DNA of 52,191 nucleotides from Methanobacteriaceae archaeon. Its GTDB lineage: Archaea; Methanobacteriota; Methanobacteria; Methanobacteriales; Methanobacteriaceae. This document shows, one piece after another, positions 1 to 52,191 of this stretch; within the stretch, counting starts at the first letter, position 1; every line of letters begins with the position of its first letter. The position numbers were made by a program, and so were the translations under genes. Location: contig JAUNXU010000004.1 of assembly GCA_030539615.1 (NCBI GenBank), positions 1 to 52,191 of the forward strand, in the 5' to 3' direction. The notes beneath the pieces were generated by a model. That model was not told the DNA's origin. It worked only from the letters and a program-made list of their open reading frames with translations, and did no database searches.

Positions 1-1099
1 TAATAATCCAACATATTTTTTTTGTAAATAAGTAGCTCTTTTTTAAACTATATTTTATTCAAATTAACAATTTGAATTAATAAGTTATATGTTATTAAAT
101 ACTAATAAACATATTAGCTAATAAAAACTACACAAACATAATACAAATCCCAATTAATTTATTAAGTATTATACAATACACATTTTTTTATCCAAATAAA
201 CAAATTATGATAATAAAATCATATATTTTTATAAAACTTCCAAATACACTATATATTTATCTTTTTTTTATTAGATAGTGTTAAATACTGTTTAATTTGT
301 ATTATTTGTAATTATTTCGTGTTGTTTTTTTCTTTGTTTAGTTTTTTTTTATTTTTATTGTAGTGTCTTTTTTTTAATGATTTTAGGCTTTATATTTTTC
401 TTTCATAATGTTACATTTTTGTCTTGGTATTGTATTATTCTAGTATGATTATACTTGTTATCAGTGACGTTAAATGAATGCTTTTTTACTGATTGATTTA
501 ATATTATTTTTCTATTAATTTAAACTATAACAAAAATGAGAGATACATATCAACAAAACAGTAGAAACAGAAAAATAAAATAAAAAGAATATATTTCACT
601 AACAACTGTAAACATTAGACTATTTAATATATATGCATCATAATCAATAACAACCAATTAGGATAATACATTAAAATTATGCAATGATTCAAAAATAGAT
701 AGGCCATAAGGAAAAAAGAAGAGTACAATAAAAGAAAATATAGTATAAACATCATTTAAAATGCTTAAAATGTAGAAAATCTTAATAATTTACTAGTTAA
801 AAAGTAGAATCCCCATCAAAAATAGAATAGAATTATATATAGTATGATTATAATTAGAAAAACTAAATTCTCATAGTAGTTTAAAAAAAAATGTCAATAA
901 TCTGAAGTGAGGATATTTTGATTTATTTTTAAATGTTAAAAGTTATTAAAATTAAAATTTCGAATTTTGGTGAACATTCTGTTTAATAAATAGAATAATT
1001 AAGTAATAAAAATTGTCATTAAAAATAGTTTTTATTAAAATAATAATATTATATGATTTAATAAATAATAATTCAAAAATTAGTGTATAAAAATTATAG
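1..1099. other. Gene-free AT-rich region
   Basis: I see no convincing coding sequence here on either strand; frames are broken by frequent stops. The only structures I can support are the inverted-repeat arm at 252-302, with scattered further similarity to about 345, and the downstream flank of the tRNA. A short cysteine-bearing stretch near 760-790 (reading KCLKCRKS before a stop) could be an eroded zinc-ribbon fragment but is too short to call. Confidence 0.6.
252..302 (+). repeat. Left arm of a 51-bp perfect inverted repeat at the window edges
   Basis: These 51 bases are the exact reverse complement of 52141-52191, the last bases of the window. After a short divergent stretch the similarity resumes at about 321-341 (a GTGTTG-T-run-CTTTGTTTA block, also found inverted near 52101-52121). 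The right arm is cut by the window end, so the full repeat is probably longer. Function is unknown; a duplicated upstream or downstream region of surface-protein genes, or a mobile-element end, are both possible. Confidence 0.85.
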
Positions 1100-1174
1100 C
1101 GGACCTGGGGGGATTTGAACCCCCGGTCTTTGGATTAGAAGTCCAACGCCCTATCCAGTCTAGGCTACAGGCCC
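1100..1174 (-). tRNA. tRNA-Arg (anticodon TCT)
   Basis: On the minus strand the RNA begins GGGCCTG and ends CAGGTCC plus discriminator G, giving a seven-pair acceptor stem with one G-T pair. The anticodon arm TTGGA-CTTCTAA-TCCAA places TCT at the anticodon, which reads AGA, the dominant arginine codon in such AT-rich genomes. The T arm is GGGGG-TTCAAAT-CCCCC. CCA is not encoded and I see no intron. It lies downstream of the aIF2-alpha gene on the same strand. Confidence 0.95.
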
Positions 1175-1275
1175 ATAATTATTTTCATTGTTATACTATT
1201 ATAATTGTATGTTAGTTATACTAAATAAAGGTTTCGATTTAATTAAAAATAAAGAAAGATTGAAAAATTAGAATA

Positions 1276-2055
1276 TTATTCTAATTCTCTGTAAAATGTT
1301 CCTTCTCCTCCTTTAGATTCTACTAATCTAATACATTCTTCAGCAGCATCTTTAAGATCTTGTTCTGCTGTAGGATAATCAGTTGCTGTTACCATGACCC
1401 GATATCTTGGAGCACCCACACATTGTATTTCAAGATTATCTTTTTCGATTGAAGTTAATGCATTTATTATAACTTCAACACCATTGGAAGCATAAGATGT
1501 TATATCTACATATCCAGTAATATGAACTTCAGGTGCAGAAATATTTTTATTTGATACTTCTGCAATAGCTTTTGCCCATAATTCTTCAACCCCAATATCT
1601 AATAATACTGATTCTCCTTCTTCAGATGATAATTCAAATCCTTCATATAAGTCTCCAAATTCATCCATCATGTGGTATCCTACTTCATCATAAGCTTCAT
1701 CAAGAGTTTTATCAATGGATCTTGCTGATATTTCAAGAAGTTTCTCTGCTTTTTGTTCTATTTTCCATTCTTGTATTCTTCTAGTTCTTTGATCTTCTCT
1801 TATTCGTTTTAATGATCCATCAACGTGACCTTTTTTTGGATTTACTCTAAGTACTCTTGCTACAATCTTCTGATTTTCTCTGACATAATCTCTTATATTC
1901 TTAACCCATCCAGAAGATACTTCTGATATATGTATGAAAGCTTCTTTTCCTTCATATTCTTCGAGTTTTGCGAATGCTCCATAGGGTAGAACTTTATGTA
2001 TTGTTCCTACTATTAGATCTCCTTCTTCAGGCCATTCACCTTTCATTCTTACCAT
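1276..2055 (-). CDS. eif2a: Translation initiation factor aIF2 subunit alpha
   Basis: Alpha subunit of the archaeal aIF2 heterotrimer, which delivers initiator Met-tRNA to the small ribosomal subunit. The N-terminal S1-type OB fold is plain at about residues 10-88 ([15 protein letters not shown], then AFIHISEVS, with [15 protein letters not shown]). A helical middle domain and the C-terminal alpha/beta domain that contacts gamma follow; 259 aa is normal. The start at 2055 has AAGGTG seven bases upstream. It is the third gene of an rpl44e-rps27e-eif2a set. In related archaea nop10 commonly follows (from memory); here only tRNA-Arg does. Confidence 0.95.
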
Positions 2056-2077
2056 GATAATACACCTTACTGTATAT

Positions 2078-2251
2078 CTATAATACTTCCACTATTTGTG
2101 CATATATTTTTGATCTTCCACCCTTAGGTTTTACTAAGGTTTTTCCACAGATAATACATTTAACTGTTGATGCTGCATGATCAAATATTACTTGATGATT
2201 ATCACAGTCACTGCATTTTACTTTTAAAAAGTTACTTTCTTGTTTTGGCAT
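2078..2251 (-). CDS. rps27e: 30S ribosomal protein S27e
   Basis: A 57-residue protein found by translating the gap between eif2a and rpl44e. It opens [20 protein letters not shown] and has four cysteines in two CxxC pairs (C13/C16 and C32/C35), the zinc ribbon of S27e, followed by the basic [10 protein letters not shown] segment that is typical of the archaeal protein. GGAGG lies close upstream of the ATG. It ends 22 bases before eif2a, so the two are presumably co-transcribed. Confidence 0.95.
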
Positions 2252-2435
2252 AATATATTTCCTCCATTATTAATTTAGATAATAATACAAATACTATATT
2301 TTAGATATTTAATCAATGATAAAAAAAATTTGATTAATTTTTCATATAAACCCTAAATAAATAAAAAAATAGCATTCTTGTTAATAATTAGATAATATTT
2401 CTAATTTTTATAAAAAAGATTTAGAAGAATTTGAT

Positions 2436-2714
2436 CTAGGATACAAATTCTACTTTACCAGCTCTAAATGTAGATTTTTTAATATGTGCTTTTCCACAAT
2501 CTTTACATTTATATCTTAAATCTAATTTTTTGACTGGTTTATTACCTGATGGTAATGGTCTTGGATATCCTCTATATCCTGCGGTTACACGTCTGAATTG
2601 ACGTTGACCCCATTTTAATTCACTTGCTTTTCTTCTTTTTGATTCAAATACTTCATGAGTTGTGTGTTTTTTACATTTAGGACAATATGTTCTTCTTTCT
2701 TTTGGTATTTTCAT
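2436..2714 (-). CDS. rpl44e: 50S ribosomal protein L44e
   Basis: A 92-residue basic ribosomal protein with a C4 zinc site: C11/C14 (CPKCKKH) and C70/C73 (CKDCGK). An upstream in-frame GTG at 2721-2723 would add three residues but lies inside the GAGGTG ribosome site; the ATG at 2712-2714 has GAGGTG six bases upstream and gives the family's usual [14 protein letters not shown] start, so I chose it. A 184-base gap separates it from rps27e, longer than within a tight operon, so a second promoter there is possible. Confidence 0.95.
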
Positions 2715-3204
2715 TTCTTTCACCTCTTGTTTTGTATAATAAAAGAATAAGAATTAATTAATTAAGAATACGTTTTGTTTTAATAATAGTAAGTATTCTT
2801 TTTATCTTATTACTAATTTCCCTTTATTATTGAGCATATATTTAAAAAAAGAGAAATAATCTTAAAAATAAAAGAAAAATATTATCTTTTATTTATTATT
2901 ATATCAAGAATAATAATATATGCATTAATCTAAAAAAAATATTATTTTTTAGAATTTTTTTCTTAAATAATCTTTTATAAAGATTTTTTTTATTTCAATT
3001 GTTTAATATAATTTAATGACAATGAAATAATCTTTGACTAAATTTTATTGATTAATATATCAATAATTTATCTATATAATACTATGATCTTATTCTATAT
3101 TTATAACTATAGTTTGTTAAAATAAATTATTAAAAAAAGTAGTAAAAAAATATTAATGAATAATTAGAAAGTATCAATAATAATTATTTAAAAAGTAGAT
3201 TTTT
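2715..3204. other. Divergent intergenic region
   Basis: About 490 AT-rich bases between rpl44e (minus) and the membrane gene at 3205 (plus). The GAGGTG ribosome site of rpl44e is at its left edge. Promoters for both directions must be here, but the composition makes every TATA-like match weak evidence, and I name none. No ORF or RNA gene is visible. Confidence 0.5.
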
Positions 3205-4299
3205 ATGTTAAACTATTTAAATGAATTACAATCAAGATACAATCCTGATACTTATTGTAATCATAATATAATCTTAAATTTTTACATTTCAGATTTAAAT
3301 AAAAATTATCAACTTATTTTAACTAATGATAATTGTATTATTAAAAATGAAAATTATTTTAATTATACTACAAAAATAGAAACAAAAAATGAAATTTTAA
3401 AAAAGATTAGTAATGGAGATTTTAATAGATTTGAAGAATTATTTCATGATAATACTAAAATTTATGGTGATTTAGAAGTAGCATTAAAGTTAAATGAATA
3501 TTTCCCTTTAAAAAAACATTTTTCTAAATTTTCAAATGAGGAATTAAATAGTTTAGATCCTATTGTATTTTTTTCATGGATTCCTTTAATTTTAAAACAA
3601 ATCATTTTTACTCATAACAAAGAATATTTTAAAAATACAAATTTTTCATCTATGAAATTAACAATTAAAAATCAGTTAATTCATAAAATAACAAAAGAAA
3701 AATCAAGTTTATTATTTTCTATAACTCCTTTACCAATTCGATGGGCATTTTACAGTCCAATTAATAATGAATCTTCTATGATGACTTTACTTATTCCTTG
3801 GACTATGTTTTGGTTATTTATTACTAAATTTCCATTTTTTGGAGGATTATTTGCTATTTTTGTAACAATATTTACTATGATTAAATTTAGAGATTATATT
3901 TGGACTATCTATGATAAGATTACATTTTGTTTAATTCCATTGTTTTCTATATGTTTCATGTTTTTTGGTTTAAAGATAGTATTATTAGTTCCATTTTCAC
4001 TTTTTATTTATGGACTTATTTGGATTTTTTCCTGTTTAAAACCTGTTTCACTTATTGCAGAATATTCAAAATATGATTTTGGTGAAGATTTAGCTTTAGA
4101 AAATAAAAATTTTTTAAAAATTTGTAAATTTGTATCTGGATTATGGGGTGGAATATTTATTATTTATTGTTTTTTATCAGTATTTGCTGTAAAAACTGTT
4201 ATTGAACCATATGTAGGAATTATAACTTTGATAGTTTCATTTATTATTCGTTGTTTAGTTACTTGGTATTCAAGGTGGAAATTAGAAAGACTTAGTTAA
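3205..4299 (+). CDS. SCP2-like domain protein with C-terminal membrane domain
   Basis: A 364-residue protein of unknown function. Residues about 20-102 look like an SCP2 (sterol carrier) domain: strands rich in alternating hydrophobics, then ILKKISNGDFNRFEELF and KIYGDLEVALKLNEYF, which match the family's usual helix and the GD-L-ALKL ending. From about residue 190 the protein is strongly hydrophobic, with roughly six membrane helices, and ends in a basic tail (WYSRWKLERL). SCP2 domains bind lipids in a hydrophobic tunnel, so a membrane-tethered lipid-handling role is an inference. No Shine-Dalgarno is visible before the ATG, so the start is less certain and the mRNA may be leaderless. Confidence 0.6.
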   Translation: MLNYLNELQSRYNPDTYCNHNIILNFYISDLNKNYQLILTNDNCIIKNENYFNYTTKIETKNEILKKISNGDFNRFEELFHDNTKIYGDLEVALKLNEYFPLKKHFSKFSNEELNSLDPIVFFSWIPLILKQIIFTHNKEYFKNTNFSSMKLTIKNQLIHKITKEKSSLLFSITPLPIRWAFYSPINNESSMMTLLIPWTMFWLFITKFPFFGGLFAIFVTIFTMIKFRDYIWTIYDKITFCLIPLFSICFMFFGLKIVLLVPFSLFIYGLIWIFSCLKPVSLIAEYSKYDFGEDLALENKNFLKICKFVSGLWGGIFIIYCFLSVFAVKTVIEPYVGIITLIVSFIIRCLVTWYSRWKLERLS

Positions 4300-4394
4300 A
4301 AATTTGAAATATAACAGATTTAAAAAAAATAGGAAAAGTTTTTGAAAATAAGAAATATTAATTTACAAAATTTCATTATTTTCAATTAATTATA

Positions 4395-6938
4395 TTATAC
4401 AGGATTTGGATATGCACTTATTAATCCATAACGGAATAAACTAAATCCAGCTCCACCATTTGCCATAATAGTTGCTATATCTGCATCCATTTCAGCTTTA
4501 GATAGTAATGTAGAAGCAGAACTTCCATATGTTTGAATTACTCCAACAACATCAGAATATACTGCTCTGTCAACAATATATTTTATAACACTACCAATCC
4601 AAGCTCTATTTGCATTATAATCATATTTATATACCATAGGTAACATTATGTCAACGTATGGACTTAATTTTGCATAGTCTTGACCATAATAAATAGGAGT
4701 ACCTGCCTTTTCAGGAAATACACATGCAGACAGTAGTAAACTATTACTTTTTGATTTAACAATTGCATTAACTTCTTTTACAAAGTTTGTTATTTTACTT
4801 ACACTTACAATTGAAGGATTTGTTCCACTATATCTTACATAATCTAAACATATTCCATCAACACCCTCAATATTAATTAATGTTTTTATGAATGATTTAA
4901 CAGTATTCATACGTGTTGTACTAATATCAAATGAACCATCATGATAAAAACACATAAGCCATGCATGTACCCTAATATTTGTATTTTTAGAAAGTGAAAT
5001 AATTTTATTTAAATTATTTTTATTACTTTCAGATACTTGCACAAATACATCAGTTATACCTGCTTTAACCCAAGTATTTATAGTACTACTAGTAACAGTA
5101 GCATATAATTGAACAAATAATGTTGAATAAGCTGTATCTGACGGAATAGTATATTCAAATTCTTTTTTAGTATCATATGTATATCCAGTAAGAGTTACTA
5201 ATCCTGTTGTACTAATTGTTTTTGATATAGAATATTTTCCATTAGTAGTCATACCAGAATATGTTTGAGTTCCAGATTTAGTTGAAACTGTTAAAGATAC
5301 ACTTACTGATGGAATATAACTAGATGTAGCAATCATTGTATTTCCATTACTACATTGATTAAAACTAACTGCCATTGTAGACTGAACATCTTTTTTCAAT
5401 GATGAACTAGTAACTGTCATATAAATCCATTTAGTTAATACAACATTATGTACTCTATCACTTCCAGGTTTTGTATTGTAAGCCCACCAATTAGAATTAA
5501 CATTACATGTACCTTTAAGATTATATGTATCTACATTATCATTTTCTTTAAAAATGGAATAGGATACTACTGTATTTCCACCATTATTATAAATTGCAGC
5601 ACCATACTTTCCTGCAACATTTTTATAAAATATTGATTGTTGTATTTCAAGAATGGAATTAATATTATTAAATGCTCCACCTTTACTAGTTGCTTTATTT
5701 GATCCATCTTTTTGTGTAGCAGTATTATATGAAAAATTACAATTTAATGCTAAATTTTTTACTGTTTTTGTATTTAATACAATTGCAGATCCAAAACTAT
5801 TAGCAACAACAGAATTTTTTAAATATAATCTAGAATATTCATTTACAGAAATTGCTCCTCCAACTCTTGCTCTATTATAATTAAAAGTACAATTTTGAAT
5901 ACTTAAATCTCTTTTAACATTTGAAGTACTATATATTGCACCACCATAATCTTGAGCATAATTGTTTTTAAATAATGTATTTAAACAAACAAAATCTTTA
6001 GAATTCCATATTGCTCCACCATGATCTGTTACTACATCTTCAGAAAATGTACATCCTTTAACATATAAATAATTATAATTTAATATAGCACCACCACTTA
6101 CTGCAACATTATTACCAAAATATGTATAATAACAATACAATTTACCTAAATTACAAATAGCACCACCATTTTTTGTAGCTTTACAATCATTAATTTCCAA
6201 TTTAGATAGAGTTAAAGTACCATAATTATATATTGCTGCACCACTAAGTGCTTTAGCATTTTTAATAGTTAAACCATACATGGTAACTGTACATCCTTTA
6301 TTAACAGTTAAAAAATGCTTAGAATTTGCATCAATAATTGTTGTACTAGTACCAGATCCTTTAATTATAACATTTTTATTAACACTTACTTCAGAAAATT
6401 TAAATGTTCCTGCACCAATATAAATTGTACCACCATTTGTAACAACACTCAATGCTCCAGATAAAGTAGCTTTAGGATTTGTTTGACTACCCACATTATT
6501 ATTAGAACCAGTTTTTGAAACATAAACTGTAGATAATAATGAAGTTGCTGATTTTGTACTAATAGTTGAATTAGATCCATTAGAAGTATTAGAACTACTA
6601 CTTACACTAGCACTATTACTTACACTTGAATTACTAGAACTACTACTTACACTAGATTTATTATTTTCAATGACGTTATTCTCATTTAACTTATTATTAC
6701 TTGCACTTGTATTAGTAACTGAACTTCCAATATTTTTTTGTTTAACATTTGAAGAATCATCTGTTAATTCTTTAGTAACACTATTACTATCAGATATATC
6801 TGTAGTTGTGCTAACTGACGATCCCATGTCAATGTTGGAAGTAGTACTATTATCAACAGCACTTACAAAACTAATACAAGATAAAAAAATAAATAAAGTA
6901 ATAAATAAGCCTATTTTCTTATTTATAATGTCTTTCAT
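4395..6938 (-). CDS. Secreted beta-helix adhesin-like protein with C-terminal TIM-barrel glycosidase-like domain
   Basis: An 847-residue secreted protein. I start at the ATG at 6938, which puts a clean signal peptide first (MKDIINKK, hydrophobic core, VSA cleavage site); an in-frame TTG 19 codons upstream would bury it. Residues about 28-125 are a Ser/Asn/Thr-rich linker. Residues about 130-470 form a right-handed beta-helix with repeated GGAI-N turns. An Ig-like segment follows at about 500-600. The last ~230 residues resemble putative glycoside hydrolases of the GHL10/DUF4015 type (WVKAGITDVFVQVSES, INIEGVDGICLDYVRYSG, DIMLPMVYKYDY). It probably acts at the cell surface; substrate unknown. 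No C-terminal membrane anchor is visible. Confidence 0.75.
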   Translation of the reverse strand: MKDIINKKIGLFITLFIFLSCISFVSAVDNSTTSNIDMGSSVSTTTDISDSNSVTKELTDDSSNVKQKNIGSSVTNTSASNNKLNENNVIENNKSSVSSSSSNSSVSNSASVSSSSNTSNGSNSTISTKSATSLLSTVYVSKTGSNNNVGSQTNPKATLSGALSVVTNGGTIYIGAGTFKFSEVSVNKNVIIKGSGTSTTIIDANSKHFLTVNKGCTVTMYGLTIKNAKALSGAAIYNYGTLTLSKLEINDCKATKNGGAICNLGKLYCYYTYFGNNVAVSGGAILNYNYLYVKGCTFSEDVVTDHGGAIWNSKDFVCLNTLFKNNYAQDYGGAIYSTSNVKRDLSIQNCTFNYNRARVGGAISVNEYSRLYLKNSVVANSFGSAIVLNTKTVKNLALNCNFSYNTATQKDGSNKATSKGGAFNNINSILEIQQSIFYKNVAGKYGAAIYNNGGNTVVSYSIFKENDNVDTYNLKGTCNVNSNWWAYNTKPGSDRVHNVVLTKWIYMTVTSSSLKKDVQSTMAVSFNQCSNGNTMIATSSYIPSVSVSLTVSTKSGTQTYSGMTTNGKYSISKTISTTGLVTLTGYTYDTKKEFEYTIPSDTAYSTLFVQLYATVTSSTINTWVKAGITDVFVQVSESNKNNLNKIISLSKNTNIRVHAWLMCFYHDGSFDISTTRMNTVKSFIKTLINIEGVDGICLDYVRYSGTNPSIVSVSKITNFVKEVNAIVKSKSNSLLLSACVFPEKAGTPIYYGQDYAKLSPYVDIMLPMVYKYDYNANRAWIGSVIKYIVDRAVYSDVVGVIQTYGSSASTLLSKAEMDADIATIMANGGAGFSLFRYGLISAYPNPV

Positions 6939-7341
6939 ACCAGACCTTCTTTTAAGTTTATAATAATTATTTAAATTTATTTTTTTTCTTTTCAAAATAT
7001 AACATATTATTATTTAATATTAAATCTTATTAAAACTTTTCTCATCTATTTAAGATTATTAAAATAATTTTTTAATAGTTAATTGTGATTTATCAAGAAA
7101 TATTTTGAAATAAATATCAAATTTTTTATAAAATAACTAAAAATATATGATAATAAATAGTATAATAAAATATTAAAATAAGTTTATTTTTAAAATAAGA
7201 AATAAATTATATTCAAAAAAAAAATATTCTGTAATTCTTTTTTTAATAATATCTCTTGAAGATTATTAATTTTTAAAATTATTAATAGAATAAGAATATA
7301 AAAATAAAAAAAAGTAATATTATTGGAATTAAATTAATATA
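6939..7341. other. Intergenic region upstream of the adhesin-like gene
   Basis: About 400 bases of near-homopolymeric AT sequence between two minus-strand genes. It must contain the promoter of the adhesin-like gene near its left end and the 3' end of the PepSY gene transcript at the right. I see no ORF and no clear stem-loop. Confidence 0.5.
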
Positions 7342-8184
7342 TTAAATTCCAGTAACATTTCCTGATAAATCTGGTGCATTAACGCCACCATTTCCACTAA
7401 TTACATCACCAGTATCTGCATCAATTTCAAGTTGACCTACAACTTTATTTCCATTTAATATTTGTACTATATAAACATAAGATCCATCATCTGATTTTTG
7501 TAATTGTGGTGTTCCTGATGAAATATCAGATCCTTCTATATGTTTATCTGCTATACTTTTTGCATCTGCAACTGATATTTTAACATTTGTTCCTTGGTTG
7601 TTATTATTATCAGAACCACTTCCACTTCCAGAACTACTAGTACCACTACCAGTTCCACTTCCAGAACCAGAACTACCAGTATTTGAACTTCCTCCACCAT
7701 AATTCACATCAGTTCCAACTGAATTATCTGATCCACTTGAAGAAGATTGACTTGAACTACCTGATCCACTTGAAGAAGATTGACTTGAACCAGAGGAAGA
7801 AGTTTTACCTGAGGATGATGTAATCCCTTGAGATCCAGTTGATGTTTTTGCAGCAGCACTATTTACTTCACTTGCTAATGATGATGCTTTAGATGTTTGT
7901 TGATCTTGTCCTTGATCTTGTGTTTTTTGAGCTTGTGACTGACCATCTAATGCTTGTTGAGCTTGTTGTGTTTGTTGAGCCTGAGATTGTGCTTGACTTT
8001 GTCCTTGTTGATCCCCAGATCCTGCAGAAATTGGTGATGCTAATGCATCAGTTATTGGTGTTTCTTCAGTATCTACTTTTTGAAGTGGATTTAATGATCC
8101 ATCACCAGTATTTATCTGATATGTTGCTGCTACAACACCTATTAATGCTACAATTAGTATGGAAAGTATAATTTTTTTATCCAT
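7342..8184 (-). CDS. Secreted or membrane-anchored Gln/Ser/Gly-rich protein with C-terminal PepSY domain
   Basis: A 280-residue protein. It opens with MDKKIILSILIVALIGVVAA, a signal or anchor helix. Residues about 55-200 are low complexity: first Gln/Ala repeats (QSQAQSQAQQTQQAQQA), then Ser/Gly runs, probably a flexible wall-spanning linker. Residues about 202-268 look like a PepSY domain (VSVADAKSIADKHI-like start, YVYIVQILNGNKVVGQLEID, DADTGDVIS), a fold often associated with inhibiting peptidases or with periplasmic sensing. AGGTGA lies eight bases before the ATG at 8184; a competing ATG eight bases upstream hits a stop after four codons. Function is unknown. Confidence 0.7.
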   Translation of the reverse strand: MDKKIILSILIVALIGVVAATYQINTGDGSLNPLQKVDTEETPITDALASPISAGSGDQQGQSQAQSQAQQTQQAQQALDGQSQAQKTQDQGQDQQTSKASSLASEVNSAAAKTSTGSQGITSSSGKTSSSGSSQSSSSGSGSSSQSSSSGSDNSVGTDVNYGGGSSNTGSSGSGSGTGSGTSSSGSGSGSDNNNNQGTNVKISVADAKSIADKHIEGSDISSGTPQLQKSDDGSYVYIVQILNGNKVVGQLEIDADTGDVISGNGGVNAPDLSGNVTGI

Positions 8185-8417
8185 TTTTCATTTCACCTTT
8201 ACCCAGAGTTTAAAACCCGAATTTACTGTTTTCTAAAATAAATTATAATATTATATTAGTTTATTTGATTTTATTACTTTTTTAAATATGTATTTTGTTT
8301 TTAAGATTTATATATAATATATAGTTGTTTTTTTGAATATTAATATTTATGTATTATTTTTTGATAATTATGTAATAATATAGTTAATACTTAAATTAGA
8401 TTAAAATATGAAGAATA

Positions 8418-9233
8418 TTATTCTATATTATTAAGATTAGTTTTATCTAACTTTTCAAAATCTATTTGTCCTATATGTTTTTTATCAGGTAATGTTGGTA
8501 TATCTATTTTTTTTATTTCTTTTCCATTGATAAATATTGTGTCTTTTCCACCACCATTATCTTCATGATCCAAATAGTATCCATTATCATATGAAACATA
8601 AATATTTACTTTATTTTCTTGATTTGATTTATGATGATATGTAATTATATTACGTCTATTATCACCCCATGTATCTAATCCAGCTATTTTTATACTAGCT
8701 TTTACAGGATTTTTTTCATATTTTTCATATTTTTCTGTGAAGTAATATTTAGGATGATTTGGTACACACACAAATTCCCCAGGTTTTATTTTATTTACAT
8801 AAGATGTTATATTTTCATTATTTTTTGAATCTTTAAAATATATTGCTACACCAATTTGGCCTTTTGGTGATTTTACTACTAAATGTCCAAATCCTACTTC
8901 TTTAAAAAGAGCATTTACTTGATCCATCTCTTTTGTTGTGATATTGTTATTTTCAATTATATGTTTTATTATTACTTCTATTGCTGTACTATGAAATGGT
9001 TGTTGTGCTCCACCAGATCCTATAACCCATCCATCATCAGTAATTATTGTATGGAAAAAATAAGTTGTTTCTGTTTTATATTCTTTTATTACTGTATTAC
9101 CATACCAATCCCCATTTTTTATATATAATGGTACTGGTCTTGGTGAATCTCTTCTAAAAGATATTACTGATTCATTTTCTGATACATGCAATAATATTGA
9201 TGAACATCCCGTTATTTCTTTATAATCTTTCAA
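8418..9233 (-). CDS. Conserved-looking protein of unknown function, possibly Ntn-hydrolase-like
   Basis: A 271-residue soluble protein that I do not recognise with confidence. The N-terminus EITGCSSILLHVSENESVISFRRDS, with GCSS followed by an Arg-Arg-Asp about 17 residues later, recalls the Cys-Ser/Thr plus Arg arrangement of acyl-transferase/choloylglycine-type Ntn hydrolases, but the Cys is at residue 10, so processing would be needed. Other striking pieces are IITDDGWVIGSGG, VKSPKGQIGVAIYF, GEFVCVPNHPKYY and an Asp/Gly-rich YLDHEDNGGGKD. No signal peptide or membrane helix is visible. It lies between the heat-shock regulator and the PepSY gene, all on the minus strand, with a short gap to the regulator. 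Confidence 0.5.
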   Translation of the reverse strand: MKDYKEITGCSSILLHVSENESVISFRRDSPRPVPLYIKNGDWYGNTVIKEYKTETTYFFHTIITDDGWVIGSGGAQQPFHSTAIEVIIKHIIENNNITTKEMDQVNALFKEVGFGHLVVKSPKGQIGVAIYFKDSKNNENITSYVNKIKPGEFVCVPNHPKYYFTEKYEKYEKNPVKASIKIAGLDTWGDNRRNIITYHHKSNQENKVNIYVSYDNGYYLDHEDNGGGKDTIFINGKEIKKIDIPTLPDKKHIGQIDFEKLDKTNLNNIE

Positions 9234-9284
9234 TTTAAAACCTCTTTTTATATTTGTCTCTTTTTAAAATATTAAATTAGTATA

Positions 9285-9797
9285 TTAGTTATAGTTTACG
9301 ATTATTTGTGGTGTTGTTGTTCCTTTTTTTATTATTGTTGTTGTTTCTTTTTTAGGTTTTGTTGTGTGTTTTTCTGTTGCATGTTTTAATAGTTCTTCTG
9401 CATAAGTTTGTGCATTTTCATATTTTTTTATTAAATTTTTTAATTCGGGTATTGCATTAATATCTCCTTCTTGTATTCTTTGTTCTATATTATATAGTTC
9501 TGTAAATTCTTCGCCAATTATATGCATTTTTACTGAATCTGGTTTTATGAATATTTTTATTTCAATGTCTTGTGATATTTCATAATATTTTCTTGGTCTT
9601 CCACGTTCGATTTTTTGATATGATGGATTTATTAGTCCTAATGTTTCCATTGCTTTTAAATGACCTATTATTGCTTTTTGCCCTATGTTCAATTCTTGTG
9701 AAATTTGACTTACGAATCGTGGCTCGTCAGTTAATAATGTTAATATTTCTCGCCTAGTTTTACAGCCTATTACGTCTAATATTGATTCTAGGTCCAT
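9285..9797 (-). CDS. ArsR-type winged-helix regulator, probable heat-shock repressor (HSR1-like)
   Basis: A 170-residue DNA-binding protein. Residues 1-75 form a winged helix ([20 protein letters not shown], recognition helix around [19 protein letters not shown], wing [12 protein letters not shown]). The middle ([21 protein letters not shown]) is probably a coiled dimer helix; the tail is Lys/Thr-rich. It is transcribed divergently from grpE-dnaK-dnaJ, and the spacer carries three TAAC-N5-GTTA-like sites. HSR1 of Archaeoglobus fulgidus is a winged-helix heat-shock repressor reported to bind CTAAC-N5-GTTAG (from memory), so a homologous, autoregulated role is a strong inference. CGGAGAT precedes the ATG at 9797. 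Confidence 0.75.
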
Positions 9798-9856
9798 TTT
9801 TTTATCTCCGTTATTTTTTTATAGTATATAATATATTATTTTTTTTGAGATATATA

Positions 9857-9869
9857 TAACCTTAGGTTA
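9857..9869. promoter_or_regulatory. Heat-shock operator-like site 1
   Basis: TAAC-CTTAG-GTTA, an inverted repeat with a five-base spacer, directly next to the ATATATA element at 9850-9856 that fits the TATA box of the leftward regulator gene (ATG at 9797). A repressor here would cover that promoter, giving autoregulation. The surrounding 20 bases are repeated at site 2. Confidence 0.65.
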
Positions 9870-9900
9870 CTAAAATAATTAAAAATACGAAAAGTATATA

Positions 9901-9913
9901 TAACCTTAGGTTA
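9901..9913. promoter_or_regulatory. Heat-shock operator-like site 2
   Basis: A second TAAC-CTTAG-GTTA, exactly 44 bases after site 1 and inside the same longer block (TATATAACCTTAGGTTACTA). The spacing is close to four helical turns, so bound dimers could lie on about the same face of the DNA. Confidence 0.65.
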
Positions 9914-9945
9914 CTAAAGTGTAATTAGTGAAATGAAAATTTATA

Positions 9946-9958
9946 TAACTTTAGGTAA
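9946..9958. promoter_or_regulatory. Degenerate heat-shock operator-like site 3 at the grpE promoter
   Basis: TAAC-TTTAG-GTAA, a weaker version of sites 1 and 2, 45 bases after site 2. It overlaps the TTATATAA element at 9941-9948, the best TATA candidate for the rightward grpE operon, whose ATG is at 10035. Binding would block grpE-dnaK transcription. Confidence 0.5.
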
Positions 9959-10034
9959 TTTTAATAATAGATCCTTTAAAACATTAAAAAAAACAGATCA
10001 GAGATATAAAAAATAAAAAACACAAGGTGACTAA

Positions 10035-10646
10035 ATGAAAAAAAATAATGAAAAAGAAGAAAAACAAGAACACCCCGAAAAAGACGAAAAAATTAACAAC
10101 CAAGAAAAACAAGAAGAAAAAGAAGAACCTGAAGAAACAAAAGAAGAACAACTAGAAAAACAAGTAGAAGAATACAAAGAAAAAATGCAAAGAATTCGAG
10201 CAGATTTTGATAACTTCCAAAAAAGATCTGAAAAAGAAAAAGAAGAATTTGTAAAATACGCCAATGAAGGATTAATATTAAAAGTTCTGGAGGCATACGA
10301 AGACTTAGGTCGAGCACTAGAAGTTAAAAAAACAGAAGATCTTAAAGAAGGAGTCGAATTAATTTATAAAAAATTAACAAAAATCCTAAAAGATGAAGGA
10401 TTAGAAGAAATAAAAACAGTAAATGAAAAATTCGACCCATATAAACATGAAGCTCTTCTAGTTGAAAAAACAGACAAATATGACAATAATACAGTCATAG
10501 AAGAACTAGCAAAAGGCTACAGTCTAAAATCAAAAGTAATTAAATACGCAAAAGTTAAAGTATCAAAAAATAATACTCAAAAAAATAATCAAAAAAAAAA
10601 CAAGGTGATAAATTATGGCAAAACAAGAAAAAGTAATAGGAATTGA
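10035..10646 (+). CDS. grpE: Nucleotide exchange factor GrpE
   Basis: Co-chaperone that releases ADP from DnaK. Of 203 residues, the first ~50 are a Lys/Glu-rich tail, followed by the long dimer helix ([33 protein letters not shown]) and the C-terminal beta-domain with [12 protein letters not shown] and the [17 protein letters not shown] ending typical of GrpE. AGGTGA precedes the ATG. The last ~10 codons overlap the start of dnaK by 32 bases in another frame, so the C-terminal tail after KVSKNN is probably unconstrained. Archaeal grpE-dnaK-dnaJ sets are generally thought to come from bacteria. Confidence 0.95.
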
Positions 10647-12480
10647 TTTAGGAACAAGTAACAGTGCAGCAGCAGCTTTAATCGGAGGAAAACCAACAAT
10701 AATCCCAAGTGCAGAAGGAGCAACCCAATACGGTAAATCTTTCCCAAGTCATGTTGCATTTACTGATGACGGAGAAATATTAGTAGGAGAACCAGCAAGA
10801 AGACAAGCAGTAACAAACCCTGAAAATACAATAAGTGCAATTAAAAGAAAAATGGGAACAGATTATAAAGTAAATATACAAGGAAAAAATTACACACCAC
10901 AAGAAATATCAGCACTTATCTTACAAAAAATTAAAAAAGATGCAGAAACATTCTTAGGAGAACCAGTAACAAAAGCAGTAATTACAGTCCCAGCATATTT
11001 CAATGATAACCAAAGAACTGCAACTAAAGATGCAGGAAAAATAGCAGGACTTCAAGTAGAAAGATTAGTAAACGAACCAACAGCAGCAAGTCTTGCATAT
11101 GGAATAGATAAAACTGATGAAGAAGATGCAAATATTTTAGTATTCGATTTAGGTGGAGGAACATTAGATGTAACCATCATGGAATTCGGAGAAGGAATAT
11201 TTGAAGTAAAATCCACTAGTGGAGATACCAATCTTGGTGGAACAGATATGGATACAGCAGTAATGAAATATCTTGCAGAAGAATTCAAAAAAGAAAAAGG
11301 AATAGATCTTTTAAATGATGATCAAGCTGCACAAAGATTAAGAGAAGCATCAGAAAAAGCAAAAATAGAATTATCAACAACATTAACAACTGATATAAAT
11401 TTACCATTCATAACTGCTACTCAAGACGGACCACAACACTTAAACACCACATTAAGTAGAGCAAAACTCGAAGAAATTGTAGACTCAATCATATCTAAAT
11501 GTGGTCAACCTATAGACCAAGCAATCAATGATGCTAAAATGAATAAAAATGAAATTAATAAAATCATTCTCGTAGGAGGACCTACCAGAATGCCTGCAAT
11601 CCAAAAATATGTTGAAAACTTTGTAGGTAAAAAAGTAGAAAGAGGAATAGACCCAATGGAATGTGTAGCTATGGGAGCTGCAATCCAAGGAGGAGTATTA
11701 GCAGGAGAAATTGATGACTTAGTACTTTTAGATGTAACCCCACTATCATTAGGAATAGAAACTATGGGTGCAGTATCTACAAAACTCATAGAAAGAAACA
11801 CCACAATTCCAGCTAAAAAAAGTCAAATATTTACAACAGCAGCAGATAATCAAACTTCAGTAGATATTCATGTTCTTCAAGGTGAACGTCCAATGGCAAA
11901 TGATAACACTACTTTAGGAAGATTCCAATTAGTAGGAATACCAGCAGCACCACGTGGAACACCACAAATTGAAGTAACTTTTGATATAGATGCAAATGGT
12001 ATATTAAATGTATCTGCAAAAGATCAAGGAACAGGAAAAGAACAAAAAATCACAATTACAGCATCAAGTAAATTATCTGATGAAGAAATAGAACAAAAAG
12101 TAAAAGAAGCAGAAGAACACGCAGAAGAAGATAAAAAAAGACAAGAAGAAATAGAAATAAGAAACACAGCAGATTCAATGGTATACACAGCAGATAAAAC
12201 ATTAGAAGATTTAAAAGATCAAATAGATGATGATAAAAAAGAAGAAATTAAAACACAACAACAAGAACTCAAAGATGCAATAGAAAAAGATGAACTTGAT
12301 GAAATCAAAGAAAAATCAGACAAATTAAGTGAAACCATACAAAAAGTAGGAGCTGAAATATATCAAAAAGCAGCTGAAGCACAACAACAAGCACAAGCAC
12401 AACAAGATCAAACACAAGACAATAGTACCACAGCTAACAATGACGATACAATAGATGCAGATTTCCAGAAAAAAGAATAA
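10615..12480 (+). CDS. dnaK: Molecular chaperone DnaK (Hsp70)
   Basis: ATP-dependent Hsp70 of 621 residues. The ATPase domain has the phosphate-1 motif [13 protein letters not shown] at the start, [19 protein letters not shown], phosphate-2 [15 protein letters not shown] and the adenosine motif [13 protein letters not shown]. The substrate-binding domain follows from about residue 365 ([15 protein letters not shown]), then a helical lid and a Gln/Ala-rich tail ending [17 protein letters not shown] lies upstream of the ATG inside the end of grpE, indicating translational coupling. A gap of 155 AT-rich bases separates it from dnaJ. Confidence 0.98.
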
Positions 12481-12635
12481 ACATCTAAAATAATCCCCTC
12501 CTACAATTAATTTTTTTTAAAAAAAAAAGAAAAACTCAAAAAAAAAATAAATAACTTATTCTAATAAAAATAAAGAATAATATTATAACAATAATAAAAA
12601 AAATAACAAAGAATAAAAGGGGAGAAAGATAAATC

Positions 12636-13793
12636 ATGGCAGAAAAAAGAGATTATTACGATGTTCTAGGCGTAGATAAAACTGCAGACAAGAAAACAAT
12701 AAAAAAAGCCTACCGAAAACTAGCAATGAAATATCACCCAGACGTAAGTAAAGAAGAAGATGCAACAGAAAAATTCAAAGAAATAAGTGAAGCATATGGT
12801 GTACTCTCAGATGAAGAGAAAAAAGCAAGATATGATCAATATGGACATGCTGGAATGGATGGATATAGTCAAGAAGATATATTCAACAATATAAATTTCG
12901 AAGATATATTCAGAGGATTTGGATTTGGACAAAGAGGACAAAACCAAGGCGGATTTGGAAGTATTTTTGATTTATTTGGATTTGGAGGTCAAAACTCAGC
13001 ACAACAAATGCAAGGAGATGACGTAATAGAAAATTTAGAAATTACATTAGAAGAAGTACTAACAGGTGCAACAAAGGATATGAAATTACGACACAAAGTA
13101 ACATGTCCAGAATGTAATGGAACAAAAGGAACAAATTCACAAACATGTCCAGAATGTAATGGAGCAGGACAAACAAGAAAAGTTCAAAATACACCATTAG
13201 GACAATTTGCAACAGTATCCCCATGTCAAAAATGTCAAGGAGAAGGACAAATAGTGGAAAATCCATGTCAAAAATGTCATGGAACAGGAATTATTCGAAA
13301 ATCAACAACTATTTCTATAAATGTTCCACCAGGTGTTGAAACAGGTTCACGATTAAGAGTTCCTGGAGAAGGAAATGCTGGTCCAAACAATATCCCACCA
13401 GGAGATTTATATGTTAATATAAAAGTTTTAAAACATAAATTATTCCAAAGAGAAGGATCAAATCTATTTTATGATATGCCAATTAGTTATGTACATGCTT
13501 GTCTAGGTGGAGAAGTAGAAATACCTACTCTTGATGGAAAAGCTTCACTTAAAATACCAGCTGGAACACAAAGTGAAACTACTTTTAAATTAAGAGGAGA
13601 AGGAGTTCCTCAAATTCAATGGAATAGTAAAGGAAACTTATATGTTAAAATAAAAGTAGTTGTACCTAAAAAATTATCACAAAAACAAAAAGAAATATTA
13701 CATGAATTTGCAGATGCAAGTGGTGAAGAAATATCCACACAAGAAAAAGGATTTTTTGATAAAGTAAAAGAATCTTTTAAACCACAAGAATAA
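12636..13793 (+). CDS. dnaJ: Co-chaperone DnaJ (Hsp40)
   Basis: Type I Hsp40 of 385 residues that stimulates DnaK. The J domain (residues 5-68) carries the essential HPD (KYHPDVSK). It is followed by a Gly/Phe region ([15 protein letters not shown]), four zinc-binding CxxCxGxG-type motifs ([36 protein letters not shown]) and the C-terminal peptide-binding domain. A GGGGAGA ribosome site lies upstream. The 155-base gap after dnaK could contain its own promoter, but no third TAAC-N5-GTTA operator is visible in it. Confidence 0.97.
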
Positions 13794-13882
13794 TTTCAAT
13801 ATATGAAAACATATAAATACCATCATAAATATAAAGATTAATTTAAAGACATATAAAAAAAATAAACCCAAAAACCTTTTTT

Positions 13883-13904
13883 ACTGACAAAAGTCAGTTT
13901 TTAC
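13883..13904 (+). terminator. Hairpin terminator after dnaJ
   Basis: ACTGAC-AAAA-GTCAGT forms a perfect six-pair stem with a four-base loop, followed at once by a T run and further T-rich sequence. It lies 90 bases after the dnaJ stop and before the initiator tRNA, so it plausibly ends the chaperone transcript. Confidence 0.55.
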
Positions 13905-14004
13905 ATAACATTTTTTTATTTTTTTTAAAAAAACATTTAAAAAATGAAAAAGAAAACATTTAAATATAATGTTATACATAAGATATAGTATAAGTTAAAT
14001 AGAT

Positions 14005-14081
<77 letters not shown>

Positions 14082-14177
14082 AAAATTATAAACTATTTTT
14101 AAATTATTATTATAAAATTTTAATTACTTTATGAAAATTTTCTTAAAAAAATAATATATTATTAATAGCAATCTAAA

Positions 14178-14517
14178 AAAATATAGTAAGCTGAAGTGCA
14201 GTTAACGGTTTATAATAAACTGAGGAAACTCCACCCACTATACAGAAATCAGGATGTTTTTAATTAACATACATTGAGAATTGTGACCCTAGTATAGAAA
14301 CGATACAACTTTCATTATTGCTTTGAAAAATGATACAAATAAGTTGATGATGCTTATGAAAGTTGGTGAAACGACTAATCCCTGAAGTGCAAGAGTATAA
14401 TTATTGTCACTTAATAATATTTTCTGTAATATAAATGACAAGGTAACTCGCTACAAGATTAATACTGCAAGATTAATATCTAACATAAGGTGGGTTACTC
14501 TCAGCAGGCTATATTTT
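14178..14517 (+). ncRNA. rnpB: RNase P RNA
   Basis: Catalytic RNA of RNase P, which trims tRNA 5' leaders. The signature region GAGGAAACTCCACCCAC followed by ACAGAAATCAGGATG is present near 14221-14256, and the second conserved region appears as AAACGACTAATCCCTGAAGTGCAAG-like sequence near 14368-14395. The 5' AAAATATAG (14178-14186) pairs with 3' CTATATTTT (14509-14517) to form helix P1, which fixes the ends. The 3' part contains AAGGTGGGTTACTC, which pairs back towards the CCACCCAC region. It has the order expected of archaeal type A RNA. It sits just after initiator tRNA-Met on the same strand. Confidence 0.92.
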
Positions 14518-14573
14518 CAATATATTAAAAAAAAAAGAATAATTTTAAAAGTAAAATTAATTAAATTATATAT

Positions 14574-15029
14574 TTATTCAAGTTCTAAATCATCTACTCG
14601 TTTTTCAAGATTATCTATTCGTTCATCATTAGTTTCTTTATATTCATTAAAACTTGATTCAATACTATTAATATTTTCTGTTAAATGATCATATTTTGTA
14701 TTTATATCATTTAAATCAGAATGTGTTACTAAATCCCAATCATTAATTACTTCTTCACTTTTTTCATCTAAAAATTTATCGATTCTTTGTGAGAAATTAT
14801 CAGTCATTTCAGTATCATTTACTTTTTCTTTAATTTTTCCACTCATATCATTAAATCTATTTGAAAAATTATTGATATTTTCATCATTATGCATTTTTTC
14901 ATTTATACCTGCTGTTTGTGCATGTATTTCTTGATATATTCTATTATTAGTACTTTCTAAATAATAATATACTAACACTAATATTGCTATTATCAAGATG
15001 ATTAATGCTATTATACCCATAGTTTCCAT
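14574..15029 (-). CDS. Membrane-anchored coiled-coil protein
   Basis: A 151-residue protein of unknown function. One membrane helix at residues 5-26 (IIALIILIIAILVLVYYYL) is followed by a long charged helical region with heptad-like spacing that ends IDNLEKRVDDLELE. The short N-terminus suggests the coiled coil faces either side; topology cannot be read with confidence. The start is at the first ATG; a second ATG lies two codons later. The gene follows, by a 24-base gap, a second protein of the same architecture, so the two are likely an operon and might interact through their coiled coils. Confidence 0.6.
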   Translation of the reverse strand: METMGIIALIILIIAILVLVYYYLESTNNRIYQEIHAQTAGINEKMHNDENINNFSNRFNDMSGKIKEKVNDTEMTDNFSQRIDKFLDEKSEEVINDWDLVTHSDLNDINTKYDHLTENINSIESSFNEYKETNDERIDNLEKRVDDLELE

Positions 15030-15053
15030 GGTTAATCAGTCCTTTTATAAAAA

Positions 15054-15449
15054 TTAATATTTTTTTAATTTTGATTCTTTTTTATCTAATTCTTCAGATA
15101 ATTTTTTTAGTTTAACTAGTTCTGTTTCTGCTTCTAATTTTTCTACTCTTTCATTAACTTCTGTATTTAAATATCCTATTTTTTGCATTATTTGATCAGT
15201 ATCATCTTTTATAGCATCAAGGCGTTCTTGTTGTTCTTTTGGAATTCGTGTTAATGTTTCTCTTCTTCTTTTTTCTTCTAGATCTTTTTCAACTAAATTA
15301 ATCTTTTTAAGTTCAGTTTGTTTTTCTAATAGTAATACATTATGTTTAGCTTCATTTACTTTACGCCATTCTCTTACTATTACAATTAAACCTAAAAGTA
15401 TAATTATGGCTAATGCTATTGCTATTATATATTCCTGAGAAAGTATCAT
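15054..15449 (-). CDS. Membrane-anchored coiled-coil protein
   Basis: A 131-residue protein with a hydrophobic segment at residues 7-25 (YIIAIALAIIILLGLIVIV) and a continuous charged coiled coil through LEKQTELKKINLVEKDLEEK to KKLSEELDKKESKLKKY. GGGGGAT upstream of the ATG supports the start. It is the first gene of a two-gene minus-strand unit. I do not recognise a family; scaffold or membrane-tether roles are only guesses. Confidence 0.6.
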   Translation of the reverse strand: MILSQEYIIAIALAIIILLGLIVIVREWRKVNEAKHNVLLLEKQTELKKINLVEKDLEEKRRRETLTRIPKEQQERLDAIKDDTDQIMQKIGYLNTEVNERVEKLEAETELVKLKKLSEELDKKESKLKKY

Positions 15450-15622
15450 AAAATTAATCCCCCTATTCTATTATTATTTAATGATATAACTATATACATT
15501 AAAGATTATTTAAAACTTATTGTAATTTTTTTAATATGCTTATTTAACTATTGAATATTATAATATAGTAATAGAAGAGAAAAAATAAATCAAAAAAAAA
15601 TAAGGAATAGTGATTTAATAAA

Positions 15623-16600
15623 ATGTTTGAAAATTATGAAAAAGCTGGAAAAATAGCTTCAAGACTTCGTAAAGAAGCTAGTAAAAAAGCTGTAGCAGGT
15701 ACAAAAGTAGTTGATTTAATTGATTATATTGAAGGAGAAATTCTTGCTACAGGAGCAGGAATTGCATTTCCATTTAATGTTTCTATTAATAATATGGCAG
15801 CTCATTACACCTCAGCTCCAGGTGATGATACATTATTATGTAATGGAGATCTTGTAAAACTAGATCTTGGTGCTGAAGTTGATGGTTATATTGCAGATAC
15901 TGCAGTTAGTATAATTGTTGAAGGAGAAAATAAAGATATTGTTGATGAAAATGGTAAAAAACTAAAACAACCAGGAAGACTTGATGATGGAAATCCTGAA
16001 GTTACAACTGAAGAATTAGAATTAAGTCAAGATCTTATTGAAGCTTCAAGTGCTGGTTTAGAAGCAGCAATTAGTTTAATAAAACCTGGTATTACTCTTG
16101 GAGAAGTAGGTACTGTAATTGAAAAAACAATTAATGATAAAGGATATAAACCTATTGCTAATCTTACAGGACATAGTCTTGAACAATGGGAACTACATGC
16201 AGGTTTATCAGTCCCTAATATTGCTGATAAAAATGATCATGTATTAAAAGAAGGAGATCATCTTGCAATTGAACCTTTTGCAACAAATGGTGTAGGTCTT
16301 GTTAAAGATGTTCCACAACATTATATTTATAAATATCTTCGTAATGTACCTTTAAGACAACCACAATCTAAAAAATTATTAAAAAGAATTGCTACAAAAC
16401 ATACATATCTTCCTTTTGCACGTAGATGGTTCTTAGATCAATATAATGAACATGAATTAAATAGAAATCTCAGACCCCTTATTACATCACGAGCAATTTA
16501 TCCATATAATGCTTTACAAGAAAAAAGTGGTTGTAGAATTGCTCAAACAGAACATACTATAATTATTGAATCTGATGGTTGTTTTGTAACAACAAGATAA
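15623..16600 (+). CDS. map: Methionine aminopeptidase, type II
   Basis: Removes the initiator methionine from nascent proteins. The pita-bread metal site is complete: two aspartates in VKLDLGAEVDGYIADTAVSI, histidine in LTGHSLEQWELHAG, glutamate in HLAIEPFAT and a final glutamate in AQTEHTIIIES. The ~60-residue insertion between the His and the last Glu (residues ~225-300) marks the type II archaeal/eukaryotic class; 325 aa is a little longer than usual, with an acidic insert around residues 115-135. The stop codon TAA (16598-16600) is also the first three bases of the TAATT target duplication of the adjoining insertion element. Confidence 0.95.
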   Translation: MFENYEKAGKIASRLRKEASKKAVAGTKVVDLIDYIEGEILATGAGIAFPFNVSINNMAAHYTSAPGDDTLLCNGDLVKLDLGAEVDGYIADTAVSIIVEGENKDIVDENGKKLKQPGRLDDGNPEVTTEELELSQDLIEASSAGLEAAISLIKPGITLGEVGTVIEKTINDKGYKPIANLTGHSLEQWELHAGLSVPNIADKNDHVLKEGDHLAIEPFATNGVGLVKDVPQHYIYKYLRNVPLRQPQSKKLLKRIATKHTYLPFARRWFLDQYNEHELNRNLRPLITSRAIYPYNALQEKSGCRIAQTEHTIIIESDGCFVTTR

Positions 16601-16602
16601 TT

Positions 16603-16680
16603 GAGGTTGTGCCTCATTAGTATTTTTTTATTTCTTAAATTTTTTTTATATTGTTTTTTGTTGATTTTTTTTTAGTTTTT
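16603..16680 (+). repeat. Left terminal inverted repeat of the insertion sequence
   Basis: Begins GAGGTTGTGCCTCATTAGTA and runs through T-rich sequence to AGTTT near 16680. The transposase's shifted reading frame ends inside it (stop at 16646-16648). Confidence 0.75.
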
Positions 16681-17793
16681 TATTGTTAATTTCTTTTAGT
16701 TTTTTATGTGTTCTGTATCCGAAGTCTGATATTATTTTCATATCTTTTATTGTTTCTTGGATTTTTTCAGGTGGTTTATTTTCTTCTTTTAGTATTTGTG
16801 TGATTGTTTTATGTGTTTTTTCAACTACGGTATTAGTAAGTTGTGGTCTGATCCTTTTTGTGTTACAAGTGTTGTTAATATTATTCCATGTTTGTTATCT
16901 ACTAATATTTGTTCATTGTACTCTGCACTCATATTTCCTTTTTTATTGGGCATCCAGTAAGCTTCAGGATCCATATAATTTACTATATTTTTACCATTTT
17001 TAATTAATTCTTCTTGGCATTTATCTAATTTAGTTAGTATTTCTTGTCTGTTTTCTGGTTTATCTTGTGCTTGTTTTAATATCATTTTTGAATTGAATTT
17101 TAATTTATCAATTCTTTCATCTTTGGTTTCTTGTTTGGTTTCTTGTTTGGTTTCTTTTCTATTTTTGGTTTTTAGGGGTGTTAAATTATTTAAATTTTGT
17201 TCTATGACTTTTCTTGTTTGGTATTCTTCTGGTACTTTTTGTCCTTCTGTTTTATTGTATATTTTATTTTCTTCTTGATCTACTTTAATACTTTCTTCTA
17301 TCATTTCTTTTAGAATTTTAATTTCATTCATACTTAAATTCTTATAAGGAGATGCATTAGCTTTAGTTTTTGTTTCATCAACTGATACTTTAGTTAATCC
17401 AACCATGTTAGCTTTTTTAGCAACAGCAATACTTGCTAAAAATGTTTTTTCAATTAGTTCATCATTATCAATTTTAAATCTAGCTATTGTTCTGTAAGAT
17501 GATTCTTGCATACCTGCAAGATACATGAAAACTATATTTTCTCTTACTAATTTTGCAATTTTACGAGAAGAATATGTTTGATAAAACAAAGCCATAATAA
17601 CTATTCTAAGAAGTAATTTTCGTGAATATGCTTTTTGACCACATTTAACCTTATACTCTTTATCAATATAACTAAAATCTATAGAATCCACAACATTCTC
17701 TAAAAAATAACATAAATCATCTTCTTGAATTTTCTCTTTTAAATTAATTGGAAGTAATAATTGCTGCCCAATACTATCCTCTTTCAATGCCAT
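16646..17793 (-). pseudogene. Frameshifted, C-terminally truncated transposase (IS1182/IS5-like)
   Basis: The intact frame runs 17793 to 16825 (322 aa). It has the N-terminal DUF772-like region (RKLLLRIVIMALFYQTYSSRK, MYLAGMQESSYRTIARFK) and the first catalytic block VSVDETKTKANASPYK. After SDHNLLIP a one-base deletion near 16825-16830 introduces a stop; the next frame continues sensibly as VVEKTHKTITQILKEEN and IISDFGYRTHKKLKEIN, then ends at 16646 inside the terminal repeat. The rest of the catalytic domain, including the final acidic residue, is missing. The product cannot be an active transposase, although the ends could still be moved by an intact relative. Confidence 0.85.
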
Positions 17794-17864
17794 AAAAAAT
17801 CACCAATAAATTAATTATACTCCATATAATATATTTATAAACCGTTATATTTAAATATACGCAT

Positions 17865-17912
17865 TTTAAACAACAAAAAATATAGAAAATATTATTAATG
17901 TGTCACAGCCTC
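17865..17912 (-). repeat. Internal copy of the insertion-sequence end
   Basis: Reading leftward from 17912 the sequence GAGGCTGTGACACATTAATA resembles both outer ends (GAGGTTGTG-C-CATTA-TA) but differs from them more than they differ from one another. It lies upstream of the transposase start, where the element's true right end is expected. Confidence 0.6.
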
Positions 17913-17913
17913 A

Positions 17914-17989
17914 CAAACTAAAAAAAAACCCAACAAAAAACAATATAAAAAAAATTTAAGAAATAAAAATACTAATGAGACACAACCTC
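17914..17989 (-). repeat. Right outer terminal inverted repeat
   Basis: Inverted near-copy of 16603-16680, including the ATTTCTTAAATT block and the TTGTTTTTTGTTG block. It abuts the internal end at 17912 and is bordered outside by the TAATT duplication. Confidence 0.75.
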
Positions 17990-18026
17990 TAATTTATTTA
18001 AAAAAAAGATAGTTTAATGAAGAATT

Positions 18027-18539
18027 TTAGAATTCATATTCTTTTTCTTCTAATTTTATTTCTGGTTTTTCTAATTTTAATTCATCATATACCATAGTTA
18101 TTGCTTCTGATATTGCATTTTTAACTTTATCAGTTAATCCTAATTCAACATAAGGAGAACTTACAGTTTCTGGTTGACAAACTAATACTTTTATTTCACA
18201 ATGATTTTTAAAATCATCAAAAGGATCTGTTACACCAATTGAATGTGGATCATCATATTTACCTTTAGGAGTTTCATCAATATCCAATAATTTTAAAGTT
18301 CCTGGTTCTTCATTAATATCCATAATATCAATTAATATCATTTTTTTCCAACGAGGATTAGGTAATGAAAATACATAATGAGGTGCAGATGTTCCCCCAT
18401 CAACTAATTGTATACCATCAGGTAATGGATATTCTTTATTTATTCTTTCCATTTCTTGTATTACTCCGGGTCCAAAACCATCATCTTTAAATAATACATT
18501 TCCACATCCTATTATCATTATATCTGCATCATATAACAT
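18027..18539 (-). CDS. frhD: F420-reducing hydrogenase maturation protease (peptidase M52, FrhD type)
   Basis: Endopeptidase that removes the C-terminal tail of a [NiFe] hydrogenase large subunit after nickel insertion. The N-terminal Rossmann-like motif IMIIGCGNVLFKDDGFGPGVIQEM contains the conserved G-GN--DDG-G and the first metal ligand; the aspartate in LIDIMDI and the histidine further on (DDPHSIGVTDPFDDF) fit the remaining nickel-sensing site. The 170-residue length and the LVDGGTSAPH segment fit FrhD rather than HycI. It starts 6 bases after the hypF stop on the same strand, so the two maturation genes form an operon. No hydrogenase structural genes are in the window. Confidence 0.85.
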   Translation of the reverse strand: MLYDADIMIIGCGNVLFKDDGFGPGVIQEMERINKEYPLPDGIQLVDGGTSAPHYVFSLPNPRWKKMILIDIMDINEEPGTLKLLDIDETPKGKYDDPHSIGVTDPFDDFKNHCEIKVLVCQPETVSSPYVELGLTDKVKNAISEAITMVYDELKLEKPEIKLEEKEYEF

Positions 18540-18545
18540 TTTATC

Positions 18546-20861
18546 TTAACTCCTATTATTTTTTTGCCAGCCTATTACTGCTGCTTGACCAAGAGAAATT
18601 GATCCATCTCCAGGACACATATTTTCATGTTGTATAAAATTATAATTATTTTCTTCTATTATTTTTTTAACAGTTTCTGTTATCATTTCATTATAAAATA
18701 CGCCACCAGTTACTCCTATTGTATCTATATTCAATTTTTTTGCAGATTTAATACTTATATCTGCTAGTCCTTGTGCTATCCAATATTGAACCTGATAAGC
18801 TATATCTTCAGTGGGTACATTATCTTGAATTAGTTTTAATGTCTTCATAATTATTTTTGTAGTATCTAGATTAAGACTGTTTTCATTTATATTTATATTA
18901 GTAACATTCTTATTTTTAGATTGTGCTGCAACAGATTCTAATTTCATTGAACATTCACCTTCATATTCTCTATGTTTACTTATTTTCAAAAGTATACTTA
19001 TTGCATCTAATATTCTTCCAGCACTACTAGTTAAAGTTATATTAAAATTTTTATCTAATTGTTTTAATATTAAATCAATTTCTTGTTTTCCATGTTTAAA
19101 ATAATCAAGATATTCATTTACCATTAATTCTTTTATATTATCATTTGATATTTCACCATATAATATTCCCATTACCATTCTTATAGGATATTCTGTACAA
19201 AGATCTCCACCAGCCATGGGTTGATTTATTAATCCACCAAGTTTCTTATATTCACCTTTAGTATTTAAATATAATATTTCTCCACCCCATATATTTCCAT
19301 CAGCTCCATAACCTACACCATCAGCAGTTATTGTAATTATTTCTTCTTTATCATGTTCTACTAATAAACTTGATGCATGAGCATGATGATGTTGTACTTG
19401 TATTACAGGTGCATTATATTTATTAGATAATTCATATGCAAGTTTTGTTGTTGTAAATTCTGGATGTAAGTCACATCCAATATAATCTAATTGTTTTGTA
19501 CATGTTAAATTCATTAAATTTTCTATTGCTTGTTTCATATATTGTAATGTCTTATATTTTCTTGTATTTCCAATATGTTGAGATACATAACATTTTCCAC
19601 CTTTTAGTATTGAAAATGTTACATCAAGTTCAGGTCCAAGTGTTAAAACATTTAAATCATTATTTATTTTTGTAAAATCATAAGGTTGAGGTACATAGCC
19701 TCTTGATCTTCGAATAAATCCTTTTTTATTTGCTCTATATCTTATTACACTATCATCACATCTATTTACTATTTTTCTATCATGTAATAAAAAATAATCA
19801 ACTATATCATTTAATTCTTTAATAATATTTTCATTATCTATTAACATAGGATTTCCAGGCATATTTGCTGAAGTCATTACATATGCAGGTTCATTAGTGT
19901 ATTCAAATAATTGATAATGTAACCCTGTATATGGCAACATGACACCTAATGTATGTAATTTAGGTGAGAGATTTGGTGCTAAATTATAGTCCTTACTTTT
20001 TTTCAGTATAGTTATTGGTTTACTAATAGATGTTATTGTTTTTTCTTCTTCAAAACTATATGTTACAAATTGTTTGGCCGTTTTTAAATCAGGAGTCATT
20101 ACTGCAAATGCTTGAGTTTTTCTCCCCAATTTTTTTCTTAACCTACCAATAGTATCACTATCAGTTGTCTTACAAACTAAATGTGTTCCACCTATACCTT
20201 TTATTGCAAATATTTTATTATCATCTAATAATTCAGCAGTCTTTTTTATTGGATTAGACACATCTATTTTCCCATTTTTATACAAATATACTTGTGGACC
20301 ACAATTATTACAAGATGTTGCTTCTGCATGATATCTTCTATCTAATGGATTAGTATATTCATCTTCACATTTAGAACATAAATCATACTCTTTCATTGTT
20401 GTATTTTTTCTATCATATGGAATATTTTCTATTATAGTAAATCTAGGTCCACAATCAGTACATGATGTAAATGGATATTGATAATGATGATCTGCTTTAT
20501 CATGTATTTGATTTAAACATTTAGAACATATACTAATATCTGGAGGAATAATTGCATTTCCTTCATTTTTTATTGAACTTTCAATTATTTTAAAATCTGG
20601 ATATTTATTTGAATTATTCACAGGATCTTGAATATCTATTTTTATATTATTAATCTCTGATAATATTGGTTTATTTTCTAATAATTCATCACGAAATTTT
20701 ATTATGTCTTCTTTAGTTGCTTGTAATTGTATTTCTACAATATTTCCCATGTTTCGTACATATCCATTTAGTTTCATATCTTGAGCTAAACGATACACTG
20801 TTGGTCTAAATCCCACTCCTTGAACTATTCCTTCTACAAATAATTGTGCATTATATAACAT
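18546..20861 (-). CDS. hypF: Carbamoyltransferase HypF
   Basis: Makes the thiocarbamate on HypE that supplies CN ligands to the NiFe site. All domains are present in 771 residues: acylphosphatase (1-90, VEGIVQGVGFRPTVYRLA, YVRNMGNIVEIQLQ), two zinc fingers (CSKCLNQ...CTDCGPR and CSKCEDE...CNNCGP), YrdC-like carbamoyl-AMP domain (about 200-390, FAIKGIGGTHLVC) and a Kae1-like domain (VQHHHAHASSLL, TADGVGYGADG, VTGGVFYNEM). It is complete. No strong Shine-Dalgarno precedes the ATG, so it may be leaderless. Confidence 0.97.
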   Translation of the reverse strand: MLYNAQLFVEGIVQGVGFRPTVYRLAQDMKLNGYVRNMGNIVEIQLQATKEDIIKFRDELLENKPILSEINNIKIDIQDPVNNSNKYPDFKIIESSIKNEGNAIIPPDISICSKCLNQIHDKADHHYQYPFTSCTDCGPRFTIIENIPYDRKNTTMKEYDLCSKCEDEYTNPLDRRYHAEATSCNNCGPQVYLYKNGKIDVSNPIKKTAELLDDNKIFAIKGIGGTHLVCKTTDSDTIGRLRKKLGRKTQAFAVMTPDLKTAKQFVTYSFEEEKTITSISKPITILKKSKDYNLAPNLSPKLHTLGVMLPYTGLHYQLFEYTNEPAYVMTSANMPGNPMLIDNENIIKELNDIVDYFLLHDRKIVNRCDDSVIRYRANKKGFIRRSRGYVPQPYDFTKINNDLNVLTLGPELDVTFSILKGGKCYVSQHIGNTRKYKTLQYMKQAIENLMNLTCTKQLDYIGCDLHPEFTTTKLAYELSNKYNAPVIQVQHHHAHASSLLVEHDKEEIITITADGVGYGADGNIWGGEILYLNTKGEYKKLGGLINQPMAGGDLCTEYPIRMVMGILYGEISNDNIKELMVNEYLDYFKHGKQEIDLILKQLDKNFNITLTSSAGRILDAISILLKISKHREYEGECSMKLESVAAQSKNKNVTNININENSLNLDTTKIIMKTLKLIQDNVPTEDIAYQVQYWIAQGLADISIKSAKKLNIDTIGVTGGVFYNEMITETVKKIIEENNYNFIQHENMCPGDGSISLGQAAVIGWQKNNRS

Positions 20862-21002
20862 ATTTTTTCAATCAATCCATATCCTTTTTAAGTATTTATA
20901 TAATATATTCTTTTTTAGGTTTTAATTTTTAGGATGTATTTTTAAATAAAAAAAATAAACATCTATATAATTTTATTAAGAATAGAAAATAATATCTTAA
21001 TT

Positions 21003-21767
21003 ATGCAAGAGATTTTAAACTTATTACTCAATAAAAAAATTAGTATAGAAGAAGCTGAAAAAGAATTAAAAGCTTATAATATTCAAGAAATTACAAATAA
21101 TATTAAATTAGATCAAAATAGAGAAGTTAGAGCAGGTGTTCCCGAAGCAATTTATGCTGAAGGTAAAACCAACACTGATTTAATTAACTTAATAAACAAT
21201 ATTAATTTTAAAAAACAAGTTCTTATTACTAAATTAGATCAAGAAAAATATGAACAAATCAAGGATAAATTAGATATTCCTGATAATATAAATGTAGATT
21301 ATTATAATAAAGCTAAAATATTAACTTTAAAAAAAGAGGATAACATTAAACTAGGTAAAATAGGCATTATAACTGCAGGTACTTCTGATATTCCCATAGC
21401 AGAAGAAGCAAGAATTACTGCTCAATTAGCAGGAATTGAAGTTATATATTCATATGATGTTGGAGTTTCAGGAATTCATCGATTATTTGATCAAATGAAA
21501 GTAATGATTGATGAAGAAGTACAAACAATTATCGTATTAGCAGGTATGGAAGGTGCATTACCCTCTGTTGTTGCAGGTCTTATTGATGTCCCCATTATTG
21601 CAGTTCCAACTTCAACTGGTTATGGTGTAGGCCAAAAAGGTTTTGTTGCATTATTTTCAATGTTACAATCTTGTGCTCCAGGATTGTCTGTGGTTAATAT
21701 TGATAATGGATATGGTGCTGCAGTTAATAGTATTATATTACTAAAACAAATAAATAAGAAAAAATAA
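21003..21767 (+). CDS. larB: LarB, nickel-pincer cofactor carboxylase
   Basis: LarB carboxylates and hydrolyses nicotinic acid adenine dinucleotide in the first step of the nickel-pincer nucleotide pathway. The 254-residue protein has the family's N-terminal signature REVRAGVPEAIYAEGKT and a PurE-like C-terminal half (IGIITAGTSDIPIAEEARITAQ, LAGMEGALPSVVAGLIDVPIIAVPTSTGYG). LarC and LarE are not nearby. A TATA-like CTATATAATTT lies about 40 bases before the ATG with no Shine-Dalgarno, suggesting a nearly leaderless transcript. It ends two bases from the convergent GNAT gene. Confidence 0.93.
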   Translation: MQEILNLLLNKKISIEEAEKELKAYNIQEITNNIKLDQNREVRAGVPEAIYAEGKTNTDLINLINNINFKKQVLITKLDQEKYEQIKDKLDIPDNINVDYYNKAKILTLKKEDNIKLGKIGIITAGTSDIPIAEEARITAQLAGIEVIYSYDVGVSGIHRLFDQMKVMIDEEVQTIIVLAGMEGALPSVVAGLIDVPIIAVPTSTGYGVGQKGFVALFSMLQSCAPGLSVVNIDNGYGAAVNSIILLKQINKKK

Positions 21768-21769
21768 TA

Positions 21770-22390
21770 CTATTCTTCTTTATATTCCATCCCAATACTC
21801 CCATATTGTTTTCCCATAATAGTTAAATAATTTTTACTACATTTTTTTAAACCTAATTTTTTATAAAAATCAGGCAATGTTTTTTTATTAATAGCTACAT
21901 CCAGTAGTAACCTATTACATCCTTGTTTTTTATATAATTCTTTAGATTTATTAACAAGCACTTTTCCCAATCCTTTTCCTCGATATTCATCATTAACATA
22001 TAAATTACCCACATAATAATCAGTAGGTTTAATATGTGATGCTTGAAAATAGTTAATAAATGGAAAACATAATATTGATAAGATATTAGAGTATTTTGTA
22101 TTATAAAAATCTTTTAATTCTTTTTTTAAATTAATATCAGATCCTTTAAATGATACAATTATACCTAATATCTCAGAAGGATTATTAGTATAATATGCTA
22201 CATCTATAAAATTGTGACTATAACTATTATTTTCTAAATGAATTAATTTATCAATAGCATTAATAGAATCAGATTCATCTTTACCAAATAATTGTTTAAA
22301 TAATGGAATATCTGTACTATAAATCCAAGATGCAATTATATGAGTATTATCATTTTTTATATCAATTTTTCGAAATTTTATATTATTCAT
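21770..22390 (-). CDS. GNAT-family N-acetyltransferase
   Basis: A 206-residue acetyltransferase. The acetyl-CoA-binding motif A is clear (VGNLYVNDEYRGKGLGKVLVNKSKELYKK region, with R-G-K-G-L-G), followed by motif B (LLLDVAINKKTLPDFYKKLGLKK). The acceptor substrate is unknown; the N-terminal half is not one I recognise. It is divergent from polB1 with only 43 bases between the two start codons, and no Shine-Dalgarno is visible. Confidence 0.85.
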   Translation of the reverse strand: MNNIKFRKIDIKNDNTHIIASWIYSTDIPLFKQLFGKDESDSINAIDKLIHLENNSYSHNFIDVAYYTNNPSEILGIIVSFKGSDINLKKELKDFYNTKYSNILSILCFPFINYFQASHIKPTDYYVGNLYVNDEYRGKGLGKVLVNKSKELYKKQGCNRLLLDVAINKKTLPDFYKKLGLKKCSKNYLTIMGKQYGSIGMEYKEE

Positions 22391-22433
22391 TAGTGTAAAT
22401 TTATATTATTAATCCATTATAAATATATATCCT
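22391..22433. promoter_or_regulatory. 43-bp divergent promoter for the GNAT and polB1 genes, both probably leaderless
   Basis: TTTATATT at 22400-22407 is about 30 bases before the polB1 ATG, and TATAAATA at 22419-22426 is about 32 bases before the GNAT ATG on the other strand. At normal archaeal TATA-to-start spacing both transcripts would begin within a few bases of their start codons. The two elements are interleaved, so polymerases firing in the two directions should compete. Confidence 0.55.
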
Positions 22434-24206
22434 ATGGAAACAATAAACCTAGTTTTAAATGATATCGATTATATTACCCATGATGAAAAACCAATAATAA
22501 GATTATTTGGACAAGATACTAATACAAAAGAGAATATAATAGCAATTGATAAAACATTTAAACCATATATCTATATAAAACCGTATAATACAGAAAAATG
22601 TATAGAAGAATTAAAAATACTGGGAATTAATAACTTAGAACTAGTAAAAAAAATAGATATTGGAGTCGAAACCGAATTTATAAAAGCAACATTTACACAT
22701 CCACAAGAAATACCTAAATTAAGAGATATTATAACAGAATCAAAACAAGTAAAAGAAATACGTGAACATGACATTCTTTTTTATAGAAGATATTTAATAA
22801 ACAATAATTTAATTCCAACTACAACTATAACAATAGAAGGAAAAGAAATAAAAGATAAAAAAATTTATAAACAAGAAAATACACGACTAATCAATATAGA
22901 AAAACATGTTTCACAAGAAAATAAAACAGAACCACAAAAAATTTTAATATTTGATATTGAAGTATATAATAAAAAAGGTATGCCACAAGCTGAAAGAGAT
23001 CCTATAATAATGATAGGATTAGCTGATAATAAAGGATATCAAAAAGTATTATCTACTAAAAAATCTTCTAAAGAATATGTAAAAACTTTATCTAATGAAA
23101 AAGAGATGTTATATGAATTTCAAAGAATAATTCAAGAAAAAAAACCCGATATTATAATTGGATACAATTCAGATAACTTTGATTTACCATATATTAAAAA
23201 AAGAACAGAAGTATTAAAAATAAAACTTAATCTTGGAATTGATAATAGTGAAATAAAATTTATAAGACAAGGATTTAATAATGCAGGACAAATTAAAGGT
23301 GTAACCCATATAGATTTATATAAACTTATAAGAAGTTACTTGAATTTAGATAGATATACTTTAGAAAGAGTATATAAAGAATTATTTAATGTCCAAAAAC
23401 ATGATCTTCCAGGAGATCAAATATGGGAATATTGGGAAGATCCTGAAAGAATTCATGAATTATTTGAATATTCATTAGATGATGCCATAAAAACTGAAGA
23501 AATAGCAGAAAAAATTATTCCTTTAACTATAGCATTAACACGTTTAGTTGGAGAACCATTATTTGATATTGGACGAATGACAACTGGACAAATGGTAGAA
23601 TGGTACTTGATACGAAAAGCTTATGAACAAAATAATATTATACCCAATAAACCTACTACAACTCAATATTCTAAAAGAAGAGGTTCAAAAAAGATAATTG
23701 GAGGCTATGTAAAAGAGCCTGAAAAAGGATTATTTGAAGATATAGCTTATCTTGATTTTAGAAGCTTATATCCAAGTATTATCATAGCTAAAAATATATC
23801 CCCTGATACAATTTTAGATGAAGAAGATAATTTTACTCCACATCATAAAACTCCTGAATTAAATTATAAATTTAAAAAAGATCCAAAAGGATTTATTCCA
23901 TCAATAATTGGAAATATATTAACAAAAAGACAAGAAATAAAAAGTTTAATGAAAAAAGAAACAAATATTGAAGAAAAAAAATCATTAGATCTTGAACAAC
24001 AAGGTTTAAAACGACTAGCAAATTCAATGTTTGGTGCATATGGTTATTCCCGATTTAGATGGTACAAATTAGAATGTGCTGAATCAATAACTGCATGGGG
24101 ACGAGATTATATTAGAAAATCAATGGATGAAGCTGAAAAACAAGGATTTAAACCATTATATGCAGATACAGATGGATTTTATGCTACTTATATTGGAGAT
24201 AAATAA
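22434..24206 (+). CDS. polB1: DNA polymerase B1, large fragment of the split B-family polymerase
   Basis: A 590-residue family B polymerase fragment with the archaeal N-terminal domain, an intact 3'-5' exonuclease (ExoI FDIEVYN, ExoII GYNSDNFDLPY, ExoIII YSLDDA), palm motif A (DFRSLYPSII), fingers motif B (KRLANSMFGAYGY) and motif C (YADTDGFYA). It stops 10 residues after motif C, so the thumb is absent. Methanothermobacter has the same split, with a separate ~220-residue PolB2 carrying the rest (established knowledge); the partner should be elsewhere in this genome. No thumb-like frame follows the stop, so this is not a local frameshift. Confidence 0.95.
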   Translation: METINLVLNDIDYITHDEKPIIRLFGQDTNTKENIIAIDKTFKPYIYIKPYNTEKCIEELKILGINNLELVKKIDIGVETEFIKATFTHPQEIPKLRDIITESKQVKEIREHDILFYRRYLINNNLIPTTTITIEGKEIKDKKIYKQENTRLINIEKHVSQENKTEPQKILIFDIEVYNKKGMPQAERDPIIMIGLADNKGYQKVLSTKKSSKEYVKTLSNEKEMLYEFQRIIQEKKPDIIIGYNSDNFDLPYIKKRTEVLKIKLNLGIDNSEIKFIRQGFNNAGQIKGVTHIDLYKLIRSYLNLDRYTLERVYKELFNVQKHDLPGDQIWEYWEDPERIHELFEYSLDDAIKTEEIAEKIIPLTIALTRLVGEPLFDIGRMTTGQMVEWYLIRKAYEQNNIIPNKPTTTQYSKRRGSKKIIGGYVKEPEKGLFEDIAYLDFRSLYPSIIIAKNISPDTILDEEDNFTPHHKTPELNYKFKKDPKGFIPSIIGNILTKRQEIKSLMKKETNIEEKKSLDLEQQGLKRLANSMFGAYGYSRFRWYKLECAESITAWGRDYIRKSMDEAEKQGFKPLYADTDGFYATYIGDK

Positions 24207-24298
24207 AAGATAATAATAAAAAGAGAAAAAGATAAATACTTATTTATATAAAAAAATAAACTTAAATTAAATAAAAAAAATATAAAAAAGTTGATCTA

Positions 24299-24682
24299 AT
24301 GAAGCTCTTAAAATTAATAATAATCATATTTATCCTATTAGGAATAGTAATAGGAACATATACCGCAATAATTGATCAATTACCTGATGTAACTGGAAAA
24401 GTAACTGGTACCACCAATATAACAACAAACCAAACCTTAGGAACTGTTTGTATAGATGGAAAATTTCAAAAAAGCAGTGAAAATCTAACTATTTCACTTA
24501 TTGTAACAAAAACTACAAAAATTTACAAAGAAAAAACAGATGGTTCTTTAGAAGAAGTTACAGTTGATGATATAACTACAGGAGATGATTTAGAAGTTGA
24601 TATTGAAGGAAAACCAACAGATACATTACCACCACAAGTAATTTCAACAAAGATAACTATAAAAAATAAAGAACAAAAATAA
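24299..24682 (+). CDS. Small membrane-anchored extracytoplasmic protein
   Basis: A 127-residue protein. An N-terminal hydrophobic segment (residues 4-25) acts as signal or anchor; there is no lipobox cysteine. The rest is predicted beta-rich (GTVCIDGKFQKSSENLTISLIVTKTTKIYKE, then VTVDDITTGDDLEVDIEG), compatible with a small OB-like fold as in YobA/DUF3221-type secreted proteins, but that is a guess. It stands alone between polB1 and a metallo-hydrolase. Confidence 0.55.
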   Translation: MKLLKLIIIIFILLGIVIGTYTAIIDQLPDVTGKVTGTTNITTNQTLGTVCIDGKFQKSSENLTISLIVTKTTKIYKEKTDGSLEEVTVDDITTGDDLEVDIEGKPTDTLPPQVISTKITIKNKEQK

Positions 24683-24750
24683 TTTTTATTTTTAAAAAAT
24701 ATTTCTTTTACATTACTATTTTTACAATTTAATTAAGGAGAATTAAAATT

Positions 24751-25383
24751 ATGGAAAAAGTAGAAAATATAACAATAATTTTAGGATTACAAGCTGATAG
24801 TAATACATACATATTTGATGATGTAATAGTTGATCCAGGAACTGGATTAAATAAAGATTATTTACTTAATTCAATAAAAGAATCAGAAATAAATATAGAT
24901 GATCTTAATAGAATAGTTAATACACATTGTCATTTTGACCATATTGGTGGTGATAAATTTTTACAAGATGAATATGGTTTTGAAATATACATGCATGAAT
25001 CAGATATTGAAACTGTAAAACGTGGAAATCCTAATGAAATTGCATCCACATCATTTAATATGCCTGTACCTGAACTTGAATTAAAACCATTAAAAGATGG
25101 TGATAAAATAAATAATTTCAATGTTATTCACACACCAGGTCATACTTGTGGTGGAATATGTTTATATGATGGTGAATCACTTATAAGTGGTGATACAATA
25201 TTCTCAGGAGGAAGTTTTGGTCGTGCAGATCTTCCTACAGGTAACAAAGAAGAATTAAAAGAATCACTTAATAAATTAACTGAATTAGATGTTAAATATT
25301 TATTCCCAGGTCATGAAGCATATGCAATTAACTCAGTTAATGAACAAATAAATATGTCCGCACAAATTGTAAGTATTATCTAA
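24751..25383 (+). CDS. MBL-fold metallo-hydrolase, glyoxalase II-like
   Basis: A 210-residue metallo-beta-lactamase-fold hydrolase. The metal ligands are all visible: HCHFDHIGGD (HxHxDH), the histidine in HTPGHTCGG, the aspartate in LISGDTIFSGG and the histidine in FPGHEAY. The substrate cannot be deduced; glyoxalase II-like thioester hydrolysis is the common activity of this size class. AGGAG precedes the ATG. Confidence 0.9.
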   Translation: MEKVENITIILGLQADSNTYIFDDVIVDPGTGLNKDYLLNSIKESEINIDDLNRIVNTHCHFDHIGGDKFLQDEYGFEIYMHESDIETVKRGNPNEIASTSFNMPVPELELKPLKDGDKINNFNVIHTPGHTCGGICLYDGESLISGDTIFSGGSFGRADLPTGNKEELKESLNKLTELDVKYLFPGHEAYAINSVNEQINMSAQIVSII

Positions 25384-25396
25384 TATTTACACTTTT

Positions 25397-26062
25397 TTAT
25401 ATTAAACCATTTTTAGTAAATTTTTTCATAGTTTTTTTCACAGCATTTGTTTTTATCATTAATGATATCTTATCATTTTCATGTAATACCATGTCATTTT
25501 GTGGTATTAACTGTTTTCCATTTTTATAATAAGAAACTATCATATAATTTTTTGTTGGACTTACTTCATCTATTCGTTTTCCAATTATTTTCTTTGATTT
25601 TACTGTTAAATCTATTAATTCAGCATTACCTTTACCTACTACTGTTAAATCTGCAACTTGAGGTCTTGTTACTAATTTTTCTAGATAACTACATGCTGTT
25701 AATTCAGGACTTATAACTTCATCTATCCCTAATTTTTTAAATATTTTTAAACTAATAGGATTTACAATCCTAGATATTATTTTTTTAACATTATATTCTT
25801 TTGCTATAAGACATAACAACAGATTTGTTTCATCACTACTTGTTGTTGCAACTAAAACTGTATCTTCAGATATTCCTGCTTTTTCCAATATTTTCCTATT
25901 AGTTCCATTCCCCTCTAATATTAAATCCTCATCATATTCTTTTGTTAAATAAGTATAATGTTCATGATCTTTTTCTATCATTGTAACATCATGTTTTTTA
26001 CATAATAATAAATTTATTAAGTGTGAGCCCACTTTTCCCCCACCAACGACAATTATTTTCAT
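25397..26062 (-). CDS. TrkA-type potassium-channel NAD-binding regulator
   Basis: A 221-residue cytosolic RCK/KTN protein that gates a potassium transporter in response to NAD(H). The Rossmann motif IIVVGGGKVGSHL begins at the N-terminus, with the ribose-binding acid in VTMIEKD. A TrkA-C domain follows (about 135-215, VVGKGNAELIDLTV, HENDKISLMI). I use the ATG at 26062 rather than the in-frame TTG three codons upstream because the family starts at MKIIVVGGG. There is no TrkH or other membrane partner in the window. A single TrkA unit implies it works as an oligomer. Confidence 0.9.
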   Translation of the reverse strand: MKIIVVGGGKVGSHLINLLLCKKHDVTMIEKDHEHYTYLTKEYDEDLILEGNGTNRKILEKAGISEDTVLVATTSSDETNLLLCLIAKEYNVKKIISRIVNPISLKIFKKLGIDEVISPELTACSYLEKLVTRPQVADLTVVGKGNAELIDLTVKSKKIIGKRIDEVSPTKNYMIVSYYKNGKQLIPQNDMVLHENDKISLMIKTNAVKKTMKKFTKNGLI

Positions 26063-26298
26063 TCTTTTCAAGTCCTATTAATTGTTTTTATATTTTATTA
26101 TTCTTTTTATTGATATATTTAAATTTATTTACTATATTTTTTTTAAAAATTAAATAAGTTTCAAAAATAATAAAAAAAATAAAGATCAATAATAATTTTT
26201 AAAAATTTTAATTATAACTAATTGTGGAAAAAAATTTAGTATATAAGTTATATAAATGTGTAATAAATATTAACTAGATAAAAAAATTGATGAGTTAA

Positions 26299-27336
26299 AT
26301 GAAATACAAAAAAATAATAGCATTGTTATCTATTGGAATATTAATTCTTATTGCAATGATAATAATAGTTGGACCACAAAATATTGAATCAGTTGTTAAA
26401 AATGCGAATTTGTACTATGTTGCTTTTGCCATAATTTTACAATTTGTTATTATAGGCGTATGGACAATACGATGGAAAGTTATTATAAGAACATTAGGAA
26501 TATCAATTAAAAATATTAAACTTATTCCAATGATGTTTATTGGTTTAACAGTAAATAATATTACACCTAGTGGAAGAGGTGGAGGAGAACCTGTTCGAGC
26601 ATACATGCTTAGTAATGAAACAAATGCCCCTTTTCAAAAAACATTTGCAACAGTATTAGGAGATAAAACATTAGATACGTTACCATTTTTTGTTTTAGCA
26701 ATATTCTCAATTTTATACTTAATCTATTCTGTTCATTTAGATTCTGTAACATTAGGAATATTAATTTTAGCTCTAATAATATTTACATTAATTTGTATAT
26801 TCCTTATATACATATGTATAAATCAAAAAGTTGGAGTTAAAGTTGTTAAATGGATATTTAGACAATTAAATAGATTTGTAAAACGAGACTTAGATGAAAT
26901 TGAAAAAAAAGCAGTAAATGCTGTTTTAGAATTCCAGATGAGTGTAAAAGAACTTTTAAAAAATAAAAATATGGCTACAATAGCATTACCATTATCATTT
27001 TTAGTATGGTTTCTTGAGTTACTAAGAGTATATATAATTTTCTTAGCATTTGGAGTAACAGTACCATTTGGTATAATTGCAGCAGTATTTATTATATCTA
27101 CACTTATCGGTATGATACCTTTACTTCCCGGGGGAGTCGGAGCTATTGATGGAATGATGGTTATATTATATTCTGTAGCAGGAGTACCTGCAGCAATAAG
27201 TACTGCAGCAACATTAGTTGAAAGATTAATCTCTTTCTGGTTAGTATCAGCTTTAGGACTAACATTATTACCATTTGCAGGTAAAGATGTTCTTGATAAA
27301 ATAAATGGAAATATATTAGAAGAAGAAAAAGAATAA
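26299..27336 (+). CDS. Flippase-like membrane protein of the AglD/LPG-synthase TM family
   Basis: A 345-residue protein with about eight membrane helices. The family signatures GRGGGEPVRAYML, VLGDKTLDTLPFF and LLPGGVGAIDGMMVILYS with the TLVERLISFW segment mark the UPF0104/lysylphosphatidylglycerol-synthase-like transmembrane domain. Members move or transfer lipid-linked groups; AglD in haloarchaea takes part in N-glycosylation. The substrate is unknown here. The stop is 15 bases before the ftr start, so the two genes are likely co-transcribed. Confidence 0.85.
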   Translation: MKYKKIIALLSIGILILIAMIIIVGPQNIESVVKNANLYYVAFAIILQFVIIGVWTIRWKVIIRTLGISIKNIKLIPMMFIGLTVNNITPSGRGGGEPVRAYMLSNETNAPFQKTFATVLGDKTLDTLPFFVLAIFSILYLIYSVHLDSVTLGILILALIIFTLICIFLIYICINQKVGVKVVKWIFRQLNRFVKRDLDEIEKKAVNAVLEFQMSVKELLKNKNMATIALPLSFLVWFLELLRVYIIFLAFGVTVPFGIIAAVFIISTLIGMIPLLPGGVGAIDGMMVILYSVAGVPAAISTAATLVERLISFWLVSALGLTLLPFAGKDVLDKINGNILEEEKE

Positions 27337-27351
27337 AAAGAGGTAGTAAAT

Positions 27352-28248
27352 ACGAAAATAAATAACACCATAATAGACAATACATATGCAGAAGCATTTC
27401 CTGCAAAATTATCAGAAATATTAATAACAGCTGAAACAAAAGAATTAGCACTAATAGCAGCTCAAACTGCAACTGGATATGCAACATCATTTATAGGATG
27501 TCCAGCTGAAGCAGGAATAGATCAATTTATTCCAGAAAATGAAACACCCGACAATAGACCAGGTTATAGTATAATTATTTGTCAAACAACAACTAAAAAA
27601 TTAGAAAATCAATTATTAGAAAGAATAGGACAATGTATTCTTACTGCCCCTACAACAGCAGTATACAATTTATTACCTGAATCTGAAACACAAACAAACA
27701 CAGGATTTAAATTAAAATTCTTTGCTGATGGTTATGAAACCAAAGAAACAATAAATAATAGAACCATGTTTAAAATACCAATCATGTCTGGAGATTTCAT
27801 AATAGAAGAAAATATTGGAATTATAGATGCAATTGCTGGAGGTAACTTATTTATAGAAGCAAATACACAAAAACAAGCATTAAAAGGAGCACAAAATGCA
27901 ATAAATGCTATAAAAAAAGTACCCGGAGCAATAACCCCATTTCCAGGAGGAATAGTTGCATCTGGATCAAAAATAGGTTCTCAAAAATATAGTTTTATGA
28001 ATGCTACAACAAACCATCAATTTTGTCCAACTTTAAAAGATACAATAAATGATTCAAAATTAGGAAAAGATATTAATGGAATTTATGAAATAGTAATAAA
28101 TGCTAAAGACATGGAAACTATTAAAAAAGCGACAAAAGAAGCAATATTAAATGCAAGTAAAGTTGAAGGAGTTCAAATTATAAGTGCTGGAAACTATGGT
28201 GGAAAATTAGGAAAATATCATATACATTTAGAAGAATTATTTGAATAA
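27352..28248 (+). CDS. ftr: Formylmethanofuran--tetrahydromethanopterin formyltransferase with ACG as the only plausible start
   Basis: Ftr moves the formyl group from methanofuran to H4MPT in the CO2-reduction branch. Reading from 27352 gives 298 codons with no stop and matches Ftr throughout: DNTYAEAFPAKLSEILITA, GCPAEAGI, LERIGQCILTAPTTAVYN, FKLKFFADGYE, PITPFPGGIVASGSK-like and ISAGNYGGKLGKY at the end. No ATG, GTG or TTG exists in frame between the preceding stop (27334-27336) and codon 139. ACG at 27352-27354 falls exactly where the family's initiator Met aligns, seven bases after a GAGGT site. Either ACG initiates, or an ATG-to-ACG mutation has weakened the gene. Starting at the internal ATG (27766) would delete nearly half the enzyme. 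Confidence 0.9.
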   Translation, partial: TKINNTIIDNTYAEAFPAKLSEILITAETKELALIAAQTATGYATSFIGCPAEAGIDQFIPENETPDNRPGYSIIICQTTTKKLENQLLERIGQCILTAPTTAVYNLLPESETQTNTGFKLKFFADGYETKETINNRTMFKIPIMSGDFIIEENIGIIDAIAGGNLFIEANTQKQALKGAQNAINAIKKVPGAITPFPGGIVASGSKIGSQKYSFMNATTNHQFCPTLKDTINDSKLGKDINGIYEIVINAKDMETIKKATKEAILNASKVEGVQIISAGNYGGKLGKYHIHLEELFE

Positions 28249-28266
28249 AAAAGGAAAAAAAGTATT

Positions 28267-29727
28267 ATGCAATATATAACTCCAATTGATATGAAAGTAA
28301 TTGATACAAATACAGCTAGTCAAGGATTACCAACAATATGTCTTATGGAAATTGCAGGAACAAAAATAAAACAATTAGTTGATACATATGAAAATATCAA
28401 CCATGTAACAATTTGTACTGGAAATGGTGGAAATGCTGGAGATGGATATGTTACAGCAAGACATATAATAAATGATACCAATAAAAATGTTCATATAATA
28501 CAATTAAAAGATCCAAACACTATCAAAAATCAGGACACAAAACAAAATTGGAAACTAATAAATGAGATTGAAAAAACTTCATCAAAACTAAAAATCACTA
28601 AAATAACTGATACTACACAACTTGAAAAAATAGAAACTGATTTAATTATAGATACTATATTTTCAACTGGAATTAAAGGAAAAATACGAGAACCTATCTC
28701 ACAAATCATAGATAATATAAATCAAACTAATATTCCTGTAATATCAATAGATGTTCCAACAGGAATTAATCCTTTAACAGGACAAATAGATCATAAAGCA
28801 ATAAAAGCTGATATAACAGTAACTATACACAAACCTAAAATTGGATTAAAAACAGCTCCACCAGAATATATTGGTAAAATACATAATATAACAATAGGAA
28901 TACCTAAAACTTCTGAAAGATACACAAATAAAGGAGATTTATTAAGAATACATAAACCTTCTTTAAATTCCCATAAAGGTGAAAATGGAAAAATTAGTAT
29001 AATTGGTGGAAATAAAGATTATGCTGGTGCATTATTTTATGCAGCAAAAGCTGCTCAAAAACAAGCTATAGATTTAACATTTATTTACACTCCTGAAAAA
29101 ACTGCACAAATACTTAAACAACAAACTCCTGAAAATATTATTACACCACTACCTGGAACTGTACTTAGTTCTAAACATTATCAACAAATAGAAGAAAAAA
29201 TAGAACAAACAGATGCAATATTAATTGGTTCTGGTTCAGGATTAAAAAATACAACAAAAGAATTATTTGATAAAATATTAAAAAACACAACAAAACCAGT
29301 GCTAATTGATGCAGATGCATTAAAACTTATAAATAAATCTTATTTAAATAAAAACATGGTGGTAACACCTCACACAAAAGAATATGAAATTTTATTTAAT
29401 ACAAAACTACCTGAATCACATCAAGATCGAATTAAAAATGTTCAAGAAAATGCTAAAAAATATAATACAACAATAGTACTTAAAGGATCAATTGATATAA
29501 TAGCAACACATAATCAAATAAAAGAAAATAAAACTGGAAATCCACAAATGTCAAAAGGTGGAACAGGAGATATGTTAGCAGGAATTATAACAGCTTTAAT
29601 TTCTAGAAAACATTCAATTTATGAAGCAAGTTATCTTGGAACATATTTATTAGGAATTGCAGGTGAAAATGCATTAAAAAAACAAGGATATAATTATACA
29701 CAACAAGATATTATCAATCAATTATAA
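28267..29727 (+). CDS. nnr: Bifunctional NAD(P)H-hydrate epimerase/dehydratase
   Basis: Repairs damaged hydrated NAD(P)H. Residues 1-210 are the YjeF-N epimerase domain (TICTGNGGNAGDGYVTARHI, ISIDVPTGINPLTGQ). Residues about 225-486 are the ADP-dependent dehydratase domain of ribokinase-like fold (GKISIIGGNKDYAGALFYAA, PVLIDADALKLIN, MVVTPHTKEYEILF, MSKGGTGDMLAGIITAL). Both active sites appear intact. It lies 18 bases after ftr. Confidence 0.95.
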   Translation: MQYITPIDMKVIDTNTASQGLPTICLMEIAGTKIKQLVDTYENINHVTICTGNGGNAGDGYVTARHIINDTNKNVHIIQLKDPNTIKNQDTKQNWKLINEIEKTSSKLKITKITDTTQLEKIETDLIIDTIFSTGIKGKIREPISQIIDNINQTNIPVISIDVPTGINPLTGQIDHKAIKADITVTIHKPKIGLKTAPPEYIGKIHNITIGIPKTSERYTNKGDLLRIHKPSLNSHKGENGKISIIGGNKDYAGALFYAAKAAQKQAIDLTFIYTPEKTAQILKQQTPENIITPLPGTVLSSKHYQQIEEKIEQTDAILIGSGSGLKNTTKELFDKILKNTTKPVLIDADALKLINKSYLNKNMVVTPHTKEYEILFNTKLPESHQDRIKNVQENAKKYNTTIVLKGSIDIIATHNQIKENKTGNPQMSKGGTGDMLAGIITALISRKHSIYEASYLGTYLLGIAGENALKKQGYNYTQQDIINQL

Positions 29728-30014
29728 TTATTAATCTTCAAATTTTTTTATTTTAAAAAATTGTAAAATACTAAATATTTAATAAAGATAAAAACAATAA
29801 CTATAATATAATATTAGATCATTGCATATTATTTCTAAGTATACTAATATTTTAATATTAAAAAAATATTACCTATTTTTTGTCTAAAAGGATAATATTA
29901 AGACAATATCTTAGAAACTAAAAACTATATATGAATTTAATAAATAAAAAAATAAACAAGAAGCAATGATAAAAATAATAAATTAAATTAAATAAAATAA
30001 AAAGACGTGATAAA

Positions 30015-30305
30015 GTGAAAAAATCAAAAGGACTAAGAAGCAGAACAAGATACAAATTCAAAAAAAGCTTAAGACCAACAAGAGCAAATCCAATAACTAA
30101 AAAAATTCAAAGATTCAATGAAGGAGACCTTGTACACATAATCGTTGATTCAAGTGTACAAAAAGGACAACCACATTCTAGATTCCATGGTAAAACAGGA
30201 CTTGTAACTGGAACACAAGGAAAAGCATATACAGTATCAATTAAAGATGGAAATAAACCTAAAGAATTAATAGTAAGACCAGACCACCTTAAATTACAAG
30301 AGTGA
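30015..30305 (+). CDS. rpl21e: 50S ribosomal protein L21e
   Basis: A 96-residue ribosomal protein with the family's [16 protein letters not shown] start, the [16 protein letters not shown] strand and [16 protein letters not shown]. The start is GTG at 30015, with a GTGAT site a few bases upstream. It heads a conserved archaeal set with rpb4 (4-base gap), rsmA and a HemK-type methyltransferase. The DUF655 gene that often lies between rpoF and rsmA in related archaea (from memory) is absent. Confidence 0.96.
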
Positions 30306-30309
30306 TCAT

Positions 30310-30669
30310 ATGATTGGAAAAAATATCATAGATAGTAAACCAATAACAATCTCTGAAGCCAAAGAAATACTCGATGAAAAAATTCAAGAAAAAGTAAAAG
30401 AAGACGGACAATTAGATGACCATGTATTTACTTATGAACAAAATCTTACAATAGATTATGTTACAAAATTCGCAAAATTATCCAGTGATGAAGCAAAAGA
30501 ATTAACAAAAAAACTTGAAGAACTTATAACACTACCACAAGCTATTAAAATCGTTGATATAATGCCAGAAGACATACAAGATTTAAGATTAATATTTTCA
30601 AAAGAAAGAGGAACTATTGAAAAAGAAACCTTAGAAGAAGTATTAAATCTTGTAGATCAATACAGATAA
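30310..30669 (+). CDS. rpo4: RNA polymerase subunit Rpo4/F (Rpb4-like)
   Basis: Stalk subunit that pairs with Rpo7 on archaeal RNA polymerase. The 119 residues have the expected ISEAKEILDEK start, YVTKFAKLSSDEAKELTKKLEEL and the helical end (LPQAIKIVDIMPEDIQDLRLIF, ETLEEVLNLVDQYR) of the family. The GTGAT at the end of rpl21e serves as its ribosome site, so translation is probably coupled. Confidence 0.93.
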   Translation: MIGKNIIDSKPITISEAKEILDEKIQEKVKEDGQLDDHVFTYEQNLTIDYVTKFAKLSSDEAKELTKKLEELITLPQAIKIVDIMPEDIQDLRLIFSKERGTIEKETLEEVLNLVDQYR

Positions 30670-30790
30670 AATTTAGAAGTTATTCTATTTTTATCTTAAA
30701 TTAACCTCCTTTATGATAATTCTTATTTTTTAAAAATTAACTTTATTATATCTAAATTAACTATTTTCTTAATATAAAAATTGATTAAAA

Positions 30791-31606
30791 ATGATAACTA
30801 ACACACAAAAAATACTAGAAGAAAATAATATAATTTTATCTAAAAGAAAAAGTCAACATTATTTAATAGATAATAACAAAATTCAACAAATAATAGATTA
30901 TTCTAATATTAAATCTTCAGATGTAATCCTTGAAATAGGAGCTGGTATTGGAACAATGACAATACCCCTTGCAAAAAAAGCAAAAAAAGTTATAGCAATA
31001 GAATCAGATAAAAAAATTGTTGAAATTTTAGAAGAAGAAATTAAAAAAGAATCATTAACAAACATTGAAATAATTAATGAGGATGCTCTTAAAATAGATT
31101 TTCCACCATTTAATAAAATTGTATCAAATCTTCCTTATCAAATTTCATCTCCAATAACATTTAAAATACTTAAATATGACTTTGAAGAAGCAATTCTTAT
31201 GTATCAAGAAGAATTTGCTAATCGTATGAATGCTTTGGCTAAATCTAGAAATTATTCTCGATTAAGTGCAGGATTATATTTTAGATGTACTACTAAACAA
31301 TTATTTAAAGTTTCTCCTAACTCATTTATACCTAAACCTAAAGTTAATAGTATGGTAATATCTTTAATTCCAAAAAAACATGATCTTCCAGAAATATATG
31401 ATGATATTATACGAGCATTATTCCAGCATAAGAATAAAAAAGTTAAAAAAGCATTAATTCAATCATGTCATGAACTAAATACAGATAAAAAAGTATTAAA
31501 AGAAAAACTAAGCAAAGTTAATAATCATTTGTTTGATGAAAAAGTTTTTATGGTTAGTCCTGAAGAAATATTAGAAATTACTCTAATTATGGAGAATTTA
31601 TTATGA
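30791..31606 (+). CDS. rsmA: 16S rRNA dimethyladenosine transferase RsmA/KsgA
   Basis: Dimethylates the two adjacent adenosines of the 3' hairpin of 16S rRNA. The 271-residue enzyme shows the N-terminal SQHYLIDNNKIQQI, SAM motif I (VILEIGAGIGTMTIPLA), the acidic ribose site (KKVIAIESD), motif IV NLPYQISSPI and the C-terminal helical domain (ALFQHKNKKVKKAL). Its stop overlaps the next gene's start (ATGA). Confidence 0.96.
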   Translation: MITNTQKILEENNIILSKRKSQHYLIDNNKIQQIIDYSNIKSSDVILEIGAGIGTMTIPLAKKAKKVIAIESDKKIVEILEEEIKKESLTNIEIINEDALKIDFPPFNKIVSNLPYQISSPITFKILKYDFEEAILMYQEEFANRMNALAKSRNYSRLSAGLYFRCTTKQLFKVSPNSFIPKPKVNSMVISLIPKKHDLPEIYDDIIRALFQHKNKKVKKALIQSCHELNTDKKVLKEKLSKVNNHLFDEKVFMVSPEEILEITLIMENLL

Positions 31607-32202
31607 ATGATAAGATATTTACATATAAAAATATGAAATATAAGACTTGTCCTAATGTTTATGAACCTGCAGAAGATACTTTTTTATTAATTGATAATCT
31701 TCAACTAAAAAAAGGTATTAATGTTTTAGAAATTGGTTGTGGAACAGGTATTGTTAGTCTTTTTGCTTCATTAAATTCTAATAGTGTTACTTGTGTTGAT
31801 ATTAACAAATATGCTTTAGATTGTTGTTCTAATAATATTTTATTAAATAAGAAAGAAAATATGAAAGTTATTTATAGTAATTTATTTAGTGCATTTAATG
31901 ATGAAAAATTTGATTTAATTCTATTTAATACACCTTATCTTCCTGTTGAAGATAATGAATTAGAAGATGAATATAGTTTATCTTGGGATGGTGGAGAAGA
32001 TGGTAGGGAAGTTATTGATAAATTTATCAATAAAGTTGGAGATTATCTTACATCTAATGGTACTGTTCAATTAGTTCAATCTTCTTTATCCAATTGTCAA
32101 GCTAGTTTAGATTTATTAAAAGAGAATGGTTTTTCTAATCTAAATACAACTAGTATTCATATATTTTTTGAAGATATTATTCTTATTACTGCTTCTAGAT
32201 AA
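31603..32202 (+). CDS. HemK2/Mtq2-type protein glutamine methyltransferase
   Basis: A 199-residue SAM-dependent methyltransferase. Motif I is VLEIGCGTGIVSLFA and the catalytic NPPY-type motif reads NTPYLPV. PAEDTFLLIDNL at the start is characteristic of the HemK-related family that, in archaea and eukaryotes, methylates the GGQ glutamine of release factor 1. Changing the first Pro of NPPY to Thr is seen in some members. It overlaps rsmA by four bases and the convergent transporter gene by eight. Confidence 0.88.
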   Translation: MNDKIFTYKNMKYKTCPNVYEPAEDTFLLIDNLQLKKGINVLEIGCGTGIVSLFASLNSNSVTCVDINKYALDCCSNNILLNKKENMKVIYSNLFSAFNDEKFDLILFNTPYLPVEDNELEDEYSLSWDGGEDGREVIDKFINKVGDYLTSNGTVQLVQSSLSNCQASLDLLKENGFSNLNTTSIHIFFEDIILITASR

Positions 32203-33457
32203 AACTAGTCACTAGCATTATAACTACTAATAAAGTTATTATAATTACTGCTAATGTTGCTAGTATATTATATTTTTTTGAATTTACATATTCACCCATT
32301 ATTTTTTTATCATTTACTATAAGTAACATTAATACTAATATTACAGGCAATAAAACACCATTAGCTACTTGTGAAAAGAATAGTATATCCATTAATGGTA
32401 TTCCTGGAAGTAAAATTATTATTGCTGCTAACAATATCATTCCTGCATATAATCCATGAAATACTGGTGCTTCTTTAAAACTTTTTGATATTCCTGTTTC
32501 TAATCCTAAACTTTCACATATATAATATGCTGTAGATAACGGCAATATTACTGCTGAAAATAAAGATGCATTAAGAAAACCTATTGCAAACAATAAACTT
32601 GCATATTCTCCTGCTACTGGAAGTAATGCTGTTGATACATCTTGCACATCCACTATTTGTGTTCCTGTAGTATGTATAGTTGCTGCACATGATAATAATA
32701 TAAATAATCCTACAAAACATGTAAATGCAGGCCCAATTATTGATTCTATTCTAGAATATTTTAATTCATCTTTTGATGTTCCTTTTTCTACTACAGATGA
32801 TTGTAAATAAAATTGCATCCATGGAGCTATTGTTGTTCCTACAAGTCCTACTACCATAGATATATATGCTGTATTTAACTCTATTTTTGGTTGTGTAAAT
32901 CCTGCTGCTACTTGTGCCCAATTAGGATGAGCTAATAATCCAGCAACTATATATGTTAAATATACTAATGATGCACATATGAATACTTTTTCTACTATTT
33001 TATAGTTTCCTTTTATTACTAATAACCATATGAAAATTGCAGATAAGGGTACAACTATTAATTTAGGCAATCCAAATATTGAAGAAGATACTACTATTCC
33101 TGAGAATTCTGCTAATGTATTTCCAGTATTTGCTATTAATAATGCAATCATTATTATTAATGTTACTTTTACCCCTACTTTTTCTCGAATTAAACTAGCT
33201 AATCCCTTTCCAGAGATTATTCCCATTCGGACACCCATTTCTTGTGCCATTATTAATGCTAAGACCATTGGTATAAATGTCCATAATAATTCATATCCAA
33301 AATTTGCCCCTGCTAAACTATAGGTCAATATTCCTCCAGGATCATTATCAACGGTTGCTGTGATTAATCCGGGACCCATTACAGATAAAAATAGTATTAA
33401 TGTAGCTATTTTGGGATTATTTAATATTTTTTCTTTTAATTTTTGTAGTGGGTTCAT
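32195..33457 (-). CDS. NRAMP-family divalent metal transporter, possibly Mg2+-type
   Basis: A 420-residue transporter with about 11 membrane helices (LeuT-type fold). Helix 1 carries DNDPGGILTYSLAGANFGY, where the canonical Mn/Fe motif DPGN reads DPGG. Helix 6 reads TTIAPWMQFYLQSS where classical NRAMPs have MPH; the metal-binding methionine is replaced by alanine. From memory, loss of both the Asn and the Met is the hallmark of NRAMP-related magnesium transporters. It lies 18 bases after a gene encoding MgtE-type Mg-sensing domains, which supports Mg2+ as substrate. Mn2+ cannot be excluded by sequence alone. Confidence 0.85.
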   Translation of the reverse strand: MNPLQKLKEKILNNPKIATLILFLSVMGPGLITATVDNDPGGILTYSLAGANFGYELLWTFIPMVLALIMAQEMGVRMGIISGKGLASLIREKVGVKVTLIIMIALLIANTGNTLAEFSGIVVSSSIFGLPKLIVVPLSAIFIWLLVIKGNYKIVEKVFICASLVYLTYIVAGLLAHPNWAQVAAGFTQPKIELNTAYISMVVGLVGTTIAPWMQFYLQSSVVEKGTSKDELKYSRIESIIGPAFTCFVGLFILLSCAATIHTTGTQIVDVQDVSTALLPVAGEYASLLFAIGFLNASLFSAVILPLSTAYYICESLGLETGISKSFKEAPVFHGLYAGMILLAAIIILLPGIPLMDILFFSQVANGVLLPVILVLMLLIVNDKKIMGEYVNSKKYNILATLAVIIITLLVVIMLVTSFI

Positions 33458-33475
33458 GTTATTTATACCCCCTTA

Positions 33476-34699
33476 TTATCTAAACATGCGTGGTATTCTT
33501 TTTTTCCATGCTGTTGGTAATACTATATCTATTGCATCATCAATTGTTACAATTCCTTTCATAATACCTTCATTATCAAGTACTGGTAATGCTATTAAAT
33601 TATATTTTGCAATTATTTTTGCTACATCATACTGATCTTCATCTACGGTTACTGCTACATAATCTGTATTCATATATTCTTTAATTGGTGTTGAATTTTC
33701 TGCTAAAAATAATTGTCTTATTGATAATACCCCTTTTAATTTCTTATTTTCAGATAACACATATATGTAATATAATGTTTCTACATCTGCAGCTATATTT
33801 TTTAGTTCTAAAAATAGTTCAGCTGTTGTAATATTTTCATTTACTGCTGCATATTCTATTGTCATTATTCCTCCAGCAGTATTTTCTGGAAAAAGTAATA
33901 ATTCTCTTAAATCCCTTGATTCTAAAGGATCCATTTGTAATAATATTTCTTCTTTTTTACGTGCTGGTAAACTTGCTAAAAGATCTGCTGCATCATCTGG
34001 TGACATTTCATCAATAAGTTCTGCTGCTTCTTTTTTTTCCATTTCAGTTAATATTGTTTTTTGTTTTTCAGGTGATATTTCTTCGAATGCATCTGCTGCT
34101 GATTCATCATCTAATGAATGTAATATATGCATAGAATCTGATAATCCAAGACTGTCAACTATATCTGCTATGTCTGCTGGATGTAATTTTTTTAGATTTT
34201 GTTTTTGTACTTTTAATTTTAAGTTTGAGTAGTCTAATGTATCTATTTCTTCCCATGATATGATATTATCTTGTACATCTAATTTTTCTGATATATTTGA
34301 TAGTCCTAATCTTCTTAATAATCCTTTTGTACCTATATCTACTCCTAGTATGTAATACTGTCCATTAATATAATTTATTTTAATATCATTGACCCGTCTT
34401 ATTTTTTTCCCTTCTATATCAACAATTTGTCGATCTAAAATATTTTCTGAGATATTTATATCTTTTTTATCTATTGTATACTCTTTTATATATTCTATTA
34501 AACTATTTAGCTCTATTTTGTCTTTTTCTATTTTTAATTGATTTAAAGGAATTATTTTACTTTTTTTTGGACTAATTTTTATTTTTAATGCTTCTATTCT
34601 AGGATATTTTTTTTGAGAACAAATTATATCTTTTATTTTTCCTACTTTTTTATTATTTTTATCGTAAATTGGTTTTTTTATAAATTCAGTTAAATACAT
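33476..34699 (-). CDS. PRC-barrel, MgtE-N and CBS-domain protein without a channel
   Basis: A 407-residue soluble protein. Residues about 1-75 and 80-150 look like two PRC-barrel domains (PIYDKNNKKVGKIKDI and RQIVDIEGKKIRRVNDI). Residues about 165-270 are an MgtE N-domain (LHPADIADIVDSLGLSDSM, ISPEKQKTILTEMEKKEAAELIDEM, MSPDDAADLLASLP). Residues 280-400 are two CBS domains (TAGGIMTIEYAAVNEN, MNTDYVAVTVDEDQYD). In MgtE these domains bind Mg2+ and gate the pore; here no membrane helices follow. It probably senses Mg2+ or nucleotide and regulates the neighbouring transporter. AGAGGT precedes the ATG. Confidence 0.85.
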   Translation of the reverse strand: MYLTEFIKKPIYDKNNKKVGKIKDIICSQKKYPRIEALKIKISPKKSKIIPLNQLKIEKDKIELNSLIEYIKEYTIDKKDINISENILDRQIVDIEGKKIRRVNDIKINYINGQYYILGVDIGTKGLLRRLGLSNISEKLDVQDNIISWEEIDTLDYSNLKLKVQKQNLKKLHPADIADIVDSLGLSDSMHILHSLDDESAADAFEEISPEKQKTILTEMEKKEAAELIDEMSPDDAADLLASLPARKKEEILLQMDPLESRDLRELLLFPENTAGGIMTIEYAAVNENITTAELFLELKNIAADVETLYYIYVLSENKKLKGVLSIRQLFLAENSTPIKEYMNTDYVAVTVDEDQYDVAKIIAKYNLIALPVLDNEGIMKGIVTIDDAIDIVLPTAWKKRIPRMFR

Positions 34700-34743
34700 A
34701 CTAATTACCTCTTTTATTGTTTTTTTTAATGGGATTTTATATT

Positions 34744-35196
34744 TTATTTTAGAGGTTGTTTGGGTATTGGTATGTGTTTTTCTTTTAATCTTTCCATTAC
34801 AATCATTTCTGTTAAATCTTCTATTCCGTCTATTGATCGTATGGTGTTTGTTATATTATTTAGTTCTTCTAGTGTTTGTGCCCATACTTTTATTAAGATG
34901 TCATATTCACCAGATATTGTGTATGCTTCAGATATTTCTTCTAGTTTTGGTAGCTGTTTTTCTACATTTTCGTGTTTTTCAGATTCAGTTTGTATGATTA
35001 TAATTGCTGTTATATTTAGTCCTACACTTTGTGGATTTATTATAGTTGTGTATTCTTTGATTGTGTTTTTTTCCAATTTTTTTATTCTGTTGGATATGGT
35101 GGTGTCAGGAATTCCTGTTTTTTTGGATATTGTGGATATTGTTGTTCTTGAATTTTCTGATAGTATTTTTAGTATTTTTTTGTCATTTTGATCCAT
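34744..35196 (-). CDS. Lrp/AsnC-family transcriptional regulator
   Basis: A 150-residue regulator: N-terminal helix-turn-helix ([35 protein letters not shown]) and C-terminal RAM ligand domain ([31 protein letters not shown]). AGGAG is close before the ATG at 35196. It is on the same strand and 44 bases upstream of the MgtE-N/NRAMP pair, so it could share a transcript with, or control, those genes; its effector is unknown. Confidence 0.92.
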
Positions 35197-35341
35197 GTTT
35201 TTTCTCCTTTCTTTGTCTTATTTATTATTTTATATAAGATACTATATATAAATAATGGTTTATTTCACCAATTTTTTATTATTTTTTTGTGAAAAACACT
35301 AATTAACATTTGATATTTAATAAAAAACACCAACTTTTATT

Positions 35342-36184
35342 TTATTGTGTGATTTCAAATATTAAATTATATTTCAAAAAATCTGAATAAAATGGTACTT
35401 TATCCATATCATACTTTTTATTATCATAAACAATTTGTGAATATGTATTTAAATTAGAATCATGTATCCATAAAGTACTTGTTTTATTTACTTCATGTCT
35501 TTTAATCACATCATTCAAATCATAAATTGTATCTGAATTATCAACAATAATTTCATCAGCATCACTAATTAAAAATTTATGACCATCATCTAAAAAATAA
35601 TAAACACCATCATCTAATAAATCTGAATAAAAAACAACAGGTTTACAACACCAACTATTATCATGACCTAAAGGACAAGTACTATTCACATCATCAATAA
35701 TATCTATATGATTTATCCCATAATCAATAAAAACAGGTCTACTTAATGAAATTACATTTTTTCCATTGGATATTCCATTATGAATAATAATTTCTTCACC
35801 ATAATCAATAGGAACAAGTTTTAGATTATAACTAGATCCTTGAGAAATTAAATTATACATAAGATTTGGATTAGATTTCAACATATTTATTTTATCAATA
35901 TCTAATATTCCCGAATATGTTTTATTAAATTGAGTATCAAAAACTACTAATCCTGGAACTATATCCTCATTATATTCATATTGCCAATTATCATTAGAAC
36001 CAGGAGTATTTATAAGAGTATCTATAATTTCATCTGAAGTATGTTCAATTGCATAATTTCCATTATCTTGAATTAATCTATTATTAATATGAAAACTTAA
36101 CATTATAATTACTCCAATAATAATTATAATAAAAATTATCATTAATAATAAATTTACTGATAATATTTGACCTCTAGTATCCAT
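35342..36184 (-). CDS. Type IV pilin-like secreted protein
   Basis: A 280-residue protein of unknown function. Starting at 36184 gives MDTRGQILSVNLLLMIIFIIIIIGVI, a short polar head with RGQ before a single hydrophobic helix, as in archaeal class III (pilin-type) signal peptides. The body contains CPLGHDNSWCC and YYFLDDGHKFLI. In-frame upstream starts (ATG at 36202 or TTG at 36208) would lengthen the head; ribosome sites do not decide. It overlaps the end of the preceding gene, which has the same kind of N-terminus, so the two are co-transcribed and may assemble together. Confidence 0.55.
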   Translation of the reverse strand: MDTRGQILSVNLLLMIIFIIIIIGVIIMLSFHINNRLIQDNGNYAIEHTSDEIIDTLINTPGSNDNWQYEYNEDIVPGLVVFDTQFNKTYSGILDIDKINMLKSNPNLMYNLISQGSSYNLKLVPIDYGEEIIIHNGISNGKNVISLSRPVFIDYGINHIDIIDDVNSTCPLGHDNSWCCKPVVFYSDLLDDGVYYFLDDGHKFLISDADEIIVDNSDTIYDLNDVIKRHEVNKTSTLWIHDSNLNTYSQIVYDNKKYDMDKVPFYSDFLKYNLIFEITQ

Positions 36185-37124
36185 ATTTTTGCCTATGCCC
36201 ATTATCAAGATATAAAAAAGAATTGTTTTCTTGATTAAATATTATTTTATCACCATTATACATACTATCATTAAATATTACATGATCAATTGATGTTGGT
36301 GAATTATTTATTGAATTATTAATTTTTGGTTGTATAAAACATTCTATACCATAATGACTACATGTTGCTTTTCCTTCTAATCTACATAAAATACATGCAC
36401 CATCACTACTTTGATGATAATACTTGTTTTCAAGACAATTAATTAAAGTCGTATTATTATTATGAATATGTGTTGTATATGGTTGATATGAACATTTTTT
36501 GATTATATTTGGTGATACTGAATTAAAATAAACTTCAAAATTTGCTATATTCCTTTCTTGTAAATAATGCATTAAGTTATCATCATATTCTATAAATTTT
36601 TCTTGATCATACCTGATATCTGTTTTAAGGTAAGGTAGTGGATCTATGATTGGATATTCATTATTTGTTATTGTGATTTCTTGTGTTTCTTTTGTGTTTA
36701 TAATTGGGTTTTCATGATTAGATTTTTGAGAAATTATTGTATAAATTATTTTTAATTTAAATGGATTATCTGATGGTTTTATATCATTAATTGTACAATT
36801 TAATTTTATATCATTTATTGAATATTGTATTGTTTTATCATTGACATTTTTTTGTAGGTTTTCAATTAGTAATTCTTTACTATTTGGAACTTGTTTTTTT
36901 GATGTTATTACTGTTATTATTGTTTCTGATAATGTTTTTTGTGTTATTTGTTCCATATTATTATTTAAATCAGTAGTTACTTCAGTTATTTCATTAGATT
37001 CTAGTTTATTTGTAGTTGTATTTGTTATTTCTTGATTTACATTTATCATTAATAAAAGTAATATTATTAATGGTATTATTATTAATAAAATCGTTATTCC
37101 AGTTATATATCCTTTATCATTCAT
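36174..37124 (-). CDS. Type IV pilin-like secreted protein with Cys-rich segment
   Basis: A 316-residue protein opening MNDKGYITGITILLIIIPLIILLL, a short charged head and one hydrophobic helix, similar in layout to its downstream neighbour. The outside part has a cysteine-rich stretch (CILCRLEGKATC and a further Cys), suggesting disulphides or a metal site, and ends FLYLDNGHRQKYGY, which echoes the YFLDDGHKF of the neighbour. I recognise no named family. No pilus ATPase or prepilin peptidase is in the window. Confidence 0.5.
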   Translation of the reverse strand: MNDKGYITGITILLIIIPLIILLLLMINVNQEITNTTTNKLESNEITEVTTDLNNNMEQITQKTLSETIITVITSKKQVPNSKELLIENLQKNVNDKTIQYSINDIKLNCTINDIKPSDNPFKLKIIYTIISQKSNHENPIINTKETQEITITNNEYPIIDPLPYLKTDIRYDQEKFIEYDDNLMHYLQERNIANFEVYFNSVSPNIIKKCSYQPYTTHIHNNNTTLINCLENKYYHQSSDGACILCRLEGKATCSHYGIECFIQPKINNSINNSPTSIDHVIFNDSMYNGDKIIFNQENNSFLYLDNGHRQKYGY

Positions 37125-37434
37125 AATAATTTTCTATCAAATATTTTTAATATATCCTCCAATACATTAATTAATTTTAAATAATATTTTATATTTTATT
37201 ATATAATTACAATCATTTATAAATATTTCTTAAACAATAATTAAAATTTTTAAAAATTTAATAATAAAACAAACATAACTAATAAAGTAATACAAAAACA
37301 CCCTAAAACAAGACAATGTAATAAAAACATAACATTTAATACTAATACACATTAAAATAAATAATAATAAGAAACTAATAAAAAATAGTACAATAATAAA
37401 ATACTAATCAAATATTATTGGAGGCTAAACATCA
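37125..37434. other. Divergent intergenic region
   Basis: About 310 AT-rich bases between the pilin-like pair (minus) and the DUF35 gene (plus). It ends with GGAGGC, a clear ribosome site for the latter. No other structure stands out. Confidence 0.5.
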
Positions 37435-37830
37435 ATGAAAGATATTATAAAAGGATGGAGACATAATGCTCAAAGATACAATCTTATAGGAACCAAATGT
37501 AATACTTGTAATGAAGTATTTTTTCCTAAAAGAGTAATATGTCCTAACTGCAGAAGTCATGGAAAAATAGAAGATATACAATTCAAAGGAACTGGAAAAA
37601 TATATTCATACTCAACAATTCACACACCAACTCCTGAATTTAAAATAAATTCACCATACACAGTAGCAATAGTAGAAACAGATGAAGGAGCTAAAATAAC
37701 AACACAAATTGTAGATTGCAACCCAGAAAACATCAATATAGGTGACGACGTAGAAGTTGTATTTAGAAAAATTAAAGAAGAAGGAAAAGAAGGAGTAATA
37801 TCATATGGATACAAATTCAAACTCTGTTAA
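37435..37830 (+). CDS. DUF35 zinc-ribbon/OB-fold acyl-CoA-binding protein
   Basis: A 131-residue protein with an N-terminal helix, rubredoxin-like zinc ribbon (CNTCNEVFFPKRVICPNC) and OB-fold (GTGKIYSYSTIHTPTPEF, SPYTVAIVETDEGAKITTQI). In archaea such proteins bridge acetoacetyl-CoA thiolase and HMG-CoA synthase at the start of the mevalonate pathway (established); those genes are not in the window. GGAGG precedes the ATG. Its end overlaps cfbA by 26 bases. Confidence 0.9.
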   Translation: MKDIIKGWRHNAQRYNLIGTKCNTCNEVFFPKRVICPNCRSHGKIEDIQFKGTGKIYSYSTIHTPTPEFKINSPYTVAIVETDEGAKITTQIVDCNPENINIGDDVEVVFRKIKEEGKEGVISYGYKFKLC

Positions 37831-38269
37831 AGATACAGGAATTTTATTAATCGGACATGGTAGTAGATTACCATACGGAAAACAAGTAATAAGTGAAATA
37901 GCTGATAAATACCGAAACACAACCAATATAAATGTTGAAGTAGGATTTATGGAATTAGCAGAACCAAATATACCAACAGCATTTAATAAACTAGCTAAAA
38001 CAGGAGTAAATAAAATAATAGTAACACCCGTATTTTTAGCTCATGGAGTACATACCAAAAGAGACATACCAACAATACTTGGATTAGAAGCATTAGAAAT
38101 CGAAAAACCTGAACATGAACATAATCACGAACACCACCATCACCATCACCATCACGATGAAACAGAAGAAAAAATCGAATTTGATGGAGAAATCATATAC
38201 ACAGAACCATTAGGTGCAGATGATAAAATAGTAGAAATTGTAGATGAAAGAATATCTGAACATTTATAA
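37805..38269 (+). CDS. cfbA: Sirohydrochlorin nickel/cobalt chelatase (CfbA/CbiX-S)
   Basis: A short, 154-residue single-domain chelatase that inserts Ni2+ (for coenzyme F430) or Co2+ (for cobamide) into sirohydrochlorin. GILLIGHGSRLPYG contains the first catalytic histidine and VTPVFLAHGVHTKRDIP the second. Between them and the C-terminus is a His-rich segment of eight consecutive histidines with others nearby, a likely metal-buffering loop as described for some CbiX proteins. The start lies inside the end of the DUF35 gene, with GGAG nine bases upstream. Confidence 0.93.
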   Translation: MDTNSNSVKDTGILLIGHGSRLPYGKQVISEIADKYRNTTNINVEVGFMELAEPNIPTAFNKLAKTGVNKIIVTPVFLAHGVHTKRDIPTILGLEALEIEKPEHEHNHEHHHHHHHHDETEEKIEFDGEIIYTEPLGADDKIVEIVDERISEHL

Positions 38270-38342
38270 ACTTATCCTTCCCTAAATTTTTTTATTTTTT
38301 TTTTAACTTAAATTTAATAATTATATTAAAGATAATAGAACT

Positions 38343-39356
38343 ATGAACAGCAATATAAGACTTGATAAAATAAAAGAAAAACAATTAATACAAATACTAC
38401 TAAAAAAACGAAACCAAAAAACACCACAACTAAAACAAGAAATTAAAACAATAAAACAAAGCTTACAAGATGATGCTGCACTAGAACAAAACAATAAAGA
38501 TTACACAGTTCTAAGCACAGACATGCTACTTGAAACAACACATTTTCCTAAAAAAATGACATATTATCAAATGGGTAAAAAAACTGTTACAGTTAATTTA
38601 AGTGATATTATAGCAAATGGAGCTTATCCTAAAAGCTTATTATTATCTATGGCACTTCCTAAAAAACTAAAATTATCCCAATTTAATGAATTAATTGATG
38701 GAATACTTGATCAATGTAATAAATATAATACAACATTAATTGGTGGTGATCTTAATACTTCACAAGAAATAATTTTATCTGCAACTGCTACAGGCAAAAT
38801 TAATAAAGAAGAAGTATGGTTAAAAACTCCTGTAAATGAAAATAATTTAATATGTATTACAGGAAAATTAGGTTCACCTGCAGCAGGATTTGAAATACTA
38901 AAAAATCCTGAAAAATATGAGAATATTCCTAAAAAACAAGATATAATAACAAGTATTTTAGAACCAGAGATTCCATATGAAAGATTTAAAAAACTAAAAA
39001 AATATCCAAATCTTGTTAAATGCTGTACTGATATTACAGATGGATTAGCTAGTGAATTAAAAGAATTAAAAGATAATAATCCAGGATATGGTTTTGATAT
39101 TTATGAAGATAAAATTCCATATAATCTTTCTATTAAAACCATAAGTAAAATAAGTAAAATTCCTTTAGAAAATTTTTTATATCATTTTGGTGAAGAATTT
39201 GAATTATTATTAATAATAGATGAAAAAATATATGAAAATATAAAAAATGATCTTAATATATATGTTATAGGTTCTGTAAATAAAACAGGCATAATTTATT
39301 TACATAAAAAAGAAAAAACAATAAAATTAAGCACAACAGGATATGAACATTTTTAA
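38343..39356 (+). CDS. thiL: Thiamine-monophosphate kinase
   Basis: Phosphorylates thiamine phosphate to thiamine diphosphate. The 337 residues follow the PurM/ThiL fold: DDAALEQNNKDYTVLSTDMLLETTHFP, GKKTVTVNLSDIIANGAYP, IGGDLNTSQEIILSATATG and CCTDITDGLASELK. The metal-binding aspartates in DDAA, STDML and DITDG are present. An N-terminal extension of ~35 charged residues precedes the conserved core. Sixteen bases separate it from the radical SAM gene. Confidence 0.92.
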   Translation: MNSNIRLDKIKEKQLIQILLKKRNQKTPQLKQEIKTIKQSLQDDAALEQNNKDYTVLSTDMLLETTHFPKKMTYYQMGKKTVTVNLSDIIANGAYPKSLLLSMALPKKLKLSQFNELIDGILDQCNKYNTTLIGGDLNTSQEIILSATATGKINKEEVWLKTPVNENNLICITGKLGSPAAGFEILKNPEKYENIPKKQDIITSILEPEIPYERFKKLKKYPNLVKCCTDITDGLASELKELKDNNPGYGFDIYEDKIPYNLSIKTISKISKIPLENFLYHFGEEFELLLIIDEKIYENIKNDLNIYVIGSVNKTGIIYLHKKEKTIKLSTTGYEHF

Positions 39357-39372
39357 TAAGGAGATTGAATTT

Positions 39373-40332
39373 ATGTTAAAAAATACATGTAATATTTGTT
39401 CAAGAGGATGTAATCTAAATAAAGGAAGTTTTTGTGGCAAATATAAATTAAATAATGATGGTGAAATTGAATCAACAACTAAAGATATTCTTGTATCAGG
39501 AATAAGTGTAGATCCTATAGAAAAAAAACCATTATACAATTATAAACCTGGTACAAATACATTATCACTTGGTTCTACAAATTGTAATTTTGAGTGTATT
39601 CATTGTCAAAATCATGAAATAGCACAACCTGATACTAGTATTTCATTAACAAAAATTACAATAGAAGAAATTATAACTGCCTGTAAAAATAATAATTGTG
39701 AAAGTATTGCTTGGACTTATAATGAACCAACTTTATTATTACCACAAGCAATAGAAACTGCAAAACAAGCTCAAATACATGATTTAAAAACTATTTTTGT
39801 AACAAATGGTTATCAAACAATTAGTAGTATTGATAAAATGAAAGGTTATGTTGATGCTGTAAATATTGATATTAAAAGTATGAGTAATAAGTTTTATAAA
39901 AATATTTGTAAAGCACGTCTTAAACCTGTACTTCAAGCTACAGAAGAATTTGTTAAGTCTGATATTCATACTGAGATAACAAATTTATTAATTCCTGGAT
40001 ATAATGATAAACCAAAAAATATTAGAAAGTTAGCACAGTTTATACATTCTTTATCAAAAGATATTCCATTACATTTAACTAGATTTTATCCAAATTATAA
40101 ATTATTAGATGCTCCTATTACACCTATTGAAACTTTAAATCAAGCTTATGATATTTGTAAAGAAGAAGGATTAAAATATGTGTATCTTGGAAATATTAAA
40201 TCTGATAAAATAAATACTTATTGTCCTAATTGTAATAGTTTAGTAATATATAGACAAGATGGTATTAAGTTATTTTATGATAAAAAAGAGAATATTTGTT
40301 TAAATTGTGGTTATAAAATAAATATTAAGTAG
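39373..40332 (+). CDS. Radical SAM enzyme of the AmmeMemoRadiSam / PFL-activase-like family
   Basis: A 319-residue radical SAM protein. The iron-sulphur site is CNFECIHC (CxxxCxxC), with extra cysteines at the N-terminus (CNICSRGC...CGKY) and a C-terminal zinc ribbon (CPNCNSLVIY...CLNCGYK). IAWTYNEPTLLL is typical of the family linked to AMMECR1 and Memo proteins. I start at the ATG at 39373, which has AAGGAGATT upstream; an in-frame ATG ten codons earlier lies inside thiL and lacks a ribosome site. The reaction is unknown. Confidence 0.9.
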   Translation: MLKNTCNICSRGCNLNKGSFCGKYKLNNDGEIESTTKDILVSGISVDPIEKKPLYNYKPGTNTLSLGSTNCNFECIHCQNHEIAQPDTSISLTKITIEEIITACKNNNCESIAWTYNEPTLLLPQAIETAKQAQIHDLKTIFVTNGYQTISSIDKMKGYVDAVNIDIKSMSNKFYKNICKARLKPVLQATEEFVKSDIHTEITNLLIPGYNDKPKNIRKLAQFIHSLSKDIPLHLTRFYPNYKLLDAPITPIETLNQAYDICKEEGLKYVYLGNIKSDKINTYCPNCNSLVIYRQDGIKLFYDKKENICLNCGYKINIK

Positions 40333-40347
40333 AGTGTATAAACTATA

Positions 40348-41619
40348 TTACACTCTAGTAAATTTTTCTATATTTTCAAAGGATTTTGTTGCATCTACTC
40401 CTATTTTTGTTGTTGTTCCATCTGGTTTTGCACATGGATCAAGTGATGAACCTCTTACTTCAGGAATTATTATTATATCTTTATCTCCTTTTACACGTGT
40501 TGCTATTGCATATTCTACATCTGATGGATCAAAAATATTAATATCTTCATCAACTATAACACAATGTTTTAATGAAGGATGAGCAGATAATGCTGCCATC
40601 AATACATTTTTAGCATCACCTTGTGTTTGTTTATCTATTGATATTACTGCATGTAGCCAACAACATCCACCTTCTGTTAAAACAACATTTTTTACTGTTG
40701 GTAATGTATTTTGAACAGCCCCAAATATTCTTGGTTCTTGAGGTAATCCTTGTAAAAGTTTATGTTCATTTCCAGCAGGCATTATACTATGATAATATGA
40801 ATCCTTATTAAAATGCATACGTTCTATTTTAATTATAGGTTCTTCTCGTACAACATCATAAGTACCTGTTAAATCTACAAATGGACCTTCTTTTTCTCTT
40901 TCAAATGGTAATATTTTACCTTCAAGTAATATTTGTGCAATAGGTACTTGAATATCACTTAATTCACATTGTACTGTACTTAAAGTATTATTTTTAAAAG
41001 TATTTGCTACTTCTAATTCATTACTTGTTATTGGTATAGATGTTGTTGTTGCAAGTAATATTGCAGGATCTAATCCAATAGCTATTGTTATATCCAAAGG
41101 TTTTCCCATTTTTTCTGCTTTTTTATAATAAGTATATAATTGTCTTGGAACTATTCGTATACCTAATGTTTTTTCATCTTTTAATAACATTCTATGTATT
41201 GATGCATTAGTTTCTCCTGTTTCTGGATCTTTTGCAATAATAACACCAGAAGTTATATATTTTCCAGCATCTTTTTTATAATGTCTTAATATAGGTAATT
41301 CATCTAAATTAGCAGGTTTTGTTATACTATAAACATCTTGTATTGTTTTCACTTCTTTTATTGATTCAGGTTTTTTAGTGGACTCTACAATTTTTTGTGT
41401 TATACTAGAAACTTCTGTATTTATTGAATCAGCTATCTTTTGTCTTGTATTACAAATTCCAGCTATTACTTTAAATGAAGATTCTTTTACATTATTAAAT
41501 ATAAGAGTATCATGAGGATGCTTTTTAATTATATTATTTATTTCATATTCAGTTGAAACTTCTTTGTCAATATAAGTTATTTCTTGTGTTTTTTTTATTT
41601 CTTCAATAAAATCATTCAT
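40348..41619 (-). CDS. UbiD-family prenylated-FMN decarboxylase
   Basis: A 423-residue decarboxylase. Conserved UbiD parts include [38 protein letters not shown], the glutamate-rich [21 protein letters not shown] and the C-terminal [23 protein letters not shown]. Archaeal UbiD homologues include anhydromevalonate-phosphate decarboxylase of the modified mevalonate pathway, a plausible role here that the sequence cannot prove. I start at the ATG at 41619, four bases after the purE stop; an in-frame TTG five codons upstream lies inside purE. Confidence 0.88.
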
Positions 41620-41623
41620 AAAA

Positions 41624-42571
41624 TCATTTCCCAATTATTTTTTTAGCGTAAATTACAGCATTTTCCACTGCATCCAATCCTAAAGTTGCTACAGGTACTC
41701 CTGGAGGCATTTGAATAGCAGAAAGTAAAGAATCAAGTCCATTAAGTTTTGTAGAACATGGTACACCAATTACTGGTTTTGTAGTATGAGCAACTACTGC
41801 CCCTATTAATACTGTTGACAATCCAGAAACAGCTATATATACTTTAACACTTTCTTGAGATTTCATATATGCAGATATTAAATCTGGATTAGTTAAAGAT
41901 ACTTTTTCTAATAAATAGTTTAAACCTAATAAATTTAATTTAGTTGCTAAACTATCAACTAATTTATTATCTGTATCTTCTTCTACTAATACAACAACTT
42001 CCACATCTTTTGGAATATTTACATCTTTAATTTCATCAGAATATTCATCAATTTCAGTAGAAAATTTATAACTATCTGTAGCAATATCTTCAATTAATTC
42101 TATTTGACTATTTTCTATTTTTTGATTATAAGATTCACGTTTTACAACTAATTTATCCTGTAAACTTTTATCATAAACAGCCAATATTTCACAAGCTAAC
42201 CATGCTGCATTATCCCCTCTATCAACACCCATAGTTGCTATAGGAACTCCTTTTACCATTTGAACAGATGATACAAGTGCATCTAAACCATCAAATTTAA
42301 CATCCACAGGTACTGCTATTACAGGTTTATCTGTAAAAGATGCTATTACTCCTGGTAAATGTGCTGCTAATCCTGCAATTGCTATAAATACATCAATATT
42401 ACTATGTGTTTTCACAATATGTTTTACTCGTTCATGTGTACGATGAGCTGATGCTACTTTTAAATCATATGCAATTTTCATTTCATCCAATACTTTAATA
42501 GTTTTTTGTGCAATAACTTTATCAGATGCACTACCCATTATTATCATTATTTTAGGTTGTATTCCACTCAT
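41624..42571 (-). CDS. purE: Tandem PurE-domain protein
   Basis: A 315-residue protein made of two PurE domains. The first (about 1-125) has the full signature [20 protein letters not shown] and [10 protein letters not shown], with the catalytic Ser and His. The second (about 170-315) keeps the fold ([53 protein letters not shown]) but lacks SASD and AHR, so it is probably inactive or structural. PurE interconverts carboxyaminoimidazole ribonucleotides in purine synthesis. I use the ATG at 42571, with GGGGGAC upstream, rather than an in-frame TTG six codons earlier. Co-transcribed with ubiD. Confidence 0.9.
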
Positions 42572-42953
42572 TATCTTTTTGTCCCCCAATTATAAAAATA
42601 AATTTAAAATTATAGTAATAAATTCTCGATTTCAAAAAAAGAGATAACTTAATAATACTTATTAATTTAATATATAAAAAACTTTTATTTAAATTTAAGA
42701 TAAAATATAATAAAAAATTAGTAAAATTCTAATTATTTAATAGTTTATAGTTAAAAATATATAATTATATACTAGTTTTCAAATAAAAAACAAGAAAATA
42801 CCTAAATTAAAATAAATAAATATAAAAAAGAAAACATATAATAACTAGATTAAATAAAAACTCTGAAAATGATAATAATATCATAACACACCTATTAATA
42901 AAAATACTTATAAAAAAGTTAATAATTTAAAAAATCAAACATGAGGAAAAAAA
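42572..42953. other. Divergent intergenic region
   Basis: About 380 bases between purE (minus) and the SHOCT gene (plus). Apart from the two ribosome sites (GGGGGAC at the left edge, GAGGAAA at the right) I see only AT-rich sequence with many possible TATA elements and no ORF. Confidence 0.5.
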
Positions 42954-43538
42954 ATGTCTTTTGATAAAGTAAAAAATAATCATTTAGAAATTAAAGCTGT
43001 AAAAATAAGTGGTGTAGGAAAATGTTCTGTTAAAGTTGAAGATGATAATTTAATTATGAAACCATTAGAAATAGATTACGATTCTGAAATTGTTCCATTT
43101 TCAAAAATAGTTAATTTATCTTATGATGCTGGAAATTTCATCATAGAACCAAAAATTAAAGTAACCACAAATCAAATTACATACAATTTAAAAGGTGTAA
43201 ATGATAATGATTCCGAAATGATGAGTTTTTATACAAAATTAAAAAGTATTAAAAGAGAAAGTTATAGTAAACGACTTAATCTAAATGATGATATAGAATA
43301 TGACATAGAAGAAGATATATATGACCATAAACAAGAAGAAACTTCTAAAAAATCATTACCCACTATAAACAAAAATTATAATAATCAACTCGCCAAAAAT
43401 TTTTCTAAAAACACATCTCAAGATACAAATAAAGAAGATCCAACCGAAGAGATAAGAAAATACCATAAACTCAAAGAAGACAAAATAATAACTGAAGAAG
43501 AATTTAATAAAAAGAAAAAAGAATTATTAAAACTATAA
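42954..43538 (+). CDS. PH-like and SHOCT domain protein
   Basis: A 194-residue soluble protein. Residues 5-105 are beta-rich and could be a PH-like domain (IKAVKISGVGKCSVKVEDDNL, VPFSKIVNLSYDAGNF). A charged linker follows, and the last 30 residues are a clear SHOCT motif (EEIRKYHKLKEDKIITEEEFNKKKKELL), a short helical pair common at the ends of membrane-associated or oligomeric proteins. GAGG precedes the ATG. The partner is unknown; the next gene, 43 bases on, encodes a membrane-anchored protein. Confidence 0.7.
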   Translation: MSFDKVKNNHLEIKAVKISGVGKCSVKVEDDNLIMKPLEIDYDSEIVPFSKIVNLSYDAGNFIIEPKIKVTTNQITYNLKGVNDNDSEMMSFYTKLKSIKRESYSKRLNLNDDIEYDIEEDIYDHKQEETSKKSLPTINKNYNNQLAKNFSKNTSQDTNKEDPTEEIRKYHKLKEDKIITEEEFNKKKKELLKL

Positions 43539-43581
43539 AAAAAGTATTTAGTTCAATAATATTAATTAAAGGAGACTAAAT

Positions 43582-44046
43582 TTGAGAAAACAAGGAAAAA
43601 TATTAATTGGTGTGATAATTATTATATTAATAGGAATTTCAATGTTTTATATTCTTACTGCAAATAATAATAATTCTAAAAATAATAATGCAAATCAATC
43701 AATAAATAATACACAAGTCACAAATCTTATTAAAATACAAAAAGTTGATATAACAACAGGACATAGTTTAGCAAGTAAATCTCGTGCATCAATATTTATA
43801 GGAAGTCAACATGCAGGTAAAACTGTAAAAGTTACAACAGATTTTTCTAGAGAAAAAACAAGTTTAAATCATAATGAAACAACACAAGAAACTGTTTCAC
43901 CAGATGGTTATATTAACATAACCTGTGCTGAAGCATATAGTAACTATCCAGATACATGTGTTGTAACTGTATCAGATAATAGTACTAGTGATTGTGTAAC
44001 ATGTAATTTAAAAATAGAATCAGGTACACAAACAAATACATTTTAG
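43582..44046 (+). CDS. Membrane-anchored extracytoplasmic protein
   Basis: A 154-residue protein with an N-terminal anchor (KILIGVIIIILIGISMFYIL), an Asn-rich linker and an outside domain with four cysteines (residues ~114-146; ITCAEAYSNYPDTC and DCVTCNLK), probably two disulphides. The start codon is TTG at 43582, chosen because GGAG lies eight bases upstream and no ATG is in place. Function unknown. Confidence 0.6.
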   Translation: MRKQGKILIGVIIIILIGISMFYILTANNNNSKNNNANQSINNTQVTNLIKIQKVDITTGHSLASKSRASIFIGSQHAGKTVKVTTDFSREKTSLNHNETTQETVSPDGYINITCAEAYSNYPDTCVVTVSDNSTSDCVTCNLKIESGTQTNTF

Positions 44047-44057
44047 TATATAATATC

Positions 44058-44098
44058 TAAATGATATTATATTACCATCAAATTTTTAATATCATTTA
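44058..44098. terminator. Possible bidirectional stem-loop between convergent genes
   Basis: TAAATGATAT at 44058-44067 and ATATCATTTA at 44089-44098 are perfect ten-base complements around a 21-base loop, placed between two convergent genes. It is AT-only apart from one pair, so stability is low. Confidence 0.35.
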
Positions 44099-44129
44099 AT
44101 TCATTTACAAATATAAAAAAAGTAAGAAA

Positions 44130-44906
44130 TTAAGTAAGATTTACTGTTTGATTATATATACAATTATCTTCACCTAACCCATCATATACACGAATTTCTG
44201 CTTTTGATGGTGATTTTTCATCATAATAAGATAAATCAAATGCATATTTTTGACCTTTAACAGCCTTATGTATACTTATATCAGATCCTTCAGATATAAT
44301 CGTTCCATCACTAGAATACCATGTAACTCTAATATCCACATAACTTAAATCCTTTGAAGATTCTAAAGATCCCTTTAAACTACCATGTGTATAACCAAAA
44401 TTTGTTTGCATATCATTTGTTACATTAGTTAATGTAACAATATTCTCATTAGAATTTCCAAATCCAGATATAGAACCACCTGTACTATAAACAGTAATAA
44501 AAGCTATAATAAGAATTACTGAAATAATTGGACTTATCCATGCTTTTTTATTCTCATGTTTCCTAATTAATCTTGCAAAACCTTTTTCATTATTAATATT
44601 TTTTTCAAGTTCATCTTTTTCAGAATAAACAAATAATGCAGCAATTATATACAATATAAATCCTATTAATCCATACAAAGAAATACCAATAAGTAAACCT
44701 AATGCCGAAATAATATACTGAACCATTCCTGCTTTATAATTCTTTTCAACAATAAAAATTCCAAAAATTCCTAAAAAACTAGATATTAATGCAATACCAC
44801 CATTAAGTAAAAGAGAATCATCAAAAACAGAAATGAAAAATGCAAAGAAAGCACCTACTAATCCAAATACCAAACCACAAATGGCAAAAATTGAACTTTT
44901 TCTCAT
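44130..44906 (-). CDS. Membrane protein with C-terminal FxLYD-like extracytoplasmic domain
   Basis: A 258-residue protein. The first ~100 residues form three or four membrane helices (IFAICGLVFGLVGAFFAFFI, GMVQYIISALGLLIGISLYGLIGFILYIIAALFVY). A charged loop and another helix (AWISPIISVILIIAFITVYS) are followed by an outside beta-sandwich domain (GSLKGSLESSKDLSYVDIRVTWYSSDG, YAFDLSYYDEKSPSKAEIRVYDG) that fits the FxLYD type. Function unknown. Confidence 0.6.
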   Translation of the reverse strand: MRKSSIFAICGLVFGLVGAFFAFFISVFDDSLLLNGGIALISSFLGIFGIFIVEKNYKAGMVQYIISALGLLIGISLYGLIGFILYIIAALFVYSEKDELEKNINNEKGFARLIRKHENKKAWISPIISVILIIAFITVYSTGGSISGFGNSNENIVTLTNVTNDMQTNFGYTHGSLKGSLESSKDLSYVDIRVTWYSSDGTIISEGSDISIHKAVKGQKYAFDLSYYDEKSPSKAEIRVYDGLGEDNCIYNQTVNLT

Positions 44907-45285
44907 TTTAATACCCCATTTTATTAATTTATAAAAATTAATATGTTATTTAATTGATAAATACATTTGTTTTATATTACTATTATCAAATTAATGATTT
45001 CTATATGATATAACTCTATAATTTTTTTTAAAATATTAAAAGTACAATAAAAGTTCAAAAATATTAAATAAAAAGACTAAAAAAAGTCCTTATTTACCAA
45101 TTAAAGAAGAAACTTTTCTAAAAAAAAATGATTTTTGTTAGACATTTTAATAAAGAAAAAAAACTGTTAAAAAAAATTAACTTGACAAATTGTAATAGAA
45201 ATAGATATTTAATATAATTTAAAAAAGATATATTATTATAAGCTATCAATTTAGAAAGAAAAATCAATATGGAGGTGAAGTTAAA
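44907..45285. other. Divergent intergenic region containing a dispersed repeat
   Basis: About 380 bases between the FxLYD gene (minus) and the glycosyltransferase gene (plus). It contains one copy of the 54-bp repeat at 45091-45144 and a small hairpin (GACT-A run-AGTC) at about 45075-45088. GGAGGTGA at the right edge is the ribosome site of the glycosyltransferase. Confidence 0.6.
45091..45144. repeat. 54-bp dispersed repeat, copy A
   Basis: By hand alignment 47 of 54 positions match 50775-50828, in the same orientation and without gaps, including the block TTTTCTAAAAAAAAATGA. On the minus strand the end can fold as a small GAC-AAAA-GTC-type hairpin followed by nine Ts; in this copy the stem has G-U pairs. 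Confidence 0.7.
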
Positions 45286-47091
45286 TTGTCAATATCTTGG
45301 GTTATTTTTGCCATACTTATAAGTCTAATTTTAGGGTTGAATTCCAATAAAACTAAAAATATTAATAAATCTGTTTCTATTGTTATTCCAGCATATAATG
45401 AAGAAAAAACATTACAAAATGTATTAAACACTGTTAAAAAAATTAAGTGTATTAGTGAAATTATTCTTGTAGATGATGGATCTTCAGATAACACTTACAA
45501 AATTGCATGTGAAAACAATATAACTGTTCTTAGACATTTAAAAAATAAAGGTAAAGGATCTGCAATGAAAACTGGTTTAAAAAAAGCTACAGGAGATATT
45601 ATCCTATTTTTAGATGCAGATCTTAAAGAAATTCATGAATCACAAGTTATTGCTATTTTAGACCCAATTCTTAAAGGTAATGCAGATATTACAAAAACTA
45701 AATTTAAAAGAGAAGCCGGCCGTGTAACTGAATTAACCGCTAAACCATTATTACAATTTTTCTTCCCTGAATTAAACTTTGAACAACCATTAAGTGGTCA
45801 ATTTGCAGCTATTAGAAATTTTCTTGATAAAATTGATTTAGAAAAAGATTACGGTGTTGATATTGGAATTGTTCTTGATGCTGATGCATTAGGCATGAGA
45901 ATTGTTGAAGTTGATATTGGTAATATTTTCCATGACATGTCCACACTTCAAGAATTAAATTATATGGCAAATGAAGTTGTTAGAACTATTGTAGATCGAG
46001 CAATGCATTATGGTCGTATAACCATGATGGATGATTTAGGAAATGCTATTCGTATGGAAATTATGGGTCTATCTTTAATTTCTCTTGGAATATTTGGAGT
46101 ATTTTTCATTAAATATCTTCCATTAATAATTGCTGAATTAATTATAGTTATAGGAATAATTATTTCTGCATTATATCTAATTAGAATAGCAAAAATGTCT
46201 CTTAAAATATATAATCAAAATAAGATTTCCAAAAGACAAACATTTAATTCATTTATCCACATGCACTTTCCAGTAGTTATATCCATAATTGTATTATTAG
46301 TAATGATAACCACATTATTAGGCTCCGTCACGATTTCTGATAATGAAATATCAATAGAACCCACAAGTAAAAACCTAATAATTCCAACACAAACACCAAG
46401 CAGAGGAATGGATGTAAGAGGACCTTACACCATTGAAAGTGCTCTTGAACATGACGAACATATTATTAGATTACCAGAAAGTTCCCTTAATACTTTAGAA
46501 GCAGATTATGGTGATTATATGTACATTAATAATACACGTTATCAACTAGAACAACCAGTAAGTAGTGAAACAGACCTTATACGAATGCCACTAGATGCAA
46601 GAGAAAAGCTTAATACTGCAACAGGGACAATAATAAGAGACAGCAATCTAAAAAACTTATTTAAAGGAATGTATTTAATTAAAAATCTAGATTCAGAAGA
46701 TAGAAGAAATCCAGACACCATTACAAATAATTCACTTAATGACACATACGCAAGTATTGGAACCATAGTTAGTACTGATACCAATCCTGAAAAAATACTC
46801 AAAGTATATGCTAATAACACATTAATCTGCGAAACACCAGGAACAATATCCAACAATCAATACAGTATTTACATTAATGGAATATCTTACAAAACTTTAA
46901 AATTAAATAATAATAGTACTGGTGAAATATTTAATACAACATATAAAAATACCACCATAAAAGTTGAATTAGAAGAAGGTAAAAATGGAACCAATACCTT
47001 TGCAAATAGCACCATTGGAAGATTCATAAACATCCACATAAATGATCATGGAAATATTACTAACGCAACAAATACTACTAAATCCAATTAA
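45286..47091 (+). CDS. Membrane glycosyltransferase related to glucosyl-3-phosphoglycerate synthase, with C-terminal outside domain
   Basis: A 601-residue protein starting at TTG (45286) behind a strong GGAGGTGA site. Residues 1-20 are hydrophobic. Residues 28-250 are a GT-A glycosyltransferase: VSIVIPAYNEEKTLQNVL, IILVDDGSSDNT, FLDADLKE, then GRVTELTAKPLL, QPLSGQFAAIRN and DYGVDIGIVLDADALG, which match GpgS/GT81-type enzymes. Two hairpins of membrane helices (about 260-295 and 325-345) follow, then ~250 residues probably outside the cell. That part has two short segments (IIRLPESSLNTLEADYGDY and LIRMPLDAREKLNTATG) that repeat one pattern. Such a tail is not part of known GpgS. Confidence 0.75.
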   Translation: MSISWVIFAILISLILGLNSNKTKNINKSVSIVIPAYNEEKTLQNVLNTVKKIKCISEIILVDDGSSDNTYKIACENNITVLRHLKNKGKGSAMKTGLKKATGDIILFLDADLKEIHESQVIAILDPILKGNADITKTKFKREAGRVTELTAKPLLQFFFPELNFEQPLSGQFAAIRNFLDKIDLEKDYGVDIGIVLDADALGMRIVEVDIGNIFHDMSTLQELNYMANEVVRTIVDRAMHYGRITMMDDLGNAIRMEIMGLSLISLGIFGVFFIKYLPLIIAELIIVIGIIISALYLIRIAKMSLKIYNQNKISKRQTFNSFIHMHFPVVISIIVLLVMITTLLGSVTISDNEISIEPTSKNLIIPTQTPSRGMDVRGPYTIESALEHDEHIIRLPESSLNTLEADYGDYMYINNTRYQLEQPVSSETDLIRMPLDAREKLNTATGTIIRDSNLKNLFKGMYLIKNLDSEDRRNPDTITNNSLNDTYASIGTIVSTDTNPEKILKVYANNTLICETPGTISNNQYSIYINGISYKTLKLNNNSTGEIFNTTYKNTTIKVELEEGKNGTNTFANSTIGRFINIHINDHGNITNATNTTKSN

Positions 47092-47153
47092 TTTCTTTTT
47101 TAAATAAAATTTCATGGAGATATAAAAATATCAGAAAATAAAATACTCCCAAA

Positions 47154-47572
47154 TTATTTTAATTCCATTAACTCTATTTCTTCAAATTTATTAAAAAATT
47201 TGTCTAAAGAAACAACATAATCTATATCAAAATTATTTGCAATAATTATACTAGAACAATCAATAAAACTAGATTTATAGTTTTTTGAATTGTATTTTTT
47301 AAATATTGAAAAAACACGACCATTATATTTTTCTATTTCAAATTCATCGATAATGCTAAAATTATCATTTAAAAAGTAGTATGCTTTTTTTGTTAATTCA
47401 ATACTTTTTGTTTTCATTATTACAACACTTATTACTCCATTTAAACACCATTACTAATGTAACATTCGTTTTCAAATAAAATGTTTTTATTTTTCTCAAT
47501 GATTAATCTTGATGAATCATTCTTTTTAAAGATAGATATGATGAATGAAGTGTCAATAAATATTTTATTCAT
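47154..47572 (-). pseudogene. Frameshifted PIN-domain toxin (VapC-like)
   Basis: The frame from the ATG at 47572 reads MNKIFIDTSFIISIFKKNDS, the usual PIN start with its first catalytic aspartate, and continues to ENECYISNGV before a stop near 47441. A second frame then carries on as LNGVISVVIMKTKSIELTKKAYYF and ends with SSFIDCSSIIIANNFDIDYVVSLDKFF, containing the later catalytic acids. Adding one T to the TTT run near 47443 would rejoin them as one ~138-residue VapC. It overlaps the end of the upstream antitoxin remnant (ATGAATAA), the classical vapBC layout. Confidence 0.75.
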
Positions 47573-47798
47573 TGTATATCAACTTATCTACATTCCAATC
47601 TTTTCCATCACCACCAATCATTCCAAATACATCATCAAAACTTACTTACTTTCTTGGAGTTAATATTATATTATTGTCTTCAATATCCCAATCAAATATT
47701 GTGTTTTCATCAATTACAAAATCTTTAAATTCTTCTTTTATAATTTTTGGCAAATGAAGTTCATCATTTCTATATAATTTGCTAGTAGCTAAACTCAT
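47565..47798 (-). pseudogene. AbrB-type antitoxin gene with in-frame stop
   Basis: From the ATG at 47798 the frame reads MSLATSKLYRNDELHLPKII, then DWDIEDNNIILTPRK, stop, VSFDDVFGMIGGDGKDWNV, and ends LIYNE overlapping the toxin start. The swapped-hairpin AbrB pattern is recognisable. The stop is TAA where a lysine codon AAA would fit (one base change). A ~50-residue peptide holding the DNA-binding half could still be made. With the broken toxin next to it, this is a decayed vapBC module. Confidence 0.7.
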
Positions 47799-47839
47799 AA
47801 AAATCACATTCTTTTATATTATTATGAATAAAATTATTT

Positions 47840-47866
47840 AATCAGATTATATAAATTTATCTGATT
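47840..47866. promoter_or_regulatory. Probable autoregulatory operator of the decayed toxin-antitoxin pair
   Basis: AATCAGAT at 47840-47847 and ATCTGATT at 47859-47866 are perfect inverted repeats around an 11-base spacer that contains a TATA-like TATATAAA, 42-68 bases upstream of the antitoxin ATG. A dimeric AbrB-type antitoxin bound here would cover the promoter. Confidence 0.5.
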
Positions 47867-47893
47867 ATTTTAAAATTACCATTACAATTTTTG

Positions 47894-47932
47894 TTGCAAT
47901 TAATTGCAATTGTGTTGCAACTCTAATGCAAC
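47894..47932. repeat. Cluster of GTTGCAA palindromes
   Basis: TTGCAATTAATTGCAA at 47894-47909 is a perfect 16-base palindrome. Immediately after it, GTTGCA (47914-47919) and TGCAAC (47927-47932) form a second inverted repeat. Four half-sites of the same sequence within 40 bases suggest a protein-binding site rather than chance. Confidence 0.5.
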
Positions 47933-48215
47933 TACTACTTTTCATATGTAAAAATTATAACTTTCTAAAATAAAAGATCATTAATTTATAAAAAGAGTAT
48001 TAATAACAAAATATTTAATACAATACTTAAAAATAACATTAAAAAATTTAAGTTAATACAGTAAAAATAGAATAATAACTATTTTTAAAAGAATCTATAT
48101 AACTAATTATAGAAAACTAATCAACTAACAATAATACGAACTTTAATTATTTATTTTATGATAAACACTAATAAAAAATATAAAAATTATTAAAAATTCA
48201 GGATATGAAAAATAT

Positions 48216-49406
48216 ATGTTAAACAGTGATGTTCCCAAGTTAAGATTTAAAGAATTTGAAGATAAATGGGAAAATAAAAAACTTAAAAATATACTCAATA
48301 TTTCTAAAGAAAAATATAATCCTTTAAAAGAGGATGTTAATTTTAAATGTATTGAATTAGAACATTTATCCCAAAATACAGGAATATTAATAGGGTATTG
48401 TGCTGCTAATAAACAGAAAAGTATAAAAAATATTTTTAATGAAGGAAATATACTTTTTGGTAAATTACGACCTTATTTGAAAAAATTTTGGTTATCTAAT
48501 TTTAAAGGGGTTTGTTCATCAGAGATATGGGTTTTTGATACTAAAGAGAATAATTCTTTTATTTACTATCTAATTCAAACAGATAAATTTAATTTTATTG
48601 CCAATATATCTTCTGGTTCAAAAATGCCAAGATCAGATTGGAATTTCATGCAAAATATTAACTTTAACATTCCCTCCAAGATAGAACAGAAAAAAATAGC
48701 TAATTTTTTATCAAACTTTGATAAAAAAATAAATCTTTTGAATAAAAAACATGCAGAATATTTGAAATTTAAGAAGTTTTTGATGCAGAATTTGTTCACA
48801 CAGAAATTAAGATTTGCAGAATTCACTGAAGAATGGGGTAAATTTAAGATTAATGATTTATTTGTATCTAAAAAAGGAAAAGGTTTATCTAAAGAGTTAT
48901 TGTCTGATGATGGTGTAAATAAGTGTTTATTATATGGTGAACTTTATACTACTTATAATGAAATAATTAAAGAAGTTAAAAGTAAAACAGATAGTCAGCA
49001 AGGAGTATTATCTCAAGAAGAGGATATTTTAATTCCTTCTTCAACAACAACTAAGGGCATAGATTTAGTTACTGCTAGCGTTATTTTAGAAAATAATGTT
49101 CATTTGGGTGGAGATATAACTATTTTGAGAAAAAAAGAAAAGAATATAATTGATGAAAAGTTTTTTACTTATTATTTTTCTAATAACTTATTAAAACCAG
49201 TTGCAAAATTAACACAAGGAAGTACTATAATTCATTTGTACTGGAAGGATTTTAAAAAAATAAACACCCAAATTCCCAATTTGAATGAACAAAAAAAGAT
49301 AGCCAGTGTATTAATTTCTTTGGATGATAAAATAAATCTACTAGAAAAACAAATAACTAATATGGAAGACTTTAAAAAAGGATTATTGCAGCAAATGTTT
49401 ATTTAA
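48216..49406 (+). CDS. hsdS: Type I restriction-modification specificity subunit HsdS
   Basis: A 396-residue S subunit with two target-recognition domains (about 1-165 and 205-365) and two conserved helical spacers. Each half opens with a similar motif (VPKLRFKEFEDKWE and KLRFAEFTEEW) and ends with a helix (IANFLSNFDKKINLLNKKHAEYLKF and IASVLISLDDKINLLEKQITNM...FKKGLLQQMFI). It would choose the bipartite DNA sequence methylated by HsdM. No hsdM or hsdR is in the window, so it is an orphan or acts in trans. AGGATATGA lies before the ATG. Confidence 0.93.
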   Translation: MLNSDVPKLRFKEFEDKWENKKLKNILNISKEKYNPLKEDVNFKCIELEHLSQNTGILIGYCAANKQKSIKNIFNEGNILFGKLRPYLKKFWLSNFKGVCSSEIWVFDTKENNSFIYYLIQTDKFNFIANISSGSKMPRSDWNFMQNINFNIPSKIEQKKIANFLSNFDKKINLLNKKHAEYLKFKKFLMQNLFTQKLRFAEFTEEWGKFKINDLFVSKKGKGLSKELLSDDGVNKCLLYGELYTTYNEIIKEVKSKTDSQQGVLSQEEDILIPSSTTTKGIDLVTASVILENNVHLGGDITILRKKEKNIIDEKFFTYYFSNNLLKPVAKLTQGSTIIHLYWKDFKKINTQIPNLNEQKKIASVLISLDDKINLLEKQITNMEDFKKGLLQQMFI

Positions 49407-49462
49407 TTTTAATAAAGCATTTAAATAATCAATTAAATTATAAAATTTTAGGATATGATAAT

Positions 49463-50071
49463 ATGACAAATGAAAATGTTCCTAAGTTACGATTTAAAGA
49501 ATTCACTGGGGAATGGGAAACTGTTAAATTGGGTGAAATATCACAAATTACAGGTGGGGGGACCCCCTCAACAGATGTTCAGGAATATTGGGATGGAACG
49601 ATTAATTGGTATACTCCTTCTGAAATAGGTGAAGACAAATATGTGTCAGATAGTAATAGAAAAATTACTAAAAAAGGTTTAGATCATAGTTCAGCTAAAT
49701 TATTGCCAGAATATACTATACTTCTACCTACTCGTGCAACTATTGGTGAAATGAGTATAATTACTAAAGAATCAACTACAAATCAAGGTTTTCAATCAGT
49801 GATAGTCAATGAAAATTCTAATTTCGAATTTATTTATTATTTATTAAGTACACTCAAGAAAACTCTGATTAAAAATGCATCTGGTTCTACTTTTCTTGAA
49901 ATAAGTGGGAAAGAAATAAAAAAATTAAAAATTAAACTCCCTTCTCTTAAAGAACAAGAAAAAATTGCTAATTTCTTATCAAAAGTTGATAACAAAATAA
50001 GCATGATAAAAGAACAACTTACTAATAGGGAAGAATTCAAAAAAGGTCTCCTGCAGCAAATGTTTGTATGA
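49463..50071 (+). CDS. hsdS: Half-length HsdS (single target-recognition domain)
   Basis: A 202-residue protein corresponding to one half of an S subunit: VPKLRFKEFTGEWETVKLGE, the TRD beginning ITGGGTPSTDVQEYWDGTI, and the C-terminal helix IANFLSKVDNKISMIKEQLTN...FKKGLLQQMFV. Half-S proteins can dimerise to form a working specificity unit with a palindromic site. The upstream AGGATATGATAA and first codons resemble those of the gene before it, so the two arose by duplication or recombination, with different TRDs. Confidence 0.9.
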   Translation: MTNENVPKLRFKEFTGEWETVKLGEISQITGGGTPSTDVQEYWDGTINWYTPSEIGEDKYVSDSNRKITKKGLDHSSAKLLPEYTILLPTRATIGEMSIITKESTTNQGFQSVIVNENSNFEFIYYLLSTLKKTLIKNASGSTFLEISGKEIKKLKIKLPSLKEQEKIANFLSKVDNKISMIKEQLTNREEFKKGLLQQMFV

Positions 50072-50127
50072 AATTAATTTTAAACATATATATACTTGAT
50101 TAATACATAATAATAATTAAGTTAACT

Positions 50128-50137
50128 ATGTATACAT
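50128..50137. promoter_or_regulatory. Possible operator of the rightward RelBE module
   Basis: ATGTATACAT is a perfect ten-base palindrome 24 bases before the antitoxin ATG at 50161 and downstream of a TATATATAC element at about 50089-50097. The leftward paralogous module has AGTATACT at the equivalent place (51661-51668), so both share a GTATAC core. Confidence 0.4.
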
Positions 50138-50160
50138 AAAAAATAAAGGAGTAAGTTTTC

Positions 50161-50391
50161 ATGACACAAAAAATGATTAGAGTAGATGAATTAACCCACA
50201 AAGAATTAATGAATCGTGGATCTAAAGGCGAAAGTTTTAATGATATTATAAAAGGTTTATTAAAAGCCACATCACCTAAACCTATCAAAGTATCTCCTGA
50301 AATAATAAATGAACTAGAAAAAGCAGATATTGCATATGAAAATGGAGAATGCATAAGTTTCACTAAAAAAGAATTTTTGGAGAAATTTTAA
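50161..50391 (+). CDS. RelB-like antitoxin
   Basis: A 76-residue antitoxin. The first ~35 residues (MIRVDELTHKELMNRGSKGESFNDIIKGLL) resemble a ribbon-helix-helix DNA-binding domain; the acidic C-terminal part (EIINELEKADIAYENGECISF) should wrap the toxin. AGGAG precedes the ATG. It is paralogous to the antitoxin at 51404-51640 (shared V-E-THK-L---GSKGE-F-D-I pattern). The toxin starts one base after its stop. Confidence 0.8.
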   Translation: MTQKMIRVDELTHKELMNRGSKGESFNDIIKGLLKATSPKPIKVSPEIINELEKADIAYENGECISFTKKEFLEKF

Positions 50392-50392
50392 A

Positions 50393-50656
50393 TTGAACCT
50401 CATATTTTATAAACCTGCACTTAAACAATTTGAAAAACTTAAAAAAAAGAATCATAAGGATTATCTTAGAATTAAAAAAACATTATGTGATATTCTTGAA
50501 AATCCTTATGATAATAAATATAGACCAATTGCAGGAAAAACAACATATAAACGGGCAAAATCTGGAAATTACAGAATATGCTTTAAAATAACCCATAAAG
50601 ATATAATAATTGCACGCATAGGACACAGAAAAAACATTTACAACATAATTAACTAA
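50393..50656 (+). CDS. RelE/ParE-family toxin
   Basis: An 87-residue toxin of RelE fold: MNLIFYKPALKQFEKL, central helices, then KTTYKRAKSGNYRICFKITHKDIIIARIGHRKNIYN, which has the basic residues and the RIGHR-Y ending typical of RelE-type mRNA-cleaving toxins. It starts at TTG (50393), coupled to the antitoxin stop. It looks intact. Confidence 0.82.
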   Translation: MNLIFYKPALKQFEKLKKKNHKDYLRIKKTLCDILENPYDNKYRPIAGKTTYKRAKSGNYRICFKITHKDIIIARIGHRKNIYNIIN

Positions 50657-50700
50657 ATAAATCAGTTCTACTTTTTTAATATTGATAAAGAAAACAAAAT

Positions 50701-50730
50701 AAGGATTATTGCAACAAATGTTTATTTAAT
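50701..50730 (+). pseudogene. Relic of the 3' end of an hsdS gene
   Basis: Thirty bases match the last codons and stop of the hsdS gene at 49378-49407 with one difference (the GLLQQMFI-stop coding region; here reading GLLQQMFI as well). Upstream the similarity fades within about 20 bases. It lies beyond the RelBE module, so the module sits between an hsdS gene and this fragment. Confidence 0.7.
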
Positions 50731-50774
50731 ATTATGATGATGCGACAAAATCTAATTATTAAATGAAAAAACTC

Positions 50775-50828
50775 TATTTAGCAATTGAAGAATAAAATTT
50801 TCTAAAAAAAAATGACTTTTGTCGGACA
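50775..50828. repeat. 54-bp dispersed repeat, copy B
   Basis: Same orientation as 45091-45144, 47 of 54 positions identical by hand alignment. On the minus strand it ends with the hairpin GAC-AAAA-GTC followed by A and nine Ts. Confidence 0.7.
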
Positions 50829-51117
50829 CTCATTATACTTATTAAACTTTATATAATTTATCTTTGCACTTTTTCAAAAAATAACCAATCTTAAAACATT
50901 AAAACACGGTTTTCAATATATACATATACAAAATATAAAAAAAAACAATAGATTACATGAACTTTTGAAATTATTCTAGCTCAAAAATCATTTCAGTCCC
51001 AGTAAAAAAAAAAATACTAAAAGTGGTTTTTTAGAGTGTTACCATTATAATGATTAATATTCATTAAATTTCAATAGTTCATTAAAATAATTAATTCATA
51101 AAGAAATAAATATAGTT

Positions 51118-51396
51118 TTATTTATGTATCTTATAACTACTTCTTCTGTGTTCTATTCTTACAATAATTATTTTATTATCTAAATTATCAGATAAGTTAA
51201 AACATATTCTATAATTTCCAGCTTTAACTCTTTTATATTTTTTAGTCATTGCAACCTTAATATATTTTGGATTTGATGGGTTTTCTTGTATTTCATTAAG
51301 TTTTTTATAAATTATTTTCCCATCATGTTTATTTTTCTTAGAGATTTTAATATATTGTTTTCTTGCTTTAGTAGTGAATAACAGTTTATAAGTCAT
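51118..51396 (-). CDS. RelE/ParE-family toxin
   Basis: A 92-residue toxin paralogous to the one at 50393-50656. The shared core is KYKRVKAGNYRICF and IIIVRIEHRRSSYKI, with the same basic residues. The preceding antitoxin ends seven bases upstream. It looks intact, on the opposite strand to the first module and tail-to-tail with it. Confidence 0.82.
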   Translation of the reverse strand: MTYKLLFTTKARKQYIKISKKNKHDGKIIYKKLNEIQENPSNPKYIKVAMTKKYKRVKAGNYRICFNLSDNLDNKIIIVRIEHRRSSYKIHK

Positions 51397-51403
51397 GTTC
51401 TTA

Positions 51404-51640
51404 TTACTCTTTTATTTCTTTTTCTAATTCTTCTAATGTACATTCTATTAATTTACCATTTTTTGCATCTTCTTCTGCTTGTTCAAGATCTTTTAATAAT
51501 TCTAAATCATATTCTAAATCATCAGTTCTTTCTGCTTTATCCAATATTTTATTTATTACATCTTGAAATGTTTCTCCTTTAGACCCAGCTTCTTGTAATC
51601 TTTTATGTGTTTCCTCATTTACTTTAATCGTTTTAGTCAT
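51404..51640 (-). CDS. RelB-like antitoxin
   Basis: A 78-residue antitoxin: MTKTIKVNEETHKRLQEAGSKGETFQDVINKIL (DNA-binding half) followed by a strongly acidic tail (LELLKDLEQAEEDAKNGKLIECTLEELEKEI). I start at the ATG at 51640, with AGGTGAT upstream; the TTG codon just before it is also in frame but too close to the ribosome site. Together with the toxin it makes a complete module. Confidence 0.8.
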   Translation of the reverse strand: MTKTIKVNEETHKRLQEAGSKGETFQDVINKILDKAERTDDLEYDLELLKDLEQAEEDAKNGKLIECTLEELEKEIKE

Positions 51641-51660
51641 CAATATATCACCTATAATTC

Positions 51661-51668
51661 AGTATACT
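51661..51668. promoter_or_regulatory. Possible operator of the leftward RelBE module
   Basis: AGTATACT, an eight-base palindrome 21 bases upstream of the antitoxin ATG, sharing GTATAC with the palindrome of the other module. Confidence 0.35.
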
Positions 51669-51729
51669 AATTAATATAAATTACTAAATATATATAAGTT
51701 AATTAAAAAATGTTTATATAAGTGTTCAT

Positions 51730-51825
51730 GGTTTTAATCAGGTATTAGTAGGTAAAATCTCAGAACACGAGTAATATGTGTAACAGGTACTCTTGGGTTT
51801 TAATTAGGTATTAGTAGGTAAAATC
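51730..51825. CRISPR. Minimal CRISPR-like unit (two 30-bp repeats, one 36-bp spacer)
   Basis: Repeat 1 (51730-51759) and repeat 2 (51796-51825) are 30 bases each and differ at one position (C/T at the tenth base). Both start GGTTTTAAT and end GTAGGTAAAATC, with partly complementary ends (GGTTTTA and TAAAATC). They enclose 36 bases (51760-51795) of different, less AT-rich sequence. The geometry is that of an archaeal CRISPR, but two units alone do not prove it and no cas genes are in the window. It could be a relic or a small satellite array. Orientation is not assigned. Confidence 0.45.
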
Positions 51826-52140
51826 AAAATTTTAGTTTTAATAAATTTTAACATTATTCTTTTTCTTTTATAACATTACATTAGTGTTATTAGTTTTAAT
51901 AATAATTTGTTACAATCACATTTAATTACTCATTTTATATACAGAAAATAATACCAACCATCTCAAAGCATAAAATAAGAATGATATAATAATAATTTTT
52001 TTTAAATGTTGGATGACCGTCTTTTTTTCATTTTCTTTTGTCTAAAATTATGTAAAATTTTTTTCATACAAAAAACTTTTAATCATAAACAAAGAAAAAA
52101 AACAACACCCAACTAATTAACCTCTTATAAAAAAATAATA

Positions 52141-52191
52141 ATACAAATTAAACAGTATTTAACACTATCTAATAAAAAAAAGATAAATATA
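52141..52191 (-). repeat. Right arm of the 51-bp perfect inverted repeat
   Basis: Exact reverse complement of 252-302. The match reaches the last base of the window, so its outer limit is unknown. Confidence 0.85.

Follow-up and report, generated by a model that had tools for sequence, protein, structure and literature searches.

The ftr gene, which encodes formylmethanofuran:H4MPT formyltransferase (Ftr), lies between a gene for a flippase-like membrane protein and nnr (Table 1) in the window, that is, the whole stretch of 52,191 nucleotides that was analysed, which is contig 38 of a 139-contig MAG that is 94% complete. The flippase gene and ftr share one frame with a single TAA between them, and the gap between this TAA and an ACG at the expected start of ftr is 15 nt, being longer in many congeners. 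From that ACG, the frame stays open for 298 codons without stops or frameshifts and, as the preliminary description had stated, contains no ATG, GTG, or TTG before 27766, which is codon 139. A 7-nt spacer (AGTAAAT) separates the ACG from a Shine-Dalgarno (SD) motif. Elsewhere in the window, two consecutive HsdS-like restriction-specificity genes (48216-50071, plus strand) have no obvious HsdM or HsdR gene between them.

Table 1. Coordinates in the window of ftr, its neighbors, and the elements around its putative start.
Feature	Position	Strand	Basis or remark
Flippase-like membrane protein gene, 5′ of ftr	26299..27336	+	Same neighbor in congeners
Flippase stop TAA, in frame with ftr	27334-27336	+	Direct reading; bounds the ftr open frame
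ftr open frame	27337-28248	+	Direct sequence reading; bounded 5′ by the flippase TAA
Shine-Dalgarno motif GAGGT	27340..27344	+	Direct reading, SD register analysis
ACG, putative ftr start codon at the family initiator Met position	27352..27354	+	Direct reading, orthologue alignment
ftr, 298 codons plus stop	27352..28248	+	Profile searches, structure alignment
ATA, possible alternative near-cognate start, 2 codons 3′ of the ACG	27358..27360	+	Direct reading; placement less favorable (13-nt spacer)
First in-frame ATG of ftr	27766..27768	+	Start used if annotation is restricted to ATG/GTG/TTG
ftr stop codon	28246-28248	+	Direct reading
nnr (NAD(P)HX epimerase/dehydratase-like), 3′ of ftr	28267..29727	+	Conserved neighbor; gene order in congeners
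KsgA/Dim1-like rRNA dimethyltransferase	30791-31606	+	2.5 kb 3′ of ftr

The product of this frame belongs to the Ftr family at the equivalog level: it scores 419.8 bits against TIGR03119 (cut-off 292.6; model positions 1-288 of 288), and both FTR domains, PF01913 (2-142 of 142) and PF02741 (1-149 of 149), are complete. Conservation had been suspected from the first residues onward and, in effect, crystallised Ftr proteins align from their residue 2 on the codon immediately after the ACG. Likewise, the start of an outgroup sequence, MKINGVEIKDTYAEAF, matches ACG-KINNTIIDNTYAEAF codon for codon. No ATG, GTG, or TTG in the frame is compatible with this conserved N-terminus; what stands at the aligned initiator is a near-cognate codon with an SD in register. 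Of the orthologues whose start could be read, 19 come from Methanosphaera and 72 from elsewhere, the whole set being drawn from the family and two more distant archaea; the aligned initiator is ATG in 91 of 91, which bears out the view that the ACG occupies the family's initiator position, seven bases past the GAGGT. Compared across Methanosphaera, codon 1 is ATG in all 19 readable copies and ACG is confined to the window genome. One further ftr copy, truncated where its contig ends, lies outside the 91; the ACG is unique among the 92 sequences in all. A close parallel to the window arrangement is found in one congener (G001), which has GAGGT-AATACA-ATG.

The flippase gene lies 5′ and nnr 3′ of ftr at each of the 19 loci compared from congeners, and this conserved order marks the window ftr as a vertical orthologue. 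One congener MAG (G005) carries two ftr copies (L002 and L021), both in the flippase-ftr-nnr order, which contamination (4%) or strain mixing may explain. The window genome also has a second ftr paralogue, 39% identical and started with ATG, on contig 125 (locus L024). In the Ftr tree, the window sequence forms a long branch that groups with Methanosphaera sequences, and its nearest relatives reach only about 68% Ftr identity. M. stadtmanae is a cultured species; since its Ftr is only 63% identical to that of the window, the earlier assignment to it was wrong, although the genus fits. On these comparisons, the source is a divergent Methanosphaera MAG other than M. stadtmanae, and 19 congeners were searched.

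In a 318-kb sample of the window genome, ACG makes up 0.04-0.05% of codons. An SD match of at least 5 nt in register accompanies none of the 23 internal ACGs, as compared with 3.1% of internal codons and 35% of ATG starts. Consequently, a chance threonine codon at the ftr start is unlikely. Masking of the start by mRNA structure was rejected, as the surrounding leader is almost unstructured (-0.9 kcal/mol over 81 nt). As had been foreseen, gene calling that allows only ATG, GTG, and TTG would shorten ftr, placing its start at 27766.

The same 318 kb were scanned for strongly coding ORFs without a canonical start for at least 50 codons. The scan flagged ftr together with several other genes, these having an SD and an ATT at the expected place: RNase Z (AGGAGGGGAATA-ATT), methanogenesis marker 2 (GAGGTTTTA-ATT), the tetraether lipid synthase Tes (GGAGGATTAAA-ATT), and an adhesin with a signal peptide (GGAGGTCATAAA-ATT), with a SWIM-domain protein as a possible further case. 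The NCBIfam models for RNase Z and marker 2 start directly after the ATT. No other ACG start was found in this sample, the remaining start-less genes having ATT. A 400-kb control from M. smithii had 338 coding ORFs; none of the four frames that the scan picked out there is convincing, and conserved sequence 5′ of the first canonical codon was seen in none of 76 orthologue-tested genes. Some flagged frames were left out of the counts (L132, L133, and L125 of G000; L225, L229, L216, and L220 of M. stadtmanae; L236, L237, and L241 of M. smithii); these, some of them adhesin-like, are likely fragments, shadow frames, or non-coding upstream stretches, or are unassigned.

Starts of this type are found across the genus. 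For instance, nucS begins with ATT (17) or ATA (3) in 20 of 20 Methanosphaera (L291-L310), as against 17 ATG and 3 TTG in 20 other Methanobacteriaceae; for two of the 20 (G000 and G001), the start was assigned by visual inspection, two codons 5′ of the match point. In most Methanosphaera species, the first ATG of nucS comes only at codon 27. In M. stadtmanae, where that ATG is the next canonical codon, an in-frame TAA immediately 5′ of the ATT makes an upstream canonical start impossible. Seven or eight of the nucS sequences have a GTG or TTG three codons 5′ of the ATT, inside or beside the SD, and in those species the gene may start there. Similarly, RNase Z starts with ATT or ATA in 16 of 17 Methanosphaera and with TTG in one (L136-L152), there being two adjacent start candidates, both non-canonical. 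In G003 and G005, a TAA stands immediately before the ATT of this gene, and in Methanobrevibacter, the genus of M. smithii, its start is ATG in 20 of 20. For both nucS and RNase Z, the ATT/ATA type is fixed in several independent genomes.

In hisH, tes, and marker 2, the start alternates among congeners between TTG, GTG, or ATG on the one hand and ATT or ATA on the other. HisH has ATT in about 14 of 19 sequences and TTG or GTG in 5 (L251-L269), and Tes has ATT or ATA in most congeners and ATG or TTG in a few (L271-L288). Marker 2 has TTG, GTG, or ATG just 5′ of DFNEI in most congeners (L156-L175), with ATT in the window genome and no canonical codon in G013. Two purE genes, those of G003 (L107, 14533-15579) and G008 (L112, 2492-3544), seemingly start from an ATT that lies 5′ of the first ATG; the start region in G003 reads ATT AAA ACT AAA GTT ATG.

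Because ATT starts also occur in single-contig assemblies, the pattern is not an artefact of fragmented MAGs; one such single-contig genome in the comparison set is presumably that of M. stadtmanae DSM 3091. Fisher tests on the start counts are extreme but take no account of common descent, and for each gene a single change on the stem branch could be enough. Resting on many independent genomes, the use of AUU and AUA starts in fixed genes of Methanosphaera is quite probable, and it is better supported than the ACG start of ftr. We hold with the same good confidence that start-codon selection in Methanosphaera is relaxed, so that AUU or AUA would serve for the translation of nucS and RNase Z in practically every species and of hisH, tes, marker 2, and purE in part of them, and ACG for that of ftr in the window genome. 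As to ftr by itself, the reading that we favor, with fair rather than high confidence, is that the ACG at 27352 genuinely serves as a start codon, probably a weak one, for a functional Ftr of full length.

Of the alternatives, the most serious is a base or assembly error in the MAG consensus, the organism having ATG at 27352. The codon is one base off ATG, has no counterpart among the sequences compared, and is known from a single MAG, so that fixation across several independent genomes is not seen for it. Nevertheless, about 22 window genes with orthologues include no frameshift or broken gene. Moreover, errors would scatter over all start-codon changes, whereas the remaining start-less genes of the sample share an SD and ATT; congener genomes that were sequenced independently, including single-contig ones, repeat this ATT pattern. 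On this evidence, an error is unlikely.

Somewhat less probable is a recent loss of the start, by which ftr would be turning into a pseudogene or making almost no Ftr, either because a methanol-reducing methanogen can do without the step or because the paralogue takes it over. A relaxed need for Ftr had also been the preliminary description's own explanation of the ACG. Its premise has some ground, as Methanosphaera lacks molybdopterin biosynthesis (PMC6120340), with which our search agrees, no MoaA scoring above the cut-off in any of 20 genomes. The intact, ATG-started paralogue means, in addition, that loss of the ACG-started copy might be survivable. Furthermore, 4 of 89 residues that are invariant in 32 other Ftr sequences are changed in the window Ftr, the most in any sequence compared, which may be read, on a long branch, as a mild warning sign. 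Against this, the frame is intact, and relaxed selection was tested for and not seen. The ratio of window-to-congener divergence to divergence among congeners, calculated for genes that have an orthologue in three or more of the four congeners used, is 1.45 for ftr versus a median of 1.42 over 20 window genes, so that its divergence rate matches that of its neighbors. Formylmethanofuran dehydrogenase genes are kept in the genus, FwdB/FmdB is retained in the window genome, and an intact ATG-started ftr is present in 18 congeners. The proposed relaxed need is, therefore, unsupported, and the gene is probably not decaying. Any relaxed requirement for Ftr would be common to the genus and thus cannot explain one species alone, and a cause specific to ftr is unnecessary when nucS, RNase Z, hisH, and tes, conserved genes unrelated to it, have non-canonical starts as well.

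Initiation of ftr at some other nearby non-canonical codon, such as the ATA at 27358, is improbable. Non-canonical starts in Methanosphaera are usually ATA or ATT, but this ATA has a 13-nt spacer to the SD and lies within the conserved N-terminus, two codons in, and the ACG fits the family start exactly. Least credible is that nothing initiates at the 5′ end of ftr, with either readthrough of the single in-phase TAA yielding a flippase fusion or only a 160-residue C-terminal part being made from the ATG at 27766, since congeners have separate flippase and ftr genes, the latter with its own ATG, and the short product would lack nearly all of the FTR N-terminal domain, which is a conserved stretch with 92 identical residues among 136 aligned.

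If the ACG is indeed the start, the ancestral ATG of ftr would have become ACG by one T-to-C transition. The initiator tRNA might then read the ACG by two-base pairing, the 30S subunit being positioned by the GAGGU SD. Initiation would take place in a nearly unstructured leader, 15 nt past the flippase stop, and translational coupling possibly helps. Such a codon may be tolerable because Methanosphaera already starts conserved genes non-canonically, mostly from ATT or ATA. Initiation at ACG, ATT, and ATA, the weakness of the ACG, and one common tolerance behind all of them are what we infer from sequence comparison. The simplest account that this suggests is a permissive recognition of starts in Methanosphaera, with the SD giving the position. 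More speculatively, weak starts may have been selected to hold nucleases low.

Neither aIF1 nor the KsgA-like gene, the two candidates looked at, offers a cause for relaxed start selection. Loss or change of aIF1 was rejected: the factor is intact and ordinary where found, close to the solved archaeal aIF1 4mo0, and the five of 20 genomes that gave no match are mostly incomplete MAGs. Bacteria that have lost KsgA/Dim1 initiate more often at non-AUG codons, and the proteins up-regulated in deletion strains of E. coli and Haloferax are enriched for products of non-AUG genes (PMC7897474). The presence of a KsgA-like gene in the window counts against its loss as the cause.

Fixed near-cognate starts are known from Listeria, where infC keeps ATT, rnhC keeps ATC, and rsbW has ATA or ATT, and where changes from ATG to ATA or ATT alter translation (PMC13068326). 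The likeness lies in conserved genes that keep ATT or ATC starts across strains. Nevertheless, Listeria is bacterial and the starts concern six of 2265 conserved genes (PMC13068326), whereas Methanosphaera is an archaeal genus in which a nuclease pair (nucS and RNase Z) and histidine and lipid genes are affected, in addition to an ACG. The same T-to-C transition as proposed for ftr is found in the start codon of the BCG dodecin, where the native protein still resembles the full-length form in its behavior (PMC8044443). However, that gene is bacterial and has a fallback GTG seven codons downstream, while ftr has no canonical codon for 138 codons. For archaea, part of a review of initiation names AUG, GUG, and UUG only, and the initiation described in that part resembles that of ftr in being SD-led and in using an archaeal 30S system (PMC7531240). 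According to a review of archaeal recoding, non-canonical translation in archaea had been demonstrated solely for elongation and termination (PMC8211752). The literature searched, which covers few subscription papers, held no report on Methanosphaera start codons.

If true, these observations would amount to lineage-wide, evolutionarily fixed non-canonical initiation in archaea, and the AUU and AUA starts of Methanosphaera would have escaped notice because ATG, GTG, and TTG are the only starts that gene callers accept. Existing annotations of the genus, therefore, probably hold truncated or missing N-termini for conserved enzymes. In this way, one odd codon in ftr leads to a genus-wide question, namely how the archaeal initiation system selects its starts, and to a further one, what led to the loss of ATG from the genes of a nuclease and a tRNA-processing enzyme at the base of the genus.
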